64,000 bases of DNA from Alphaproteobacteria bacterium (GTDB taxonomy: Bacteria; Pseudomonadota; Alphaproteobacteria; Reyranellales; Reyranellaceae): positions 1 to 64,000 of the forward strand of contig VGCZ01000022.1 of NCBI GenBank assembly GCA_016869975.1, written 5' to 3'. The notes below the pieces were generated by a model. The model had not been told where the DNA came from. It saw only the letters and a list, made by a program, of their open reading frames with translations, and ran no database searches. Position numbers and translations under genes: made by a program. How positions within the stretch are numbered: the first letter of the stretch is position 1; the number at the start of each line of letters is the position of its first letter. Shown here piece by piece: positions 1 through 64,000 of the stretch.

Positions 1-594
1 AAGCTGGTCAAGGAGACGCTGGGTGGGCACTACCGAATCGCCGCCGTTTCCGACCAGCCGGGCGAGGTGACGATAACCCTCGCGGCCCACCCGTACTGGA
101 GCTCGCTGCGCGGCAGCGGCGATCCATATTGGCAGCGCCTCAATGGCATGACGAGCGGCCAACAGACGGTACCGGCGATTCGTCTCGACGATCTCGCGCG
201 CGAGCTCGACCTGAAGCCACCCTATTTGCTGAAGCTCGATATCCAGGGCGCCGAGGTCCAGGCGCTGCGTGGCGCGCGCGACGTTCTGGGCAAGACCCAT
301 GTCGTGATCTGCGAGGCCGATCTCGACGATTTCCAGGCGATCAACGCGGAACTGGTGGCGTCGGGTTTCCGCCTCCATGACCTGACGCAGTTGAGCTATG
401 CCAGCGACCAGACGCTGGGATGGTTCTATCCGGTCTATATCAACGAAAGTCTCGCCCACCTTGTGTCGCGCGCGTTCTGGCGCGAGGCCAGCAACGAGGC
501 CGTCGTCAAGGCGCAGATCGAGCGGCGGACCAGCATTCTCGCCCAGCTGGGCGTGGAGCTGCGCCGGATCAAGGCGAGCGGCGGCAACGGCTAG
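1..594 (+). CDS. FkbM family methyltransferase, C-terminal part (cut by window edge)
   Basis: The frame is open to base 1, so the gene starts upstream of the window; 197 codons are visible. The FkbM-type SAM-binding core is seen as YLLKLDIQGAEVQALRGA, matching the family's hhKhDhxGxE motif, followed by the HVVICEADL strand. FkbM proteins O-methylate sugars or small molecules, and the true substrate cannot be told from this fragment. The C-terminal tail after about visible residue 150 is charged and probably lies outside the fold. It is tail-to-tail with the next gene, with only 6 bases between them. Confidence 0.85.
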   Translation, partial: KLVKETLGGHYRIAAVSDQPGEVTITLAAHPYWSSLRGSGDPYWQRLNGMTSGQQTVPAIRLDDLARELDLKPPYLLKLDIQGAEVQALRGARDVLGKTHVVICEADLDDFQAINAELVASGFRLHDLTQLSYASDQTLGWFYPVYINESLAHLVSRAFWREASNEAVVKAQIERRTSILAQLGVELRRIKASGGNG

Positions 595-600
595 GCCCGA

Positions 601-1059
601 TCATCGCCCGTCCGTCCGACGCAGACGGTCCAGCGCGCGCGACGCGCCGGCCGGGTCGCGCAAGGGGCCGACGAAAATCTCGGGGGTCGCGCGCCCGTGC
701 GCATCCGGCCCGGGCGTCATGACGACACCGCTTCCGAAGATGCCGTGCGAGCGCGGCTCGACCGCGCCGATCGCCTTGCCGGCGAGGCGCGTCGCGCCGC
801 CGCGACGCGGCCGGACCGTGACCTGATCGCCCTCGATCTCGAGCGGCGGGCGCAAGCGCAGCTGGACCTGGTCAATGACGGCGAAGACGGCGATGCCGAT
901 ACAGACCCACTGGGCGTAGACGCGGCCCTCGGTGAGCCAGATCGCGCCGCCGCCGATCAGCGCGAAGAGCAACGGCACGATGGCCGCCGCCAGCGGGTCG
1001 GCGTGGAACACCTGACGCGCCGGCGGGGCGTCGATGACCCGGTCGTCCATGGTCGCCAT
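601..1059 (-). CDS. hypothetical small membrane protein (two TM helices)
   Basis: A 152-residue protein that I do not recognise. Residues about 23-45 and 48-65 form two adjacent hydrophobic helices, followed by a soluble domain of about 85 residues beginning RPPLEIEGDQVTVRPRRGG. That layout resembles small PH-like membrane proteins, but no diagnostic motif is present. It is divergent from hrcA with about 53 bases between the start codons, so the two share a promoter region. The start could be the ATG at 1059 or the one three codons later; neither has a strong ribosome site. Confidence 0.6.
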   Translation of the reverse strand: MATMDDRVIDAPPARQVFHADPLAAAIVPLLFALIGGGAIWLTEGRVYAQWVCIGIAVFAVIDQVQLRLRPPLEIEGDQVTVRPRRGGATRLAGKAIGAVEPRSHGIFGSGVVMTPGPDAHGRATPEIFVGPLRDPAGASRALDRLRRTDGR

Positions 1060-1077
1060 TCTCGCACCGGCCCGGCG

Positions 1078-1106
1078 TTGACGCTATCGGACACGGTCCC
1101 TAGATT
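1078..1106 (+). promoter_or_regulatory. candidate hrcA promoter
   Basis: TTGACG at 1078-1083 is followed, after a 16-base gap, by CTAGAT at 1100-1105 (also readable as CCCTAGATT, close to an RpoH -10). The -10 ends only 6 bases before the hrcA ATG at 1113, so the transcript would have almost no leader. The assignment to sigma-70 or RpoH is not decided by sequence alone. Confidence 0.45.
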
Positions 1107-1112
1107 CGTCGC

Positions 1113-2219
1113 ATGCAACGGCCCATCACGCGGCTCGAGCCGGTGCCCCGGCCGGCGGCGAGCCGACCCCTCGTCGGCGCCGCGGCGCCCGTCGCCGAGC
1201 TCAACGATCGCGCGCGCGAAGTCTTTCGCCGCATCGTCGAATCCTATGTCGAGACCGGCGAGCCGGTGGGCTCGCGCACGTTGACGCGCCGGCTGACCGA
1301 GCATCTGTCGCCGGCGACCATCCGCAACGTGATGGCCGATCTCCAGGAATCCGGCCTGTTGTTCGCGCCGCACACCTCGGCCGGCCGGGTGCCGACCGAG
1401 GCGGGGCTGCGCCTGTTCGTCGATGGCCTGCTGGAAGTCGGCGTGCTGAGCGAAGACGAGCGCGCCGGCATCGAGGCGCGCTGCGCCGGCAATGGCCGCA
1501 GCGTCCAGGAGGTGCTGGAACAGGCCAGCACGCTGCTGTCGGGCCTGTCGCGCTGCGCCAGCATGGTGGTGGCGCCGCGCAGCGAGCAGCCGCTCAAGCA
1601 CATCGAGTTCGTGGCGCTGGGTCCGGGCCGGGCGCTGGTCGTGCTGGTAACCCAGAACGGCACGGTCGAGAACCGGCTGATCGAGCTGCCTTTGGGGCTT
1701 TCGCCCTCGGCCCTGGTCGAGGCGGCGAACTACCTGTCCGCGCGCCTGATCGGCCGCACTTTCGACGAGGCGAAGGAGGAGATCGCCGCCGAGCTCGCCA
1801 GCCAGCGCGCCCAGCTCGACACGCTGACCCAACGCGTGGTCGAAGCCGGGTTGGCGACCTGGGGTGGCGGGCCGGGCTCCTCGCTGATCGTGCGCGGCCA
1901 GGCGCGTCTGCTCGAGGACGTCACGGCGCTGGCCGATCTCGAGAACATCCGCCGTTTGTTCGAATCGCTGGAGCGCGGCGAGAGCTTCGTGCGCCTGCTC
2001 GACCTCGCCGGCGGTGGCCAGGGCGTGCAGATCTTCATCGGCGCCGACAATCCGCTGTTCGCCAATACCGGCTGCTCGGTGATCGTCTCGCCGCTGCGCG
2101 GCGAGCGCGAGAAGATCGTCGGCGCCATCGCCGTGGTCGGCCCCACGCGCATGAACTACGCCCGCATCATCCCGCTGGTCGACTACACCGCGAAGGTCGT
2201 CGGTCGCCTCGTCGGCTAA
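1113..2219 (+). CDS. hrcA: heat-inducible transcription repressor HrcA
   Basis: 368 residues, normal for the family. The N-terminal winged-helix region is seen in ETGEPVGSRTLTRRL and SPATIRNVMADLQESGLL, followed by the conserved TSAGRVPTEAGLRLFVD. The C-terminal GAF-like dimerisation domain includes the NPLFANTGCSVIVSPL segment. HrcA represses groE/dnaK-type operons by binding CIRCE elements and is re-folded by GroEL. No inverted repeat resembling TTAGCACTC-N9-GAGTGCTAA was seen upstream of hrcA, grpE or dnaK, so its targets are probably elsewhere, groESL being typical in alphaproteobacteria. About 23 residues precede the conserved LNDRAREVFRRIV, so a later start is possible, but no good ribosome site supports one. 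Confidence 0.95.
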   Translation: MQRPITRLEPVPRPAASRPLVGAAAPVAELNDRAREVFRRIVESYVETGEPVGSRTLTRRLTEHLSPATIRNVMADLQESGLLFAPHTSAGRVPTEAGLRLFVDGLLEVGVLSEDERAGIEARCAGNGRSVQEVLEQASTLLSGLSRCASMVVAPRSEQPLKHIEFVALGPGRALVVLVTQNGTVENRLIELPLGLSPSALVEAANYLSARLIGRTFDEAKEEIAAELASQRAQLDTLTQRVVEAGLATWGGGPGSSLIVRGQARLLEDVTALADLENIRRLFESLERGESFVRLLDLAGGGQGVQIFIGADNPLFANTGCSVIVSPLRGEREKIVGAIAVVGPTRMNYARIIPLVDYTAKVVGRLVG

Positions 2220-2234
2220 TCCGGTGGCGCCGGG

Positions 2235-2262
2235 TTGACCCCGGGCGGGCGACCCCCTAAGT
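2235..2262 (+). promoter_or_regulatory. candidate grpE heat-shock promoter
   Basis: TTGACC at 2235-2240 and CTAAGT at 2257-2262 are 16 bases apart, the same spacing as the hrcA candidate. The string CCCCCTAAGT resembles an RpoH -10. It lies 55 bases before the grpE start. Confidence 0.4.
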
Positions 2263-2316
2263 CAAGGCGGTCAGACGGCGAGGCACAATGTCTCGCCGTC
2301 GCCATTTCAATCCCGC

Positions 2317-2976
2317 ATGGCCCGCCCCATCATGCCGTCCGATCCCGCCTCCCATAAGCTGTTTCCCGACGACCCGGGAGCGCCGGAGCCGGAATTCAGC
2401 CTCGACATCCCCGAGCCGCCGCGCGCCGAGCAGGCCGATCCGGCGACCGTGATCAAGGAGGCCGCCGAGGCCAGGATCGCCGAGCTCGAGGCGCAGCTCG
2501 CCGAGGCCAAGGACCAGTGGATCCGCGCCGTCGCCGACGCCCAGAACGCCCGTCGCCGGGCCAAGCTCGACGTCGAGGAAGCGCACAAATTCGCCGTCAC
2601 CCGCTTCGCCAAGGACGTGCTGTCGGTGGGCGACAATCTCGGTCGCGCCTTGCAGGCCCTGCCGCCGGGCGGCGAGGGGCTGGACGATCGGCTGAAAGGC
2701 GTGGTGCAGGGCGTCGAGGCCACCCAGCGCGAGCTGCAGGCGGTGCTGGAGCGCAACGGCGTCAAGAAGATCGACGCCCAGGACAAGCCGTTCGATCCCA
2801 ACCTGCACCAAGCGGTGGCCCAAATCCCCGATCCGTCGCGGCCCAACAACACCGTGGCCCAGGTCTACCAGGACGGCTATGTGATCAACGATAGGCTACT
2901 GCGCGCAGCCATGGTGGTGGTTGCCACCGGCGGGCCGTCGGCGACCGCGGCCGAGGCGCCGCCGTCGACCAAGTAG
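2317..2976 (+). CDS. grpE: nucleotide exchange factor GrpE
   Basis: 219 residues. An acidic N-terminal tail is followed by a long coiled coil (about residues 48-100, with RIAELEAQLAEAKDQWIRA and NARRRAKLDVEEAHKF). The C-terminal beta domain contains the family signature PNLHQAVAQIPDP and ends in the DGYVINDRLLRAAMVVV strand. GrpE is the ADP/ATP exchange factor for DnaK. It lies between hrcA and dnaK on the same strand. No clear ribosome site precedes the ATG at 2317; the ATG five codons later (MPSDPAS) is an alternative start. Confidence 0.96.
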   Translation: MARPIMPSDPASHKLFPDDPGAPEPEFSLDIPEPPRAEQADPATVIKEAAEARIAELEAQLAEAKDQWIRAVADAQNARRRAKLDVEEAHKFAVTRFAKDVLSVGDNLGRALQALPPGGEGLDDRLKGVVQGVEATQRELQAVLERNGVKKIDAQDKPFDPNLHQAVAQIPDPSRPNNTVAQVYQDGYVINDRLLRAAMVVVATGGPSATAAEAPPSTK

Positions 2977-3060
2977 CGGCCGCCATGGAAAACCATAGCA
3001 TCGCGCCCGCGACACATGGGCCCGTCGCAAAAATGCCGTATGCCGCCGCCTGGCGAGCCG

Positions 3061-3087
3061 TTGCAGGGGTATCCGGACGCACTATAT
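3061..3087 (+). promoter_or_regulatory. candidate dnaK promoter
   Basis: TTGCAG at 3061-3066 and CTATAT at 3082-3087 are 15 bases apart, followed by a leader of about 110 bases. The leader contains a GCGGC-TTTTC-GCCGC hairpin near 3101-3117, which could act in heat-responsive translation, though that is a guess. The -10 matches the alphaproteobacterial CTATAT consensus. Confidence 0.45.
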
Positions 3088-3203
3088 AGCCCTTTGGCAA
3101 GCGCGGCTTTTCGCCGCTCAATCCATTTTCGAACTCCAGGGGGGACGTCCCGGTGCCGTCAGGGCCGAACGGATCCCGCCGCTGACAAGAGAGGCAAGGC
3201 ATC

Positions 3204-5147
<1,944 letters not shown>

Positions 5148-5165
5148 GGCGACCGGACGTGATCG

Positions 5166-5203
5166 ACGCCCCCATCCGTGCTATCCGCGCCGGGTGGGGG
5201 CGT
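5166..5203 (+). terminator. dnaK-dnaJ intergenic hairpin (attenuator-like)
   Basis: A perfect 9-base inverted repeat, ACGCCCCCA at 5166-5174 and TGGGGGCGT at 5195-5203, is extended by an inner CCG/CGG pair. Only two T follow, so it is not a canonical intrinsic terminator. It may attenuate read-through or stabilise dnaK mRNA, which would help explain the usual excess of DnaK over DnaJ. Confidence 0.45.
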
Positions 5204-5250
5204 TCGCGTGTTGCGGACCTTGGGGAAGGGGCGCCGGATAGCCGCTCCGG

Positions 5251-6393
5251 ATGGGCGTGATGGCTCAGGACTACTACGAACTGCTCGGCGCCAGCCGGAC
5301 CGCCAGCGCGGACGACCTGAAGAAGGCCTACCGCAAGCTGGCGATGAAATACCACCCGGACCGCAATCCGGGCGACAAGGAAGCCGAGAAGAAGTTCAAA
5401 GAGATCAACCACGCCTACGACGTCCTGAAGGACGATCAGAAGCGCGCCGCCTACGACCGCTACGGCCCGGCGGCCTTCGACGGCAATTCCAACGGTCCGG
5501 GCGGCCCCGGCGGCGGGCCCGGCGGTTTCGAATTCACCGGCGGCTTTGCCGACATCTTCGAGCAGATGTTCGGCAACATGGGCGCCGGCCAGCGCAATGG
5601 GCCGGGCCGCGGCGCCGACCTGCGTTACAATCTCGAGATCTCGCTCGAAGAAGCCTATGCGGGCGCCGAGGCCAATGTCCGCGCGCCCAGCTCGGTGACC
5701 TGCGAGGCCTGCCAAGGCAGCGGCGCGGAGCCGGGCTCCAAGCCGGTGACCTGCCCGACCTGTCAGGGCCGCGGTCGCGTGCGCATGCAGCAGGGGTTCT
5801 TTACCGTCGAGCGCACCTGCCCGACCTGCCACGGCGCCGGCCAGAAGATCGAGAAGCCGTGCCGCGCCTGCAACGGCGCCGGCCGCGTGCGCAAGGACAA
5901 GACCTTGCAGGTCAAGATTCCGCCCGGCGTCGAGGACGGCACGCGCATTCGTCTGAGCGGCGAAGGCGAGGCCGGCGCGCGCGGCGGCCCGCCGGGCGAT
6001 CTCTATGTCTTCCTCAGCGTGCGCAAGCACAAGATGTTCGAGCGCGACGGCGCCGACCTGCTGTGCCGCGCGCCGATCAGCATGGTCACCGCCTCGCTGG
6101 GCGGGCACATCGAGGTGCCTACCCTCGACGGCAAGACCGCGCGCATCTCGATCCCCGCCGGCACCCAGTCGAGCCACCAGTTCCGCCTGCGCGGCAAGGG
6201 CATGCCGGTGCTGCGCTCGACCCAGAAGGGCGACCTCTACATCGAGACCGTGGTCGAGACGCCGGTCAACCTCACCGCCCGGCAGAAGGAGCTGCTCAAG
6301 GAATTCGAGGCCGCCGGCAAGGACGGCAGCACGTCACCCGAATCCGAGGGCTTCTTCAACAAGGTGAAGGAGATGTTCGGCGGCGACGACTGA
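5251..6393 (+). CDS. dnaJ: molecular chaperone DnaJ (Hsp40)
   Basis: 380 residues, type-I DnaJ. The J domain begins [10 protein letters not shown] and carries HPD at residues 35-37. A Gly-rich linker rich in GPGG and a [12 protein letters not shown] stretch follow. The zinc-binding domain has four CxxCxGxG repeats: [24 protein letters not shown] and CRACNGAG. The C-terminal substrate-binding domains are complete. It stimulates DnaK ATPase activity and delivers clients. Two in-frame ATGs are possible (5251 and 5260); the second gives MAQDYYELL, the more usual start. A strong hairpin lies between dnaK and this gene. Confidence 0.98.
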
Positions 6394-6438
6394 TCGCGTC
6401 GGCTTGACGGATCGCCGCCCAGCGCCGCATCGTCCGTC

Positions 6439-7065
6439 ATGGTCTGGACGCACAATGTCGTCACGTTCGACGACGGCAAGCCGCGCTGCGGCTGGGTGAG
6501 CGACGATCCGCTCTACCGCGCCTATCACGACGACGAATGGGGCCGCCCGCACCGTGACCCCAACGCGCTGTTCGAGCTGTTGATCCTCGAAGGCTGCCAG
6601 GCCGGCTTGAGCTGGATCACCGTGCTGCGCAAGCGCGCGCACTACCGCAAGGTCTACGACGGCTTCGATCCAGAGAAGATCGCGCGCTATACGCCCGCGA
6701 AGCTCGACAAGCTCACCGCCGATCCCGGCATCGTGCGCCATCGCGGCAAGATCGAGGCCTCGGTCGGCAACGCCAAGGCCTGGCTGGCGCTGGCCGAGCG
6801 TGAGGATCCGGTCGCCTTCCTGTGGTCGTTCACCGGCGGCAAGCCTGTGGTGCGGCGGCCGAAGACGTTGAAAGACGTGCCGGCGCAGACGCCCGAGAGC
6901 GCGGCGATGTCGAAGGCGCTGATGAAGCTGGGCTTCCGCTTCGTCGGCTCGACCATCTGCTACGCCTTCATGCAGGCCACCGGCATGGTCGACGACCATG
7001 TCGCGGGCTGCCACTGCGTCACGGCTGCGTCCCGCTCAAGAAGCGTTCCAGCACGGCGCGCGTGA
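6439..7065 (+). CDS. tag: DNA-3-methyladenine glycosylase I
   Basis: 208 residues. Family landmarks are RCGWVSDDPLYRAYHDDEWG, LEGCQAGLSWITVL and FRFVGSTICYAFMQATG. Zinc ligands correspond to C17, H30, H187 and C191 (DHVAGCHC), with E33 in the DDEWG segment. Tag excises 3-methyladenine from alkylated DNA in base-excision repair. The last 15 residues (after CHC) are basic and low-complexity. The final 47 bases overlap the 3' end of the convergent gene at 7019-7531, so the basic tail may be a non-conserved extension. Confidence 0.95.
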   Translation: MVWTHNVVTFDDGKPRCGWVSDDPLYRAYHDDEWGRPHRDPNALFELLILEGCQAGLSWITVLRKRAHYRKVYDGFDPEKIARYTPAKLDKLTADPGIVRHRGKIEASVGNAKAWLALAEREDPVAFLWSFTGGKPVVRRPKTLKDVPAQTPESAAMSKALMKLGFRFVGSTICYAFMQATGMVDDHVAGCHCVTAASRSRSVPARRA

Positions 7066-7531
7066 GGCGCTGGTTGTTGCGGTACCAACTGTCGGATGAG
7101 AAGAAGACCGGTTCGTCCTTGTCCCAGCCGCTGCAGCTATAGTCGGACTGCCGCGCGAAGAAGGCGACGAACGCCTCCTCGTCGGTCCATTCCGCGATCG
7201 GCCGGCTGAAATCGTAGCCGCCATCGTGCACGTCGCACAGCTTCACGCCGGTCGTGGTGCGGATCAGCCCCTGGCCGCAGAAATCGCGGTGACGGTCGTA
7301 GATCACGCCCTCGTTGATCGCGGTATCCATGAGCTTGCGCCAGACGTCGCGCGCCAGCGCCTCGCCGAAGGGCCGGCGATCGAGCTCATCGCGCAACTCG
7401 CGCGCCCGGCCTTCGACCTCCTCGGGCGTCGCATGACGTGGCGCCACGATCGGTCGCGGACGCCTGATCATCGACCAGATCACGAAGCCGAGGGCGCCGA
7501 GAACCAGAAGCAGGACGATCGCCGCGATCAT
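7019..7531 (-). CDS. hypothetical membrane-anchored protein
   Basis: 170 residues. One N-terminal transmembrane helix (about residues 2-20) is followed by a basic RRPRP stop-transfer segment and a soluble cytoplasmic domain. The soluble part contains INEGVIYDRHRDFCGQGL and KLCDVHDGGYDFSRPI; the Cys and His residues are suggestive of metal binding but no known site is recognised. It converges on tag with a 47-base overlap and is divergent from dapB with about 70 bases between starts. Function unknown. Confidence 0.65.
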   Translation of the reverse strand: MIAAIVLLLVLGALGFVIWSMIRRPRPIVAPRHATPEEVEGRARELRDELDRRPFGEALARDVWRKLMDTAINEGVIYDRHRDFCGQGLIRTTTGVKLCDVHDGGYDFSRPIAEWTDEEAFVAFFARQSDYSCSGWDKDEPVFFSSDSWYRNNQRLTRAVLERFLSGTQP

Positions 7532-7601
7532 GGTGGCCGTGCCAATCCTTGGGAGACGGGGCGATACACGTTACAACAGGAAACGGACAGTGGAGGGGGC
7601 G

Positions 7602-8402
7602 ATGGATATCGCGATCACGGGCGCCGGTGGGCGCATGGGCCAGATGCTGGTGCGGCAGATCGCCAAGACGCCGGGGGCCAGGCTGGTGGCGGCGATCGAG
7701 GCGCCGCGCAGCAATCTCGTGGGCCGCGACGCCGGCGAGCTGGCCGGCATCGACGCCGCCGGCGTGAAGATCACCGACGACGCGGGCGCCGGCATCGCCG
7801 CGGCCAAAGTGGTGATCGACTTCACCGTGCCGGCGGCGACGGCGGCACACGCGACGATCGCCGCGCAGAAGGGCGTCGGCATGGTGATCGGCACCACAGG
7901 GCTGGACCCGGCGCAGACCAGGACCGTGCACGAGGCGGCGACCAAGGTGCCCGTGATGTGGGCGGCCAACATGTCGCTGGGCGTCAACATCCTGCTGGCG
8001 CTGGTCGAGCAGACCGCGCGCCTGCTCGATCCGGCCTACGACATCGACATCCTGGAGATGCACCACCGCCACAAGATCGACGCGCCGTCGGGGACGGCAC
8101 TGGCGCTGGGCATGGCTGCGGCGGCGGGCCGCGCGGTGCAGCTCGATCAGGTCTGGCGCAAGACCCGCGATGGTCATACCGGCGCGCGGCCCGCCGGCGA
8201 GATCGGCTTCGCGACCTTGCGTGGCGGCGACGAGGTCGGCTTCCACACCGTGCACTACGCCGGCATCGGCGAACGGCTGGAGCTGACCCATCGCGCCTTC
8301 AGCCGCGAGATCTACGCCAATGGTGCCGTGAAGGCGGCGCTGTGGACCGAGGGCCGCAAGGCCGGGCTGTACACGATGAAGGACGTGCTGGGACTGGCTT
8401 AA
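7602..8402 (+). CDS. dapB: 4-hydroxy-tetrahydrodipicolinate reductase
   Basis: 266 residues. The start at 7602 is chosen because GGAGGGGG lies just upstream and the protein then opens at the NAD(P)-binding MDIAITGAGGRMGQ. The frame is open 24 codons further but those residues are not conserved. The catalytic region is EMHHRHKIDAPSGTAL, with the family's His and Lys. DapB reduces dihydrodipicolinate in lysine and meso-diaminopimelate synthesis. It overlaps the convergent DUF2244 gene by 4 bases. The order dapB-DUF2244-nth is common in alphaproteobacteria. Confidence 0.97.
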   Translation: MDIAITGAGGRMGQMLVRQIAKTPGARLVAAIEAPRSNLVGRDAGELAGIDAAGVKITDDAGAGIAAAKVVIDFTVPAATAAHATIAAQKGVGMVIGTTGLDPAQTRTVHEAATKVPVMWAANMSLGVNILLALVEQTARLLDPAYDIDILEMHHRHKIDAPSGTALALGMAAAAGRAVQLDQVWRKTRDGHTGARPAGEIGFATLRGGDEVGFHTVHYAGIGERLELTHRAFSREIYANGAVKAALWTEGRKAGLYTMKDVLGLA

Positions 8403-8899
8403 GCCCAATCATGATCGAAGCGGCGCGCCTTCATGCGCGCCAGCGCGGCGCGCAGATCGTTCGCGACCTCCAGCCGTTCCTCGGGCGTGAGGAATCGGCC
8501 GACGACCAACCGGGTACCGCGCGAGATCAAGGTCAGGCGGCTCTCGTGCTCCGGCGGATCGTCCATCTCGACGCGCAGCCAGGCGGCTTCCAGCCGAGAC
8601 TCCTCGACGACGCCCTCGGGATCGATGCGCGTGACGACGAGGTCGGTGTCGGTCAGCCTCAGCGTCTCCGACAACCGGCCGCTTCTGTAGTTCAGCCGGA
8701 ACAGGAAGACGACCAGCGCGATATCCAGGCCCATGAAGCCGATCACCGGCCAGGCGCCGAGCAGGAACATCGGCACGCCGAGAATGAAATTGGCGGCGAT
8801 CAGCGCGGCGATGAGGACGTGAAAGCCCTCGCGCGGCAGGCTGCGATGCGGCAGCAAGGTGGCGTCGAAATGGACGGCTTGAGGGACCGGCTGCGACAT
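8399..8899 (-). CDS. DUF2244 family membrane protein
   Basis: 166 residues. Two transmembrane helices, roughly residues 28-46 and 50-66 (AALIAANFILGVPMF and IGFMGLDIALVVFLF), are followed by a PH-like soluble domain with RLTDTDLVVTRIDPEG and LTLISRGTRLVVGRFL, as in DUF2244 proteins. The molecular function is unknown. It converges on dapB and is divergent from nth. No Shine-Dalgarno is visible, and a CTAGTC hexamer ends 7 bases before the ATG on its strand, so a leaderless transcript is possible. Confidence 0.8.
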   Translation of the reverse strand: MSQPVPQAVHFDATLLPHRSLPREGFHVLIAALIAANFILGVPMFLLGAWPVIGFMGLDIALVVFLFRLNYRSGRLSETLRLTDTDLVVTRIDPEGVVEESRLEAAWLRVEMDDPPEHESRLTLISRGTRLVVGRFLTPEERLEVANDLRAALARMKARRFDHDWA

Positions 8900-8954
8900 G
8901 GCACCAGACTAGGCGCGCATCCCCGCGTGCGCCACTCCAAGAGGCCGCGCCCGC

Positions 8955-9602
8955 ATGCCGCAGCTCAAGCCCGCCGCGATCCACGAATTCTACAGCCGCC
9001 TGCGCGCCGCCATGCCCGAACCGAAGGGCGAGCTGGAAAGCGGCAACGTCTACCAACTGCTGGTCGCCGTCGTGCTCTCGGCGCAGGCCACCGACGTCGG
9101 CGTCAACCGCGCGACCAAGGCGCTGTTCAAGATCGTCCAGACGCCGGCGCAGATGCTGGCGCTGGGCGAGGCCAAGCTGATCGGCCACATCAAGACCATC
9201 GGCCTCTATCGCGGCAAGGCGAAGAACGTCATCGCGCTGTCGAAGATCCTGATCGACAAGCACGGCGGCGAGGTGCCCAACGACCGCGAGGCGCTGGAGG
9301 CCTTGCCCGGCGTCGGCCGCAAGACCGCCAACGTCGTGCGCAACATCGCCTTCGGCGAGCCGACCATCGCCGTCGACACGCATGTCTTCCGCATCGGCAA
9401 CCGCACCGGCCTGGCGCCGGGCAAGACGCCGCTCGAGGTCGAGCTCAAGCTGCTCAAGCGCACGCCGGCCGAATTCCTGCAGCACGCGCACCACTGGCTG
9501 ATCCTGCACGGCCGCTACGTCTGCAAGGCGCGCAAGCCCGACTGCCCGACCTGCGTCGTGCGCGATGTCTGCGCCTACAAGGCGAAGACGACGGTTGAAT
9601 GA
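8955..9602 (+). CDS. nth: endonuclease III
   Basis: 215 residues. The helix-hairpin-helix LPGVGRKTANVV carries the catalytic lysine K123, and the catalytic aspartate is D141 in AVDTHV. The C-terminal [4Fe-4S] loop has the exact spacing C190-x6-C197-x2-C200-x5-C206. Nth removes oxidised pyrimidines and nicks the abasic site in base-excision repair. It is separated by 36 bases from the convergent binding-protein gene, and that gap is almost entirely a hairpin. Confidence 0.98.
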   Translation: MPQLKPAAIHEFYSRLRAAMPEPKGELESGNVYQLLVAVVLSAQATDVGVNRATKALFKIVQTPAQMLALGEAKLIGHIKTIGLYRGKAKNVIALSKILIDKHGGEVPNDREALEALPGVGRKTANVVRNIAFGEPTIAVDTHVFRIGNRTGLAPGKTPLEVELKLLKRTPAEFLQHAHHWLILHGRYVCKARKPDCPTCVVRDVCAYKAKTTVE

Positions 9603-9603
9603 A

Positions 9604-9635
9604 TTCCTTCTCCCCGCGCAGGCGGAGAGAAGGAA
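9604..9635. terminator. hairpin between convergent nth and tctC-like genes
   Basis: TTCCTTCTCCCCGC (9604-9617) pairs with GCGGAGAGAAGGAA (9622-9635), 13 of 14 pairs around a GCAG loop. No T run follows on either strand. It fills the intergenic gap and could block read-through both ways; it also looks like a dispersed intergenic palindrome. Confidence 0.55.
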
Positions 9636-9638
9636 AGA

Positions 9639-10607
9639 TCAGCTCTCCGCCTTGATGCCCGCCGCTTTCACCAGCTCGCCGTAGCGTGGCAGCTCGCGTT
9701 TCAGGAGCGCGTCGACGTCAGCTGGCGACAACGGCGCGGGTGGCAGCACGGCGCCGGCGGCTTCGAGCTTCTGTTGCACTGCTTCGTCCTTCAGCGCCTC
9801 GACGGTCGCGGCGTGGATGCGGGCGACGATGTCCTTCGGTGTCTTGGCGGGCACCAGGGTCACGTACCAGGATTCGACCACCGAATCGGCCAGCCCCGCT
9901 TCGGCGAAGGTCGGCACATCGGGAACGGACTTCAGGCGCTGCGAGGCGGCCACCGCCAGCGGCCGCAGCTTGCCGGCGCGGATATGCGCGCCTGCCAACA
10001 CCGGCGGCAGCAGGGCGAAATCCAACCGCCCTTCGAGCAGGTCGGGCATGCCCGGCGGAAGGCCGCGATAGGGTACGCCGGCCACGGCGGCGCCGGTGCG
10101 CACCCGCACCATCTCCATGTTGAGATGCATGGAGGTACCGATGCCCGGGCTGAGATAGGTCAGCTTGCCCGGCTCGGCCTTGGCCTTGGCGATCACATCG
10201 GTCATCGACTTGAACGGCGAGGCGGCGGGCACCACGGCGATCGCCGGCACGTTGCAGAGATAGGCGGCGCCAGCGAAATCGCCGACCGGATCGTAGTCGA
10301 CCTTCTGCAGATGCGGCGTGACGACGTGGCTGACGGTAGCGAGCAGCCACGTGTAGCCGTCGGCCGGTGCCTTGGCGACGATGTCGGTGGCGATCGCGCC
10401 ATTGGCCCCGGTCCGGTTGTCGGCGATCACTTGCTGGCCCAGGAGCCCGGCCAGTTTCTCGCCCACCGCGCGGCCCACGACGTCGACGATGCCGCCGGCG
10501 GGGAAGGGGATGACGAATCGCGGCGGCCTGGCGGGGAAGGCCTGCGCGCGGACGCCCGACGACGCAAGAACAACGGCGCCCGCCAGCGCCGCGCGACGTG
10601 TGATCAT
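9639..10607 (-). CDS. tripartite tricarboxylate transporter substrate-binding protein (TctC/Bug family)
   Basis: 322 residues. The twin-arginine-like signal peptide MITRRAALAGAVVLASSGVRAQ is followed by the Bug-family opening PPRFVIPFPAGGIVDVVGR. Later family segments include GYTWLLATVSHVVTPHL, TYLSPGIGTSMHLNMEM and VPDVPTFAEAGL. Bug proteins bind carboxylates and other small anions in the periplasm. No TctA or TctB membrane subunit is in the window, so this is an orphan receptor, which is common in this family. It lies 15 bases downstream of the phosphorylase gene on the same strand and is probably co-transcribed with it. Confidence 0.9.
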   Translation of the reverse strand: MITRRAALAGAVVLASSGVRAQAFPARPPRFVIPFPAGGIVDVVGRAVGEKLAGLLGQQVIADNRTGANGAIATDIVAKAPADGYTWLLATVSHVVTPHLQKVDYDPVGDFAGAAYLCNVPAIAVVPAASPFKSMTDVIAKAKAEPGKLTYLSPGIGTSMHLNMEMVRVRTGAAVAGVPYRGLPPGMPDLLEGRLDFALLPPVLAGAHIRAGKLRPLAVAASQRLKSVPDVPTFAEAGLADSVVESWYVTLVPAKTPKDIVARIHAATVEALKDEAVQQKLEAAGAVLPPAPLSPADVDALLKRELPRYGELVKAAGIKAES

Positions 10608-10622
10608 GACGGTTTCCCCCTC

Positions 10623-11372
10623 TTATCTGGTTTGTCCTTCGGCGACGAACGCCGCAAGCACGCGCGCCACCTTGGCCATCGCGGCGCGGCTGTGTTCGAT
10701 CAGCGCGTCATGGGCGATCGCCTGGGCGCTGTCGCCCTGGCCGGCGGCGTGGTTCACGACGATGTTGATGGCGGCGTAGGGCAGATCGAGCTCGCGCGCC
10801 AGCGCGATCTCGGGCATCGCCGTCTGGCCGACCACGTCGCAACCGTCGCGCTTCATGCGGGCGATCTCGGCGGCGGTCTCCAGCCTGGGGCCATTGGTGC
10901 AGCCGTAGCAGCCACCATCATGCACCGCGACCCCTGCGGTGCGCGCCGCATCGAGCAGGCGCCGCCGCGGCGCGGCGCTGAACGGCCAGGTGAAGTCGAT
11001 ATGCCGGACGGCGCCGCTCTCGCCGTCGAAGAAGGTCAGCGGCCGGCCCGACGTGTAGTCGATGATCTGATCGGGCACGACCAGGGTGCCGGGACCCCAG
11101 CCATCGCGAATGCCGCCGACCGTGGCGATGGCGACGACGCCCTCGACGCCTGCGTCGGCGAGCGCGCGGATATTGGCGCGGTAGTTGATGCGATGTGGCG
11201 GCACGGCGTGCGCCTCGCCGTGGCGCGGCAGGACGACGACCGGCGCGCCACCCCAGCTGCCGTACAGCAGCGGCGAGGACGGGCTGCCGTAGGGCGTCTC
11301 AGCCTGCACGCGCCGCTCGATCGTCAGGCCGGGCAGCGCTTCGGGCCGGGACCGGGCGATGATGGCGAACAT
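10623..11372 (-). CDS. S-methyl-5'-thioinosine/thioadenosine phosphorylase-like protein
   Basis: 249 residues of the PNP/MTAP superfamily. PRHGEAHAVPPHRINYRANI, VGGIRDGWGPGTLVVPDQ, IDYTSGRPLTFF and CTNGPRLETAAEIARMKRDG match the methylthioinosine-phosphorylase branch closely. The family splits methylthio-nucleosides with phosphate in methionine salvage. Oddity: the N-terminal phosphate loop, normally AIIGGTGL, reads AIIARSRP here, although the rest of the site looks intact. The gene is divergent, with a 56-base gap, from a methionine synthase, which fits a role in methionine or methylthio metabolism. Activity is uncertain because of the altered loop. Confidence 0.8.
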   Translation of the reverse strand: MFAIIARSRPEALPGLTIERRVQAETPYGSPSSPLLYGSWGGAPVVVLPRHGEAHAVPPHRINYRANIRALADAGVEGVVAIATVGGIRDGWGPGTLVVPDQIIDYTSGRPLTFFDGESGAVRHIDFTWPFSAAPRRRLLDAARTAGVAVHDGGCYGCTNGPRLETAAEIARMKRDGCDVVGQTAMPEIALARELDLPYAAINIVVNHAAGQGDSAQAIAHDALIEHSRAAMAKVARVLAAFVAEGQTR

Positions 11373-11428
11373 GGCGGGCTCCGCGCGAGGGGAGCCGCCA
11401 TGCTACGGTTTCCCGCGGGAGGAACGCC

Positions 11429-12445
11429 ATGCTTGAAACGACGATCGCCGGCAGCTTGCCCAAGCCGCTCTGGCTGGCGAAGCCGGGCGTGCTGTGGGCG
11501 CCCTGGGCGCTGGAGGGCGAGGCGCTGGCGGTGGCCAAGCTCGACGCCACCATGCTCTCCGTCGCCGAGCAGGCACGCTGCGGCATCGATATCGTCAGCG
11601 ACGGCGAGCAGGCGCGACAGCATTTCGTGCACGGCTTCCTGGTCGGCGTCGAGGGCGTCGACTTCAACAAGAAGAAGCGCATCGGCATCCGCAACAACCG
11701 CTACGAGGCGGATTGCCCGACCGTGGTATCCGAACTTCGCCGCACCGGCCCGGTGCATTCGGCCGAGGCCAAGGCCGCGCGCGCGGCGACGACGAACAAG
11801 CTGAAATTCACCCTGCCCGGGCCGATGACGATTATCGACACGCTGGCCAACGAGCACTATCGCGACAAGGTCGACATGGCGATGGCCTTCGCCCGACTGC
11901 TCAACGAGGAGGCGCGCGAGCTCGAGGCTGTCGGCGTCGACGTGATCCAGTTCGACGAGCCGGCGTTCAATGTCTACATGGACGAGGCCGTGCAGTGGGG
12001 CATCGACGCGCTGCATGTCGCCTCGGAGGGCCTGCGCTCAGCCACCGCAGTGCACATCTGCTACGGCTACGGCATCGAGGCCAACATCAAGTGGAAGGAG
12101 ACGCTGGGCCAGTCCTGGCGGCAATACGAGCAGGTCTTCCCGGCGCTCGACCGCAGCCGCATCCAGCAGGTCTCGCTGGAGTGCGCCGCCTCCAAAGTGC
12201 CGCTGGAGCTGATCGGCCTGCTGAAGACCAAGACGGTGCTGGTCGGCGCCATCGACGTAGCCAGCGACGTGGTCGAGACGCCGGAGCAGGTCGCCGCGAC
12301 CATCCACGCGGCGACGAAGTTCGTCGACGCCGAGCGCATAATTCCCTGCACCAATTGCGGCATGGCGCCGATGGCGCGCGAGACCGCCTACGGCAAGTTG
12401 CGCGCACTGGCTGATGGCGCGGCGCTGGTTCGCAAGAGCCTCTGA
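11429..12445 (+). CDS. mesD: MesD-like core methionine synthase (cobalamin-independent MetE family)
   Basis: 338 residues, only the catalytic barrel of MetE. AGSLPKPLWLA, IVSDGEQARQHFVHGF, LPGPMTIIDTLANEHY and QFDEPAFNVYMDE resemble the MesD branch known from Acinetobacter and relatives. Zinc ligands are visible as HIC (in AVHICYGYG), the Glu in SLECA and the Cys in TNCGMAP. The family methylates homocysteine to methionine. MesD is known to work with MesX (DUF1852), and no DUF1852 gene is seen here. A strong GGGAGG ribosome site precedes the ATG. Family membership is secure; the MesD subtype is my recognition from memory. Confidence 0.8.
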   Translation: MLETTIAGSLPKPLWLAKPGVLWAPWALEGEALAVAKLDATMLSVAEQARCGIDIVSDGEQARQHFVHGFLVGVEGVDFNKKKRIGIRNNRYEADCPTVVSELRRTGPVHSAEAKAARAATTNKLKFTLPGPMTIIDTLANEHYRDKVDMAMAFARLLNEEARELEAVGVDVIQFDEPAFNVYMDEAVQWGIDALHVASEGLRSATAVHICYGYGIEANIKWKETLGQSWRQYEQVFPALDRSRIQQVSLECAASKVPLELIGLLKTKTVLVGAIDVASDVVETPEQVAATIHAATKFVDAERIIPCTNCGMAPMARETAYGKLRALADGAALVRKSL

Positions 12446-12463
12446 CCGGCTGACACGGCCGCG

Positions 12464-13033
12464 CTATTCGGTGTTGGCGTTCCTGCCGATCGCGTAGTGC
12501 TTGGCGCCGATAAGCGAGCCATCGGGTCCGAAATGCTTGACCGTGCCTTCGAACTGGTCGAGCACGCCGGAGGGGTAACGAAAGGCCGGACGCCCCGGCA
12601 TGCTGACGACGTTGTACTGCTTATAGGTCGACACCAAGAGCGTGCAGGCGGTCGTCGCCGCGATCGCCCGACACATCTCATCGCCGACCTCGCCGGCGGC
12701 GACGCGGCAGGCGTGGATCCAGATCTTTCCGACCTTTTCGCGCCACGGCTCGAAGAGGTGGGAGTGCTGCGCAAAGAACCCCTGGCCCATCTGCAGGAAG
12801 CCCGGCGCACCATGGCAGTGGATGATCACATTGGTGATCTTGCCGCCCGGCGCTCGGCCGGCGGCCGTGACCACCCGCTGTATGATGCTGTTGCGTGTCG
12901 CCTCGGGCCGGACGATTTCCGTCGCCCATTGCGGGAAGATCGACTGGGTACGGGTGTCGTTGAGCGATAGGGCAGGCTGGGGAATTCTGTACACGGCCGC
13001 CGTCCAAGTGAGCAGTCGCTCATAAACTAGCAC
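12464..13033 (-). CDS. small DUF4347/caspase-fold-like protein
   Basis: 189 residues from a GTG at 13033; the frame is open further upstream but there it only shadows the neighbouring gene. The core reads NVIIHCHGAPGFLQMGQ and, 30 residues on, GKIWIHACRVAAGEVGD. That resembles the HG...GC pattern of DUF4347 domains (IVSHGSPGSLQLG and LLYGCNVAAGEQG), with H74 and C109 as a candidate His-Cys dyad. DUF4347 is related to caspase-like and CHAT peptidase folds and normally sits at the N-terminus of very large surface proteins. No signal peptide is evident. Function unknown; the start is uncertain as no good ribosome site is seen. Confidence 0.55.
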   Translation of the reverse strand: MLVYERLLTWTAAVYRIPQPALSLNDTRTQSIFPQWATEIVRPEATRNSIIQRVVTAAGRAPGGKITNVIIHCHGAPGFLQMGQGFFAQHSHLFEPWREKVGKIWIHACRVAAGEVGDEMCRAIAATTACTLLVSTYKQYNVVSMPGRPAFRYPSGVLDQFEGTVKHFGPDGSLIGAKHYAIGRNANTE

Positions 13034-13064
13034 AGTGCGCGGGCCACGCAAGGGGGCGATTCCC

Positions 13065-14078
13065 CTACAGAGCGCGCGTCTCGCCGATCTTCGGCAGCCA
13101 GATATCGTCGTCGACATAGCCGCCGGTGCGTGCGGCGGCGCGGAAGCGTTCGGGCGGCTCGAAGGGCGGCTCGGCCGAGAGCACGATGGCGCCGTAATGC
13201 ATGCCCAGCACGCGCCGCGCGCCCAATGCGCGCGCCATATCGACGGCTTCCTCCGGCGTGGCGTGGCTGAAGCGGAAGAGATCGCGCGGCTCGTAGGAGC
13301 CGATGCCGAGCATCGCCAGGTCGATCGGCGCGTGGCGCTGGCCGATCTCGGTGAAGATCGGGCCGAAGGCGCTGTCGCCGCCGAAGAACAGTCGCTTGCC
13401 GCCGCCCTCCAGCACATAGCCGCACCACAAGGTGCGGTTGAGATCGAACAGTCCGCGCCCGGAGAAGTGCACCACGGGCTCGGCGACGATGCGCAGCGGC
13501 GCGTTGGAGTCGCGACCTATGCCGATCTCGTGCCGCCAGTCGACCTCGACGACATCGATGAAACCGAGATCGTGCAGCGTGGTCGCCAGGCCCAGCGGCA
13601 CGATGGCGCGCAAACTGCCCTTGTCGCGCAGTGCTGATAGCGTGCGCGTGTCAAGATGGTCGTAGTGGTTGTGCGACAGCAGCAACACGTCGATCTGCGG
13701 CAGCTCCTGCGCGCGCAGCGCCGGCGGCGTGAAGCGCCGCGGCCCCACGCCGTCGATCGGCGAGGCGTAGTCACCCAGGAATGGATCGGTCAGTATGGTG
13801 CGGTTGGCTAGGCGGATCAGGAACGAGGCGTGGCCCAGCCAGGTGACGCTGTCACGCCGCGCATGGGCGTTCAGGCCCTGCACCGTCTCCGACTTGGACA
13901 GGACGAAGCCCTGGGGCGCGACGGGACGGCGATCGACATGGCGCGTGCGCCACAGGAAGCGAAGGATGGTGGAGAAATGGGAATTCTTCGGGGCACTGCC
14001 CGGCGGATTGCGAAAGCCGCGCGCGCCGTGATGGGCCGGCGGCTCGTCGGAGTCCGGCACAATGTCGTCGGCGCTCAT
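13065..14078 (-). CDS. MBL-fold metallo-hydrolase (NAPE-PLD/UlaG-like)
   Basis: 337 residues. VTWLGHASFLIRL opens the fold; the metal motif HNHYDHLD (HxHxDH) follows, with later ligands in EPVVHFSGR, FFGGDSAFG and GMHYGA. The TDPFLGDYASPIDGVGPRRF segment matches the NAPE-phospholipase-D-like branch, which hydrolyses phosphodiester lipids in eukaryotes; bacterial substrates are mostly unknown. The first 75 residues precede the conserved core and may include non-conserved sequence. It is upstream of the DUF4347-like gene on the same strand with 31 bases between them, so the two could be co-transcribed. Confidence 0.9.
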   Translation of the reverse strand: MSADDIVPDSDEPPAHHGARGFRNPPGSAPKNSHFSTILRFLWRTRHVDRRPVAPQGFVLSKSETVQGLNAHARRDSVTWLGHASFLIRLANRTILTDPFLGDYASPIDGVGPRRFTPPALRAQELPQIDVLLLSHNHYDHLDTRTLSALRDKGSLRAIVPLGLATTLHDLGFIDVVEVDWRHEIGIGRDSNAPLRIVAEPVVHFSGRGLFDLNRTLWCGYVLEGGGKRLFFGGDSAFGPIFTEIGQRHAPIDLAMLGIGSYEPRDLFRFSHATPEEAVDMARALGARRVLGMHYGAIVLSAEPPFEPPERFRAAARTGGYVDDDIWLPKIGETRAL

Positions 14079-14108
14079 GGCGACAGAGATGGCAATTGGC
14101 GTCGCCGA

Positions 14109-14510
14109 ATGCCAGCCCTGTTGCTGGCGGCGTGCGTGGCGATCGGCGCGCCGGCCCTGCCGGCCCTCGCGCAGAAGGCCGGTAGCACATGGCGCGGGCA
14201 GGTCTTGCAGCCCTATCCCGACGGCAAGACGGAGATCTATCCGGTTCGGATGACGATCGGCGATGCCGGCGGGACGATCGACTATCCGACCTTGTCGTGC
14301 GGCGGCACGCTGACGCGGCTGCGCGCCATCGGCGACGTCGTCGAGTACCGGGAAAAGCTCACCTATGGCGTCAGCCGTTGCGTCGACAACGGCACGGTTG
14401 GCGTGCGGATCAAAGGGCGGCTGCTGCTATGGCATTGGACGGGCGAGGCGGCCGGCTACCCGGATGACGGCGCCAGCGCCGTGCTGAAGGAGGCGCCACT
14501 CACGAACTGA
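14109..14510 (+). CDS. hypothetical secreted protein
   Basis: 133 residues from the ATG at 14109. This start gives a clean signal peptide ([22 protein letters not shown]), and the open frame upstream only shadows the MBL gene. The mature part starts [20 protein letters not shown] and has two cysteines (LSCGG and SRCVDNG) that could form a disulfide, with a beta-rich pattern. I do not recognise the family. It overlaps the 3' end of the convergent mutS by 11 bases. Confidence 0.6.
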
Positions 14511-17184
14511 GTTTGCGGCGTAGCTCGTAAAGCAGGTCCAGCGCCTCTTTGGGCGTCAACTCGTCGGGATTGACCGTGCGCAGCTCGGCCTCGACCAGCG
14601 ATGCGCGCGCCGGGGCCTCGGCGAGGCCCTTAGGCCGTGCCGGCGCGGCGGCGAAAAGCGGCAGGTCGTCGGCTAGCCGCGAGACGGCACCGGACTGGTC
14701 ACCCTTCTCGAGTGCCGACAGGACTTCCTCGGCGCGCGTGACGACCGCGGCCGGCAGGCCGGCGAGCTTGGCGACATGGATGCCGTAGGAGCGGTCGGCG
14801 GCGCCGGGCGCGACCTCGTGCAGGAACACGACCTCGTTCTGCCACTCCTTGACCCGCATGGTGTGCGGCTTCAGCGCGTCGAGGCGCGCGGCCAGCGCGC
14901 CCAGCTCGTGATAGTGCGTGGCGAAGAGCGCCCGGCACTGGTTGACCTCGTGCAGATGCTCGAGCGTCGCCCAGGCGATCGACAGGCCGTCGAAGGTGGC
15001 GGTACCGCGGCCGATCTCATCGAGGATCACCAGGCTTCGCGCCGTCGCCTGGTTGAGAATCGCCGCCGTCTCGACCATCTCGACCATGAAGGTCGAGCGG
15101 CCGCGCGCCAGATCGTCGGCCGCGCCGACCCGGCTGAACAGGCGGTCGACCACGCCGATGCGCGCGCTCTCGGCCGGCACGTAGCCGCCGATCTGCGCCA
15201 GGATGGCGATCAGCGCGTTCTGCCGCAGGAAGGTCGACTTGCCGGCCATGTTGGGGCCGGTCAGCAGCCACACGCGGCGACCCTCGCCAAGATCGCAATC
15301 GTTGGCCACGAAGGCGCCCTCGCGCCGCTTGCGCAGCGCTGCCTCGACCACGGGGTGGCGGCCGCCAGCGATCGCGAAATCGCTGCCCTCGACAATCACT
15401 GGTCGCGTCCAGCGCTCCTCGACCGCGAGCTCGGCCAAAGCTGTGGCGACATCGAGCGCGGCCAGCGCGCGACCAGCGGCGGCGATGCGCTGGGCCTCGG
15501 CGATCGCCGCGCCGAGGAGCGCCTCGAACAGCTTGAGCTCCAGCGCCAGCGCCGCGTCGGCGGCGCGGCCGATCTTGCCCTCGATATCGGCCAGCTCGCC
15601 CGTCGTGTAGCGCGTGGCGCTGGCCATGGCCTGGCGATGGATGAAGCCGTGGGCGGTGGGCTCGAAGCGGCCGAGATTCGCCTGGGTGATCTCGATGTGA
15701 TAGCCGATGACGTTGTTGTGGCGGATCTTCAGCGAGGCGATGCCGGTGCTCTCGCGGTATTTCGCCTCCATCGCCGCGATGGTGCGCCGGCTGTCGTCGC
15801 GCAGCCCGCGCAATTCGTCGAGCTCAGCCGCGTGGCCCTGGCGGATGAAACCGCCATCGCGCGCCAGCAATGGCAGGTCGTCGGCCAGCGCCACGGCCAA
15901 GGTCTCGACCAGCGGCGTGTGATCGGACATCGCCGCGATCAGGTCGGGGATGTCCGCTGGCTTGATGCGCGCGCTGTCGCCCTGCAGCACCAGCGCGATC
16001 TCGCCGGCCTGACGCAATCCGTCGCGCAGCGCCGCCAGATCGCGCGGGCCGCCGCGACCGACCGACAGCCGTTGCAGCGCGCGTTCGATATCGGGCACGC
16101 GGCGCAAGGTCTCGCGCAAACTCTCGCGTAGCGCGGTGGCCTCGACCATCAGCGACACGAGGTCCAGGCGGCGCGCGATGGCGGCCGGTTCGGTGAGCGG
16201 CGCGGCGAGCCGCTCGGCCAGCAGCCGCGCGCCCGGGCCGGTCAAGGTACGATCGATAGTGGCGAGCAAGGTGCCGGCGCGGCCGCCGTCGAGCGCGCGG
16301 GTGAGTTCCAGGTTGCGGCGCGTCGCGGGATCGATCGCCATGACGGCGTCGTCGCGCTCGCGCGACGGCGGCGATAACGCAGGGACCTTGCCGGCCTGTG
16401 TGAGCTCGACATAGTCGACCAGCGCGCCGCAGGCGGCGATCTCGGCGCGCGAGAAGCTGCCGAAGGCGTCGAGCGCGGCGACACCAAATAGCCGCTCCAG
16501 CCGCTTGCGCGCGTTGTCGCTGTCGAAGCGGCTCGACGGCATGGGCGTGAGCGCCGTCTTCCAGTCCTGTGTGGCGGCGGCGATGTCGTCGCGCGCCAGC
16601 AGGCGGTCGGGCAGCAGCAGCTCGCCCGGCTCGAGACGGGCCAGCGCGGCGCCCAGCGCCTCGGCCGTGATCGGCTGGGTGGCGAAGCCGCCGGTCGACA
16701 GATCGAGCCAGGCCAGCCCCAGCTCGCCCTGCGCCTCGGACAGGCCGGCGAGGTAGTTGTGCGCGCGCGCGTCGAGCAGCGAGTCCTCGGTGAGGGTGCC
16801 TGGCGTGATCACGCGCACCACGTCGCGGGCGACCAGCGCCTTGCCGCCGCCGCGCTTGCGCGCCTCGGCCGCGTCCTCGATCTGGTCGCAGATCGCCACC
16901 TTGAAGCCCTGGCGGATCAGGCGCGAGAGATAGGCTTCGTGGCTGTGCGCGGGCACGCCGCACATCGGGATCTCGGCGCCGTCGTGCTGGCCGCGCCGTG
17001 TCAGCGTGATGTTCAGCGCCTTCGCCGCCGTGACCGCGTCGTCGAAGAACATCTCGAAGAAATCGCCCATCCGGTAGAACACCAGATGGTGGGGATGGCG
17101 ACGCTTGACCTCCAGGTACTGCCGCATCATGGGCGATGCGAGCGAGGCGGCCGTCGCGTCGGGAGGGGTGGGAGCCTCTGGCAC
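14500..17184 (-). CDS. mutS: DNA mismatch repair protein MutS
   Basis: 894 residues, normal for MutS1. The mismatch-binding Phe-x-Glu lies in [14 protein letters not shown] near residue 45. The lever/clamp region contains [11 protein letters not shown]. The ATPase has Walker [15 protein letters not shown], Walker [16 protein letters not shown] and the FATHYHEL switch. The C-terminal tail ends [17 protein letters not shown], the tetramerisation/beta-clamp segment. MutS recognises mismatches and recruits MutL. It is divergent from maeB, a conserved alphaproteobacterial arrangement. Confidence 0.99.
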
Positions 17185-17308
17185 GATTGAAGCGGTCGAT
17201 GGCGAAGGAATTGTGCTGCCGACGCTAGCATGGCCGGTGTTTCGCCGTCACCGCCACTCGGCTATGAATCGGGGATAAACGCCGAAGCCCCGCACCAGGA
17301 GCGCGCAG

Positions 17309-19597
17309 ATGGCCGCCGAGCCCAACGAGCTGGAACAGAATCGCGACCTCGGGGCCGATTCGCTGCGCATGCACGCGGAGGGCCGGCCGGGCAAGCTGGA
17401 GATCGTCGCCACCAAGCCGCTGGTCACCCAGCGCGATCTTTCGCTCGCCTATTCGCCCGGCGTCGCCGCGCCCTGCCTGGAGATCCAGAAGGATCCCTCG
17501 ACCGCCTACGACTACACCGCCAAGGGCAACATCGTCGCCATCATCTCCAACGGCACCGCCGTGCTGGGCCTGGGCGATCTCGGCGCGCTCGCCGGCAAGC
17601 CGGTCATGGAAGGCAAGGCGGTGCTGTTCAAGCGCTTCGCCGATGTCGACGGCATCGACCTGGAGGTCGACACCAAGGATCCCGACGAATTCATCAACTG
17701 CGTGAAGCTCTTGGGTCCGAGCTTCGGCGGCATCAACCTGGAAGACATCAAGGCGCCGGAGTGCTTCATCATCGAGCAGCGTCTGCGCGAGCTGATGGAC
17801 ATTCCGATCTTCCACGACGACCAGCACGGCACCGCCATCGTCTCGGCCGCCGGCCTGATCAACGCGCTGCACATCACCGGCCGCTCGATCAAGGACATCA
17901 AGATGGTGGTCAACGGCGCCGGCGCCGCCTCGATCGCCTGCGTCGAGCTGATCAAGGCGATGGGTGTGCCGCACGAGAACGTCATCCTCTGCGACACCAA
18001 GGGCGTGCTCTACCAGGGCCGCACCGAGGGCATGAACCAGTGGAAGTCGGCGCACGCCGTGCGCACCAAGGCGCGCTCGCTGGAAGAGGCGATGAAGGGC
18101 GCCGACGTCTTCTTCGGCCTGTCGGTCAAGGGCGCGGTGACCGCCGACATGGTGCGCAGCATGGCGGCCAAGCCGATCATCTTCGCCATGGCCAACCCCG
18201 ATCCGGAGATCACGCCGGAAGAGGTCGCCGCGGTGCGTGGCGACGCCATCGTGGCCACCGGGCGCAGCGACTACGCCAACCAGATCAACAACGTGCTGGG
18301 CTTCCCCTACATCTTCCGCGGCGCGCTCGACGTGCGCGCCACGACGATCAACGAGCCGATGAAGATCGCCGCCGCCGAGGCGCTGGCCAAGCTGGCGCGC
18401 GAGGACGTGCCCGACGAGGTCGATCGCGCCTATTCCGGCCGGCGTCTGCGCTACGGCCCGGACTACATCGTGCCGGTGCCGTTCGATCCGCGCCTGATCG
18501 TCGAGGTCTCCTCGGCGGTGGCCAAGGCGGCGATGGACAGCGGCGTGGCGCGCAAGCCGGTCATCGATATGGAGGCCTATCACCGCGAGCTTGCCGGCCG
18601 TCTCGATCCGGGGTCGAGCTGGCTGCAGGGCGTGCTGGAGGACGTGCGCGCCAATCCCAAGCGCATCGCCTTCGCCGAGGGGGAGGAGGAGCGCACCATC
18701 CGCGCGGCCATCGCTTTTCGGGATGCGGGGTACGGGACGCCGATCCTGATCGGCCGCGAGGAGATCGTGCGCGAGACGATGAAGTCGCTGGGCGTCGAGG
18801 ACAGCGGCGGCATGGAGATCCACAGCGCGCGCAAATCGACCAAGAACCAGGCCTATACGGACATGGTCTACGCCCGCCTGCAGCGCCAAGGCTTCCTGCG
18901 TCGCGACGTGCAGCGCATGGTCAACCAGGGCCGCAACGTCTTCGGCGCCTGCATGGTCGCGGCCGGCGACGCCGACGGCCTGGTCACCGGCATCACGCGC
19001 CGCTTCCCGGAATGCTACGCCGATGTCACGCGCGTCATCGACGCGGAGCGCGACAAGGTGCCGATCGGCTATTCGATCGTCGTGTCGCGCGGGCGCACGG
19101 TGTTCCTCGCCGACACCTCGGTGAACGAGACGCCGACCTCCGAGCAGCTCGCCATGATCGCCCGGCAGATGGCGCGCAACGCGCGTCACATGGGGCACGA
19201 GCCCAGGGTGGCCTTCCTGTCCTTCACCAATTTCGGCTCGCGCGAGATCGAGCGTACGGCGCGCATCCGCGAGGCGATCGGCGTGCTCGAACGCTCGCAG
19301 GTCGATTTCGAGTTCGAGGGCGAGATGCAGGCCGACATGGCGCTCGACTTCGAGCTGATGAAGAGCGTCTACCCCTTCGTCCGCCTGACCGGACCGGCCA
19401 ACATCCTGATCATGCCGGGACTGCACTCCGCCCATATCTCCTCGCGCCTGATGCAGATGCTGGGCGGCGTGACCGTGTTCGGCCCGGTGATCGACGGTCT
19501 GCGCCAGCCGGTGCAGATCGTGCAGATGGGCGCCACCAGTGGCGACCTCGTCACCCACGCCGCGCTCGCCGCCTACCACTCGATGTCGCCGCGCTGA
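17309..19597 (+). CDS. maeB: NADP-dependent malic enzyme with C-terminal phosphotransacetylase domain
   Basis: 762 residues. The malic enzyme domain (about 1-430) shows LAYSPGVAAPCLEI, KGNIVAIISNGTAVLGLGDL, DDQHGTAIVSAAGLINAL and the dinucleotide-binding VNGAGAASIACVEL. The C-terminal half (about 440-762) is phosphotransacetylase-like (FAEGEEERTIRAAI, GLVTGITRRFPE, LTGPANILIMPGLHSAHISS). The enzyme decarboxylates malate to pyruvate; the acetyltransferase-like domain usually acts as an acetyl-CoA-sensing regulatory module rather than a catalyst. A good AGGAGCG ribosome site lies upstream of the ATG. Confidence 0.97.
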   Translation: MAAEPNELEQNRDLGADSLRMHAEGRPGKLEIVATKPLVTQRDLSLAYSPGVAAPCLEIQKDPSTAYDYTAKGNIVAIISNGTAVLGLGDLGALAGKPVMEGKAVLFKRFADVDGIDLEVDTKDPDEFINCVKLLGPSFGGINLEDIKAPECFIIEQRLRELMDIPIFHDDQHGTAIVSAAGLINALHITGRSIKDIKMVVNGAGAASIACVELIKAMGVPHENVILCDTKGVLYQGRTEGMNQWKSAHAVRTKARSLEEAMKGADVFFGLSVKGAVTADMVRSMAAKPIIFAMANPDPEITPEEVAAVRGDAIVATGRSDYANQINNVLGFPYIFRGALDVRATTINEPMKIAAAEALAKLAREDVPDEVDRAYSGRRLRYGPDYIVPVPFDPRLIVEVSSAVAKAAMDSGVARKPVIDMEAYHRELAGRLDPGSSWLQGVLEDVRANPKRIAFAEGEEERTIRAAIAFRDAGYGTPILIGREEIVRETMKSLGVEDSGGMEIHSARKSTKNQAYTDMVYARLQRQGFLRRDVQRMVNQGRNVFGACMVAAGDADGLVTGITRRFPECYADVTRVIDAERDKVPIGYSIVVSRGRTVFLADTSVNETPTSEQLAMIARQMARNARHMGHEPRVAFLSFTNFGSREIERTARIREAIGVLERSQVDFEFEGEMQADMALDFELMKSVYPFVRLTGPANILIMPGLHSAHISSRLMQMLGGVTVFGPVIDGLRQPVQIVQMGATSGDLVTHAALAAYHSMSPR

Positions 19598-19674
19598 GTC
19601 TGTTTAATATATTTTCTATTTTAAGAAAAGAAGATTTATGGTTTCATCGCCGCCCCTGACTTGGAGGTGCGGCG

Positions 19675-20049
19675 ATGGCCCGAATCCGAACGATCAAGCC
19701 CGACTTCTTCCGGCATCACGAGCTGTGGTTGGCCGAGTGTGACAGCGGCCTGCCGCTGCGCGTGGCCTATGCCGGCCTGTGGTGCGTCATCGACCGCGCC
19801 GGCCGTTTCAAGTGGCGGCCGGCTGAGCTGAAGATCCAGGTCCTGCCCTACGACGAGGTCGACTTCGCGCGCGTGCTCGACGCCCTGGTGCACCACGGCT
19901 TCGTGCGCCGCTATACGGTCGGCGGTGTCGAGTACGGTGTCGTGCCCAGCTTTCCCCGGCACCAGGTATTCAACGTCAAGGAGCGAGCGTCGAGTTTGCC
20001 CGGACCGGACCAGGACGAGCCCTGTGCCGGCACGGTGACGGACCCGTGA
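19675..20049 (+). CDS. phage replication-protein-like N-terminal domain, truncated
   Basis: 124 residues. MARIRTIKPDFFRHHELW, RVAYAGLWCVIDRAGRFKW and LPYDEVDFARVLDALVHHGFVRRY match the N-terminal winged-helix-like domain found in phage and prophage replication-associated proteins. TTGGAGGTG just upstream is a strong ribosome site, and the 5' flank (19605-19640) is markedly AT-rich against the surroundings. The frame stops just as a purine-only tract begins; in the +1 frame the tract continues as a Lys/Gly/Glu-rich linker, as in full-length relatives. This is probably a decayed fragment. No other phage gene is nearby. Confidence 0.7.
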   Translation: MARIRTIKPDFFRHHELWLAECDSGLPLRVAYAGLWCVIDRAGRFKWRPAELKIQVLPYDEVDFARVLDALVHHGFVRRYTVGGVEYGVVPSFPRHQVFNVKERASSLPGPDQDEPCAGTVTDP

Positions 20050-20084
20050 GGAAGGGAAGGGAAAGGAAAGGAAGGGGAAAGGAA
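20048..20084 (+). repeat. purine-only AAGG-type tract
   Basis: Thirty-seven consecutive purines made of GGGAA/GGAAA-like units directly after the stop of the phage-like gene. In the +1 frame it reads EEGKGKERKGKG and that frame stays open to a TGA at 20132-20134. Such tracts are slippage-prone and could form a triplex. Confidence 0.75.
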
Positions 20085-20130
20085 CGGATATTCCGACTGG
20101 AGTCGGCCGCGTCAAACGCGGCGGCTGGTT

Positions 20131-20162
20131 TTGATCAAGACCACAAAATCGCGGCGTATAGT
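20131..20162 (+). promoter_or_regulatory. candidate phoR promoter (leaderless)
   Basis: TTGATC at 20131-20136 and TATAGT at 20157-20162 are 20 bases apart, which is long. The -10 ends 8 bases before the phoR ATG and there is no Shine-Dalgarno, so the transcript would start at or next to the start codon. Confidence 0.3.
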
Positions 20163-20170
20163 CTGACCCG

Positions 20171-21586
20171 ATGGCCGATAACGAACCCAGCCTGCCGTTA
20201 CGGCGCCACCTGATCGCCAACGCCGTGGTGCTGGCGCCGACGGTGATCGTGCTGGGCGTGATGGCCGTGGCGGGCTGGCTGCCAGTTTGGCATGCGATGG
20301 CGGCGATGGCGGCGATTGGATGCCTCACCGCCATCGTCGTGCGCCGCTATCTGCATTCCTTCGTGCGATTTTCGCGTTACGTCGAGACCCTGGCGCGCGG
20401 CGAGGAGTCCGACGTGCCGCGCTTCGTGCTGTCGCCCGCGGCCGAGGAGCTCGCCACCGGCGTGCAGGCGCTCGACGGCATGTGGCGGCGTCAGCGCGAG
20501 GCGATCGCCGGGCTGCAGGTCTCGGCGCAGACCATCGTCGATGGCCTGCCCGACCCGCTCTTCGCCGTCGATCGCAGGCGCCGTCTGGTGCGCTGGAACC
20601 GGGCCGCCAGCGATCTCGTGGGTACGCCGACGGCCGATCGCGACCTGTCGGCGACCGTGCGGCATCCCGCGCTGCTCGATGCGATCGACGCGGCGCTGGA
20701 GGCGCAGGCGCCGATCGACACGGCGATCGTCGAGCTGGCGCTGGCCGGGCCGCCGGAGCGCGTCTTCTCCGCCCACGTCAAGCGCCTGCCGCGCGCCACC
20801 GCCGACGGCTCGCTGGCGCTGATCGTGCTGCACGACATCAGCGCGTTGCGCCGCGCCGAGCGCATGCGCGCCGACTTCGTCGCCAACGCCAGCCACGAGC
20901 TGCGCACGCCGCTGGCGGGCCTGGTCGGCTTCGTCGAGACCCTGCGAGGCCCGGCGCGCGACGACCCCGAGGCGCGCGCGCGCTTCCTCGCCATCATGGC
21001 CGAGCAGACCGACCGCATGCGCCGCCTGGTCGAGGACCTGCTGTCGCTCTCGCGCATCGAGCAACGCGAGCACGAGCCGCCGACGGCGCGCGTCGATGTC
21101 GCCGGCGTGCTGCGTGGCGTGCGCGACCTGATCGACATGAAGGCGCGTCAGCGCGGCGTCACCGTCGCGTTCGATATCCCCGACGATCTGCCTGCCGTGA
21201 CCGGCGACGCCGACGAGCTGACGATGGTGTTCCAGAACCTCGCCGACAATGCGGTGAAGTACACGGCGGCCGGCACTGCGGTTCGGGTGGTCGCGAAAGC
21301 CGGGGACGGCTGGGTCCGCGTCCATGTCGTCGACCAGGGCGAGGGTATCGCCTCCGAGCATGTCGCGCGCCTGACCGAGCGCTTCTATCGCGTCGACACG
21401 GCGCGCTCGCGCGAGATGGGCGGCACCGGCCTGGGCCTGGCGATCGTCAAGCACGCGCTCAGCCGCCATCGCGGCCGACTCGAGATCGACAGCGAACCGG
21501 GCCGCGGCTCGACCTTCACGGTGGTCCTGCCGGTGGCGCTACCCTCTCAATCCCAAGGTGAATCACGCCCCGTCGACCCTGCGTAG
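20171..21586 (+). CDS. phoR: phosphate regulon sensor histidine kinase PhoR
   Basis: 471 residues. Two N-terminal membrane helices (about 13-35 and 38-58) are followed by a linker with EELATGVQALDGMWRRQREA, a PAS domain (about 117-225, IVDGLPDPLFAVDRRRRLV) and the HisKA box FVANASHELRTPLAGL with H242. The HATPase_c domain has FQNLADNAVKYT (N box), VVDQGEGIA (G1) and GGTGLGLAIVKHAL (G2). It phosphorylates and dephosphorylates PhoB according to Pst/PhoU signalling. It heads phoR-pstSCAB-phoU-phoB on one strand, the classical alphaproteobacterial order. Confidence 0.96.
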   Translation: MADNEPSLPLRRHLIANAVVLAPTVIVLGVMAVAGWLPVWHAMAAMAAIGCLTAIVVRRYLHSFVRFSRYVETLARGEESDVPRFVLSPAAEELATGVQALDGMWRRQREAIAGLQVSAQTIVDGLPDPLFAVDRRRRLVRWNRAASDLVGTPTADRDLSATVRHPALLDAIDAALEAQAPIDTAIVELALAGPPERVFSAHVKRLPRATADGSLALIVLHDISALRRAERMRADFVANASHELRTPLAGLVGFVETLRGPARDDPEARARFLAIMAEQTDRMRRLVEDLLSLSRIEQREHEPPTARVDVAGVLRGVRDLIDMKARQRGVTVAFDIPDDLPAVTGDADELTMVFQNLADNAVKYTAAGTAVRVVAKAGDGWVRVHVVDQGEGIASEHVARLTERFYRVDTARSREMGGTGLGLAIVKHALSRHRGRLEIDSEPGRGSTFTVVLPVALPSQSQGESRPVDPA

Positions 21587-21742
21587 CGGCGCACCTCAAG
21601 CCCGGCCGACAAGTTATCCACCTGTTGGTCGAATTCATCAAAGCGTAACAATCCCGCAATAGAACGGTTGTGCCCTCTTCATAGGACTGCGGCCCGACGG
21701 CGTGACCGTTGGGGCCGCCGGTCGCTCGAACAAGGAGCCTCC

Positions 21743-22741
21743 ATGTCCAACCGAAGCATTGCAGCCGGCGCGCTTATCGCGCTCGCGGTGGCCGGCCTGG
21801 CGCCGGTCCAGGCGCTCGCCCAGAGCACGATCAAGGTCGACGGGTCGAGCACCGTGTTCCCGATCACCGAGGCGGTAGCCGAGGAATTCCAGAAGGCCAA
21901 CAGGGGCGTCAGGGTGACGGTCGGTATCTCCGGCACCGGCGGCGGCTTCAAGAAATTCTGCCGCGGCGAGACCGATCTCTCCAACGCCTCGCGGCCGATC
22001 CTGAAGTCGGAAATTGACGACTGCGCCAAGGCCGGCGTCCAGTACATCGAGATCCCGGTCGCCTTCGACGCGCTGACGGTCGCGGTCAACCCAAAAAACA
22101 CCTGGGTGAGCGCGATCACCATCGCCGAGCTGAAGAAGATGTGGGAGCCGGCGGCCAAGGGCACCGTCATGAAGTGGAAGGACGTCAAGGCCGGGTGGCC
22201 CGACCAGCCGCTCAAGCTCTACGGCGCCGGCGCCGATTCCGGCACCTTCGACTATTTCACCGAGGCGGTTACCGGCAAGGCCAAGGCGTCTCGCTCCGAC
22301 TTCACGGCGTCGGAGGACGACAACGTCCTGGTGACCGGCATCGAGAACGATCGCAACGCGCTGGGCTTCATTCCCTACGCCTACTTCCAGCCGCACGCCG
22401 CCAAGATGAAGGCGCTGGCGATTGACGAGGGCAAGGGCAAGGGCGCGGTGTCGCCGTCCGAGAAGACCGTGGTCGACGGGACCTACAGCCCGCTGTCGCG
22501 CCCGCTGTTCGTCTACATCAACGTCAAGGCGCTCGATCGCGCCGAGGTCAGGAACTTCCTCGATTTCTATTTGAAGTCTCAGGCGCTCATCAAGGAAGTG
22601 AAGTATGTCGCGCTGCCCGACCAGGCCTACGCGATCGCGCGCGAGCGCATCGCCAAGAAGACGGTCGGCACAGCGTTCGGCGGCCACCCGGAAGTGGGCC
22701 TGCCGATCCTCGAGCTGCTGAAGCGCGAGCCGAAAGTCTGA
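21743..22741 (+). CDS. pstS: phosphate ABC transporter substrate-binding protein PstS
   Basis: 332 residues from the ATG at 21743, preceded by AAGGAG; upstream codons are not conserved. The signal peptide runs to about residue 26 (ALAQS). The phosphate-binding motifs IKVDGSSTVFPITEAVAEEF, GISGTGGGFKKFCRGETDLSNASR and LYGAGADSGTFDYF are intact. It is the high-affinity periplasmic phosphate receptor. The 156-base gap after phoR shows no clean Pho box (CTGTCAT repeats), so PhoB control cannot be shown from sequence here. Confidence 0.97.
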   Translation: MSNRSIAAGALIALAVAGLAPVQALAQSTIKVDGSSTVFPITEAVAEEFQKANRGVRVTVGISGTGGGFKKFCRGETDLSNASRPILKSEIDDCAKAGVQYIEIPVAFDALTVAVNPKNTWVSAITIAELKKMWEPAAKGTVMKWKDVKAGWPDQPLKLYGAGADSGTFDYFTEAVTGKAKASRSDFTASEDDNVLVTGIENDRNALGFIPYAYFQPHAAKMKALAIDEGKGKGAVSPSEKTVVDGTYSPLSRPLFVYINVKALDRAEVRNFLDFYLKSQALIKEVKYVALPDQAYAIARERIAKKTVGTAFGGHPEVGLPILELLKREPKV

Positions 22742-22799
22742 CGGAGCGTGACGGCGGGGAGGCTTCCCCGCCGTCACGCTCGTATTGGGGGACATCGAG

Positions 22800-23744
22800 A
22801 TGGCGAACCTCGCCCAGCCCGCCACGACGCGGCTGAACTCGCCACAGGCGGTCGCCCGACGCCGGCGCCAATACATGCGCGAGCGCGCGATCGAGGCACT
22901 GCTCTTCGCCTGCGCCGCGGTGTCCGTGGTCGTCACGCTCACGATCGTCCTGGTGCTGATCCGCGAATCGCTGGCGTTCTTCAGCCATGTCTCGATTGTC
23001 GAGTTCCTCACCAGCAGGACCTGGACGCCGCTCTTCTCCGACGCCGAGTACGGCATCCTGCCGCTCGTGCTGGGCACCTTGCTGTCGTCGCTGGTGGCGC
23101 TGCTCGTCGCCCTGCCGCTGGGTATGGTGATCGCGATCTATCTCAGCGAGTTCGCCGGCGCCCGGGTGCGCGAGACGCTCAAGCCGTTCCTGGAGCTGCT
23201 CTCCGGCATCCCCACCGTGGTCTATGGCTACTTCGCGCTGCTGATCGTCACGCCGCTCTTGCAGGCGACGATCCTGCCCAACTTGCCGGGCTTCAACGTT
23301 CTGAGCGCCGGCATCGTCATGGGCATCATGATCATTCCCTACATCAGCTCGCTCAGCGAGGACGCGATGCGCGCCGTGCCCGACAGCCTGCGCGACGGAT
23401 CGCTGGCGATGGGCGCCACGAGGCTGCAGACCTCGATCAAGGTCGTCGTGCCGGCGGCCTTCTCGGGCCTCGCCGCCGCCGCCGTGCTGGCGATCTCGCG
23501 CGCCGTGGGCGAGACCATGATCGTCGCTATCGCCGCTGGCCAGCAGCCCAACTTCACCTTCAACCCGACCGAGTCGGCGGCGACCATCACCGCATACATC
23601 GCGCAGGTGGCGCTCGGCGACCTGCCGCATGGCTCGATCGCCTACCAGTCGATCTTTGCCGCCGGCCTGACGCTGATGGCGATGACCCTGGTGTTCAACC
23701 TGGCCGCCTACTGGCTGCGCAAGAGATTCCGGGAGGCCTACTAA
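22800..23744 (+). CDS. pstC: phosphate ABC transporter permease PstC
   Basis: 314 residues from the ATG at 22800; GGGG a few bases upstream favours it over the in-frame TTG at 22785. Six membrane helices are predicted. Landmarks are LGMVIAIYLSEFAG, LELLSGIPTVVYGYFAL and the EAA-loop region DSLRDGSLAMGATRLQTSIKVV. It forms the inner-membrane channel with PstA. The next gene starts 2 bases after its stop, indicating translational coupling. Confidence 0.97.
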   Translation: MANLAQPATTRLNSPQAVARRRRQYMRERAIEALLFACAAVSVVVTLTIVLVLIRESLAFFSHVSIVEFLTSRTWTPLFSDAEYGILPLVLGTLLSSLVALLVALPLGMVIAIYLSEFAGARVRETLKPFLELLSGIPTVVYGYFALLIVTPLLQATILPNLPGFNVLSAGIVMGIMIIPYISSLSEDAMRAVPDSLRDGSLAMGATRLQTSIKVVVPAAFSGLAAAAVLAISRAVGETMIVAIAAGQQPNFTFNPTESAATITAYIAQVALGDLPHGSIAYQSIFAAGLTLMAMTLVFNLAAYWLRKRFREAY

Positions 23745-23746
23745 CC

Positions 23747-24703
23747 ATGGCCGCGACCGACACCGTATCGACCGACCGGACACCACCTAGCCGGGGTTTC
23801 GGCGCGACGGAGCGCATCCAGCGCGCCCGTCGCGCCGAGGCGGCATTCGTCGGCCTGGGCATCGTCGTCACCAGCGTCGGCGCCGTCACGCTGATGGCGC
23901 TGCTCGGCGGCTTGCTGAGCGACGGCTGGGCCCGGTTGACGCCGGAGTTCTTCGGCAACTTCCCGTCGCGTCGCGCAACGCAGGCGGGAATCCTCGCGGC
24001 CTGGGTCGGCTCGCTATTGGTCGTGCTGGTCTGCGCCTTCGTCGCCGTGCCGGTCGGCGTCGCCGCCGGCGTCTATCTCGAGGAATACGCGCGGCGCAAC
24101 TGGATCACCGATGTCATCGAGATCAACGTCAACAATCTCGCCGGCGTGCCCTCGATCGTCTACGGCCTGCTCGCGTTGGGCGTGCTCGTCTACGGGTTGG
24201 GGCTCGGCCAGAGCGTCGCCACCGCCGGCCTGACGCTCGCCTTGCTGATTCTGCCGATCGTCATCGTCGCCACGCGCGAATCGGTGCGCGCCGTGCCCTA
24301 CTCGATCCGCGAGGCCGCCTATGGCGTCGGCGCCACCAAGTGGCAGGTCACCTCGCATCACGTCCTGCCCTACGCCTCGCCGGGCATCTCGACCGGTGTG
24401 ATCATCGGCCTGTCGCGCGCGCTGGGCGAGACGGCGCCGCTGGTCATGATCGGCGCGCTGTCGTTCATCGCCTTCCTGCCGACGCCGCCGGTGCGCGATT
24501 CGTTCCCCTACATCTCGTTCCAGTGGCTGCTCGATCCGTTCACCGTGATGCCGATCCAGATGTTCAACTGGGTGTCGCGCCCCGATCCGGCCTTTCAGGC
24601 CAACGCCGCGGCGGCCGGCCTCGTATTGCTGGTGATGACGCTGGCGATGAACGGCTTCGCCATCTGGTTCCGTATCCGCATGCGCTCGAAGATCAAGTGG
24701 TAG
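23747..24703 (+). CDS. pstA: phosphate ABC transporter permease PstA
   Basis: 318 residues from the ATG at 23747. A cytosolic N-terminal segment rich in Arg and Ala is followed by six membrane helices. Conserved stretches are [35 protein letters not shown] and the EAA loop [20 protein letters not shown]. It pairs with PstC. The open frame extends far upstream but only as a shadow of pstC. Confidence 0.97.
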
Positions 24704-24737
24704 ACCGCGCGTCGATCACATCGTCCAGGGACACTTC

Positions 24738-25538
24738 ATGCCGACCGTGCTCAACATAGTCTCGCCGATGGATGCGTTGCCGCCGCCCAAGATGGAAGGC
24801 GTCGACGTCAAGGTGTTCTACGGTGCCAAGCAAGCGCTGTTCGACGTCAGCCTGCCGGTCCGCAACCGCAGCGTCACGGCGATGATCGGTCCGTCCGGCT
24901 GCGGGAAGTCGACCTTCCTGCGCTGCCTCAACCGCATGAACGACGTGATCCTGGGCGCGCGCGTCGAGGGCGCGATCACGCTCGACGGCCAGAACGTCTA
25001 CGACAAGACGGTCGACGTGGTGCAGCTGCGCGCCCGGGTCGGCATGGTCTTCCAGAAGCCCAACCCGTTTCCCAAGTCGATCTACGACAATGTTGCCTAT
25101 GGCCCGCGCATCCACGGGCTTTCGGCCAACAAGGCCGAGCTCGACGGCATCGTCGAGACCAGCCTGAAGAAGGCCGGCCTGTGGAAGGAGGTCGCCGATC
25201 GCCTCGACCAGCCTGGCACCGGCCTGTCGGGCGGCCAGCAGCAGCGCCTATGCATCGCGCGCGCAATCGCGGTCAGCCCGGAGGTCATCCTGATGGACGA
25301 GCCGTGCTCAGCGCTCGATCCGATCGCCACGGCGATCATCGAGGAACTGATCGACGAGCTCAGGCAGAACTTCACCATCGCCATCGTCACCCATTCAATG
25401 CAGCAGGCCGCGCGCGTCTCGCAGTACACCGCCTTCTTCCATCTCGGCTATCTGGTCGAGTACGGCGAGACCAGGCAGATCTTCACCAATCCCAAGGAAG
25501 CGCGGACCCAGGCCTATATCACCGGCCGATTTGGCTGA
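24738..25538 (+). CDS. pstB: phosphate ABC transporter ATP-binding protein PstB
   Basis: 266 residues. Walker [21 protein letters not shown]-loop [14 protein letters not shown], signature [14 protein letters not shown] and Walker [14 protein letters not shown] are complete, and [18 protein letters not shown] carries the H-switch neighbourhood typical of PstB. It powers phosphate import through PstCA and, with PhoU, signals to PhoR. It begins 34 bases after pstA. Confidence 0.99.
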
Positions 25539-25564
25539 GGCGAGTGGCGTTCGGAGGACTCCCG

Positions 25565-26269
25565 ATGGCGAACGAGCATCTGTTCAAGCGCTTCGACGAG
25601 GAGCTGTCGCGGCTCGACTCGAGGATCAGCGAAATGGGCGGCCTTGCCGAATCGCAACTCGCGCGCTCGCTGCAGGCGATCCGCGAGCGCGACAGCGGCC
25701 TCGCCGAATCGGTGATCGCCGCCGACGTCCGCATCGACGCGATCGAGAAGGATATCCAGGAACACGTGCTGCAGATGCTGGCTCTGCGCCAACCGATGGC
25801 GATCGACCTGCGCCAGATCCTATCGGCGGTTAAGATGGCGACCACGCTGGAGCGCATCGCCGACTACGCCAAGAACAACGCCAAGCGCTCGCTCGTGCTG
25901 ATGCAGGGTGCGGCGCTACCGCGCGCCATCGGCGGCATCGACCGGATCGGCCGGCTGGTGCAGAGCCTGCTGACCGACGTGCTCGACGCCTTCGCCAAGA
26001 ACGATGTCGCCGCCGCCGAGGCGGTGTGGAAGCGCGACGAGGAGATCGACGACGTCTACAACGGCCTGTTCCGCGAGCTGCTGACCTACATGATGGAAGA
26101 CCCGCGCACGATCACGGCGGGCACCCATCTGATGTTCATGTCCAAGAACATCGAGCGCATCGGCGATCATGTCACCAACATCGCAGAGCTGATCGCCTTC
26201 CGCGTCACCGGCACGTCGTTCGCGTCGGATCGTCCCAAGGGCAGCGGCGCGATCTACCGGCCCGCCTGA
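25565..26269 (+). CDS. phoU: phosphate signalling protein PhoU
   Basis: 234 residues from the ATG at 25565, preceded by GGAGG. Two PhoU three-helix repeats are visible, each with the metal-binding E/DxxxD pattern: MATTLERIADYAKNNAKR in the first and MSKNIERIGDHVTNIAEL in the second. PhoU links Pst transport activity to PhoR output and represses the regulon when phosphate is ample. It lies between pstB and phoB. Confidence 0.97.
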   Translation: MANEHLFKRFDEELSRLDSRISEMGGLAESQLARSLQAIRERDSGLAESVIAADVRIDAIEKDIQEHVLQMLALRQPMAIDLRQILSAVKMATTLERIADYAKNNAKRSLVLMQGAALPRAIGGIDRIGRLVQSLLTDVLDAFAKNDVAAAEAVWKRDEEIDDVYNGLFRELLTYMMEDPRTITAGTHLMFMSKNIERIGDHVTNIAELIAFRVTGTSFASDRPKGSGAIYRPA

Positions 26270-26282
26270 GTATCGAGCGACG

Positions 26283-26984
26283 ATGACCGCGATCCAGCCG
26301 CATATCCTGCTCGTCGAGGACGAGAAATCGCTCGTCGAGCTGATGCGCTACAACCTCGAGCGGTCGGGCTACCGCGTGACTGTGGCGACCAATGGCGAGG
26401 AGGCGCTGACCTCGGTCGCCGACGATCGACCCGACCTCGTGCTGCTCGACTGGATGCTGCCGCTGATGTCGGGCCTGGAGGTCTGCCGCCAGCTCCGGCG
26501 CCAGCCGACCACCTCGAACATCCCGATCATCATGCTGACGGCGCGCGGCGAGGAGGGTGACCGCATCCGGGGGCTGGACGCCGGCGCCGACGACTACGTC
26601 TCCAAGCCGTTCTCGCCCAGCGAGCTGGTGGCGCGCATCCGCGCGGTCTTGCGCCGCATTCGCCCGGCCTTGGCCGACGAGGTGCTGGAGTACGCCGATA
26701 TCGCCATGGACCTGGTGCAGCACCGCGTGATGCGCGGCGGCAAGCCGGTGCATCTGGGCCCCACCGAGTTCCGCCTGCTACGCCACCTGATGGAGCACCC
26801 CGGCCGGGTCTTCTCGCGCGAGCAGCTGCTCGACGCGGTGTGGGGCCGCGACGTCTATGTCGAGGCGCGCACCGTCGATGTCCATATCCGTCGCCTGCGG
26901 GTGGCGTTGAACGGCGAGCGCCACGCCGACGTCATCCGCACCGTGCGGGCGGCGGGCTACGCCCTCGACGTCCAGCAGGCCTGA
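26283..26984 (+). CDS. phoB: phosphate regulon response regulator PhoB
   Basis: 233 residues, OmpR/PhoB family. The receiver domain has the acidic pair in LLVEDEKS, the phospho-acceptor D56 in LVLLDWMLPL and the switch Lys in DDYVSKPFSPSEL. The winged-helix effector domain includes LGPTEFRLLRHLMEHPGRVF and ARTVDVHIRRLRVAL. It activates phosphate-starvation genes at Pho boxes. It is the last gene of the cluster, 13 bases after phoU. Confidence 0.97.
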   Translation: MTAIQPHILLVEDEKSLVELMRYNLERSGYRVTVATNGEEALTSVADDRPDLVLLDWMLPLMSGLEVCRQLRRQPTTSNIPIIMLTARGEEGDRIRGLDAGADDYVSKPFSPSELVARIRAVLRRIRPALADEVLEYADIAMDLVQHRVMRGGKPVHLGPTEFRLLRHLMEHPGRVFSREQLLDAVWGRDVYVEARTVDVHIRRLRVALNGERHADVIRTVRAAGYALDVQQA

Positions 26985-27289
26985 GCAGTCGTCATTCCAC
27001 CAAGCAGTGGTGGATTGCGTCATATACCTGACGCCCACGCGACATGGCCCTGTCATACGGGCCGAGCATCCTGCGGATGGTTTGGAGCGTGGTCGGCGGC
27101 TCTTCCCCGTTTCCGCTGGCGGACGCCAACCTTGGCCCTCTCGTCCCCACGGCGAGAGGGCTTTTTCTTCGCCGGCTCGGCCCTGTTCGGAGTGCCCGGA
27201 AACGGTTAGAAGACCGGCCCACGGGGGCCAGGGCTCGCCCGGACAGCGGGCGGCCGAGATCCCATATCGGACCAGAGGAGACTTCCAGG
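26985..27289. other. 305-base intergenic region after phoB
   Basis: No gene is supported here. It holds the terminator at 27135-27166 and, at its end, the AGAGGAGA ribosome site of the first TRAP binding-protein gene. I see no clear promoter hexamers for that gene. Confidence 0.6.
27135..27166 (+). terminator. intrinsic terminator downstream of phoB
   Basis: GCCCTCTCG (27135-27143) and CGAGAGGGC (27153-27161) form a perfect 9-base stem followed by five T. It lies about 150 bases beyond phoB and closes the phosphate operon. Confidence 0.85.
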
Positions 27290-28390
27290 ATGAATCGTCG
27301 CAAGTTCGTCAAGCGGGCCGGCGTTGGGGGCGTCGCGGCCGCGACCCTCGTCGCGGCGCCGGCGATCGCGCAATCCATGCCCGAGGTGAAGTGGCGCCTG
27401 GCGTCGAGCTTTCCCAAGAGCCTCGACACCATCTATGGCTCGGGCGAGTTCTTCGCCAAGCGCGTCGCGGCGCTGACCGACAACAAGTTCCAGATCCGTG
27501 TCTTCGCCGCCGGCGAGATCGTGCCCGGCCTGCAGGTGCTCGACGCGGTGCAGAACGAGACGGTCGAGTGCGGCCACACCGCGTCGTACTACTACGTCGG
27601 CAAGGACCCGACCTTCGCCTTCGACACCGCCGTGCCCTTCGGCCTCAACACCCGGCAGCACAACTCCTGGGTCTATCACGGCGGCGGGCTCGAGCTGATG
27701 CGCGAGTTCTACAAGGACTACAAGGTCACCTCGTTCCTGATGTCGCACACCGGCGCGCAGATGGGCGGCTGGTTCCGCAAGGAAATCAAGACCGTCGAGG
27801 ACATGAAGGGCGTCAAGATGCGCATCGGCGGCTTCGCCGGGCAGGTGATGACCAAGCTCGGCGTCGTGCCGCAGCAGATCGCCGGCGGCGAGATCTATCC
27901 GGCGCTGGAGAAGGGCACGATCGACGCCGCCGAATGGGTCGGCCCCTATGACGACCAGAAGCTCGGCTTCAACAAGGTGGCGCCGCACTACTATTACCCC
28001 GGTTGGTGGGAAGGCGGCGCGGCGCTGTCGCTCTATGTCGGCCTGAAGGCGTTCGATGCCTTGCCGCCCATGTACAAGGAAGTCCTCGCCTCGGCCTGCG
28101 CCGAGACCACCGACTGGTCGGTCGCCAAGTACGACGCGCAGAACCCCAAGGCGCTGCGCGAACTGGTCGCCGGCGGCACCAAGCTGGCACCCTATCCGGC
28201 AGCGGTGCTCGAGGCCTGCTACAACGCCGCCGTCGAGCTCTACGCCGAGACCTCGGCGAAGAACGCCAAGTTCAAGAAGGTCTTCGATTCGTGGAAGGCG
28301 TTCCGCAACGACCAGGTACTGTGGTTCCGCGTCGCCGAGGGCACCTTCGACAACTTCATGGGCCGCATGTCGGCGCAGAACAAGCTCTGA
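27290..28390 (+). CDS. TRAP transporter substrate-binding protein, DctP/FcbT1 type (paralogue 1)
   Basis: 366 residues from the ATG at 27290 (AGAGGAGA upstream). A twin-arginine signal MNRRKFVKRAGVGG ends at APAIAQS. The body carries VKWRLASSFPKSLDT, AGEIVPGLQVLDAVQN, GGWFRKEIKTVEDMKG, the ligand-arginine region MRIGGFAGQV, and GTIDAAEWVGPYDDQKLGF. These mark the FcbT1 (mannitol/chloroaromatic, COG4663) branch of TRAP receptors. It is the first of four tandem paralogues and has its own terminator. In the ligand-facing strand it reads CGHTASYYYVG, like paralogue 2. The substrate is unknown, probably an organic or aromatic acid. Confidence 0.93.
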   Translation: MNRRKFVKRAGVGGVAAATLVAAPAIAQSMPEVKWRLASSFPKSLDTIYGSGEFFAKRVAALTDNKFQIRVFAAGEIVPGLQVLDAVQNETVECGHTASYYYVGKDPTFAFDTAVPFGLNTRQHNSWVYHGGGLELMREFYKDYKVTSFLMSHTGAQMGGWFRKEIKTVEDMKGVKMRIGGFAGQVMTKLGVVPQQIAGGEIYPALEKGTIDAAEWVGPYDDQKLGFNKVAPHYYYPGWWEGGAALSLYVGLKAFDALPPMYKEVLASACAETTDWSVAKYDAQNPKALRELVAGGTKLAPYPAAVLEACYNAAVELYAETSAKNAKFKKVFDSWKAFRNDQVLWFRVAEGTFDNFMGRMSAQNKL

Positions 28391-28411
28391 GCCGGTCCGG
28401 CTCCGGCAGGA

Positions 28412-28440
28412 AGGCCCCGCTTCGGCGGGGCCTTTTTCTT
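28412..28440 (+). terminator. intrinsic terminator after TRAP receptor 1
   Basis: AGGCCCCGC (28412-28420), a TTCG loop and GCGGGGCCT (28425-28433) form a perfect 9-base stem with a trailing T-rich run. It should uncouple paralogue 1 from paralogue 2. Confidence 0.92.
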
Positions 28441-28539
28441 CTTGGCTCGTGTATCATGCGGCACCGGCGTCGGGGGCGCCTGGGTACCCCCGCGTTCGAT
28501 AAGGCCGGCCAACGGCTCATGCCAGCACGGGAGACTTTC

Positions 28540-29631
28540 ATGGACAGACGGAGACTTCTGAAGACCGCGGCGATCGGCGCCGCCGCCAGCACGCTCGCCG
28601 CGCCGGCGATAGCGCAGGCCCTGCCGGAGCTCAAGTGGCGCCTGACGTCGAGCTTTCCCAAGTCGCTCGACACGCTTTTTGGCGGCGCCGAGTCCTTCGC
28701 CAAGCGGGTCGCGCAGCTCAGCGACAACAAGTTCCAGATCCGCGTCTTCGCGCCGGGCGAGGTGGTGCCGGCGCTGCAGGCGCTCGACGCGGTGCAGAAC
28801 GGCACGGTCGAGATGTGCCATACCGCCAGCTACTACTTCGTCGGCAAGGATCTGACCTTCGGCTTCGACGCCGGCGTGCCCTTCGGGCTCACCGCGCGCC
28901 AGCAGCACGCCTGGATCACGCAGGGCGGCGGCGCCCAGCTGATGCGCGACTTCATGGCCGAGTACAACGTCGTGACCATGCCGGCCGGCAACACCGGCGT
29001 GCAGATGGGCGGCTGGTTCCGCAAGGAGCTCAAGACGCTCGACGACGTGAAGGGCCTGAAGATGCGCATCCCCGGCATCGGCGGCCAGGTCTGGTCCAAG
29101 CTGGGCGCCGTGCCGCAGCAGATCGCAGGCGGCGAGATCTACCCCTCGCTGGAGCGCGGCGCGATCGACGGCGCCGAATGGGTCGGCCCGCACGACGACG
29201 AGAAGCTCGGCTTCCACAAGGTGGCGCCGTTCTACTACTACCCGGGCTTCTGGGAGGCCGGCACGCAGATCAGCCTGATGGTCAACAAGGGCCTGTGGGA
29301 CGGCCTGCCGCCGATCTATCGCGGCATGATCGAGGTCGCCGCGGCCGAGACCAATGGCGACATGATGGCGCGCTACGACCACCAGAACCCGCAGGCGCTG
29401 CGCCGGCTGGTGGCCGCCGGGGCCCAGCTCAGGCCCTATCCGCGCGAGATCCTGGCGGCGGCCTGGAAAGCGACCCACGAGCTCTATGACGAGATTTCGG
29501 GCAAGAACCCGAAATTCAAGGCGGTCTATGAGCCGTGGCGCAAGTTCCGCGACGATCAATATTTGTGGTTCCGCGTCGCCGAGCTGACCTACGAGAACTT
29601 CGCCTTCACGGCGGCGCAGACCGTCCGATAG
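28540..29631 (+). CDS. TRAP transporter substrate-binding protein, DctP/FcbT1 type (paralogue 2)
   Basis: 363 residues from the ATG at 28540, with GGGAG 6 bases upstream. The Tat-like signal is MDRRRLLKTAAIGAAAS, cleaved after APAIAQA. The fold motifs match paralogue 1, but it is the most divergent of the four: the ligand-arginine segment is MRIPGIGGQV rather than the R(I/V)GGFAG of the others, and it reads VGPHDDEKLGFHK and PFGLTARQQHAW. These changes sit around the binding cleft, so a different ligand is likely. No U-tract terminator follows, only a GC hairpin at 29648-29677, so read-through into paralogue 3 is possible. Confidence 0.92.
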   Translation: MDRRRLLKTAAIGAAASTLAAPAIAQALPELKWRLTSSFPKSLDTLFGGAESFAKRVAQLSDNKFQIRVFAPGEVVPALQALDAVQNGTVEMCHTASYYFVGKDLTFGFDAGVPFGLTARQQHAWITQGGGAQLMRDFMAEYNVVTMPAGNTGVQMGGWFRKELKTLDDVKGLKMRIPGIGGQVWSKLGAVPQQIAGGEIYPSLERGAIDGAEWVGPHDDEKLGFHKVAPFYYYPGFWEAGTQISLMVNKGLWDGLPPIYRGMIEVAAAETNGDMMARYDHQNPQALRRLVAAGAQLRPYPREILAAAWKATHELYDEISGKNPKFKAVYEPWRKFRDDQYLWFRVAELTYENFAFTAAQTVR

Positions 29632-29647
29632 CCGGCTTTGACATTCT

Positions 29648-29677
29648 CCGGGCGCGTGGCAATGTCCGCGCGCCCGG
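29648..29677 (+). terminator. GC-rich hairpin after TRAP receptor 2
   Basis: CCGGGCGCG (29648-29656) pairs with CGCGCCCGG (29669-29677). There is no T run, so termination would be weak or Rho-dependent. Confidence 0.4.
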
Positions 29678-29744
29678 GGCCTAAGGGACGGACAGAAGCG
29701 GCCGCCTGGGTACACTCGTGGGCCGCTCAGGAGGCATTCAAGTC

Positions 29745-30845
29745 ATGAACAGGCGTAAATTTGTCAAGCAGGCCGGCGTCGGCGCGACGGCTGTGGCAAC
29801 GGCCAGCGTCGCCGCGCCGGCGATCGCGCAGTCGATGCCGGAAGTGAAGTGGCGTTTGACGTCGAGCTTCCCCAAGTCGCTCGACACGCTGTACGGCGGC
29901 GCCGAACTCTTCGCCAAGATCATCGGCGAGATGTCGGACAACAAGTTCCAGATCCGCGTCTTCGCCGCCGGCGAGATCGTGCCCGGCCTGCAGGTGGCCG
30001 ACGCGGTGCAGAACGCGACCGTCGAGATGGGCCAGACCGCGGCCTATTACTATTTCGGCAAGGATCCGAGCTTCGTGTTCGAGACCGGCCTGCCGTTCTC
30101 GATGAATCAGCGCCAGTATCTCGCCTGGCTGACCCATGGCGGCGGAAGCGCGCTGGTCAACGAGTTCTACAAGCAGTACGGCATCACCAGTTTCCCCTTC
30201 GGCGGCACCGGCTGCCAGATGGGCGGCTGGTTCCGCAAGGAGATCAACTCGCTCGATGACCTGAAGGGCCTGAAGTTCCGCGTCGGCGGCTTCGCCGGCC
30301 TGATCCTCACCAACCTGGGCGTCGTGCCGCAGCAGATCGCCGGCGGCGACATCTATCCGGCGCTCGAGAAGGGCACGATCGACGCCTGCGAGTGGGTGGG
30401 TCCGTACGACGACGAGAAGCTCGGCTTCAACAAGGTCGCCAAGTACTACTACTACCCGGGCTGGTGGGAAGGCGCCTCGGTCGGCTCGATGTACGTCAAC
30501 AGCAAGGCGATGGAGTCGATCCCGGTCGGCTATCGCAAGATGATCGAGGCCGCGTCCGGCCTGGTCACCAGCTGGATGGTGCCGAAGTACGACGCCGGCA
30601 ACCCGGCGGCGCTGAAGCGCCTGGTGGCTGGCGGCGCAGTCCTCAAGCCGTTCCCGCGGCCGGTGCTCGAGGCTTGCTTCGACGCGGCCTACAAGTACTA
30701 CGACGAAGTGTCGGCCAAGAACGCCGGCTTCAAGAAGATCTACGACAGCCTCAAGGAGTTCCGCGCCGACCAGAACCTGTGGTTCCGCGTCGCCGAGAAC
30801 ACCTTCGACAACTTCAACTTCTCGATGTCGGCGCGCGGCCGCTAG
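29745..30845 (+). CDS. TRAP transporter substrate-binding protein, DctP/FcbT1 type (paralogue 3)
   Basis: 366 residues from the ATG at 29745, preceded by AGGAGG. The Tat signal MNRRKFVKQAGVGATAV is cleaved after APAIAQS. It has FRVGGFAGLILTNLGVV at the ligand-arginine region and MGQTAAYYYFGKDPSFVFE in the cleft strand; QTAA is shared with paralogue 4 and differs from HTAS in paralogues 1 and 2. IDACEWVGPYDDEKLGF replaces the usual AAEW. Its own terminator follows at 30873-30899. Confidence 0.93.
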   Translation: MNRRKFVKQAGVGATAVATASVAAPAIAQSMPEVKWRLTSSFPKSLDTLYGGAELFAKIIGEMSDNKFQIRVFAAGEIVPGLQVADAVQNATVEMGQTAAYYYFGKDPSFVFETGLPFSMNQRQYLAWLTHGGGSALVNEFYKQYGITSFPFGGTGCQMGGWFRKEINSLDDLKGLKFRVGGFAGLILTNLGVVPQQIAGGDIYPALEKGTIDACEWVGPYDDEKLGFNKVAKYYYYPGWWEGASVGSMYVNSKAMESIPVGYRKMIEAASGLVTSWMVPKYDAGNPAALKRLVAGGAVLKPFPRPVLEACFDAAYKYYDEVSAKNAGFKKIYDSLKEFRADQNLWFRVAENTFDNFNFSMSARGR

Positions 30846-30872
30846 ACCCGCCACCGATCTCGGCTGTCACGA

Positions 30873-30899
30873 AGCCCCGCCGCAAGGCGGGGCTTTTTC
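30873..30899 (+). terminator. intrinsic terminator after TRAP receptor 3
   Basis: AGCCCCGCC (30873-30881), GCAA loop, GGCGGGGCT (30886-30894), then a T run. The stem is a perfect 9 bases. Confidence 0.92.
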
Positions 30900-30989
30900 T
30901 GTCCTGGGGTTGCAAATCTTCCCGCCGGTGTCAGAGTCTTTTCATCCCGCGAGACAAGACGGGCTCATGCAACAGGGAGGATAGCGCCA

Positions 30990-32096
30990 ATGAATCGTCG
31001 CAAGTTTGTCAGGACCGGTGCCGTCGGCGCCGGAGCCGTCGCGGCCGCCTCGATCACCGCGCCGGCGATCGCGCAGGGCATGCCGGAAGTCAAATGGCGC
31101 CTGACGTCGAGCTTCCCCAAGTCGCTCGACACGCTCTATGGCGGCGCCGAGCATTTCTGCAAGCGGGTCGGTGAACTCACCGACGGCAAGTTCAGGATCA
31201 CGCCCTTCGCCGCCGGCGAGATCGTGCCTGGCCTGCAGGTGCTCGACGCGGTGCAGAACGCCACGGTCGAGATCGGCCAGACGGCGGCCTACTACTACAT
31301 CGGCAAGGACATCACCTTCACCTTCGACACCGCGGTGCCCTTCGGGCTGAACAGCCGCCAGCACGTCGCGTGGTGGATGCATGGTGGCGGCCGCCAGCTG
31401 ATGGACGAGTTCTACAAGGACTACGGCGTCGTCGGCCACCTGATGGGCGGCACCGGCGCGCAGATGGGCGGTTGGTACCGCAAGGAGATCAAGACGGTCG
31501 AGGACCTGAAGGGCCTGAAGTTCCGCGTCGGCGGCTTCGCCGGCCAGATCCTCGCCAAGCTCGGCGTCGTCGCCCAGCAGATCGCCGGTGGCGAGATCTA
31601 TCCGGCGCTCGAGAAGGGCACGATCGACGCGGCCGAGTGGGTCGGCCCGTACGACGACGAGAAGCTCGGCTTCAACAAGGTCGCGCCTTTCTACTACTAC
31701 CCGGGCTGGTGGGAAGGCACCGGCATGGGCACGGGCTACATCAACGCCAAATCATGGGCTTCGCTGCCGCCGGCCTACCAGAAGGCGATCGAGGTCTCGG
31801 CCAACGAGATCACCCTGTGGATGCTGGGCAAGTACGACCACGGCAACCCGCCGGCACTGCGCCGCCTGGTGGCCGGCGGCGTGAAGCTCTCACCCTTCCC
31901 CAACGCGGTGCTCGAGGCCTGCTTCAACGCCGCGACCGAGCTCTACGCCGAGATCGCGGCCAAGAACCCGAAGTTCAAGAAGGTCTACGATCACTGGAGG
32001 CCCTACCGCGCCGAGCAGGTTCTGTGGACGCGCGTCGCTGAAGGCGGCTTCGACAACTTCCTCGCGCGCATGTCGGCGGCCGGCAAGCTGGCCTGA
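30990..32096 (+). CDS. TRAP transporter substrate-binding protein, DctP/FcbT1 type (paralogue 4)
   Basis: 368 residues from the ATG at 30990, with AGGGAGG 9 bases upstream. The Tat signal MNRRKFVRTGAVGAGAV is cleaved after APAIAQG. FRVGGFAGQILAKLGVV is the ligand-arginine region and IGQTAAYYYIGKDITFTFD the cleft strand, like paralogue 3. It converges on the DctM/DctQ genes across a shared terminator and is the paralogue closest to the permease. Confidence 0.93.
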   Translation: MNRRKFVRTGAVGAGAVAAASITAPAIAQGMPEVKWRLTSSFPKSLDTLYGGAEHFCKRVGELTDGKFRITPFAAGEIVPGLQVLDAVQNATVEIGQTAAYYYIGKDITFTFDTAVPFGLNSRQHVAWWMHGGGRQLMDEFYKDYGVVGHLMGGTGAQMGGWYRKEIKTVEDLKGLKFRVGGFAGQILAKLGVVAQQIAGGEIYPALEKGTIDAAEWVGPYDDEKLGFNKVAPFYYYPGWWEGTGMGTGYINAKSWASLPPAYQKAIEVSANEITLWMLGKYDHGNPPALRRLVAGGVKLSPFPNAVLEACFNAATELYAEIAAKNPKFKKVYDHWRPYRAEQVLWTRVAEGGFDNFLARMSAAGKLA

Positions 32097-32118
32097 TCGA
32101 GGGCTCCTGGACAAGAAG

Positions 32119-32147
32119 AAGGCCCCGCCTCGCGGCGGGGCCTTTTT
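32119..32147. terminator. terminator between TRAP receptor 4 and dctM
   Basis: AAGGCCCCGC (32119-32128) pairs with GCGGGGCCTT (32135-32144) and five T end the plus-strand arm. On the minus strand the stem is followed by a CTTCTTCTT stretch, so it may also end the dctQM transcript. Confidence 0.9.
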
Positions 32148-32166
32148 CATTGGTACGGGCGCCGGC

Positions 32167-33768
32167 TCAGTTTTTGGCCGGCGGAATGATGATGGGTGGC
32201 GGCTCGTCGTCGGATGGCGCCTGCAGCTCGATCTTGACCTTGTTGGGATCGATGCCGTGCGGCTTGTCGAGGGTGATGGTGACGATCTTGGGGAAGAAAA
32301 TCACCAGGCCGACCATCACCAGCTGCAGCAGCACCCAAGGGATAGAGCCCCAGTAGATGTCCGAGCTCTTGACCTCCTTGGGCGCGACGCTGCGCAGGTA
32401 GAACAGCGCGAAACCGAAGGGCGGGTGCATGAACGAGGTCTGCATGTTCACGCACAGGATGACGCCGAACCAGATCAGCGCTGCGTCGGCGCCAACCACC
32501 GGGGCGAGCAGCTTCTGCGCCACCGGCGCCAGCATCGGCACGATGATGAAGGCGATCTCGAAGAAATCGAGGAAGAACGCCAGGAAGAACACGAAGATGT
32601 TGACGACGATCAGGAAGCCCCAGACGCCGCCCGGCAGGCCGCTCAGCAGGTGCTCGACCCAGTGACCGCCGTCGACGCCGGCGAAGGTGATCGAGAAGCA
32701 GGTCGCGCCGACGATGATGAAGGCCACCATCGCGGTGATGCGCATGGTCGCCTGGAACGCCTGGATGATCAGGTTGCGCAGGTCGCGCTCCTGCCAGGCG
32801 CGCCAGCACAGCCAGATGATGGCGGCGAACATCACGGTGAAGGCGATCTTGAACGGCAGCGACTTGAAAGCGACGACGCCGATGGCCGACCCGATCAGCG
32901 CGGCGGCGATGCCGCCGCCGAAGGCGATCTTGTCGAGCTTCGACATCGGCGCGTTGCGCACCACGGCCAGCACGATGGCGCCGATCGTGCCCATGGCGCC
33001 CGCTTCCGTCGGCGTCGCCAGGCCCATCATGATGGTGCCGAGCACGAGGAAGATCAGCACGCCGGCGGGGATGATGCCCCACATGCACTTGGTGAACAGC
33101 GGCCAGCCGTGCAGCGTGCGCGGCACCGGCGGCAGGGCGTTGGGCCGCACCAGGGTCAGGGCCCAGGTGTAGAGGGCGAACAGCGCGATCTGCAGTATCG
33201 AGGGGCCCCAGGCGCCGAGATACATGTCGCCGACCGAGCGGCCGAGCTGGTCTGCGAGCACGATCAGGACCAGCGACGGCGGCACCAGCTGCGTGATGGT
33301 GCCTGACGCGGCGAGCACGCCCGTCGTGTAGCGCATGTCGTACTTGTAGCGCATCATCACGGGCATGGTGATCAGCGCCATGGCGATGACCTGCGCCGCC
33401 ACCGTGCCGGTGATGGCGCCGAGGATGAAGCCGACGATGATGGTCGAGTAGCCCAGGCCGCCTTTGATGGGCCCGAAGAGCTGGCCCATCGATTCGAGCA
33501 TGTCCTCGGCCAGCCCGCATTTCTCCAATATGGCGCCCATGAAGGTGAAGAACGGGATCGCCAGCAGCAACTCGTTGGACAGGATGCTGCCGAAAACGCG
33601 GCCCGGGATCGCCTGCATGAAGTTCAGGTCGAAGAAGCCGAGGTTGATCGATAGGAAGCCGAAGACCAGCCCGACGGCGGCGAGCGAGAAGCTGACGGGA
33701 TAGCCGATCAGCATGAACACCACGAGGCCGCCGAACATCAGCGGCGGCATCCACTCGAGCGGGATCAT
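32167..33768 (-). CDS. TRAP transporter large permease DctM (FcbT3 type)
   Basis: 533 residues, longer than the usual DctM of about 430, as in the FcbT3/COG4664 branch. About 12-14 membrane helices are predicted. Family stretches include FTFMGAILEKCGLAEDML, GYSTIIVGFILGAITGTVAA, TGVLAASGTITQLVPPSLVL and ATPTEAGAMGTIGAIV. It is the sodium-coupled transport subunit working with DctQ and a periplasmic DctP. It overlaps dctQ by 4 bases (ATGA), so the two are translationally coupled. The C-terminal tail is proline-rich (DDEPPPIIIPPAK). Confidence 0.95.
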   Translation of the reverse strand: MIPLEWMPPLMFGGLVVFMLIGYPVSFSLAAVGLVFGFLSINLGFFDLNFMQAIPGRVFGSILSNELLLAIPFFTFMGAILEKCGLAEDMLESMGQLFGPIKGGLGYSTIIVGFILGAITGTVAAQVIAMALITMPVMMRYKYDMRYTTGVLAASGTITQLVPPSLVLIVLADQLGRSVGDMYLGAWGPSILQIALFALYTWALTLVRPNALPPVPRTLHGWPLFTKCMWGIIPAGVLIFLVLGTIMMGLATPTEAGAMGTIGAIVLAVVRNAPMSKLDKIAFGGGIAAALIGSAIGVVAFKSLPFKIAFTVMFAAIIWLCWRAWQERDLRNLIIQAFQATMRITAMVAFIIVGATCFSITFAGVDGGHWVEHLLSGLPGGVWGFLIVVNIFVFFLAFFLDFFEIAFIIVPMLAPVAQKLLAPVVGADAALIWFGVILCVNMQTSFMHPPFGFALFYLRSVAPKEVKSSDIYWGSIPWVLLQLVMVGLVIFFPKIVTITLDKPHGIDPNKVKIELQAPSDDEPPPIIIPPAKN

Positions 33769-34445
33769 TGCAGCGGCCTCTCGTACTTGGTCTCGACCGC
33801 GACCTTCAGGCCCTCGACGGTGGCGACGCGCTTGATCAGCTCGGAGATGCCCTGCAGCGCCACCAGCGCGAAGCCCACCGGCAGCACCAGCTTGATCGGC
33901 CAGCGCAGCAGGCCGCCGGCGTTACTCGAATGTTCCAGCACGTTGAAGGACTGCATGAAGAACGGCCACGACAGCCAGGTCAGCAGCACGCAGGCCGGCA
34001 GCAGGAAGAGCAGCGTGCCCATGATGTCGATCCACAGCTGGCCGCGTTCCTTGAGGATCACGTAGATGATGTCGACGCGCACATGCTCGTTCTTCTTCAG
34101 CGTGTAGGCGGCGCCGAACATCACGATCACCGCGAACATGTACCACTGGATTTCGAGCCAGGCGTTCGAGCTGGTGTCGTAGGCGTAGCGCACCATGGCG
34201 TTGCCGGCGCTGACGACGCAGGCCAGCAGGATCAGCCAGTCGCACACCTTGCCGATCTGCTCGTTGACCCAGTCGATGACCTCGGCCACGGGCAGCAGGT
34301 AACGCGCCAGGAAGAAGACGACGATGGCGGTGCCGCCGATGATCCAGGCGGTCCATACCAGCGGGCTCGCGGTGCCCATTCGCCAGGTCAGGTAGACGGC
34401 GAACAGACACAACGCGCCGCCAATCACTCGAAGCTGGGTTTCCAC
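33765..34445 (-). CDS. TRAP transporter small permease DctQ (FcbT2 type)
   Basis: 226 residues with about 5 membrane helices. EIQWYMFAVIVMFGAAYTL and KKNEHVRVDIIYVILKERGQ are the DctQ signature around helices 2-3. The two extra N-terminal helices fit the FcbT2/COG4665 type. It is the first gene of the dctQM pair, transcribed toward the four receptor genes. Confidence 0.93.
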   Translation of the reverse strand: METQLRVIGGALCLFAVYLTWRMGTASPLVWTAWIIGGTAIVVFFLARYLLPVAEVIDWVNEQIGKVCDWLILLACVVSAGNAMVRYAYDTSSNAWLEIQWYMFAVIVMFGAAYTLKKNEHVRVDIIYVILKERGQLWIDIMGTLLFLLPACVLLTWLSWPFFMQSFNVLEHSSNAGGLLRWPIKLVLPVGFALVALQGISELIKRVATVEGLKVAVETKYERPLQ

Positions 34446-34607
34446 CCGGACCTCCCCGCAAGCCGCACATCGACGATAATGCTCGGCCGGCGGGGCCTCC
34501 CGAGCTCCGCCGACGGCGCTCGGTTTAGCAGATCGGACTAACGCCGCCAGCGGATTCTCCTGCGCCGGACCTGCGCGATGTGGCGCACCTCTTCCATCAG
34601 GCGCCGG

Positions 34608-35804
34608 TCAGCCGGCCGATCGCAAGGCGCCGGCCGCCCGCAGCGCCGCTATGTCGGCCTCGGATACGCCCGCCTCGCGCAGCACGGCGAGCGAATCCTC
34701 GCCCAGCAGCGGCGCGCCCCTGAGGTGCTCGCTGGGCGTCGCCGAAAAGGCGATCGGCGGCGCGAGGGTGGTGATCTCGCCCTCGCTGTGATGCTCGACG
34801 GTGCGAAACATGCCACGCGCGGCGAGGTGCGGGTCCTCGAACAGCTGCTCCAGCGACTTCACCGGCATGCAGGGGATCTCGCGCGCCTGCAGCGCCTCGA
34901 TCCAGTCCGCCACGCTGCGCGCGGGCGTCAGCCGCTCGACCATGGCGTAGATTTCGGCGATACGCCGCGAGCGCTGGCTCATGGTGGCGTAGCGCGGGTC
35001 GTCCATCACCTGGGGCTCGCCGGCGACCTCGAAGAAGGCGCGCCAGTGCCGATCGGTATAGGGCAGGATCGCCAGGTAGCCGTCCTTGGCGCGATAGGGC
35101 TTGCGCGTGGGCGTCGTCAGCCGGCTGTAGCCCAAGGTGCCGTGCGCGGCGAAGGAGCGCTCCCAGAGGTGCTCCAGCATCAGCCAGTTCACCATGGTCT
35201 CGAACATCGGCACGTCGACCTTCTGGCCCTTGCCCGTGCGCACCTTGTGCATCAGGGCGATCAGGATGGCGTAGGCCAGTGTCAGGCCGACGGTCTTGTC
35301 GGCCAGCACGGTCGGCGCATAGCGCGGCGGGCCGTCCTTGCCGCCCATCAGCGCGGCGACGCCCGAGACCGCCTGGATGGCGTCGTCATAGGCCGGCAAA
35401 TGCCCGTAGGGGCCGTCTTCGTGATAGCCGTAGGCGCCGACGTAGCAGATCTCCGGATTGACCCGGCGCACCGCTTCGTAGGACAGGCCCAACCGGCCCA
35501 TCGCCGCCGGCCGGATCGAATAGACCAGCGCGTCGGCGCCCTCGATCACCTTCATGAGCGCCGCGAGCGCCTCGGGGCGCTTCAGGTCGAGGCACAGCGA
35601 GCGCTTGTTGCGGTTCACGAACAGGTGGTGCGGGGCCATTCCGGGATTGGTCTTGGACGGCCCGACATGGCGCGTGGTGTCGCCTTCCGGCGACTCGACT
35701 TTGATCACCTCGGCGCCCTGCTCGGCCAGCATCATGGTGGCGAAGGGCCCCAGCGCGACGACCGTCATGTCGACGATCTTCAATCCTGCCAACGCACCGG
35801 CCAT
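34608..35804 (-). CDS. CaiB/BaiF (family III) CoA transferase
   Basis: 398 residues from the ATG at 35804, which has GGGGGAG 6 bases upstream and starts MAGALAGLKIVDMT; 25 further upstream codons are not conserved. Motifs are GPFATMMLAEQGAEVIKVE, RNKRSLCLDLKRPE and GHLPAYDDAIQAVSGVAAL, the Asp of YDD matching the catalytic aspartate of family III enzymes. The family moves CoA between organic acids. An acyl-CoA synthetase lies two genes away on the other strand, suggesting acid catabolism. The upstream region has an operator-like element at 35887-35927. Confidence 0.93.
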   Translation of the reverse strand: MAGALAGLKIVDMTVVALGPFATMMLAEQGAEVIKVESPEGDTTRHVGPSKTNPGMAPHHLFVNRNKRSLCLDLKRPEALAALMKVIEGADALVYSIRPAAMGRLGLSYEAVRRVNPEICYVGAYGYHEDGPYGHLPAYDDAIQAVSGVAALMGGKDGPPRYAPTVLADKTVGLTLAYAILIALMHKVRTGKGQKVDVPMFETMVNWLMLEHLWERSFAAHGTLGYSRLTTPTRKPYRAKDGYLAILPYTDRHWRAFFEVAGEPQVMDDPRYATMSQRSRRIAEIYAMVERLTPARSVADWIEALQAREIPCMPVKSLEQLFEDPHLAARGMFRTVEHHSEGEITTLAPPIAFSATPSEHLRGAPLLGEDSLAVLREAGVSEADIAALRAAGALRSAG

Positions 35805-35886
35805 CGCACGCTCCCCCAGCCCGTCCCCTTGAGCGGCCGGCATCATGGCGATGGCCCCCAGCCCCGTCGAGGCAACCAAGTCAGTT

Positions 35887-35927
35887 GCGAGCGCTCATTT
35901 TTATTCTAGAATAGAAGCGACCGCTCA
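35887..35927. promoter_or_regulatory. symmetric operator-like element (direct repeats around a palindrome)
   Basis: GCGAGCGCTCA (35887-35897) and GCGACCGCTCA (35917-35927) are 11-base direct repeats with one mismatch, 30 bases apart. The perfect palindrome TATTCTAGAATA (35902-35913) lies exactly between them. The element separates the divergent CoA transferase and DUF3859 lipoprotein genes. It looks like a regulator binding site (TetR- or MarR-type), but no such regulator is in the window. Confidence 0.5.
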
Positions 35928-35950
35928 ATCATATAGCCAGGGAGAGACTC

Positions 35951-36463
35951 ATGCGGTGGCTAGGCCTGATCCTGTTGGCCAGCCTGGCGGCCTGCGCGGG
36001 CAATACGACGGGCGGCAAGGGCGTGCGCGACATCGAGATCGTCGAGGCGGGCATCTATCCGGTCCCTGCCGGCGCACGCTCGACGCCAGTCGGCCTCTGC
36101 GAATCGCTGAGCGAGCCCGCCCGCGGTGACGTCAATATTTCCGCTCAGGAGCGCACCACCCGCATCCCGGCGCGGTTGGGCACCCTGTTCGGCGTGACCT
36201 TCCGGCCGGTCGGCACCGTGCCCGACGGCGTGACCAGTTTCCGCGTGCTGTGGCGCGCGCCCGATCCGGGCATTCCTGACGCCGTCACCGGCAAGCCCCG
36301 GCGCGACGACGGCTGCGCCTATGCCTACCGGATGGGCGTCACCACCTTCCACGGCTTCCGCTTCGAGCGCCCGGCCGAGCTGATCCCCGGCGCCTGGGCG
36401 CTGGAGATCTGGCATGGCGACCGCAAGCTGCTGGCCTACGGCTTCCAGGTTTACAAGCCATAG
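35951..36463 (+). CDS. DUF3859 lipoprotein
   Basis: 170 residues. A lipoprotein signal ends in the lipobox LAAC (Cys at about residue 15). The mature domain has TTRIPARLGTLFGVTFRP, PDPGIPDAVTGKPRRDDG and AELIPGAWALEIWHGDRKLL, the DUF3859 pattern. The function is unknown; it is presumably anchored in the envelope. A GGGAGAG ribosome site lies upstream. It is divergent from the CoA transferase and 44 bases before the acyl-CoA synthetase. Confidence 0.8.
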   Translation: MRWLGLILLASLAACAGNTTGGKGVRDIEIVEAGIYPVPAGARSTPVGLCESLSEPARGDVNISAQERTTRIPARLGTLFGVTFRPVGTVPDGVTSFRVLWRAPDPGIPDAVTGKPRRDDGCAYAYRMGVTTFHGFRFERPAELIPGAWALEIWHGDRKLLAYGFQVYKP

Positions 36464-36507
36464 GGGCATACTCCCGTCTCCGAAGCGGGCCTCGGGGAGG
36501 GACGATC

Positions 36508-38049
36508 ATGGACGTGCGCACGCAGATGCGCAGCGCGGCCGGGTACTACGCCCAGCGTGAGGCGGTGGTCATGGGCGCGCGGCGGCTGAGCTTTGCGCAG
36601 GCCTGGGAGCGCGGCGTGCGCATGGCCAACGGCCTGCTGTCGCTCGGGCTGAAGCCGCAGGATCGCGTCGCGGTGCTCGAGGACAATCGGCTGGAATCGT
36701 CCGACATCTTCCTCGGCGCCGGCATCGCCAATCTGGTGCGCGTGCCGCTCTATCCCCGCAACGCGCCCGATGCCCATGTCCACATGATGGGCCACACGAA
36801 TTGCCGCGCGCTGGTGGTGGACGAGAAATACCTGCACGAGATCGAGCCGATCCGCGCGCAGCTGCCCGAGCTTCAGCGCATCGTCGTGCGCGACGCCGCG
36901 TACGAAACCTGGCTCGCCGCCCAATCGCCGATCGATCCTGATCCGCCGATCGAGGACACCGACAACTACATCATCCGCCACACCGGCGGCACGACCGGAC
37001 GGCCCAAGGGCGTGGCCTACTCTCATCGCGCCTGGCTCGCCGCCGGCCGCGACTGGTTCTACCTCTTCCCGCCGGTGGCGCCGGGCGATGCCTGCCTGCA
37101 TCTCGGTCCGATCAGCCACGCCTCGGGCTATCAGTTCCTGCCGGTCTGGCTCGGCGGCGGCCGCAACATCGTGGTCGACCGTTTCGATCCGACCGAGGTG
37201 CTCGACCTGATGGAACGCGAGCGCATCGCCTATCTGTTCATGGTGCCGACCATGCTCAACGCGATGAACCGCCTGCCCGGTCTCGAGGGCCGCGACTTCT
37301 CGTATCTCAAATGCATGCTGGTGGCCGCCGCACCGATCGCCGACGACACGGCGCTCACGGCGAAGAAGTATTTCGGCCACGCGATGTATCAGGGCTACGG
37401 CCAGACCGAGGTTCTGCCACTCGCGATGATGGGACCCCGGCAATGGTTCGCCACTGACGTGCCGGGCTCGACGCCGCTGCGCGCCTGCGGCCTGCCGCTG
37501 CCCTTCATCCAGGTGCAGATCTGGGACGAGGACAACAAGAAGGTGCCGCCGGGCACGGTGGGCGAGATCGTCGGCAAGGCCGATGGCCAGATGACCGGCT
37601 TCTGGAACAACCCGGAGGCGACGGCCGAGCGCATGGTCGACGGCTGGGTGAAGACCGGCGATGTCGGCTATCTCGACGCCAACGGTTATCTCTATATGGT
37701 CGATCGCGCCGGCGACATGATCGTCTCGGGCGGCTTCAACATCTACCCCGCCGAGCTCGAGAACACGCTGTGCGACCACCCCGACGTGATCGAGGCGGCG
37801 GTGTTCGGCATTCCGCACGAACGCTGGGGCGAGACGCCCTGCGCGGTGTGCACGGTCAAGCCGGACGCGACCGTGAGCGAGGCCGAGCTGATCGCGCTGT
37901 GCGAGGCGAAGCTCGGCAACTACAAGCGGCCGAGCAAGGTCGTGCTGCGTGCCGAGCCGCTGCCCAAGACGCCGGTCGGCAAGATCAAGCGAAAGGAGCT
38001 GCGCGAGCCGTTCTGGGCCGGCCATACGCGGCGCGTGGCGGGGGCGTGA
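36508..38049 (+). CDS. AMP-dependent acyl-CoA synthetase/ligase
   Basis: 513 residues, ANL superfamily. The phosphate loop RHTGGTTGRPKGVAYSH, the YQGYGQTEVLPLAM adenine motif, KTGDVGYLDANGYLYMVDR and GGFNIYPAELE hinge region, and the C-terminal catalytic lysine in PKTPVGKIKRKEL are all present. It activates a carboxylic acid as its acyl-adenylate and then CoA thioester; the chain type is not clear from sequence. The start ATG has GGGAGGGA upstream. Confidence 0.93.
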   Translation: MDVRTQMRSAAGYYAQREAVVMGARRLSFAQAWERGVRMANGLLSLGLKPQDRVAVLEDNRLESSDIFLGAGIANLVRVPLYPRNAPDAHVHMMGHTNCRALVVDEKYLHEIEPIRAQLPELQRIVVRDAAYETWLAAQSPIDPDPPIEDTDNYIIRHTGGTTGRPKGVAYSHRAWLAAGRDWFYLFPPVAPGDACLHLGPISHASGYQFLPVWLGGGRNIVVDRFDPTEVLDLMERERIAYLFMVPTMLNAMNRLPGLEGRDFSYLKCMLVAAAPIADDTALTAKKYFGHAMYQGYGQTEVLPLAMMGPRQWFATDVPGSTPLRACGLPLPFIQVQIWDEDNKKVPPGTVGEIVGKADGQMTGFWNNPEATAERMVDGWVKTGDVGYLDANGYLYMVDRAGDMIVSGGFNIYPAELENTLCDHPDVIEAAVFGIPHERWGETPCAVCTVKPDATVSEAELIALCEAKLGNYKRPSKVVLRAEPLPKTPVGKIKRKELREPFWAGHTRRVAGA

Positions 38050-38053
38050 CGGC

Positions 38054-39208
38054 GTGCGACGGCTCGTCCACGCCGTCGTTGTCCTCTGCTTGATCGTTCT
38101 TCCGTTCGAGGCGCGGGCGCAGTCGCTTGATCGGATCGACGCGCTGCGTGTCGCCTTCGAGCGGTGGATGAACGAGAACGGCGTCGCGAAGGGCGCGCTC
38201 GTCGCGCACGGCCCTGACGCCGCGAGCGTGTTGGAGCGTGGCTATGGTGGACGGGATCCCAAGCAACGCGTGCTATTGGCCAGCCTCAGTAAGGCGATTA
38301 CCGGCCAGTGCGTCGGCGAGCTGATCGCGACCGGTCGACTCCGTTTCGAGACGACGGTAGGCGAAGCTCTACGTCCTCTCTTTGCGGCGCATGGCGCGCC
38401 AGCTGATTCGCGTATCAAGTTGGCGACGGTGGCGCAGTTGCTGGAGCACCGCGCCGGCTTCGCGACGCCGCCGCGCGACCTGATGACGCCGGCGGCGCTG
38501 GAGCTGTTGCAGAGGCACAAATCACCGGCGACGGCCAGCCTGCAGGAATTGCTGGCCACCACACTGACGACTCCGCTGCAGTCGCCGCCAGGCGAGGCAT
38601 TTCGCTACTCCAATATCGGCTACCTCGCGCTGGGCGCGGTCATCGAGGTCGCGACCGGTGAGGACTACGAACGCTTCTGCGCCCGCGCCGTGCTGCGCCC
38701 CGCTGGCATCGCAGAGGGCACGCTCGATCCGGACTGGCGCGCGTTTTCGTCCTTTGGCGGCTGGAGGCTGAGCGGCGCCGAGTACCTGCGCGTAATGGCG
38801 CGGCGTCGCTTCCCAGCGTGCCGTGAGTCGCTGGTGAGTGGCCACGATCCGGCGCCGTCAGAAACTTCCGTCGTAACGGACTGGAACGAGCGCGAGCGAT
38901 GCGAGCGGCCGATGTTGGGCACGATGCCGCCCGGGCCTGATGACGACGCGCCGTTCTACTGGCTGGGCCGCAACGCTGCGTTGGTGCGCCGTCACGTCAA
39001 CGTCACCAGCGACGATGCCCTGCATCTGCGTCGCTGGTACCGCTACTGGCACACCGGGTCATGGGGCGTGGCACCCGACACCGTGGGTATGATCGCCGTC
39101 GAGCACGAGAGCGGTTTGTCGTGGTTCGTCTGGTTCACGCCGCGCCCACCGCAGGACGCGCGTGATCGTCTGTTCGACGCGCTGCTCGACGCCGCGAAGG
39201 AGAAGTAG
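38054..39208 (+). CDS. serine hydrolase of the beta-lactamase (class C-like/PBP) family
   Basis: 384 residues from a GTG at 38054, which yields a signal peptide (LVHAVVVLCLIVLPFEARAQ); the open frame upstream shadows the synthetase. The catalytic SxxK is S77-L-S-K80 in LLASLSKAITGQ and the YxN is Y185-S-N187 in FRYSNIGYLALG. These are periplasmic serine hydrolases (esterase or peptidase); true beta-lactamase activity cannot be assumed. The gene begins 4 bases after the synthetase stop and ends 1 base from the convergent glutamate dehydrogenase gene. Confidence 0.87.
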   Translation: MRRLVHAVVVLCLIVLPFEARAQSLDRIDALRVAFERWMNENGVAKGALVAHGPDAASVLERGYGGRDPKQRVLLASLSKAITGQCVGELIATGRLRFETTVGEALRPLFAAHGAPADSRIKLATVAQLLEHRAGFATPPRDLMTPAALELLQRHKSPATASLQELLATTLTTPLQSPPGEAFRYSNIGYLALGAVIEVATGEDYERFCARAVLRPAGIAEGTLDPDWRAFSSFGGWRLSGAEYLRVMARRRFPACRESLVSGHDPAPSETSVVTDWNERERCERPMLGTMPPGPDDDAPFYWLGRNAALVRRHVNVTSDDALHLRRWYRYWHTGSWGVAPDTVGMIAVEHESGLSWFVWFTPRPPQDARDRLFDALLDAAKEK

Positions 39209-39209
39209 C

Positions 39210-42200
39210 TCACGCCAGTGAGCGCATCTCCTGTGCCGCCACGGTCAGCATGGCGACGTCGACGTTGGCTTGGGCCTTGAGATCGGTGATCAGCCGCGCG
39301 GCCCGGTCGAGCGGGTCGCGGCGTGAGGCGGTCCAGGCGTCGAGCAGGGCGTTGGCGTCGAGCGGGCCGCCGGCGGAAGCCGCGAGGTGCAAGGCCGAGG
39401 CGGTGAGCGTGCGTTGCGCGGCGGCGAGGTCGTCGATCAGCGCGGCGCCGGCCATGATGGTCCAGTGGTTGTCGCGTGGCAGGCGCTCGGCGGCGCCGCG
39501 CAGCCAGTCGAGGCCCAGCCGCGCCGCCAATGCGAAGTAGACGCGCGCCACCTCGGCCACCGGCACGCCGGCGCCATCGGCGAGATGGGCGAGGTCGCCG
39601 GTCGCGGCCAAAGTGTCGAGCCGCGCGACCTTCATCGCCAGCGAGTCGGGGGCGCCCAGCCGGGCGAATGAGTCGGCGCGCGCCTTGAGCTGCTGGCTTT
39701 CGCCTTCGGGCAGCAGGCTTTCGAGGTTGGCGTCGAGCGCGCTCATCGCCGCTTTCAAGCGCGTCACCGCCGCCGTCATGTCCACCGGCCGCGCCAGGTT
39801 GCGCAGGCACCACACCGTGCCACGCTCGGTCAGCCGTTGGCTGGCGATCAGCATCGCGGTCTGCGCCTCGGCCACGAGCTTGGGATCGAGCGCCTCGATC
39901 TCGCCCCAGATGTCGCGCAGCGCGAAGCTGTCGCGCACGATGGCGAAGCAGCGCGCGATGTCGGCGCCGCCGGCCCCGGTGCGTTCGCGGATGTCGTGCA
40001 CGAAGGTGCCGCCGACGCGGTTGACCATCGAGTTCACCACCTGCAGCGTGATGATCTCGCGCCGCAGCCGGTGGCGGCGGATCGCCTCGCCATAGCGCTG
40101 TTGCATCGCCGCCGGGAAGTAGCGCAGCAGCTCGGCCTCGAGCAGCGGATCGTCGGGCAGGTCGGAGGCGAGGATCTCGTCGCTGGCCGCGAGCTTGCCG
40201 TAGGCCAGCAGCACGCTGAGCTCGGCCCGCGTGAGCGGCTGGCCCGCCGTGGCGCGACGCTTCATCAAATCGTTGTCGGGCAAGAACTCGACAGCGCGAT
40301 CGAGCCGGCCGGCACGCTCCAGCGCGCGCATCATGCGGGCGTGGCGCTCGTGCATGGCGCCGGCCTGCGCAGTAGCTACGGTGATCGCCTGACTCTGCTG
40401 GTAGTTGTGGCGCAGCACCAGAGCGGCGACATCGTCGGTCATCGACGCCAGCACGCGGTCGCGTTCCTCAACCGTCAGTGCGCCGCGGCGCACCACGTCG
40501 CCTAACGCGATCTTGATGTTGACCTCGTGGTCGGAGGTGTCGACGCCGGCGGAATTGTCGAGCGCGTCGGTGTTGAGTCGCACGCCATGCTGCGCCGCCT
40601 CGATGCGGCCGCGTTGCGTGGCGCCGAGATTGGCGCCTTCACCGACGACCTTTGCGCGCAGCTCCACACCGTCGATGCGCAGCGCGTCGTTGGCACGGTC
40701 GCCGGCCTCGGCGTGGCTCTCGCTCGCCGCCTTCACGTAGTTGCCGATGCCGGCGAAGAACAGCAGGTCGACCGGTGCCTTTAGGATGGCGCGCATCAGC
40801 TCGACTGGTGTCAGGCGCTCGACCGAAACGCCGAGCACCGCCTTCGCCTGGTCCGTCATGGCGACGGACTTGGCGCCGCGCTCGACGACGAAGCCGCCGG
40901 GCGACAGCAGCGTCTTGTCGTAGTCGGCCCAGGACGAGCGTGGCAGGTCGAACAGGCGCTGGCGCTCGGCGAAGCTCGTCTTCGAATCGGGCGTAGGATC
41001 GACGAAGATGTGGCGGTGATCGAAGGCGGCCAACAGCCTGGTGTGCTTGCTGCGCAGCATGCCGTTGCCGAACACGTCGCCCGACATATCGCCGACGCCC
41101 ACGGCGGTGAACGCGGCCTCCTGGATGTCGGCGCCCAGCTCACGGAAGTGGCGCCTGACGTTCTCCCACGCGCCGCGCGCGGTGATGCCCATCTTCTTGT
41201 GGTCATAGCCGGCCGAACCACCTGACGCGAAGGCGTCGCCCAGCCAGAAGTCGTATTCGGCCGACACGCCATTGGCGATATCGGAGAAGGTTGCGGTGCC
41301 CTTGTCGGCGGCGACCACGAGGTAGGGATCGTCGCCGTCGTGGCGCACGATATCGGGCGGCGGCTCGACCGTGCCATCGGCGTCGAGATTGTCGGTGATA
41401 TCGAGCATGCCGCGAATCAGCGTTTTGTAGCACTCCACGCCTTCGGCCTGGACCTGCTCGCGCGTGGCGCCTACCGGCACACGCTTGCAGTAGAAGCCGC
41501 CCTTGGATCCTACCGGCACGATGACGGCGTTCTTCACCATCTGCGCCTTCATCAGGCCGAGGATCTCGGTGCGGAAATCCTCGCGCCGGTCCGACCAGCG
41601 GATGCCGCCGCGCGCCACGCGGCCGCCACGCAGATGCGTGCCCTCAACGCGCGGGCTGTAGACGAAGATCTCGACCAGCGGCCTGGGCGCAGGCAGTTCG
41701 TCGAGCGCGCGGCTGTCGATCTTCAGCGATAGGAAGGATTTCGGCCCGCCATCCTCGGCGGCGCGCCAGAAGTTCGAGCGCAGGGTGGCGTTCATCGCGC
41801 TCAGCAGGCGGCGCAGGATGCGGTCCTCGTCGAGACTGGTGACCTGCTCCAACGCGGCGGCGATCGCGTCGCGCGCCGCGGCGACGGCCGCGACTCGCGC
41901 GGGCGCGTCGGTCGCGCCGAGGCCGGGATCGAGACGAGCGTGGAACAGTCGCACCAGGCCGGCGGCGATATCGGGATGCGCCGCCAGCGCGCGCTCCATG
42001 TAGTCCTGGCTGAAGGCGATGCCGGCCTGGCGCAGGAAGCGGGCATAAGCACGCAGCACCGTCACGTCGCGCGAATCGAGCCCGGCGCGCAGCACCAGGC
42101 GGTTCATGCCGTCGCTTTCCATCGCGCCGGTCCAGATCTCCCCCAGCGCCGTTTCGAAGCGCTCGCCGGCCTCGGCCGGGTCGATCGCGCGGCCTTCGGC

Positions 42201-44051
42201 GGCGTCCAGGCCGAAATCGTGCAGCCAGACTTCGCCGCCATCCTCGCCCGGCACAACGATGTGATAGGGCGTCTCGGTCAGCACGCGCAGATCCATGTTC
42301 TCGAGCATGGGCAGCACGTCGGACAAGGCGATCGGCGCGCCCGCGTTGAACAGCTTCAGTCCCAGCGCACCCTTCTGGCGATCGCCGCGGCGATAGAGCT
42401 CGATGCCCAGCGGCTTCTCGCTCAGCGCCGCCGAGACGTGCACCAGGTCGCGCGCACCCGCCCCGCCGTCGAAGGCGTCGCGATAGGCGACCGGGAAGGC
42501 GCCGCCGAAGCGACGCGCCAGCTTGCGCGCCTCGATCTCCCCGTAGCGTTCGGTCAGGGAATCGCGCAGCCGATCGGCCCAGGTGCGCGCCACGTCGGCG
42601 AGCTGGCGCTCGACCGTCTCGTCGTCGGGCAGCGGCGCTTCAGCGTGGCGCGGCCGCACGCTGAACAGCACGCGCGCCAGGGTCGACTCGTCGCCCATCG
42701 CCACCGAATAGCCGCTGATCACGCCGTCATAGGCGCGCTCCAAAGTCGCCATGAACCGCCGCCGCAGATCGCTGTCGTAGCGGTCGCGCGGCGCGTAGAC
42801 GAGACAGGAGAGGAAACGCGCCGCCGAGTCGCGGCGGGTGAACAGGGCCACGTGCTGGCGCTCCTGCAATCGCAGGACTCCCGTGGCGATCGCGTAGAGC
42901 GTGTCGTTGTCGCTCTGGAACATCTCGTCGCGCGGATGCGTCTCGAGGATGTTGAGCAGCGCCTTGCCGTCGTGGCCGGCGGGATCGAAGCCGGCGCGCG
43001 CCACGATCTGCGCCACCTTGCGGCGCAAGAGCGGGATGTCGCGCGGCGAGGCGTGATAAGCTGACGACGTGAACAGGCCGCAGAAGCGGCGCTCGCCCGA
43101 GACCTTGCCGTCGTCGCCGTAGCTCTTGACGACGATCACGTCCATGGCGCCGCCGCGATGCACATGCGAGGGCCGATCGCTCTTGAGCAACAGGATCGGC
43201 GCCGTGGATCGGGCGAAGGCGGTCATCGCCGCGCCGCCGGCGGGATGCGGATCGAACATGCGCACGGCGCGATCGCGCAGGATGCCCAGCCCTGTGCCGT
43301 CGATCAGTGCGCGCGTGCCGTCGGCCTCGTAGCGGTAGCGGCGGTGGCCGAGGAAGGTGAAGTGATTGCCCTCGGCCCAGCGCAGGAAGGCGGCGGCTTC
43401 CTCCAGCGCCTGCGGCTCGCCGCCGCCGCGGGTCGCCGCCGCGCCAAGCTCGAGCGCCGCCTCGAGCGCGGCCGCGCGCATCTTCAGCCAGTCACCGACC
43501 GCGAGGCGCACCTCGCCCAGCGCCACGCGCAGCCCCTCGGCGAGCGCCTCGGGCTCGGCGGTGTGGTCGATCTCGATGCGCATCACCGACTCGCGGCCGC
43601 CATCGCCGCCCAGCGTGACCAGAAGGCCGGCGGCGTCGCGTCGCGCGCTGATCACGGGATGGGCCAGCAGACGGATCGCCAGTTCGCGACGCGTGATCTC
43701 GACCGTCACCGAGTCGACGAGAAAGGGCATGTCGTCGTTGACGATCTCGACGACGCTATAGGGCGCGGCGTAGCCGTGCCGCTCCACCGACGGATCGTAG
43801 ACCCGCACCTTGGCCTCGCGGGCGGGGCGCTCGCGCGCGAAGTCGAGGACGCTCAGCGCCGCGCCGGCGCGATCCGCGATCGACGCGGCGGCGAGATCGT
43901 CGGCCGCCAGCCCGCCATAGAGCGCGCGCGTGAAGCTCGCGGCCATGTCGGGATCGAGACCGCGCGTGGCGGCGCGAGCGCGCGCCAGATCGGCCACCGC
44001 GTCGAGTGTCGAGGCGATCGCCGGATCGGTCGGCGATGAGCGAACGTCCAT
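39210..44051 (-). CDS. gdhB: NAD-specific glutamate dehydrogenase, large (180-kDa) type
   Basis: 1613 residues, the expected size. The N-terminal third has ACT-like regulatory segments (YSVVEIVNDDMPFLVDSV and a repeated FTFLGHRRYRY region). The catalytic domain is marked by RGGIRWSDRREDFRTEIL, KNAVIVPVGSKGGFYCKR, SAEYDFWLGDAFASGGSAGY and HKKMGITARGAWENVRRH. It deaminates glutamate to 2-oxoglutarate with NAD+. GGAGG lies 8 bases before the ATG. It is a single-gene unit, convergent with the serine hydrolase. Confidence 0.97.
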   Translation of the reverse strand: MDVRSSPTDPAIASTLDAVADLARARAATRGLDPDMAASFTRALYGGLAADDLAAASIADRAGAALSVLDFARERPAREAKVRVYDPSVERHGYAAPYSVVEIVNDDMPFLVDSVTVEITRRELAIRLLAHPVISARRDAAGLLVTLGGDGGRESVMRIEIDHTAEPEALAEGLRVALGEVRLAVGDWLKMRAAALEAALELGAAATRGGGEPQALEEAAAFLRWAEGNHFTFLGHRRYRYEADGTRALIDGTGLGILRDRAVRMFDPHPAGGAAMTAFARSTAPILLLKSDRPSHVHRGGAMDVIVVKSYGDDGKVSGERRFCGLFTSSAYHASPRDIPLLRRKVAQIVARAGFDPAGHDGKALLNILETHPRDEMFQSDNDTLYAIATGVLRLQERQHVALFTRRDSAARFLSCLVYAPRDRYDSDLRRRFMATLERAYDGVISGYSVAMGDESTLARVLFSVRPRHAEAPLPDDETVERQLADVARTWADRLRDSLTERYGEIEARKLARRFGGAFPVAYRDAFDGGAGARDLVHVSAALSEKPLGIELYRRGDRQKGALGLKLFNAGAPIALSDVLPMLENMDLRVLTETPYHIVVPGEDGGEVWLHDFGLDAAEGRAIDPAEAGERFETALGEIWTGAMESDGMNRLVLRAGLDSRDVTVLRAYARFLRQAGIAFSQDYMERALAAHPDIAAGLVRLFHARLDPGLGATDAPARVAAVAAARDAIAAALEQVTSLDEDRILRRLLSAMNATLRSNFWRAAEDGGPKSFLSLKIDSRALDELPAPRPLVEIFVYSPRVEGTHLRGGRVARGGIRWSDRREDFRTEILGLMKAQMVKNAVIVPVGSKGGFYCKRVPVGATREQVQAEGVECYKTLIRGMLDITDNLDADGTVEPPPDIVRHDGDDPYLVVAADKGTATFSDIANGVSAEYDFWLGDAFASGGSAGYDHKKMGITARGAWENVRRHFRELGADIQEAAFTAVGVGDMSGDVFGNGMLRSKHTRLLAAFDHRHIFVDPTPDSKTSFAERQRLFDLPRSSWADYDKTLLSPGGFVVERGAKSVAMTDQAKAVLGVSVERLTPVELMRAILKAPVDLLFFAGIGNYVKAASESHAEAGDRANDALRIDGVELRAKVVGEGANLGATQRGRIEAAQHGVRLNTDALDNSAGVDTSDHEVNIKIALGDVVRRGALTVEERDRVLASMTDDVAALVLRHNYQQSQAITVATAQAGAMHERHARMMRALERAGRLDRAVEFLPDNDLMKRRATAGQPLTRAELSVLLAYGKLAASDEILASDLPDDPLLEAELLRYFPAAMQQRYGEAIRRHRLRREIITLQVVNSMVNRVGGTFVHDIRERTGAGGADIARCFAIVRDSFALRDIWGEIEALDPKLVAEAQTAMLIASQRLTERGTVWCLRNLARPVDMTAAVTRLKAAMSALDANLESLLPEGESQQLKARADSFARLGAPDSLAMKVARLDTLAATGDLAHLADGAGVPVAEVARVYFALAARLGLDWLRGAAERLPRDNHWTIMAGAALIDDLAAAQRTLTASALHLAASAGGPLDANALLDAWTASRRDPLDRAARLITDLKAQANVDVAMLTVAAQEMRSLA

Positions 44052-44525
44052 GACGCGCCTCCATCGAAGCCTTCACCGGGCTCCTAGCGCCGCACTATTG
44101 CACCTCGATCAAGGCGATGGGAGGTGCGCCCACATTGGGGATAGCTTTGGGGATCATTTTTCCTTGAACGACAAAGGCTTAGAAGAAGTGGCGGCAGACC
44201 GAGCGCGGAATTCTTGACAATCTCGTCCCCGATGTAGGAAATGCCTGCGGGAGCGCGTTTTGTTCTTGTTTTAGGTGCGGCGCAACAAGGCCCGAAGCAA
44301 GCCAAAGAAAGGTAATTTCAAACAGCATTTTCCCATTTTTCGTCAATGCTTTACTGGGCTGTTTTTGAGATTCACATGATCGGTAAAAGATTCGGAGTGA
44401 CACAACGGGAGGCGGGCGTATCATCGACTAATAGTGGTTGGGAGGCCCGGCCACTCAAGATGTAGCAAAAACCCACAAACTGTCCTGTCCACAGCTGTGG
44501 AAAGAAGACGCAACGGGGGCGCCAA
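44052..44525. other. 474-base intergenic region between gdhB and nrdA
   Basis: No protein gene is supported. The middle (about 44200-44420) is clearly AT-richer than the rest of the window. TTGACA occurs at 44214-44219 with TAGGAA at 44235-44240 (15-base spacing), a weak plus-strand promoter candidate. AAACAGC near 44318 and GCTGTTTTT near 44360 form the outer arms of a nested hairpin that also contains AGCATT/AATGCT, which might end a small RNA. The distal end carries DnaA-box-like half-sites at 44485-44504. Confidence 0.4.
44485..44504. promoter_or_regulatory. inverted DnaA-box-like pair upstream of nrdA
   Basis: CTGTCCACA (44485-44493) and, on the other strand, CTTTCCACA (44496-44504) each match the DnaA box TTATCCACA at 7 of 9 positions. 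They face each other around a perfect palindrome, TCCACAGCTGTGGA (44488-44501), 21 bases before the nrdA start. DnaA controls nrdAB in E. coli; control here is inferred. Confidence 0.35.
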
Positions 44526-46397
44526 GTGTTTGATGTAGTACAGGTTCAGAGCGGCGGCCGGGTGGTGATCGATCGGTCGCGGGATGACAAGCTCACCCCG
44601 TTCGGCAAGGCGACGTTGTCCGACCGTTATCTGATGCCGGGCGAAAGCTATCAGGATCTCTTCGCGCGCGTGGCGTCGGCCTACGCCGACGACGATGCGC
44701 ATGCCCAGCGCTTGTACGACTACATCTCAAATCTCTGGTTCATGCCGGCGACGCCGGTGCTGTCCAACGGCGGCACCAAGCGCGGCCTGCCGATCTCCTG
44801 CTTCCTCAACGAGTCCGACGATTCGCTCGAGGGCATCGTCAAGCTATGGAACGAGAACGTCTGGCTGGCGGCGCGTGGCGGCGGCATCGGCTCCTACTGG
44901 GGCAACCTGCGCTCGATCGGCGAGAAGGTCGGCATGAACGGCAAGACGTCGGGCGTCGTGCCGTTCATCCGCGTCATGGATTCGCTCACGCTCGCGATCT
45001 CGCAGGGCTCGCTGCGCCGCGGCTCGGCTGCGGTTTACATCCCCGTCAGCCATCCCGAGATCGAGGAGTTCATCGAGATCCGCCGTGCCAATGGCGGCGA
45101 TCCCAACCGCAAGGCACTCAACCTGCATCACGGCATTCTCATCCCCGACTCCTTCATGCGCGCGGTCGAGAACGACGAGGAGTGGGCGCTGACCTCGCCC
45201 AAGGACGGCGCGCCGCTGCGCAAGATCTCGGCCCGTGGTCTGTGGATCCGCATCCTGCAGGCGCGCATCGAGACCGGCGAGCCCTACATCATCTTCATCG
45301 ACCACGTGAACAAGAACCTGCCCGAGCATCAGAAGCTCGCCGGCCTGCAGGTCAAGACGTCGAACCTGTGCAGCGAGATCACGCTGCCCACCGGCATCGA
45401 CCGCTTCGGCAAGGAGCGCACGGCGGTGTGCTGCCTCTCCTCGCTGAACCTCGAGACCTATTTCGAGTGGCACGAGCATCCGATGTTCATCGAGGACGTG
45501 ATGCGCTTCCTCGACAACGTGCTGCAGGGTTTCATCGAGGACGCCAGCGGCGACTTCCAGCGCGCCACCTATTCGGCGATGCGCGAGCGCAGCGTCGGCC
45601 TGGGCGTGATGGGTTTCCACTCCTTCCTGCAGGCCAACAACATCCCGCTCGAGTCGGTGATGGCCAAGGTGTGGAACAAGAAGATGTTCAAGCACATCAA
45701 GGCCGGCGTCGACGCCGCCTCGGTGGCCTTGGCCGAGCAGCGCGGCGCCTGCCCCGACGCCGCCGATTTCGGCATCATGGAGCGCTTCTCCAACAAGCTG
45801 GCGATCGCGCCCACCGCGTCGATCTCGATCATCTGCGGCGGCGCCTCGCCCGGCATCGAGCCGGTGGCGGCCAACGTCTTCATGCACAAGACGCTCAGCG
45901 GCTCGTTCAGCGTGCGCAATCCCTACCTCCAGAAGGTATTGGCGCAGAAGGGCCGCGACGACGAGGAGACCTGGACCTCGATCACCCTGAACCAGGGTTC
46001 GGTGCAGCATCTCGACTTCTTCGACGACCACGAGAAGGCGGTGTTCAAGACCGCCTTCGAGCTCGACCAGCGCTGGCTGATCGAACACGCCGCCGACCGC
46101 ACGCCGCACATCTGCCAGTCGCAGTCGCTCAACATCTTCCTGCCCGGCGACGTGCACAAACGCGACCTGCACCAGATCCACATGATGGCCTGGAAGCGGG
46201 GCGTGAAGACGCTCTATTACTGCCGCTCGCTCAGCATCCAGCGCGCGGAGGCGGTGTCGGGAGACATCGCCGGTTCCTCGGTCGCGATGCCCCCTCCCTA
46301 CAAGAACGGCGCCGACGCCCCCTCGGAACTGCCGCTGGCCGCGATGGCCACCCAGGAGAACAGCAACAACTACGAGGAATGCCTCGCCTGCCAATGA
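44526..46397 (+). CDS. nrdA: ribonucleoside-diphosphate reductase alpha subunit, class Ia
   Basis: 623 residues from a GTG. The catalytic barrel starts almost at once (LSDRYLMPGESYQDLF), so the N-terminal ATP-cone of about 90 residues is absent. Active-site residues are C92 in PISCFLNES, the N280-x-C282-x-E284 triad in SNLCSEI, the second redox cysteine in VCCLSSLNLE, the radical-relay tyrosines in TLYYCRSLS, and the C-terminal shuttle CLACQ. It reduces ribonucleotides to deoxyribonucleotides with NrdB. Lack of the cone in both subunits implies no classical dATP shut-off. nrdB follows after 89 bases. Confidence 0.96.
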   Translation: MFDVVQVQSGGRVVIDRSRDDKLTPFGKATLSDRYLMPGESYQDLFARVASAYADDDAHAQRLYDYISNLWFMPATPVLSNGGTKRGLPISCFLNESDDSLEGIVKLWNENVWLAARGGGIGSYWGNLRSIGEKVGMNGKTSGVVPFIRVMDSLTLAISQGSLRRGSAAVYIPVSHPEIEEFIEIRRANGGDPNRKALNLHHGILIPDSFMRAVENDEEWALTSPKDGAPLRKISARGLWIRILQARIETGEPYIIFIDHVNKNLPEHQKLAGLQVKTSNLCSEITLPTGIDRFGKERTAVCCLSSLNLETYFEWHEHPMFIEDVMRFLDNVLQGFIEDASGDFQRATYSAMRERSVGLGVMGFHSFLQANNIPLESVMAKVWNKKMFKHIKAGVDAASVALAEQRGACPDAADFGIMERFSNKLAIAPTASISIICGGASPGIEPVAANVFMHKTLSGSFSVRNPYLQKVLAQKGRDDEETWTSITLNQGSVQHLDFFDDHEKAVFKTAFELDQRWLIEHAADRTPHICQSQSLNIFLPGDVHKRDLHQIHMMAWKRGVKTLYYCRSLSIQRAEAVSGDIAGSSVAMPPPYKNGADAPSELPLAAMATQENSNNYEECLACQ

Positions 46398-46415
46398 GGC
46401 CCCGACCAGCCTTGA

Positions 46416-46453
46416 CCGCGCCGCCGTCCCGTTCCTGAGGGAGGGCGGCGCGG
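46416..46453 (+). other. nrdA-nrdB intercistronic hairpin
   Basis: CCGCGCCGCC (46416-46425) pairs perfectly with GGCGGCGCGG (46444-46453), extended inward by TCCC/GGGA across a single G-G mismatch. There is no T run. It may stabilise nrdA mRNA or adjust the subunit ratio. Confidence 0.6.
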
Positions 46454-46486
46454 ACACTCCTCAGCACTCCGTCCGTATCGGCCGCC

Positions 46487-47446
46487 ATGTCCCTGCTCGA
46501 CGCCAAGCCCATCTACAAGCCGTTCAACTATCCCTGGGCCTATGAGGCCTGGCACACCCAGCAGCGTATCCATTGGCTGCCGGAGGAAGTGCCGCTGGCC
46601 GACGACGTCAAGGATTGGCGCAACAAGCTCTCCGACTCCGAGCGGCATCTGCTGACGCAGATCTTCCGCTTCTTTACCCAGGCCGATGTCGAGGTGAACA
46701 ACTGCTACATGAAGCACTATTCCAGGGTCTTCAAACCCACGGAAGTGCAGATGATGCTCTCGGCCTTCTCGGCGATGGAGACGGTGCACATCGCCGCCTA
46801 CAGCCATCTGCTCGACACCATCGGCATGCCTGAGAGCGAGTACACGGCCTTCCTCCGCTACAAGGAGATGAAGGACAAGTACGACTACATGCAGGGCTTC
46901 AACGTTGACTCGAAGGAGGACATCGCCAAGACCTTGGCGGTGTTCGGTGCCTTCACCGAGGGCCTGCAGCTCTTCGCGTCGTTCGCCATGCTGCTGAACT
47001 TCCCGCGCTTCAACAAGATGAAGGGCATGGGCCAGATCGTCTCGTGGTCGGTGCGCGACGAGACCCTGCACTGCAACTCGATGATCCGCCTGTTCCGCAC
47101 CTTCATCTCGGAGAACCCGGAGATCTGGACCGAGGAGCTGCGGCGCGAGCTCTACGTCGCCTGCGCCACTATCGTCGACCACGAGGACGCCTTCATCGAC
47201 CTCGCCTTCGAGATGGGCGGCGTCGAGGGCATGACCGCCGAGGACGTCAAGAAGTACATCCGCTTCATCGCCGATAGGCGCCTGAACCAGCTCGGCCTGC
47301 AGCCGATCTTCCGCACCGAGAAGAACCCGCTGCCCTGGATCGACGCCATGCTCAACGCCGTCGAGCACACGAATTTCTTCGAGAACCGCGCGACCGAGTA
47401 CTCCAAGGCCTCGACCCGGGGGACCTGGGAGGAAGCGTTCGCGTAA
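46487..47446 (+). CDS. nrdB: ribonucleoside-diphosphate reductase beta subunit
   Basis: 319 residues. The diiron/tyrosyl-radical region AMETVHIAAYSHLLDTIG keeps the E-x2-H-x3-Y spacing of E. coli E115/H118/Y122, so a canonical tyrosyl radical is expected. Other ligands lie in FFTQADVEVNN and SWSVRDETLHCNSM. There is no N-terminal ATP-cone extension. It supplies the radical to NrdA. The ATG is 89 bases after nrdA with a hairpin between. Confidence 0.97.
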   Translation: MSLLDAKPIYKPFNYPWAYEAWHTQQRIHWLPEEVPLADDVKDWRNKLSDSERHLLTQIFRFFTQADVEVNNCYMKHYSRVFKPTEVQMMLSAFSAMETVHIAAYSHLLDTIGMPESEYTAFLRYKEMKDKYDYMQGFNVDSKEDIAKTLAVFGAFTEGLQLFASFAMLLNFPRFNKMKGMGQIVSWSVRDETLHCNSMIRLFRTFISENPEIWTEELRRELYVACATIVDHEDAFIDLAFEMGGVEGMTAEDVKKYIRFIADRRLNQLGLQPIFRTEKNPLPWIDAMLNAVEHTNFFENRATEYSKASTRGTWEEAFA

Positions 47447-47455
47447 CCGCGTTGC

Positions 47456-47475
47456 GCCACGCGCTCGCGCGTGGC
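47456..47475 (+). terminator. hairpin downstream of nrdB
   Basis: GCCACGCG, loop CTCG, CGCGTGGC: a perfect 8-base stem starting 10 bases after the nrdB stop. There is no U tract, so terminator function is uncertain. Confidence 0.45.
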
Positions 47476-47537
47476 ATCTGTGACATGGTCGCCGCGGCGA
47501 GTTCCTCCGCCGCGCCGCCATCGAGAAAGAACAACGA

Positions 47538-48482
47538 ATGCCGATCACGCGCACGATCGGATGGTGTATCGCCGCTGGCTTGCTGGGCACCGTGCTGGTG
47601 GCGCGGGCGCAGCAGCCTGCTCCCGCGCCGCCGCCCAAGCCGCCGGAGTTATCTGGCTACGCCATTTCCTACGCCATCACCATCGACAAGACGCCGGGCG
47701 ATATCCACGCCGAGGCGCAGCTTTCGGAGACCTGGACGCGCACCTGCGACGCCTGGAGCTATGGTGGCGCGCTGTATCACGCCATCGACAAGGGCATCAA
47801 GGGCCGCCGCGGCGAGGACCAGCCATTCAGCGACCAGGTCAGTATCTACAACGAGCGCCTGAATTTCACCGAGAGCCTCGATGGCGATCGGCTGGGCTAT
47901 CGCGCGCAATACATGGCCAATTCGCGCGGCGATCCGGCCGAGGGCGCAGCCTTCTTCGGTGGGCCGGACAAGAAGGGCACGCTACAGGTGCGCGCTGGCA
48001 GGGTGCCGCGCGAAGTGGCGCTGCCGCCGGGTAATGTCGGGCCGGTGATGGCCCGCCGCCTGCTGCTGGAGCAGCTGCGCGCCGACCATCCCGGCCCCTG
48101 GTACGTCTCGACCGTCGATCTGGTGCGCTTCCAGATGCCGATCGACCTGAAGATCGAGCGCACGGCGCCGGGGGCGTTCCGGGAAGCGGTCAGCACCGTC
48201 GGCACGCTCAAGGACGCGCCGCCGCCGGACCCCAAGGCGCCGAAGCCGCCCAAGGGCAAGGCGCCGGCCGCGCCGAGCCAAATCCGCGAGATGCCACCCT
48301 TGCTCAAGGGCTATCGCTGGGTTCTGAAGCAGACTTCCAACACCTTGGGCGAACGTGGCGAGGCGGTGTTCGAGATCTACGAAAGCGGTGTCATCACGCG
48401 CATGAACTTCAAGCGCGAGGGAATCGAGATGAAGGCCGTGATCAAGGAAATCACCGAGTTCCCCAACCCCAAGTGCGACTGA
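47538..48482 (+). CDS. EipB-like (DUF1849) periplasmic protein
   Basis: 314 residues. A signal peptide (about 1-25, ending VARAQ) is followed by a Pro-rich stretch and a beta-rich domain. The layout fits EipB, the alphaproteobacterial cell-envelope integrity protein: an early strand YAISYAITIDK, a cysteine in TWTRTCDAWSYG (C70) and a second cysteine at the extreme C-terminus (C313), matching the EipB disulfide. An insert DAPPPDPKAPKPPKGKAP is unusual. The family call is from topology and these few motifs, so it is moderate. It overlaps the next gene by 10 bases. Confidence 0.6.
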   Translation: MPITRTIGWCIAAGLLGTVLVARAQQPAPAPPPKPPELSGYAISYAITIDKTPGDIHAEAQLSETWTRTCDAWSYGGALYHAIDKGIKGRRGEDQPFSDQVSIYNERLNFTESLDGDRLGYRAQYMANSRGDPAEGAAFFGGPDKKGTLQVRAGRVPREVALPPGNVGPVMARRLLLEQLRADHPGPWYVSTVDLVRFQMPIDLKIERTAPGAFREAVSTVGTLKDAPPPDPKAPKPPKGKAPAAPSQIREMPPLLKGYRWVLKQTSNTLGERGEAVFEIYESGVITRMNFKREGIEMKAVIKEITEFPNPKCD

Positions 48483-49096
48483 GCGCCGCCGACGCCATCG
48501 CCGCGCTGTTCGAGTCCCGCCCGCGCGGCGAGCGGCGCGCTCTCGCCGACGCCGATCTGCTGGTGCGCGCCGCCGTGCCCAGCGACGGCGATTGGCGGGG
48601 ATGCTTCACGATCAAGCGCAGCGGTGCGCGTCTGTTCGGGGCGGGCTTCCGCACCGGCGATCTCGGCCATGCGTTCTTTCGCGACCAGGCACGGCGCGGT
48701 CACATTCTGATCGTCGAGAGCCGCGCCGGCCGAAGGTTGGGCTTCGTCATCGTCGTGCGTGAAGGCCGCGATCTGGAGCTGCAGAACATCTACATGCGCT
48801 ACGAGGCGTCCGGCCGCGGCGTCGGCCGGCTGATGATGGACGGCGTGCTGGCGTTTGCCGCGAGGATCACCGCGTCGCGCGTGACGCTGCTGACCAGCGG
48901 CACCGCGCCCTGGAACCGCCGCTGGTACGAGAGCGTCGGCTTTCGCCGCTGGCCGATCGGCGTGGCGATGCCGCGCTATCTGTACAAGGCGCATCGCGAA
49001 GAGGTGCGGCGGCTGGGCATCCAGCGCAGCCCGCACGCCCGCGCGCGCATCGTGATGGTGCTGGGACCGCCGGCGTCCCGCCGGCTCTCCTATTGA
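48473..49096 (+). CDS. GNAT family N-acetyltransferase
   Basis: 207 residues from a GTG that overlaps the previous gene by 10 bases. The acetyl-CoA loop is seen as YEASGRGVGRLMMDGVLAF (Q/RxxGxG/A type), preceded by the strand LELQNIYM and followed by VTLLTSGTAPWNRRWYESVGF, typical for motif B. The substrate is unknown. Its last residues (GPPASRRLSY) and stop codon are encoded inside the inverted repeat at 49063-49120, so the original C-terminus may have differed. Confidence 0.8.
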   Translation: MRLSAADAIAALFESRPRGERRALADADLLVRAAVPSDGDWRGCFTIKRSGARLFGAGFRTGDLGHAFFRDQARRGHILIVESRAGRRLGFVIVVREGRDLELQNIYMRYEASGRGVGRLMMDGVLAFAARITASRVTLLTSGTAPWNRRWYESVGFRRWPIGVAMPRYLYKAHREEVRRLGIQRSPHARARIVMVLGPPASRRLSY

Positions 49097-49120
49097 TGCC
49101 GGCGAGACGCCGGCGGTCCC
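49063..49120. repeat. large perfect inverted repeat, probably a dispersed palindromic element
   Basis: GGGACCGCCGGCGTC (49063-49077) and GACGCCGGCGGTCCC (49106-49120) are perfect 15-base arms; GCCGGC/GCCGGC (49080-49085, 49098-49103) extends the stem, with a 12-base loop. It contains the stop codon of the GNAT gene and ends just before the convergent monooxygenase gene. The sequence style is that of REP-like intergenic repeats. Confidence 0.8.
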
Positions 49121-49127
49121 AAAGACG

Positions 49128-50378
49128 TCAGCTCCCGGCCGCGAGCTTCAGCAGGCTTTCCTTGTCGTAGAGCGCGATGCGCTTGTAGTCGCCGACGATG
49201 CTCTCGAGCTCGGCCGCGGGTAGCACCGCCTCGAGATCGGTGAAGCCGTCCGGCGCACGCTCCTCGACGAGGTCGAGCATCCGGTCGAGTCCGTGCTTGC
49301 GGTTGCTCTCGACGATGCGCGCGGTGGGCGGCAGGCGGCGTGACTCATAGCGCTTCAGCGCCGCGACCGGATCGGCCTCTTCCGTGATCGCGATGGTAAG
49401 CGCCTCGCCATCGATGATCGCCTGCGTGGCACCGTTGGAGCCGATGGGATACATCGGATGCGCCGCGTCGCCCAGCAAGGTGACGCGATCGTGGCTCCAG
49501 CGCGGCAGCGGATCGCGATCGACCATCGGGAACTCGAAGATCGCGCTGGCCGAGCGGATGATTCTGGGCACGTCGATCCAGCCAAAATTCCAGCCCGCGA
49601 ATTTCGGCAGGATGTCGTTGGCGTCGCCCGGCTTGTTCCAGTCCTCGCGCGGCGGCGTGGTGCCGTCGCCGAGATAGAGGTCGGCGATCCAGTTGATCAG
49701 CGCCTTGCCACCCTCGGCATGCCGGCGCGAGATCGGGTAGCAAACGAATTTCTGGCGGTGGTGGCCGGCCTGCACCATCGAGCGGCCGGTAAGGAAGGGC
49801 GCGCCTTCGCTGACGCCGCGCCACATCATCACGCCCTGCCAGCGCGGCGGGCCTTCATCGGGATAGAACGTCGCGCGCACCGTCGAGTGGATACCGTCGG
49901 CGCCGATCAGGATGTCGGCGCGGTCCTCGCCAACGGCGTTGCCGTCGCGGTCGACGAAATGCGCTGTGACGCCATCCGCCGTCTGCTCGAACCGCGCCAG
50001 GCGATGGCCCGGGCGGATGCTGTCGGCGCTCAGCCGCTTCGTCGCGGCGTTGAGCAGCGCCATCTGCAGATCGCCGCGATGGATCGAGAACTGCGGCCAG
50101 GGATAGCCGCCGTCGAGCCCGCGTGGATCGCGCCAGATCGGCTGGCCGTGGCGATTGGCGAAGACCAGCTCGGCGGTGCGGATCGCCACCCGGTCGAGAT
50201 CGTCGACCAGGCCGAGCTTCGAGAGGATGCGCACGGCGCTGGGTTGCACGTTGATGCCGACGCCCAGAGCGCGGATCTCGCCGACCGCTTCGTAGACGCG
50301 CACCTGATGGCCGGCCGCCCGCAGGCAGAGCGCGGCGCTCAGCCCGCCGATGCCACCACCGACGATGATCGCCCGCAT
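49128..50378 (-). CDS. FAD-dependent monooxygenase (UbiH/salicylate-hydroxylase type)
   Basis: 416 residues, group A flavoprotein monooxygenase. The FAD motif IIVGGGIGGLSAALCLRAAG, the DG motif ADILIGADGIHSTVR and the GD motif VTLLGDAAHPMYPIGSNGA are intact. The family hydroxylates aromatic rings using NAD(P)H and O2. The order monooxygenase-DUF971-Trm112-LON-CnoX on this strand is common in alphaproteobacteria. The substrate is not determined; the ubiquinone-pathway enzymes are close relatives, but the sequence looks more like 6-hydroxynicotinate/salicylate-type enzymes. Confidence 0.9.
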   Translation of the reverse strand: MRAIIVGGGIGGLSAALCLRAAGHQVRVYEAVGEIRALGVGINVQPSAVRILSKLGLVDDLDRVAIRTAELVFANRHGQPIWRDPRGLDGGYPWPQFSIHRGDLQMALLNAATKRLSADSIRPGHRLARFEQTADGVTAHFVDRDGNAVGEDRADILIGADGIHSTVRATFYPDEGPPRWQGVMMWRGVSEGAPFLTGRSMVQAGHHRQKFVCYPISRRHAEGGKALINWIADLYLGDGTTPPREDWNKPGDANDILPKFAGWNFGWIDVPRIIRSASAIFEFPMVDRDPLPRWSHDRVTLLGDAAHPMYPIGSNGATQAIIDGEALTIAITEEADPVAALKRYESRRLPPTARIVESNRKHGLDRMLDLVEERAPDGFTDLEAVLPAAELESIVGDYKRIALYDKESLLKLAAGS

Positions 50379-50382
50379 GCGC

Positions 50383-50769
50383 TCAGGGATCGCGGCTCAG
50401 CCCGCGATAGAGCAGGGCGGCGAGATAGGTGTCCCACTTTTCCTTGTGCTTGCTGCCAAGCTCGTGGAGGTAGGCCCAGCTGTAGATGCCGGTGTCGTGC
50501 TTGTCGTCGAAGCGGATACGGATGGCGTAGTTGCCGACCGGCTCGATGGCGTCGATGCGCACGTGGCGGCGGCCGGGGACGATCTTCTTCTGATCGGCGC
50601 TGTGGCCCTGCACCTCGGCCGAGGGGCTCTCGACGCGCAGATACTCGGCCGAATAGGTGAATTTGCGGCCGTCCTCGAAATCGACCTCCAGCCGTCCCTC
50701 GTCGCGGAACAGGCGGATCTCGGCCGGCCAGGGTTGCGTGCCGGCGCGCGGCGCCTCTGCCAGGCTCAT
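50383..50769 (-). CDS. DUF971 family protein
   Basis: 128 residues. [37 protein letters not shown] and [22 protein letters not shown] are the DUF971 (gamma-butyrobetaine-hydroxylase N-terminal-like) pattern. The function is unknown; the fold has a possible Fe-S/zinc link in other contexts. Its start overlaps the end of the Trm112 gene by 4 bases, so they are translationally coupled. Confidence 0.88.
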
Positions 50770-50975
50770 GGCGTATCCTCCAGCCGGCGCGCCTCGCCCG
50801 GCAGCATGATCGGGATGCCGTCGCGAATCGGATAGGCCAGCCCGGCGCGGCGGCTGATCAGCTCGCCGGCGGCGGCGTCGAACTCCAGCGGCCCGTGGGT
50901 CACCGGGCAGACCAGGATCTCGAGCAGCTTCGGGTCGATGCCGACCTTGCCGGCCGGCGTTTCGGGAGGGGACAT
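50766..50975 (-). CDS. Trm112 family protein
   Basis: 69 residues. The conserved [17 protein letters not shown] opening and [17 protein letters not shown] end define the Trm112/UPF0434 family. In eukaryotes and some bacteria these proteins stabilise methyltransferases. Only one Cys (of the usual zinc set) remains. It is coupled to the DUF971 gene by an ATGA overlap. Confidence 0.9.
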
Positions 50976-51017
50976 GCGACGCTCCGGACGCTTGGCGTTC
51001 CCTATAGCACGGCGGGG

Positions 51018-51728
51018 TTAGTGGCGCGACGGCGTCTGCGGTCCGCCGCCGCCCATCGCCGCCATCTCCAGCAGCGCGATCAGCAGGCGCGCCCGCGCCG
51101 AGCCGTCGGGCGCCTCGAGCAAAGCCTGCTTCTCCGTCGGCGCGAAAGGGCAGACCATGGCGAGCGAGGTCACCAGGTTGTCGTCGCCGGCGCGCTTCAG
51201 CCCGCTCCAGTCGCCCTGCAGCTTGCGCGCCCGGAAGAAGCCCTCCAGCGCCGACATTAGCCTGGGACGGTCGAGCTCCATCGCCATGTCGTCGCCATCG
51301 AGATCGCCGCGATAGCGCTCGTAATTCGGGATCACGCGGCGATAGCCATTGGCGTGCGTCGCCAGCTCCTTGCCGGTCTCGAAGCGGATCAGCCCGGCGA
51401 GGGTGACCAGCAGGCGCCCGTCATCGGTCTCGGAAAAGGCGACGATGCGGCCGGCGCAGCCCACGCCCTCGACCTGCGGCGGGCCGCTGTCGTCGGGCAG
51501 GCCGTCGCCGGCGAAGCCGCCGGGCATGGTCGGCTGCAGCATGCCGATCATGCGCGCGCCGGCCAGGGCGTCGAAGAACATCGCGAGGTAGCGCGGCTCG
51601 AAGATGTTTAGCGGCAGCCGGCCGCCCGGCAGCAGCAGCACGCCGCTCAGCGGGAAGATCGGCAGCACTTCGGGCAATTGCTCGAAGGCCGGATCAAACG
51701 GGTTGCTCGATACTCGGCGCTCGCTCAC
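51018..51728 (-). CDS. LON peptidase substrate-binding domain protein
   Basis: 236 residues, the LON N-terminal domain alone with no protease or ATPase part. Landmarks are VLPIFPLSGVLLLPGGRLPL, NIFEPRYLAMFFDALAG, RMIGMLQP and GRIVAFSETDDGRLLVTLAG. Such proteins are thought to bind unfolded clients. It follows cnoX on the same strand after 19 bases, which supports a proteostasis role. Confidence 0.92.
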   Translation of the reverse strand: MSERRVSSNPFDPAFEQLPEVLPIFPLSGVLLLPGGRLPLNIFEPRYLAMFFDALAGARMIGMLQPTMPGGFAGDGLPDDSGPPQVEGVGCAGRIVAFSETDDGRLLVTLAGLIRFETGKELATHANGYRRVIPNYERYRGDLDGDDMAMELDRPRLMSALEGFFRARKLQGDWSGLKRAGDDNLVTSLAMVCPFAPTEKQALLEAPDGSARARLLIALLEMAAMGGGGPQTPSRH

Positions 51729-51747
51729 CGCGCGCCTCCGCGTCGGC

Positions 51748-52668
51748 TCAGGAGAACAGGATCGAGGACAGCCGCTTGCGCCCCTCGACGCTCAGCGGAT
51801 CGGCGAAGCCCAGCGCCTCGAAGAACTTCAGCAGCTGCTTGCGCGCGGCCTCGTCGTTCCATTTGCGGTCGAGCTTGATCGAGGTCAGCAGATGGTCGAG
51901 CGCCTCCTGGCGGCGGCCATTGGCGTAGAGCGCCATGGCGAGGTCGTAGCGCGCCTGGTGATCCTTCTCGTTGGCCGCGACCTTGGCCTCCAGCTCGCCC
52001 ACCGGGCCGGCGTCGGCGGCCTGCTCGGCGAGGTCGACCGCCGACTTGGCGGCGACGATATCGGCGTGCTTGGCGAGCTCCGGCGTCAGCGAGGCCAGCA
52101 GCTCCTTGGCGCCCTCGACGTCCTCGGTGGCGAGGCGGACCTTGACCAGCCCGGCGATGGCTGGCGCCGATTCCGGCTCCTGCTGCAAGATCGCGTCGTA
52201 GACTTGCGCCGCCTGCGCCACGTCGCCGTCAGCCAATGCCTTCTTGGCGGCCTCGAGGGCCGCGGCCATCTCCTCGGCGCCCGGCGGGCCGCCGGTGGCC
52301 TGCACCAGGCGGTCGATGAACTGCTTGACCTGGCTCTCGGGCAGGGCGCCGACGAAGCCGTCGACCGGGCGGCCCTGGAAGAAGGCATAGACGGCGGGGA
52401 TCGACTGGATGCGCAGCTGCTGCGCCAGCATCTGGTTCTCGTCGATATTGATCTTCACCAGCTCGACGGCGCCCTTGGCGGCCTTGACCTGCTTCTCGAT
52501 GATCGGGCCCAGCGTCTTGCACGGCCCGCACCACGGCGCCCAGAAATCGACGATCACCGGCCGCGTGCGGCTGGCGTCGATCACGTCCTTGGCGAACTTC
52601 TTCTGGTCGGAGTCCTTGACGAGGTCGGCGCCGCCAGCCGGCGCGCCGCCACCGATGATCTGATCCAT
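51748..52668 (-). CDS. cnoX: CnoX-type thioredoxin/TPR co-chaperone
   Basis: 306 residues. An N-terminal thioredoxin domain has the active site WAPWCGPCKTLGP (C47, C50), so unlike E. coli CnoX it keeps both cysteines and should be redox-active. The C-terminal half is TPR-like (GDVAQAAQVYDAIL, HQARYDLAMALYANGRRQEALDHLL). CnoX proteins hold oxidised or unfolding clients and hand them to GroEL or DnaK. It heads the group running to the monooxygenase gene. Confidence 0.9.
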   Translation of the reverse strand: MDQIIGGGAPAGGADLVKDSDQKKFAKDVIDASRTRPVIVDFWAPWCGPCKTLGPIIEKQVKAAKGAVELVKINIDENQMLAQQLRIQSIPAVYAFFQGRPVDGFVGALPESQVKQFIDRLVQATGGPPGAEEMAAALEAAKKALADGDVAQAAQVYDAILQQEPESAPAIAGLVKVRLATEDVEGAKELLASLTPELAKHADIVAAKSAVDLAEQAADAGPVGELEAKVAANEKDHQARYDLAMALYANGRRQEALDHLLTSIKLDRKWNDEAARKQLLKFFEALGFADPLSVEGRKRLSSILFS

Positions 52669-52772
52669 GAATTAAGCCCTCTTTGCGCCGGAATGTGGCG
52701 GCTGCACCAGGGAATTGCAAGCCGGCCCGGGCCTTGCATTCCAGCCCCGCAGCCGCCAGAAACGGCGCCGGG

Positions 52773-54170
52773 ATGGTCGATCTTTCAGAGCGCTACGATG
52801 TGCTGGTGATCGGCGGCGGCAACGCCGCGCTTTGCGCCGCCATCGCCGCGCGCCGCGACGGCGCCTCGGTGCTGGTGCTGGAGAAGGCCGACCGCTTCTG
52901 GCGCGGCGGCAATACGCGCCACACCCGCAACATGCGCTGCGCACACGACGCGGCCACTGACACGCTGAGCGGACCCTACACCGAGGAGGAGTTCTGGGAC
53001 GACCTGCTGCGCGTCACCGGCGGGCAGACGGATGAGGCGTTGGCCCGCCACATGATCCACGAGTCCAAGGACGTGCTGGAGTGGATGCCCCGGCAGGGCG
53101 TGCGCTTCCAGCCGTCGCTCGGCGGAACGTTGAGTCTCGGCCGCACCAACTCGTTCTTCCTCGGCGGCGGGCGCGCCATGCTCAACGCGCTCTATCGCAC
53201 CGCCGAGACGCTCGGCGTGGCGATCGCCTACGAGGCCGAGGTCACCGATCTCGATATCCAGGACGGCATGTTCCTGTCGGCGACGGTGACGCATGGCGGC
53301 GTCACGCACGAGGTGCGAGCTGGCGCCATGGTCGCGGCGGCCGGCGGTTTCGAATCGAACATCGAGTGGCTCAAGCAATACTGGGGCGACGCCGCCGACA
53401 ACTTCCTGATCCGCGGCACCTCGAACAATCGCGGCACGATCCTCAGGCTACTCCTGGACAAGGGCGTGCAGGAAGTCGGCGATCCGACGCAGTGCCACGC
53501 CGTCGCCATCGACGCGCGCGCCCCGAAGTACGATGGCGGCATCATCACGCGGCTCGATTGCGTGGTCTTCGGCATCGTCGTCAACAAGCACGCCCAGCGC
53601 TTCTACGACGAGGGCGAGGATGTCTGGCCCAAGCGCTACGCCATCTGGGGACGACTGGTGGCGGGACAGCCCGACCAGATCGCCTACATCGTCTTCGACG
53701 CGCCGTCGCTGACCATGTTCATGCCCTCGCTCTACCCGGCGATCGAGGCGCCTTCGATCCGCGCGTTGGCGGAGAAGCTGACGCTCGACCCTGTCGCGCT
53801 CGAGAAGACCGTCGGCGACTTCAACGCCGCGGTACGTCCCGGCACCTTCGATCACACCATCCTCGATGATTGCCACACCGAAGGGCTGATACCGCCCAAG
53901 ACGCATTGGGCCAGGCGCATCGAGACCGCGCCGTTCTATGCCTATCCGGTACGGCCCGGCATCACCTTCACCTATCTCGGCACTCGGGTGAACAAGCAGG
54001 CGCGCATGCTGATGAAGGACGGCCGGCCCTCGGCCAACATGTTCGCGGCGGGCGAGATCATGGCCGGCAACGTATTGGGCCGCGGCTACGCGGCGGGGAT
54101 CGGCATGACCATCGGCAGCGTCTTCGGCCGCATCGCCGGACGGGAGGCGGCGGCCAATGCACGCAACTAA
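52773..54170 (+). CDS. tcuA: FAD-dependent tricarballylate dehydrogenase TcuA
   Basis: 465 residues from the ATG at 52773; the frame is open 30 codons further but the conserved FAD motif YDVLVIGGGNAALCAA starts right after this ATG. Other landmarks are GNTRHTRNMRCAHD, TSNNRGTILRLLLDKG and NMFAAGEIMAGNVLGRGYAAGIG. TcuA oxidises tricarballylate to cis-aconitate and passes electrons to TcuB. It overlaps tcuB by 14 bases. No TcuC transporter or TcuR regulator is adjacent. Confidence 0.9.
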   Translation: MVDLSERYDVLVIGGGNAALCAAIAARRDGASVLVLEKADRFWRGGNTRHTRNMRCAHDAATDTLSGPYTEEEFWDDLLRVTGGQTDEALARHMIHESKDVLEWMPRQGVRFQPSLGGTLSLGRTNSFFLGGGRAMLNALYRTAETLGVAIAYEAEVTDLDIQDGMFLSATVTHGGVTHEVRAGAMVAAAGGFESNIEWLKQYWGDAADNFLIRGTSNNRGTILRLLLDKGVQEVGDPTQCHAVAIDARAPKYDGGIITRLDCVVFGIVVNKHAQRFYDEGEDVWPKRYAIWGRLVAGQPDQIAYIVFDAPSLTMFMPSLYPAIEAPSIRALAEKLTLDPVALEKTVGDFNAAVRPGTFDHTILDDCHTEGLIPPKTHWARRIETAPFYAYPVRPGITFTYLGTRVNKQARMLMKDGRPSANMFAAGEIMAGNVLGRGYAAGIGMTIGSVFGRIAGREAAANARN

Positions 54171-55278
54171 GGCGCTCGACGAAGCCGAACGGCTGATGAC
54201 CGTGTGCAATTCGTGCCGGTATTGCGAGGGCCTGTGTGCGGTCTTCCCGGCGATGGAGATGCGCCGCGCATTTCCCGACGGCGATCTCAACTATCTCGCC
54301 AATCTCTGCCATGGCTGCGGCGCCTGCTACTACGACTGCCAGTTCTCGCCGCCGCACGAGTTCAACGTCAACGTGCCGGTCAACCTCGCGCAAGTACGCG
54401 CCGAGTCGTATCAGACCTATGCCTGGCCGCGTGCCTTCGCGCCGCTGTTCGAGCGCAACGGCCTGGCGATCAGCCTGATCGCGGCGCTGAGCGTCGCGGC
54501 GTTTGTCGCCGGCTTCATCGCCTGGAACGATGCATCGGTGCTGTTCGGCACGCACGTTGGCCCGGGCGCCTTCTATCGCCTGATGCCGCACAACGCGATG
54601 GTGCTAATCTTCGGCGCGGCCTTCCTCTACGCCATCGTCGCGATGATCATGGGCATGGTGACGTTCTGGCGCTCGATCGCTCTGCCCATCGAGGCACCCG
54701 GTGGCATCGCGGCGCTCTGGCAGGCGATCAAGGATGCCGGCCAGTTGCGCTATCTCGATGGCGGCGGTGTTGGCTGCTTCAACGACGACGACAAGCCCGT
54801 CGACCGACGGCGGCTGTATCACCACCTGACCTTCTACGGCTTCATGTTGTGCTTCGCCTCGACCTCGGTGGCGACGCTTTATCACTACGGCCTGGGCCGC
54901 ATCGCGCCCTATCCTTGGTGGGACCTGCCGCCGCTGCTCGGCACGATCGGCGGCATCGGCCTGCTGATCGGCCCCGCCGGCCTGCTGGCGGCAAAGTGGC
55001 GACGCGATCCGGAAATCCGGGACCCGGCGCGCTACGGCATGGAGGTGGCGTTCCTCGCCATGCTGTTCCTCACCAGCCTCACGGGCCTCGCGCTGCTGAT
55101 CCTGCGCGCCACGCCCGCGATGGGCGGGCTGCTGGCGATCCACTTGGGCGTGGTGTTCGGCCTGTTCATCACCATGCCCTACGGCAAGTTCGTCCACGGC
55201 ATCTACCGCTTCCTCGCGCTGGTGCGTTACGCACGTGAACGACAGGCGATGGCGTCAAGCCACGGCGGCGCGGCCTAA
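54157..55278 (+). CDS. tcuB: tricarballylate utilisation Fe-S/cytochrome b protein TcuB
   Basis: 373 residues. Two ferredoxin-like clusters are clear: C17-x2-C20-x2-C23-x3-C27 and C51-x2-C54-x2-C57-x3-C61. They are followed by about six membrane helices with histidines (KFVHGIYRFLALVRY, LYHYGLGRIAPY) suited to haem b. TcuB reoxidises TcuA and feeds the quinone pool. It overlaps tcuA and is the last gene of the pair. Confidence 0.92.
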   Translation: MHATKALDEAERLMTVCNSCRYCEGLCAVFPAMEMRRAFPDGDLNYLANLCHGCGACYYDCQFSPPHEFNVNVPVNLAQVRAESYQTYAWPRAFAPLFERNGLAISLIAALSVAAFVAGFIAWNDASVLFGTHVGPGAFYRLMPHNAMVLIFGAAFLYAIVAMIMGMVTFWRSIALPIEAPGGIAALWQAIKDAGQLRYLDGGGVGCFNDDDKPVDRRRLYHHLTFYGFMLCFASTSVATLYHYGLGRIAPYPWWDLPPLLGTIGGIGLLIGPAGLLAAKWRRDPEIRDPARYGMEVAFLAMLFLTSLTGLALLILRATPAMGGLLAIHLGVVFGLFITMPYGKFVHGIYRFLALVRYARERQAMASSHGGAA

Positions 55279-55284
55279 CTGAGC

Positions 55285-56862
55285 TCACGCCGCCAGCGTC
55301 GCGCGCGGCTGTGGCCGGCGCCACGATAGGGCTTCGGCGACGTGTAGACGGCGCACGGCGTCGCAACCGTCGAGATCGGCCAGGGTGCGGGCCACGCGCA
55401 GGACGCGGTGGTAGCCGCGCGCGGAGAGCTTCAGGCGCTCGACCGCTGTCGACAGAAGAGCGCGACCATCGGCGTCCGGTGTCGCGACCTGCGCCAGCGC
55501 CTCACCATCGACTTCCGCGTTGCAGCGCGCCGTGCCGGCCAGACGCTCGCGCTGGATCGCGCGGGCGGCGGCGACGCGCGCGGCGACGTCGGCTGAGGCC
55601 TCCGCCGGTGGCGGCAGGGTGAGGTCTGCGGGCGAGACCGGTGGGACTTCGATGACGAGATCGATGCGGTCGTAGAGCGGGCCGGAGATGCGGCCCTGGT
55701 AGTCGGCGCCGCAGCGCGGGGCGCGGCCGCAGGCGCGGGTCGGCTCGTCGATGTCGCCGCAGCGGCAGGGGTTCATGGCGGCGACGAGCTGGAAGCGGGC
55801 GGGAAACGTCACATGCGCGTTGGCGCGCGCGACGCTGATGCGGCCGGTCTCCATCGGCTGGCGCAGCGCTTCGAGCGCGCTGCGCGCGAACTCCGGCAGC
55901 TCGTCGAGGAACAGCACGCCGTTATGCGCCAGCGACGCCTCGCCGGGTCGCGCGCGCAATCCCCCGCCGACCAGCGCCTGCAGCGTCGCGGAATGATGCG
56001 GGTCGCGGAACGGCCGGCGGCGGGTGAGCCGGCCATCGCCCAGCTCGCCGGCGAGCGAGGCGATCATCGAGACCTCCAGCGCCTCGTCGGGCTCCAGCGG
56101 CGGCAACAGGCCGGGCAGGCGCGCCGCCAGCATCGACTTGCCGGCGCCGGGCGGGCCGATCATCAGCAGGTTGTGGCCGCCGGCCGCCGCCACTTCGAGC
56201 GCGCGCTTGGCGGTCTCCTGGCCCTTGATGTCGGCGAGGTCGGGGTAGCGCGCGTCCTCGCCACGCAAGATGGCGGTGGGCGGCGACAGCACCTGCGCGC
56301 CCTTCAGGTGGTTGATCAGCGCCAGCAGGCTGGGCGCGGCCAGCACCTCGCCGCAGCGTGTGGCCCGCCGCGCGGCGGCCTCGTCGTCCTCGTTGGCGGC
56401 ATCGACATGATCGAAGCCACCCCACGCCGCCTCGCCGCCGCAGGCGGCTGGGCAGATCACGCCGCGTCCGTCAGCGGCGGCATGCACGGCGGTCGGCAGC
56501 ACGCCGGCGACGCGGGTGATCGCGCCGTCGAGCGCAAGCTCGCCCAGCACGACGTAACCTTCCAGCGCGTCGGCCGGCAGCACGCCGATCGCCGTCATCA
56601 GCGCCAGCGCGATGGGCAGGTCGTAGTGGCTGCCCTCCTTGGCGAGGTCGGCTGGCGAGAGGTTGATGGTGATGCGCCGCGGCGGCAGCGCCAGCCCCAG
56701 CGCCGCCAGCGACGCGCGCACGCGCTCGCGGCTCTCGCCGATGGCCTTGTCAGGAAGTCCCACCAGCGAAAACGCCGGCATGCCCGGCGCGATCTGCACC
56801 TGCACGTCGATCGGCACTACGTCAATGCCCTGAAACGCCACCGTGCGCACCCGCGCGACCAT
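55285..56862 (-). CDS. comM: ComM/YifB Mg-chelatase-like AAA+ ATPase
   Basis: 525 residues from the ATG at 56862, preceded by GGGAGG. The N-terminal Lon-protease-fold domain (RVRTVAFQGIDVVPIDVQVQ, FSLVGLPDKAIGESRERVR) precedes the AAA+ core with Walker A LLMIGPPGAGKSMLAARLP and Walker B NGVLFLDELPEF. The C-terminal Mg-chelatase domain ends with LKLSARGYHRVLRVARTLADL. ComM is a hexameric branch-migration helicase acting in recombination. A LexA-type box lies 22 bases upstream, consistent with comM being reported in the alphaproteobacterial SOS regulon. Confidence 0.95.
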   Translation of the reverse strand: MVARVRTVAFQGIDVVPIDVQVQIAPGMPAFSLVGLPDKAIGESRERVRASLAALGLALPPRRITINLSPADLAKEGSHYDLPIALALMTAIGVLPADALEGYVVLGELALDGAITRVAGVLPTAVHAAADGRGVICPAACGGEAAWGGFDHVDAANEDDEAAARRATRCGEVLAAPSLLALINHLKGAQVLSPPTAILRGEDARYPDLADIKGQETAKRALEVAAAGGHNLLMIGPPGAGKSMLAARLPGLLPPLEPDEALEVSMIASLAGELGDGRLTRRRPFRDPHHSATLQALVGGGLRARPGEASLAHNGVLFLDELPEFARSALEALRQPMETGRISVARANAHVTFPARFQLVAAMNPCRCGDIDEPTRACGRAPRCGADYQGRISGPLYDRIDLVIEVPPVSPADLTLPPPAEASADVAARVAAARAIQRERLAGTARCNAEVDGEALAQVATPDADGRALLSTAVERLKLSARGYHRVLRVARTLADLDGCDAVRRLHVAEALSWRRPQPRATLAA

Positions 56863-56884
56863 GCCCGCCTCCCGCTGTGGAGGA

Positions 56885-56899
56885 GAACACATATAGAAC
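56885..56899 (-). promoter_or_regulatory. LexA (SOS) box upstream of comM
   Basis: GAACACATATAGAAC is GAAC-N7-GAAC, the reverse complement of the alphaproteobacterial SOS box GTTC-N7-GTTC (here GTTCTATATGTGTTC on the comM strand). It starts 22 bases upstream of the comM ATG and contains a CTATAT hexamer that could serve as the -10, so LexA would block the promoter directly. Confidence 0.75.
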
Positions 56900-56987
56900 G
56901 AGTGGAAGAAAAGAAAATATACCTATAGTTGTATTCGTCTCGAAAGCGCCTCGCGGTAGGCTCGGAGGGAACCCTGGGGAGATCGCC

Positions 56988-57533
56988 ATGCCGTCCATCC
57001 GCAAGACGCTGATCAGCGTCGAGACCCTTCACGCCACCATGGGCGAGGCCTTGCCCAAGCCGATCCGCCGCGTCGTCGGTCTGGCGGTGATCGCCAATCC
57101 GTTCGCGGGTCGCTACGTCGCCGACCTGTCACCACTGTTCCAGGCCGGCCGCGAGATCGGTGAGCGACTGATGCCCGAGCTGATCGCGGCGCTGGGTGAG
57201 CCGGCGGTGTCCTATGGCAAGGCGGCGCTGGTCGGCGCGCATGGCGAGATGGAGCATGGCGGCGCCTGCATCCATCCGATGCTGGGCAAGCCGATGCGCG
57301 CGGCGATCGGCGGCGGGCAGGCGGTGATACCGTCCAACGTGAAGCTCGGCGCGCCGGGCGCGATCATCGACATTCCGCTCGGCCACAAGGACGATGTCTG
57401 GTCGTTCGATCACTTCGACACGATCACGGAGATGATTGCCGACGCGCCGCGCGCCGACGAGATCGTCGTCGCGATCGCGCTGGCCGATGGCGGGCGTGCC
57501 CATCCGCGCTGCGGGTCAGGGCCTGTCCGGTAG
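56988..57533 (+). CDS. amino acid synthesis family protein (DUF1185)
   Basis: 181 residues from the ATG at 56988 (GGGAACCCTGGGGAG upstream). MPSIRKTLISVETLHATMGE, VIANPFAGRYVADLSPLF, GAHGEMEHGGACIHPMLG and IDIPLGHKDDVWSFDHFDT are the DUF1185 pattern. The biochemical function is not established. It opens a same-strand group with the GFA, Rieske and SnoaL-like genes and is divergent from comM across an AT-rich 125-base region holding the SOS box. Confidence 0.88.
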   Translation: MPSIRKTLISVETLHATMGEALPKPIRRVVGLAVIANPFAGRYVADLSPLFQAGREIGERLMPELIAALGEPAVSYGKAALVGAHGEMEHGGACIHPMLGKPMRAAIGGGQAVIPSNVKLGAPGAIIDIPLGHKDDVWSFDHFDTITEMIADAPRADEIVVAIALADGGRAHPRCGSGPVR

Positions 57534-57587
57534 TACGGCGGCCACGCCGGCGCTATCCTGCGGTGGCTTCGAGCAAGGGAGACCCGC

Positions 57588-58010
57588 ATGCCAACGAGAA
57601 CCGGCGGATGCCTGTGCGGCGCGATCCGGTACGAATGCGCGAGCGAAGCGCAGTTTTCGCTGCAATGTCATTGCCGCGACTGCCAGCGCGGCAGCGGCGC
57701 GCCGCATGTCGCGGCCGTGCGGATGGCGGCGGATGGCTTCCGGATCGTCCAGGGCGCGCCGCGCCGCTACGTCGCCAAGTCCGACGCCGGCAACGCCATC
57801 ACGCGCGTCTTCTGCGGCGACTGCGGCACGCCGCTCTACGTGCAGGTCTCGACCCGTCCCGACATCGTCGGCATCCGTGTCTGCACGTTCGACGACGCGA
57901 GCTGGTTCCGGCCGGAGGCCAACATCTTCGTCAAGAGCGCGCAGCCGTGGGACCGGCTCGACCCCGCTATCCCGGCTTTCGCCGTCTATCCGACCGGCAA
58001 GGCCTATTGA
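57588..58010 (+). CDS. GFA family (glutathione-dependent formaldehyde-activating-like) protein
   Basis: 140 residues. The zinc ligands of the GFA fold are all present: C8-x-C10-G, C27-x-C29-x2-C32 (CHCRDCQRGSG) and C76-x2-C79 (VFCGDCGTPLY). The founder adds glutathione to formaldehyde, though many homologues act on other thiols or aldehydes. It ends 13 bases before a VanA-like oxygenase, an enzyme type that can release formaldehyde, so a detoxifying role is a reasonable inference. Confidence 0.9.
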   Translation: MPTRTGGCLCGAIRYECASEAQFSLQCHCRDCQRGSGAPHVAAVRMAADGFRIVQGAPRRYVAKSDAGNAITRVFCGDCGTPLYVQVSTRPDIVGIRVCTFDDASWFRPEANIFVKSAQPWDRLDPAIPAFAVYPTGKAY

Positions 58011-58023
58011 ACGGAGCAGGATC

Positions 58024-59088
58024 ATGTTCATCCGCAACACATGGTACGTCGCGGGTTGGTCGGGCGAGGTGCCGGCCGACGGCTTCCTTGCCCGCACGAT
58101 CCTGAACACGCCGCTGGCGCTGTGGCGTGACGCCCAGGGACACGTCGTGGCCTTCGAGGACATGTGCTGCCATCGTGGCGCGCCGCTGTCGCGTGGCCGG
58201 CGCGAGGGCGACTGCGTGCGCTGCCTGTATCACGGCCTGCTGTTCGACCGATCCGGCAAGTGTGTCGAGGTGCCGTCGCAGGATCTGGTGCCGGCCAACG
58301 CGCGCGTGCGCACGTTTCCGATTGTCGAACGCCATCACTGGATCTGGATCTGGATGGGCGATGTCGAGAAGGCCGACGCGGCGCTGGTCCCCGACACGCA
58401 TTGGCTCGACGATCCCGCCTGGCGCAGCATCAAGGGTGGCTACACCCATTATGACGCCAACTACATGCTGATCTGCGACAACCTGCTGGATCTGGCGCAC
58501 CTGCCCTACGTGCATCCCACCACCTTGGGCGGCTCGGAGGACTACGCGAAGGGTCAGGTCAAGGTCGAGCGCATCGAGCGCGGCGTGCGGGTGACGCGTT
58601 GGGCGCTCGACATCGCGCCACCACCCTTCATCCAGAAGGTGCGCCCCTTTGCCGGCAACGTCGATCGTTGGAACACCTACGATTTCCTGGTGCCGGGCAT
58701 CTTCCTGATGGATTCCGGCATGGCGCCGGTGGGCACCGGTGCGCCCGAGGGCAAGCTGGTCGACGCCGCGCGCTTCCACAGTTGCCAGGCGCTGACGCCG
58801 GAGAACGAGAACGCCACGCACTATTTTTTCGGCCAGCCGCATGACTTCGCGCTCGATCGTCCCGATGTGACCCAGTCGGTGCACGACAGTGTGGCCGAGG
58901 CCTTCGAGGAGGATCGCGCCATGGTCACCGCCCAGGCGCGCAACCTCGAGAAGCGCCCGGACTTCCGCATGGTGCCGATCCGCGCCGACGGGGCGCTCAG
59001 CCAGTACCGCTGGATCGTCGAGCGCATGCTGGAGGCCGAGGCGCAGCCGGCACCGACTCGACCAGTGGTGTCGAGCGCGGCATCCTAG
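58024..59088 (+). CDS. Rieske non-haem iron oxygenase, vanillate O-demethylase (VanA)-like
   Basis: 354 residues from the ATG at 58024. The Rieske [2Fe-2S] site is C48-x-H50 (DMCCHRGAPLSRG) and C67-x2-H70 (CLYHGLLFD). The mononuclear iron site is D156-x2-H159-x4-H164 in CDNLLDLAHLPYVHPTTLGG. This is the VanA/demethylase branch rather than two-subunit dioxygenases. No reductase (VanB) gene is nearby, so electrons must come from elsewhere. The open frame upstream of the ATG shadows the GFA gene. Confidence 0.92.
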   Translation: MFIRNTWYVAGWSGEVPADGFLARTILNTPLALWRDAQGHVVAFEDMCCHRGAPLSRGRREGDCVRCLYHGLLFDRSGKCVEVPSQDLVPANARVRTFPIVERHHWIWIWMGDVEKADAALVPDTHWLDDPAWRSIKGGYTHYDANYMLICDNLLDLAHLPYVHPTTLGGSEDYAKGQVKVERIERGVRVTRWALDIAPPPFIQKVRPFAGNVDRWNTYDFLVPGIFLMDSGMAPVGTGAPEGKLVDAARFHSCQALTPENENATHYFFGQPHDFALDRPDVTQSVHDSVAEAFEEDRAMVTAQARNLEKRPDFRMVPIRADGALSQYRWIVERMLEAEAQPAPTRPVVSSAAS

Positions 59089-59112
59089 CTGTCGACCAAG
59101 AGGAGATCGACG

Positions 59113-59499
59113 ATGGACGGCGCTTCGATTCCCCATGTCACCATGGATCAGCTGCGCGCGGTGGGTGCGGCCTTCGCGCGGCGCGATGTTGACGCCATCG
59201 TCGCGGCCTTCGCGCCCGACGGCGAGTTCCGCAACGCCAGGGGACCGGATTACTGGGGCCAGAGTTTCAAGGGCCACGCCGCGATCCGCAGCTATTTCGA
59301 GCCGCTGTTCGCCAACGCCAGCGACGTGAAGTGGACTCACACCAGCGAGTTCATCCACGGCGACCGCGCGGTCACCGAATGGCACCGCACCGCGACGCTG
59401 AAGACCGGCGAGAAGCAGTCCTGGCTGGGCTGCGATCTCTACACCTTCCGCAACGGCCTCATCGTCATGAAGGACACCTACATCAAGGTGGTGGGCTGA
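59113..59499 (+). CDS. SnoaL/NTF2-like protein
   Basis: 128 residues. VGAAFARRDVDAIVAAFAPD and GHAAIRSYFEPLFANASDV followed by THTSEFIHGDRAVTEWHRT match the SnoaL-like NTF2 fold, which serves as a cyclase, isomerase or small-ligand pocket. AGAGGAG lies upstream. It is 24 bases after the Rieske gene and probably in its operon; the role is unknown. Confidence 0.85.
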   Translation: MDGASIPHVTMDQLRAVGAAFARRDVDAIVAAFAPDGEFRNARGPDYWGQSFKGHAAIRSYFEPLFANASDVKWTHTSEFIHGDRAVTEWHRTATLKTGEKQSWLGCDLYTFRNGLIVMKDTYIKVVG

Positions 59500-59532
59500 A
59501 TCAGCTCGCCATCCGGAGGGAGATGACGAGAC

Positions 59533-60210
59533 TCAAAGACCCTGCGCGCGCAGGATCGCCTCGATGTGCAGTTGCGCGCAGTCGATCGACGGGAAAGTCG
59601 TGTTGTCGGTATCGAACAGCAGCGACAGGTCGGTGCCGGCGAAGATGATCGCCTCGGCACCGTCGCGCTCGATCAGCGTGCGGGCCATCGCCGTCAGCGC
59701 GCGGTGGTCGTCGGGCGCGCCTTTGCCCGAGTTCGCCGTGCGCATGTAGGCGTCGTGGATGGTGGTGATCTCGTCGGCGCGCGGCTTCACCAGATCGATA
59801 CCGGCGAGACGGCCGAACATCGCGCTTTCGATGGTGAAGCGCGTGCCGAAGAGCGCGGCGCGGCGGATGCCTTTGGTGCGCAGGTGATCGGCCAGCGGTG
59901 TCACGATATCGACCAAAGGCAGGAGCGTGATTGGCGACAGTTCGTTGAAGCAGATATGCGGCGTGACGGCGGGGATCGCCGCCAGCTCGGCGCCGGCGGC
60001 GCGCATGCGGTCGATCAGACCAGCGAGATAGCGCGCGAGTCCCTGGAGGTCGCCGGCCTGCACGTAGCGCAGGCCGGTGGGCATGTCGGCGTTGACCATG
60101 ACCAGCGGCAGCGGCTCGCCCTTCGCGGCGTGCGCCGCGGCCAGCGCTTCGTAATAGTGCACGGCGGCGCCGATACCGACGCCGCCCAGCAGGCCGAGGC
60201 AGCGGCTCAA
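59533..60210 (-). CDS. Asp/Glu racemase-fold protein lacking both catalytic cysteines
   Basis: 225 residues from a TTG at 60210. This start is chosen because GGAG lies 7 bases upstream and TTG overlaps the upstream gene's TGA (TTGA); the protein then opens CLGLLGGVGIGAAVHYYEAL as racemases do. FGTRFTIESAMFGRLAGID and FPSIDCAQLHIEAIL fit the family. The two active-site cysteines are missing: the usual IPCNTPH reads IPAVTPH (A81), and the usual LGCTELPLL reads FAGTDLSLL (G192). A racemase mechanism is therefore unlikely. It could be a lyase or isomerase on the same fold, or a binding protein. Confidence 0.8.
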   Translation of the reverse strand: MSRCLGLLGGVGIGAAVHYYEALAAAHAAKGEPLPLVMVNADMPTGLRYVQAGDLQGLARYLAGLIDRMRAAGAELAAIPAVTPHICFNELSPITLLPLVDIVTPLADHLRTKGIRRAALFGTRFTIESAMFGRLAGIDLVKPRADEITTIHDAYMRTANSGKGAPDDHRALTAMARTLIERDGAEAIIFAGTDLSLLFDTDNTTFPSIDCAQLHIEAILRAQGL

Positions 60211-61811
60211 CCGAGCTCCGCCAGATCGAAGGCCTTGCCGAAACGGCGGCTGCAATCGAGCGCGTCGCCGTATTTGCGATGCGCGGCGGTGTGCTGGGCG
60301 CAGGCCAGCAGCAGGCGGCCGCGATCAGGCTGCTTGTTCTTGAGGTAGTCCTCGATCATGCACTGGGCGATCTCCTGGTTGTGAGGATCGTTGCCCAGCC
60401 GGCTGGCCGCCAGCGCCAGTGCGCGCACCAGCGGGCCGGTCTCCGCACCGCTGTCGAGGTAGGCCTTGGTCCACGCCATGCTCTGCGGCCCGTCAAGCGC
60501 GATCAGCGCTGATGTCAGGCGATCGACGATCTCCGCAGAGGTCAGGCGATCGGCGCCCGTCGGCGCGCGCACCGATGTCCGCGCGAAATCGCCGCTCAGG
60601 TGCTGGTGATACGCCGCCTGGTTGAGATAGGCGGTGGCTAGGAACAGCAGCTTGATGCGCTGCTGGTGGGCGAAATTGTCCCAGAACCAGCCGAGCGTGT
60701 TGCAGTACTCGTAGCAGTGCTGCGGCAGCGAGAAGTTCACGTCGATATTGGTCTCGATCACCACCTCGGCGGCGCCGAGCTGGATGGCGTCGAGGATCGA
60801 GCGCGGGTCCTTTCCGGCGTTGAGCAGCCGGGCCAGCGCCTCGATATTGGCCGGCTCGGGCTGGCGCAGCACGATCTCGAGGAAGGCTTCGGTCTCGGCG
60901 GCGCTCATCGGCTCGCGGTTGTCGAGCAGCGCGCGCTCGCGCGCGGTCGTGCCGCCATAGGGCACGGCGTGCAGCACCTGGCCCTCGATGTAGACCGTGA
61001 CGGCGTTGCAGGCCATCTCGTAAAGCGAATACCAGCGCGGGCCGACGGCGATGTCGAGCGCGCCGGCGTAGAGCACGTCGTGCGCGTCGTCCCAGCCGAT
61101 GGCGTCGCCCAGCTCGACGGTGGCGCGGGCACGGAAGGATTTGTGGCCGGTGGTGTAGGAGCGGTTCTGGAAGGCGCGGTCCTGCACGTCGATCAGGCCG
61201 GCGAAGGCCAGTTCGCTGAGCGCGGCGCGGCGCTCGTCCTTGTTGCGCATGATGCCGAGGAAGACGCGGTAGGCGTCGATCACCTGGCCGCGATGCACCA
61301 GGGTCTGCCAGTGCCCGAGCCGCTCCTTCAGTGGCCCGTCGAGCGCCAGCGGCTCCTGGTCGGCCCAGTGCACCACGGGCGCCGGTGGCGGTCCCGGCGG
61401 CATCTGGAATCCGCGCGCATAGTGGCCCGGCGCCTTGATGATCTTCTGGTTCCAGATGTCCAGCCCGGTGGGGATGTACCAGATGGTCTGCGCCATCGGC
61501 AGGCCGGCCTGCACCCCGGGCAGCAGGCGCGCGAGGTTCAAGGTGGCGCGCGCGCTCAGCAGGCAGTGGTCGTTGTTGACGAAGTTGACGTACCCGTCGT
61601 CGATGCGCTCGTGATAGGGCACGTGGGTGTAGGGCGCGTGGATGCGCACCGCCTCGGCCAGCATTTCGGGCAGCGGCCGGCCGGCTTTGAAGAGCTGATG
61701 GTAGGTATCGAGGGCGCCGATCTGGTCGCGCGCCAGAACGCGCTCCTCCAGCTTGGCGTAAAGCGCGTCGGGCCGGTCACTGGCGCCTGCTCTTGCCACT
61801 CCGTCTGGCAT
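60207..61811 (-). CDS. protein of unknown function, coupled to the racemase-like gene
   Basis: 534 residues from the ATG at 61811, which has GGGAGGCGACG directly upstream; 31 earlier codons are not needed. I do not recognise the family. It is soluble and largely helical, with no signal peptide or membrane segment. It is rich in aromatic and His residues in stretches such as HVPYHERIDDGYVNFVNNDH, GWDDAHDVLYAGALDIAVG, FSLPQHCYEYCNTLGWFWDN and YLNQAAYHQHL, the last part being TPR-like. Its stop overlaps the TTG of the racemase-like gene, so the two are made together. It is divergent from the flavin monooxygenase gene. It might be an enzyme with metal or haem, but no known motif proves it. Confidence 0.75.
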   Translation of the reverse strand: MPDGVARAGASDRPDALYAKLEERVLARDQIGALDTYHQLFKAGRPLPEMLAEAVRIHAPYTHVPYHERIDDGYVNFVNNDHCLLSARATLNLARLLPGVQAGLPMAQTIWYIPTGLDIWNQKIIKAPGHYARGFQMPPGPPPAPVVHWADQEPLALDGPLKERLGHWQTLVHRGQVIDAYRVFLGIMRNKDERRAALSELAFAGLIDVQDRAFQNRSYTTGHKSFRARATVELGDAIGWDDAHDVLYAGALDIAVGPRWYSLYEMACNAVTVYIEGQVLHAVPYGGTTARERALLDNREPMSAAETEAFLEIVLRQPEPANIEALARLLNAGKDPRSILDAIQLGAAEVVIETNIDVNFSLPQHCYEYCNTLGWFWDNFAHQQRIKLLFLATAYLNQAAYHQHLSGDFARTSVRAPTGADRLTSAEIVDRLTSALIALDGPQSMAWTKAYLDSGAETGPLVRALALAASRLGNDPHNQEIAQCMIEDYLKNKQPDRGRLLLACAQHTAAHRKYGDALDCSRRFGKAFDLAELG

Positions 61812-61969
61812 CGTCGCCTCCCAGATCGTCAGGCCAAGTATGGACCTCCCGCCGGCGGAGGGAAGGCCCCGCGAGCGCATGGCTAGGGTGCCGCGATGCG
61901 GCACGAAGCCCTTGCCCCGCGCCGGGTTTCGGGGTGCCCTTGCGGCCTCAACGATTGGAGGGCGCGGCC

Positions 61970-63184
61970 ATGAAATTCGGCATCTTCTACGAGCTGCAGC
62001 TGCCGCGTCCCTGGGAAGCCGGCGACGAGCATCGCCTGTACAAGAACGCGCTGTCGCAATGCGAGCTCGCCGACCAGCTGGGCTTCGACTACGCCTGGGA
62101 AGTCGAACATCACTTCCTCGAGGAGTATTCGCACTCGCCCGCGCCCGAGGTCTTCCTCGGCGCCGCCAGCCAGCGCACCAAGCGCATCCGGCTGGGCCAC
62201 GGCATCTTCCAGCTCACCACCAACCACCCGGCCAAGGTGGCCGAGAAGGTCGCGGCGCTCGATCTGTTGAGCGACGGCCGTGTCGAGTTCGGCATGGGCG
62301 AGAGCGCCAGCATCACCGAGCTGGAGCCGTTCGGCGTCGACATGGATAACAAGCGCGCGATCTGGGAGGACGCGGTGCGCGCGCTGATCCCGATGTTCCG
62401 CGACGGCGGCTGCTCCTATGACGGGCCGCACTTCAAGTTCCCGCTGCGCAACGTGCTGCCCAAGCCGCTGCAGAAGCCACACCCGCCGCTCTGGGTGGCG
62501 TGCTCGCAATTGCAGACGATCGAGATGGCCGGCCGCCGCGGCATGGGCGCGCTGGGCTTCCAGTTCGTCAGCGCCGACGCCGCGCATGCCTGGGTGCATG
62601 CCTACTATAACGCCTTCACCAAGCAGCTCGACAAGCTCGAGGATTATCAGACCAACCCCAATATCGCGCTGGTCAGCTACTTCATGTGCGCCAAGACCGA
62701 CGAGGAGGCGCGGCGTCGCGCTGAAGGCTCGACCTTCTTCCAGTTCGCGCTGCAATTCTATGGTGCGCAAAAGGGCCGTCAGCGGCCGCCGCCGGGTACC
62801 GTCAACATGTGGGACGAGTACAACAAATGGAAGCGCGAGAATCCCGAGCAGGCGAAGCGTTCCATCGCCGGTGGGCTGATCGGATCGCCCGAGACCATCC
62901 GCAAGAAGCTGCGCAAGTTCCGGGAATCGAACATCGACCAGGTGATCCTGCTCAACCAGGCCGGCAAGACTACGCACGAGCACATCTGCGAATCATTGGA
63001 GCTTTTCGCGAGAGAGGTGATGCCCGAATTCCACGCCGACGAGCCGGCGCACCAGGAATGGAAGCGCAAGGTGCTGGCCGGCGAGATCAAGCTCGACGAG
63101 ATAGACACCACGCCATTCAAGGAGCGCTTCCGCCCCGGCATGATCACGGTGAAGCCACAGGGCGCGGCGACGGCGGCGGAGTGA
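61970..63184 (+). CDS. LLM-class flavin-dependent oxidoreductase
   Basis: 404 residues from the ATG at 61970 (GGAGG 8 bases upstream); the open frame before it is not conserved. MKFGIFYELQLPRPW, YAWEVEHHFLEEYSHSPAPE, RIRLGHGIFQLTTNHPAKVAEKVAALDLLSDGRVEFGMG and GSPETIRKKLRKF are typical of bacterial luciferase-like monooxygenases. They use reduced FMN and O2. It lies 67 bases before nthA on the same strand; related oxygenases are often found with nitrile or amine degradation genes, so a shared pathway is plausible but unproven. Confidence 0.93.
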   Translation: MKFGIFYELQLPRPWEAGDEHRLYKNALSQCELADQLGFDYAWEVEHHFLEEYSHSPAPEVFLGAASQRTKRIRLGHGIFQLTTNHPAKVAEKVAALDLLSDGRVEFGMGESASITELEPFGVDMDNKRAIWEDAVRALIPMFRDGGCSYDGPHFKFPLRNVLPKPLQKPHPPLWVACSQLQTIEMAGRRGMGALGFQFVSADAAHAWVHAYYNAFTKQLDKLEDYQTNPNIALVSYFMCAKTDEEARRRAEGSTFFQFALQFYGAQKGRQRPPPGTVNMWDEYNKWKRENPEQAKRSIAGGLIGSPETIRKKLRKFRESNIDQVILLNQAGKTTHEHICESLELFAREVMPEFHADEPAHQEWKRKVLAGEIKLDEIDTTPFKERFRPGMITVKPQGAATAAE

Positions 63185-63251
63185 TCAGGCATTGAACTGA
63201 TCTCGGCGATCCCTCAATCTGCCGTCGACACATGGCAGGTGGAGGGATCCC

Positions 63252-63857
63252 ATGCCCGACAACATTCACATCAAGCTGAACACCGCGTCCGTCGAGGCGC
63301 GGGTCGATGCGATTCAGGCCGCGTTCGAAGAGCGCGGCATGAAGCCGGCGGAGTTCATCGGCGAGTTCCGCGAGCTCGCCGAGGAGAAATGGCTGCCCGA
63401 GAACGGCGCGCGGGTCTGCGCCAAGGCGTGGACCGATCCGGCCTTCAAGGCGCGGCTGATGGCCAATGGCAAGGACGCGGTGGCCGAGCTGGGCCTGAGC
63501 ATGCCGGCGCATCACCGTCATCTGGTCGTGCTGGAGAACACGGCGAGCATCCACAACGTGATCGTCTGCACGCTGTGCTCGTGCACGGCCTTCTCGATCA
63601 TCGGCCTGCCGCCGGACTGGTACAAGGATCTGGAGTACCGCGCCCGCGTCGTGCGCCAGTCCCGTACGGTGCTGAAGGAGATGGGCCTGGAGCTGCCCGC
63701 CTCCACCGAGATCCGCGTGTGGGACACCACGGCCGACACGCGCTACATGGTGCTGCCGATGCGTCCATCAGGGACCGAGGGCTGGTCCGAGGAGAAGCTC
63801 GCCGGGCTGATCAGCAAGGACATGATGATCGGCGTCGCGCGCGTGGCGGGGACTTAG
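63252..63857 (+). CDS. nthA: nitrile hydratase alpha subunit
   Basis: 201 residues. The metal claw is V-C106-T-L-C109-S-C111, whose second and third cysteines become oxidised in active enzyme. The Thr at 107 is the cobalt-type residue. However, the flanking sequence, CTAFSIIGLPPDWYK, EYRARVVRQSRTVLKEMG and DTTADTRYMVLPMRP, is close to iron-type enzymes (CSLCSCTAW, VLSEMG, DTTAETRYMVLP). The alpha-then-beta gene order also fits the iron type. It hydrates nitriles to amides with the beta subunit, which begins 3 bases after its stop. Confidence 0.93.
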   Translation: MPDNIHIKLNTASVEARVDAIQAAFEERGMKPAEFIGEFRELAEEKWLPENGARVCAKAWTDPAFKARLMANGKDAVAELGLSMPAHHRHLVVLENTASIHNVIVCTLCSCTAFSIIGLPPDWYKDLEYRARVVRQSRTVLKEMGLELPASTEIRVWDTTADTRYMVLPMRPSGTEGWSEEKLAGLISKDMMIGVARVAGT

Positions 63858-63860
63858 GCG

Positions 63861-64000
63861 ATGGACGGCATCCATGACATGGGCGGCCGGCAGGGCTTCG
63901 GCCGCGTACGCTATGCGCTCAAGGCGCAGACTTTCCACGAGCCGTGGGAGAAGCGGGTCAACGCTCTGTACTCGCTCGCCGTGAAGTGCGGCATCTTCAA
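63861..64000 (+). CDS. nthB: nitrile hydratase beta subunit, N-terminal part (cut by window edge)
   Basis: The first 46 codons read MDGIHDMGGRQGFGRVRYA followed by QTFHEPWEKRVNALYSLAV, the standard nitrile hydratase beta opening (MDGxHDxGGxxGFG and FHxxWExRV). It starts 3 bases after the nthA stop, so it is translationally coupled. The gene continues beyond the window, where an activator or metallochaperone would be expected. Confidence 0.93.
   Translation, partial: MDGIHDMGGRQGFGRVRYALKAQTFHEPWEKRVNALYSLAVKCGIF

Follow-up and report, generated by a model that had tools for sequence, protein, structure and literature searches.

Two 11-bp direct repeats within a 64-kb window (the whole stretch of alphaproteobacterial DNA that was analysed) are conserved in place in relatives of the same genus, overlap a sigma70-type promoter, and have a counterpart at a second conserved promoter on another contig, C69. 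We take the repeats, with reasonable but far from complete confidence, to be tandem operators of one putative repressor that also acts on the C69 promoter, and we leave the palindrome between them out of this reading. The element is real and modest, and its mechanism an ordinary one, tandem operators on a promoter as part of a small regulon. From a repeat that had caught the eye it yields a regulon that can be tested, in a family that has had little study, with a short consensus, two promoters and a suggested metabolite class, and it gives the DUF3859 lipoprotein its first regulatory context. The most striking feature of the locus, its palindrome, is probably a product of chance, and the plainer repeats are the signal.

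Table 1. Element, neighbouring genes and candidate lone sites (window coordinates unless a contig is named)
Feature	Position	Strand	Remarks
-35-like hexamer TTGCGA	35885-35890	+	Promoter scan; all 6 columns unchanged across the three genomes
Repeat copy 1, GCGAGCGCTCA	35887-35897	+	Upstream operator-like site; overlaps -35 and spacer
12-bp palindrome, TATTCTAGAATA	35902-35913	strandless	Between the repeats; contains the -10
-10-like hexamer TAGAAT	35907-35912	+	TAGGAT in G001 and G003; 5 of 6 columns invariant
Repeat copy 2, GCGACCGCTCA	35917-35927	+	Operator-like; at the expected (predicted) transcription start
DUF3859 lipoprotein-like gene	35951-36463	+	PF12975; most likely target
Acyl-CoA ligase gene (AMP-binding)	36508-38049	+	Downstream of the lipoprotein gene
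Class III CoA-transferase gene	34608-35804	-	PF02515; divergent neighbour
Candidate lone site ATGAGCGACTGCTCACTT	13006-13023	-	Score 21.6
Gene behind the 13006 site	12464-12997	-	Start uncertain; DUF4347 match just above cut-off
Lone site on source contig C2	~15714 (L262:2815-2832)	-	Score 21.7; flanked by trpD and a 229-aa gene, uncharacterised

Repeats, palindrome and promoter

The original prediction, made from the sequence, described two 11-mer repeats and a palindrome centred between them to the base, and we found the repeats and the 12-bp palindrome at the places claimed. The copies lie 30 bp apart, start to start. The centring is inexact by half a base, with 4 bases to the left of the palindrome and 3 to its right (pair centre 35907, palindrome centre 35907.5), and a scan of the window that accepted exact centring only returned no case, while a half-base tolerance recovered the present one. 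That such a geometry is unlikely to arise by chance held up locally, with no pair around a centred palindrome of at least 12 bp when the 146-bp intergenic region was dinucleotide-shuffled 5000 times, but became weak once the whole 64 kb had been looked through, since at least one such arrangement arose in 6 of 60 shuffles of the window. These shuffles understate chance because the real window is richer in repeat pairs than its shuffles (220 pairs versus a shuffle mean of 97). With up to one mismatch, the palindrome has one match in the window and none in 100 window shuffles, and its exact form has a single occurrence in the genome. The geometry by itself is suggestive, not decisive; the decisive evidence is comparative, because the repeats are conserved, the palindrome is not, and a second promoter carries such a pair again.

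Two genomes of the same genus, G001 (94% identity) and G003 (86% identity), have a close ortholog of the lipoprotein gene, and these two and the source genome, three genomes of modest divergence, make up the footprint alignment; a fourth genus genome, G002, is 67% complete and is without a close ortholog. The repeats and their 30-bp period are kept in three of the four genus genomes examined. Copy 1 is identical in G001 and G003 (11 of 11 columns invariant), and copy 2 is identical in G001 and carries one change in G003 (10 of 11 columns invariant), lying 23 nt before the ATG in the window and 24 nt before it in both relatives. Across the block 35885-35931, whose limits were picked with the alignment already in view, 42 of 47 columns do not vary among the three genomes, compared to 12 of 24 in those flanks that are plainly non-coding (one-sided Fisher p=0.0004) and 73 of 99 in all remaining intergenic columns (p=0.02).

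The promoter, TTGCGA-N16-TAGAAT (35885-35912, + strand, matching at 9 of 12 positions), is sigma70-like and directed at the lipoprotein gene. It is the only promoter-like match in the 251 bp at 35750-36000, where 0.1 would be expected, and it falls exactly over the sites; the -35 and -10 hexamers, at a spacing within the 16-18 nt of the sigma70 type, differ by one change across the three genomes. Transcription would start at about 35919, at copy 2. The palindrome reads TATTCTAGGATA and TGTTTTAGGATA in the relatives, with 9 of 12 columns invariant and a -10-like TAGRAT retained, and we rejected it as a separate element on finding it broken in both G001 and G003. It is probably a by-product of the -10 region, its symmetry most likely due to chance. 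The prediction of a regulator site is thereby narrowed, the repeats standing as a conserved two-site target that recurs elsewhere and the palindrome falling away as a binding element.

The near-palindromic repeats can also pair with each other in RNA, as would be expected of an RNA-level or mobile-element feature such as a leader hairpin, a small RNA or a target duplication. However, fold z-scores for the two strands were -0.70 and +0.93, the interval 35700-36100 gave no Rfam match to E = 1, the repeats are conserved in place together with the promoter, and no third exact 11-mer was found on the window's contig. An origin of this kind is the least probable of those we considered.

Neighbouring genes and the likely target

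The lipoprotein gene is the constant and most likely target, because the element is associated with this gene and not with the CoA transferase or the ligase. It adjoins the lipoprotein gene in all three genus genomes that have a close ortholog. Beyond the genus the gene is rare, with matches in 18 of 101 genomes (E 0.001), mostly at 27-37% identity. The ortholog in G004, a genome of another genus, has a weak site 23 nt before the ATG, with a score of 14.4 by a matrix built jointly from both promoters; this is the best position there for both single-promoter matrices.

Only in the source genome does the lipoprotein gene stand directly before the ligase gene, which may there be co-transcribed with it and is followed by a beta-lactamase-fold gene on the same, right side of the element. 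Another gene separates the two in G003, and in G001 they lie about 6.7 kb apart, with an opposite-strand LysR gene in the interval. At 8 of 15 ligase loci (L181-L188), the CoA transferase and the ligase are adjacent and divergent with no lipoprotein gene between them, and no repeats at up to one mismatch were found upstream of these eight ligase genes. Among all 15 ligase loci the repeats occur in the source genome only, with none within 1.5 kb in G001 and G003; one locus, L178, ends at a contig edge, is anchored inside the gene and counts little. Of the predicted control over the lipoprotein and acyl-CoA synthetase genes, the lipoprotein half is supported, with this gene as the constant neighbour of the element, while the ligase, separated from it in G001 and G003, is not a general target.

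Control of the CoA transferase, which had also been proposed, finds no such support. The sole promoter-like match faces the lipoprotein gene, and the pair lies upstream in 1 of 80 CoA-transferase loci, L120, which belongs to the same genus (5 of the 80 had less than 400 nt of upstream sequence, 2 practically none); L111 and L145 carry one single site each, with one mismatch. An alternative close to the original wording is a composite element, in which a regulator bound to the palindrome would be aided by helper repeats and would control both divergent genes. Its geometry, present in one genome, is reproduced by 0 of 5000 regional shuffles, and the palindrome is rare in the window, but the half-base offset, the breaks in both relatives and the single same-genus locus among the 80 speak against it. 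Largely refuted by the alignment, this arrangement is very improbable.

For the CoA transferase itself, the ATG at 35804 is the preferred start, given what appears to be a ribosome site, GGGGGAG. Upstream of this ATG (35805-35879, - strand) the frame continues without a stop or a gap in each of the three genus genomes, and a genus-specific N-terminal extension of the protein is possible. Elsewhere, on source contig C17 (L034) and in G001 (L033), a DUF3859 paralog is again divergent to a class III CoA transferase, the latter about 30% identical to that of the window; the upstream sequence is different there. The DUF3859 and class III CoA-transferase families may be functionally linked.

The second promoter

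A single-site search of G001 and G003 with the site consensus, allowing one mismatch, led to the second promoter. Besides the known sites, it returned two zero-mismatch single sites, one inside a coding frame on contig C3 of G003 and the other on contig C22 of G001, in a non-coding gap after a terminator-like hairpin. A second copy, GTGAGTGCTCA, lies 33 bp on from the C22 site, outside the search (chance of a copy within 40 nt about 0.15-0.35%). The gene behind this pair encodes a 113-aa orphan protein, which had no Pfam match in G001 either, with close orthologs on source contig C69, G003 contig C6 and G002 contig C64, and both sites, as variants with a period of 33-34 bp, are present at the promoters of all four genus genomes. 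The same site is thus found at a conserved promoter that is non-homologous to the lipoprotein promoter, in the source genome, G001, G003 and G002; in G004, this promoter has site 2 only. The original prediction would have lapsed if the element were neither conserved nor repeated elsewhere, and it stands unrefuted, with the repeats kept in relatives and a second pair found. Its spacing of near three helical turns holds loosely, the period being 30 bp in the window and 33-34 bp here.

At the second promoter, a TTGAC box lies 102-104 nt and the start of site 2 59-61 nt before the start codon, and the promoter scanner gave no sigma70 match at its threshold (scanned in G001). Site 1 of the source C69 promoter has CTCG as its last four bases and departs from the search consensus at two positions. 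In all five genomes (L226, L227, L228, L229, L233), GTGGATAA stands 7-8 nt upstream of the TTGAC box, as TGTGGATAA in the four genus genomes and as GGTGGATAA in G004; we presume this motif to be DnaA-box-like.

On C69, the 113-aa gene is followed on the same strand by genes for an SDR, a 4HBT-type thioesterase, pobA and pcaHG, with the 4-hydroxybenzoate 3-monooxygenase and the protocatechuate 3,4-dioxygenase beta and alpha subunits matching above curated cut-offs. These genes would be transcribed together. The 113-aa protein encoded on C69 had no Pfam or NCBIfam match. Its family (L230-L255) has 5-8 matches per genome in G006, G009, G011 and G013, of a related genus, and 2-3 matches per genome within its own genus.

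We then compared the two promoters using a lipoprotein matrix of the six lipoprotein-promoter sites, a second matrix of the nine second-promoter sites, and a joint matrix of all 15, and found that each single-promoter matrix recovers sites of the other promoter, imperfectly. With the lipoprotein matrix, the two C69 sites took the top two ranks among all positions of the 11.8-kb source stretch, and the two G001 sites did so in the 2.7-kb second-promoter stretch of that genome; at the second promoter of G003, site 2 came first and site 1 fourth, and in G002 site 2 came first and site 1 third. The second-promoter matrix gave the pair the top two ranks in the G003 lipoprotein locus (3.5 kb) and ranked it first and third in G001, and in the 64-kb window it put the lone site at 13006 first, copy 1 third and copy 2 (on its own strand) outside the top four. 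The 15-site matrix has a background of about 0.45-1 matches per Mb at scores of at least 20 and about 0.15-0.35 per Mb at scores of at least 21.5.

When the pair pattern was broadened to take in the second promoter, it matched four places in 76 genomes of the order, all within the genus and in promoter regions, compared to none in the reversed control, one of the four having informed the pattern. Searched with up to three mismatches at fixed spacing, the pair gave 82 matches in the 76 order genomes versus 78 in the reversed control, and only the three exact ones stand out. The exact pair was found in the source genome only among 385 genomes of the class, a sample without G001 and G003. Single sites numbered 46 versus 35 reversed-control matches in G001 and 50 versus 27 in G003, and showed no enrichment in the source genome (41 versus 39); the genome-wide excess that a regulon might produce was absent. 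Five exact 11-mers elsewhere in the genome were set aside as lying inside open frames (the longest 342-646 codons), as was a site on contig C1 (L002, score 25.3, perfect dyad) inside a 635-aa frame. The 28 other one-mismatch sites with an examined locus fall in coding-like frames in 25 cases and outside them in 3, and 11 further one-mismatch sites stand outside this count.

These data bear on the simplest alternative, a plain sigma70 promoter whose -35, -10 and start are conserved for basal transcription, with repeats that resemble each other by chance. The near-control number of single sites in the source genome fits it, as do a footprint backed by only three genomes of modest divergence and the fact that dinucleotide shuffling of the 146-bp intergenic region gave a comparable repeat pair 219 times in 5000. 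However, copy 2 is kept though it lies outside both hexamers, and four genus genomes have a pair of the same type at a promoter unrelated to this one, with matrices that find one promoter from the other, if imperfectly. We regard a plain promoter as unlikely, while giving it some weight.

A putative repressor and its possible regulon

The site consensus, about NGAGYGANYRCTCA, forms a loose TGAGYG-N2-CRCTCA dyad that we take to be TetR-like in pattern. The symmetry is weak at most sites: of the six pairs of the dyad, 3-4 match at the window sites and 3-6 at the second promoter, and G002 site 1 is the only promoter site where all six do. Under the reading we favour, a single sequence-specific factor, most likely a repressor, would bind both repeats as operators on a sigma70-type promoter, with operator 1 overlapping the -35 box and spacer and operator 2 covering the expected start point past the -10. 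A dimer bound at either site, or at both and then perhaps cooperatively, would block RNA polymerase, and the promoter of the DUF3859 lipoprotein gene (35951, + strand) would open once a ligand had released the dimer. The same factor would act on the C69 promoter. Its signal may be an aromatic metabolite or one of acyl-CoA type, as suggested by the CoA-ligase, thioesterase and hydroxybenzoate/protocatechuate genes found alongside the sites.

It is the positions of the sites alone that lead us to prefer repression to activation. A direct-repeat-binding activator, for instance an OmpR/PhoB-type response regulator, would suit sites whose direct-repeat arrangement is retained while their dyad symmetry is weak, and a response-regulator gene encoding a Trans_reg_C domain lies in the window about 9 kb away (26283-26984, + strand). 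However, copy 2, downstream of the -10, is in an unusual place for an activator, and a period of 30-34 departs from that of OmpR/PhoB-type direct repeats, which is roughly 10-11. Activation through such sites seems to us decidedly unlikely. The response-regulator gene adjoins genes for TRAP-transporter binding proteins (DctP).

TetR genes commonly, though not obligatorily, have an operator near their own start. Among the 25 TetR loci of the genome, no site scored at least 14, and the regulator was not found among them; the best scores were 13.7 and 11.4, the latter about 95 bp before one TetR start. No regulator was recognised in the source C69 stretch, where the first 70 residues of the frames and three further frames were scanned. 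LysR genes were seen near one locus per genome, about 3 kb from the second promoter in G003 and, as another LysR gene, following the lipoprotein gene in G001.

The centres of tetO1 and tetO2 in Tn10 lie about 30 bp apart. One repressor is described as binding both operators independently and as acting on tetA and on its own gene (PMC11686294), and the tet genes are divergent across a short gap of 81 bp (PMC3511530). Here too, two similar sites overlap a promoter, although their dyads are weak where tetO2 is a strong 19-bp dyad, and whereas the Tn10 repressor gene is the divergent neighbour, the genes on either side here encode a CoA transferase and a DUF3859 protein, neither a regulator. TetR-family regulators of fatty-acid or branched-chain catabolism, of the FadP and LiuQ types, are described as having targets in CoA-linked catabolism and operators common to several promoters (PMC5343134). 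The present system may resemble these in its putative CoA-linked targets and shared operators; FadP and LiuQ belong to the TetR family, whereas 0 of the 25 TetR loci here carry the site. Known regulators of hydroxybenzoate and protocatechuate operons include PobR, PcaQ, PcaU and the MarR-type FerC and CouR. The second promoter, ahead of pobA and pcaHG, invites comparison with these, but none of them was recognised among the scanned frames of the C69 stretch. Literature searches returned nothing on DUF3859, the motif in unrelated work only, and nothing for pcaHG or pobA with TetR; for regulons or operators in Reyranella, none of the matches listed contained the name Reyranella.

We tentatively propose a small genus regulon, in which a putative ligand-responsive repressor would tie the DUF3859/ligase locus to pobA-pcaHG via paired operators placed to bracket the polymerase, and in which the start-site operator would be the older and the -35 operator a later gain. 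We place the start-site operator earlier because it is kept alone at both G004 promoters, weakly at the lipoprotein gene. This fuller scheme strikes us as plausible, if a little short of probable.

Two lone sites, that at 13006 and that near trpD on contig C2, may be further regulon members. Within the window only the two repeats outscore the 13006 site, the next score below it being 9.6; it lies just after a promoter-like TTGCGT-N16-TAGTTT, judged by eye; as it falls within an open frame, it could be coding. The gene behind it had no above-chance match in the syntenic G003 stretch, where both flanking genes are present, and this absence is why the site has no footprint. On source contig C7, at about 40682 (L203/L257), a MarR-like gene and a divergent gene whose start resembles a signal peptide, both judged so by eye, have a one-mismatch site between them; TATCGAGTCGATA-type dyads beside this site may be the MarR operator.

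Follow-up and report, generated by a model that had tools for sequence, protein, structure and literature searches.

A conserved clade of Asp/Glu racemase-fold proteins in Alphaproteobacteria that lacks both catalytic cysteines

Based on sequence alignment and phylogeny, the gene located at positions 59533-60210 of the analyzed window (the whole stretch of 64,000 nucleotides, from a genome of Reyranellaceae) belongs to a monophyletic, unnamed and conserved alphaproteobacterial clade within the Asp/Glu racemase superfamily, and the members of this clade carry neither of the two catalytic cysteines. Its product is very probably a functional, non-canonical member of the family, and a different reaction is probable because both catalytic cysteines are gone and the fold is kept. 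No described Cys-free clade of this fold was found in the open-access literature searched. The features of the gene and its surroundings are as follows:

59533..60210, minus strand: racemase-fold gene of 225 aa with a TTG start, member of Cys-free clade A
59968..59970, minus strand: Ala81 codon, aligned with the first catalytic Cys (Thr83 in EcL-DER, Ala79 in RacX)
59635..59637, minus strand: Gly192 codon, aligned with the second catalytic Cys (Cys197 in EcL-DER, Cys193 in RacX)
59746..59748, minus strand: Tyr155 codon, candidate for a substitute acid/base; Tyr in 62/62 of the Cys-free clade and Ile in 25/25 of the Cys-type relatives
59629..59631, minus strand: Asp194 codon, Asp in 57/62 of the Cys-free clade and Glu in 25/25 Cys-type relatives
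59950..59952, minus strand: Cys87 codon (motif HICFNEL), enriched in the clade (54/62) and outside the catalytic columns
60207..60210, minus strand: TTGA, where the start codon overlaps the stop codon of the 534-aa gene lying upstream (TTG start at 60210, TGA of the partner at 60209-60207)
60219-60216, minus strand: GGAG, 5 bases upstream of the TTG start
60207..61811, minus strand: gene of the 534-aa protein (no Pfam family), located upstream of the racemase-fold gene and overlapping it

The gene, its fold and its catalytic columns

The coordinates given in the initial annotation are correct, and the gene is located on the minus strand; the plus-strand frame across the same interval is open, yet it is not the gene. 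The TTG start is supported because the homologs L024, L030 and L031 begin at the same point in the alignment. The overlap with the neighboring gene, which had also been annotated, is present in the window and in two congeners (G005 and G008).

The PF01177 profile (Asp/Glu/hydantoin racemase superfamily) spans residues 8-218 of the protein and scores 78.1 bits, above its cut-off of 31; the score of the protein for the NCBIfam amino acid racemase model TIGR00035 is 85.6 bits, below the curated cut-off of 93.1. With phmmer it is aligned end to end with the solved racemases 3OJC, 2ZSK, 1JFL and 5ELM. Ala81, within the motif IPAVTPH, and Gly192, within FAGTDLSLL, occupy the catalytic columns without gaps, both against these structures and against Cys-bearing relatives, and the original observation that both catalytic cysteines are replaced is thus upheld. 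In detail, the protein carries neither the pair of cysteines of the two-base thiol Asp/Glu racemases nor the single Cys at the second position of the EcL-DER/RacX type. The Cys in HICFNEL, which had been named as a possible occupant of a catalytic position, is located six residues past the Ala81 column and is replaced by Ala in 8/33 clade A sequences, so that it was rejected as the catalytic Cys.

The structure predicted with AlphaFold2 from a 56-row alignment (pLDDT 93.4, pTM 0.90) showed Asp/Glu racemases as its top Foldseek matches, namely 3OJC (TM 0.87), 5HRA (0.87) and 5ELL (0.84), with arylmalonate decarboxylase (AMDase) and the glutamate racemases far lower (TM 0.53-0.66). According to this model the racemase fold is retained.

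The comparison with known enzymes places the losses in context. EcL-DER (E. coli YgeA; PDB 5ELL/5ELM) has the same fold and belongs to the same subfamily (TM ~0.84, 24% identity), but it carries Thr83/Cys197 where the window protein has Ala81/Gly192 and thus lacks the Cys on which EcL-DER depends; a change from Cys197 to Ser abolishes the activity of EcL-DER, as cited in PMC12838360. RacX of Halocola ammonii, an active racemase with Ala79/Cys193 (PMC12838360), resembles the window protein in having Ala at the first position; unlike it, RacX keeps Cys193 and Asn80/Thr81 and is active on amino acids. In OpaE both cysteines matter, the second most, and C199S leaves 0.3% activity or less (PMC12661438). 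The aspartate racemase of Pyrococcus horikoshii (1JFL, 2DX7) and its homolog PH1733 (2ZSK) share the two-lobed fold, the GG and the T-x-H motifs. 1JFL has both cysteines and the 2DX7 chain has, by alignment, Ala at the first site, whereas the window protein has neither Cys. AMDase, with Gly74/Cys188 and Cys188 as the proton donor (PMC4996985), shares the superfamily, one Cys position turned small and transporter genes as neighbors, but it keeps Cys188 and is distant in sequence and structure. Its motifs LMGTSLSF and ILLSCGGL are not those of the window protein, which has IPAVTPH and FAGTDLSLL.

The cysteine-free clade

When 61 genomes from the family were searched, the nearest relatives were found within the same genus (81-88% identity, the 88% referring to a protein of a congener in the MAG JALHMM010000037.1, Reyranellaceae bacterium), followed by ~30 proteins at 42-52% identity (clade A) and ~45 at 30-38% (clade B). 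In the alignment, clade A is characterized by the motifs PA(V/I)TPH...AGT(D/E) and clade B by S(M/I/L)GGHFC...GGTDL-type motifs. Ten further families of Alphaproteobacteria carry members of the clade, according to the class and phylum searches. Outside Alphaproteobacteria the phylum-wide search showed no Cys-free type, the weaker matches that were checked (L129 and L164-L172) being ordinary Cys-type proteins, and among the matches listed in the plasmid search there were only proteins of ~32% identity or less.

A wide contig scan gave only three loci, of which L009 is truncated at the end of its contig and L008 looks chimeric. In the latter (L008:14-2350), a clade A-like N-terminal part of ~90 aa continues in frame as a methyltransferase-like sequence (IGNPPYN); this is probably a chimeric metagenome contig rather than a real fusion. 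The genome of the window contains two paralogs of its own, one with Ala/Gly at the catalytic columns (L003, G000:C6:137357-137977) and one with the first Cys kept and Gly at the second position (L002, G000:C17:21689-22306).

In the maximum-likelihood tree of Cys-free and Cys-type proteins, calculated with the two catalytic columns masked, the Cys-free proteins form one side of a branch with support of 99/94. Clade B is supported with 100/99 and clade A with 90/81. The window protein falls within this clade and has its diagnostic residues, that is, Gly in the second column, Ala or Ser in the first, Tyr155 and Phe199. The existence of a clade sharing A81 and G192, which had been suggested as a check, is therefore established: both are among the thirty-six columns invariant in 31 clade A rows, and G192 is found in 62/62 sequences of the wider clade. 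Their conservation is thus not due to chance. Similarly, a sequencing or frame error was ruled out, since the same residues recur across the clade.

Residues were counted in 87 distinct sequences, 62 from the Cys-free clade (33 of clade A and 29 of clade B) and 25 of the Cys type, a comparison set of modest size taken entirely from Pseudomonadota. At the second catalytic position, all 62 clade sequences carry Gly and all 25 other members Cys; the latter group is defined by this very Cys, with every fetched Asp/Glu-type PF01177 protein fitting one group or the other. At the first position all 62 clade sequences have Ala or Ser, and the 25 Cys-type relatives have Thr (14), Cys (4), Ser (3), Ala (2) or Asp (2). 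Loss of the first Cys is therefore common in the family, and it is Gly192, not Ala81, that marks the clade. Of the residue pair initially singled out, Gly192 remains distinctive, whereas Ala81 is not special, active racemases having Ala (RacX) or Thr (EcL-DER) at this site.

Further differences accompany those of the catalytic columns. The substrate-binding Asn82 is lost in 62/62 clade sequences (V/M/L/I) and kept in 92% of the others, and Phe199 is a gained residue, invariant in 62/62. Cys87 is found in 25/33 sequences of clade A, in 29/29 of clade B and in 0/25 of the Cys-type relatives. His85, Thr193, Asp210, His215 and the GG loop, common to the clade and the active racemases, are largely kept. 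Thr83 is kept in clade A and mostly lost in clade B, and the reaction may therefore differ between the two clades.

Gene neighborhoods and a second cysteine-free branch

The initial annotation had raised the question of whether homologs always accompany the 534-aa protein. This is not the case. Homologs of the 534-aa protein occur in 13 of the 41 genomes searched, its own included (64-96% identity in the 12 relatives), but in 10 of these 13 there is no adjacent clade A gene; such a gene adjoins it in three congeneric genomes only. Moreover, the protein is absent from the vicinity in 18/18 of the clade A loci examined in the genus coded g3, which is probably Reyranella. Both genes thus occur separately elsewhere, and an obligate two-gene system or fixed operon was rejected.

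The 534-aa protein is itself very strongly conserved, with many invariant His, Trp and Asn residues and a dN/dS of 0.13 between congeneric copies (NG86). It showed no Pfam or NCBIfam family and no PDB sequence match. AlphaFold predicts its structure with only fair confidence (pLDDT 75). The top-ranking fold hits, to the questin oxidase BTG13 and to a related non-haem iron dioxygenase, fall short of significance (E 0.14-0.2). PF14027, the questin oxidase family, gave no match in 31 genomes (that of the window among them), but its controls were likewise without one, so that this result carries no information.

At all 18 clade A loci examined in genus g3, a lactonase-like hydrolase of the metallo-beta-lactamase fold follows the racemase-fold gene. 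A 3-hydroxyisobutyrate-dehydrogenase-like protein is found in 15/18, an LctP-like permease in 13/18, and a GST-like protein and a TctC receptor in 7/18 each. The order of the cluster is LctP-like permease, dehydrogenase-like protein, GST-like protein or TctC, racemase-fold gene and lactonase-like hydrolase. In the window's own genus the neighbors are AA_synth (PF06684), a Rieske oxygenase, a SnoaL-like protein, the 534-aa protein, a luciferase-like monooxygenase and a nitrile hydratase alpha subunit. CoA-transferase III and other genes adjoin the Cys-free gene in further genomes, and the neighbors of clade B vary between genomes. The setting of clade A, and not that of clade B, would point to carboxylate catabolism; the inference of a pathway is limited to a part of clade A because the neighbors differ between clades and genera.

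Several single cases were also recorded. A PF06684 gene is located near the Cys-free gene both in the window's own genus (clade A; window 56985-57533) and in G010 (clade B; L107:1066-1617). In five genomes of the family coded f22 (L135, L141, L142, L143 and L145), a clade B gene is placed between a CobS-type gene and the CobT gene of the aerobic cobaltochelatase. The window also includes a TcuA/TcuB-like tricarballylate dehydrogenase pair (52683-55278, plus strand), which looks ordinary, and the nitrile hydratase alpha subunit gene (63252-63857, plus strand), which in a congener is followed by the beta subunit (L089 15746-16363).

A second Cys-free branch (L173-L202) was found among the hydantoin-racemase-type proteins of Reyranellaceae. 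The L079 protein and its 29 closest fetched relatives carry Ala/Gly at both columns in 30/30 cases (AAFGDPGL...LAGAPLAG). In G013, the gene directly downstream of the 534-aa gene (L079:4499-5242, plus strand) is this member of the hydantoin type. These proteins have the same Ala/Gly pair as the window protein and differ from it in belonging to the hydantoin-type branch and in their ABC-transporter cluster: a gene for an ABC-transporter solute-binding protein is close by in 9/10 of the larger loci. A polysaccharide-deacetylase-like gene often follows the Cys-free gene. Polysaccharide-deacetylase-like proteins include allantoinases, which would fit ureide metabolism. The parallel Ala/Gly pair is suggestive of a chemistry shared with clades A and B, although it is no proof of it.

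Possible functions of the clade

Ordinary two-base racemization by the window protein is unlikely, judging from its residues, because both thiols and the binding Asn are lost. It is possible, if somewhat short of probable, that the window protein is a non-thiol isomerase- or lyase-type enzyme for a small carboxylate or oxo-acid, which probably acts in a carboxylate-catabolic pathway. Under such a mechanism the two-base thiol racemization of amino acids would no longer be performed, the two half-sites would bind the small carboxylate or oxo-acid, and a non-thiol acid/base would promote an isomerase- or lyase-type step. The leading candidate for this role is Tyr155, the sole invariant ionizable residue that is specific to the clade, and Asp194 or His215 may come next. 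The hydroxyacid dehydrogenase and the lactonase-like hydrolase would be the probable partners in the pathway.

Pseudoenzymes are known to arise by such losses of catalytic residues, and a silent one, whose fold would only bind a small acid, either for sensing or to regulate a neighboring enzyme, is a less likely explanation which still deserves consideration. Both acid/bases are lost and replaced by invariantly small residues, and the neighbors change between genera, as would be expected in this case; on the contrary, the polar residues His85, Thr193, Asp210 and His215, together with Tyr155, are invariant across 62 sequences, and the gene is repeatedly placed in a catabolic-looking cluster. 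The loss of both catalytic residues is also the sole point in favor of a decaying copy, which is highly improbable: the frame is intact, dN/dS between the three congeneric copies (0.19, 0.31 and 0.34; NG86) is well below 1, and identical substitutions are invariant over many genomes and families. The initial view that this is not a dead gene agrees with these values and with the invariant residues across 31 relatives.

That the protein is still an amino-acid or hydroxyacid racemase or epimerase, with one other base (e.g., Cys87 or Tyr155) and water, seems unlikely. The activity of RacX with Ala at its first site (PMC12838360), the enrichment of Cys87 in the clade and the close match of the predicted fold to EcL-DER are in line with it, but the site lost here is the second Cys, essential in OpaE (PMC12661438) and, as cited, in EcL-DER; Cys87 is Ala in part of clade A, and the substrate-binding Asn is absent. 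A cofactor-free decarboxylase similar to AMDase is still harder to accept. AMDase also lacks the first Cys, and its gene clusters often include tripartite-tricarboxylate transporter genes (PMC4996985), as the TctC receptor of the 7/18 clade A loci may recall; its protonation, however, needs Cys188, which is the Gly site here (PMC4996985), AMDases are distant fold matches (TM 0.53-0.62), and both of their motifs are absent from the window protein.

The database label for proteins of this kind, "aspartate/glutamate racemase family protein," is probably wrong for the clade because the residues defining the reaction are absent. The parallel Ala/Gly pair in the hydantoin-type branch suggests that both bases were lost more than once. 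Tentatively, the fold may have given rise at least twice in Alphaproteobacteria (in clades A and B and in the hydantoin type) to Ala/Gly-type enzyme families that act on small carboxylates or ureides by a new chemistry without thiols. The clade is a clear test case for the reuse of a pseudo-symmetric two-base fold once both bases have been lost.
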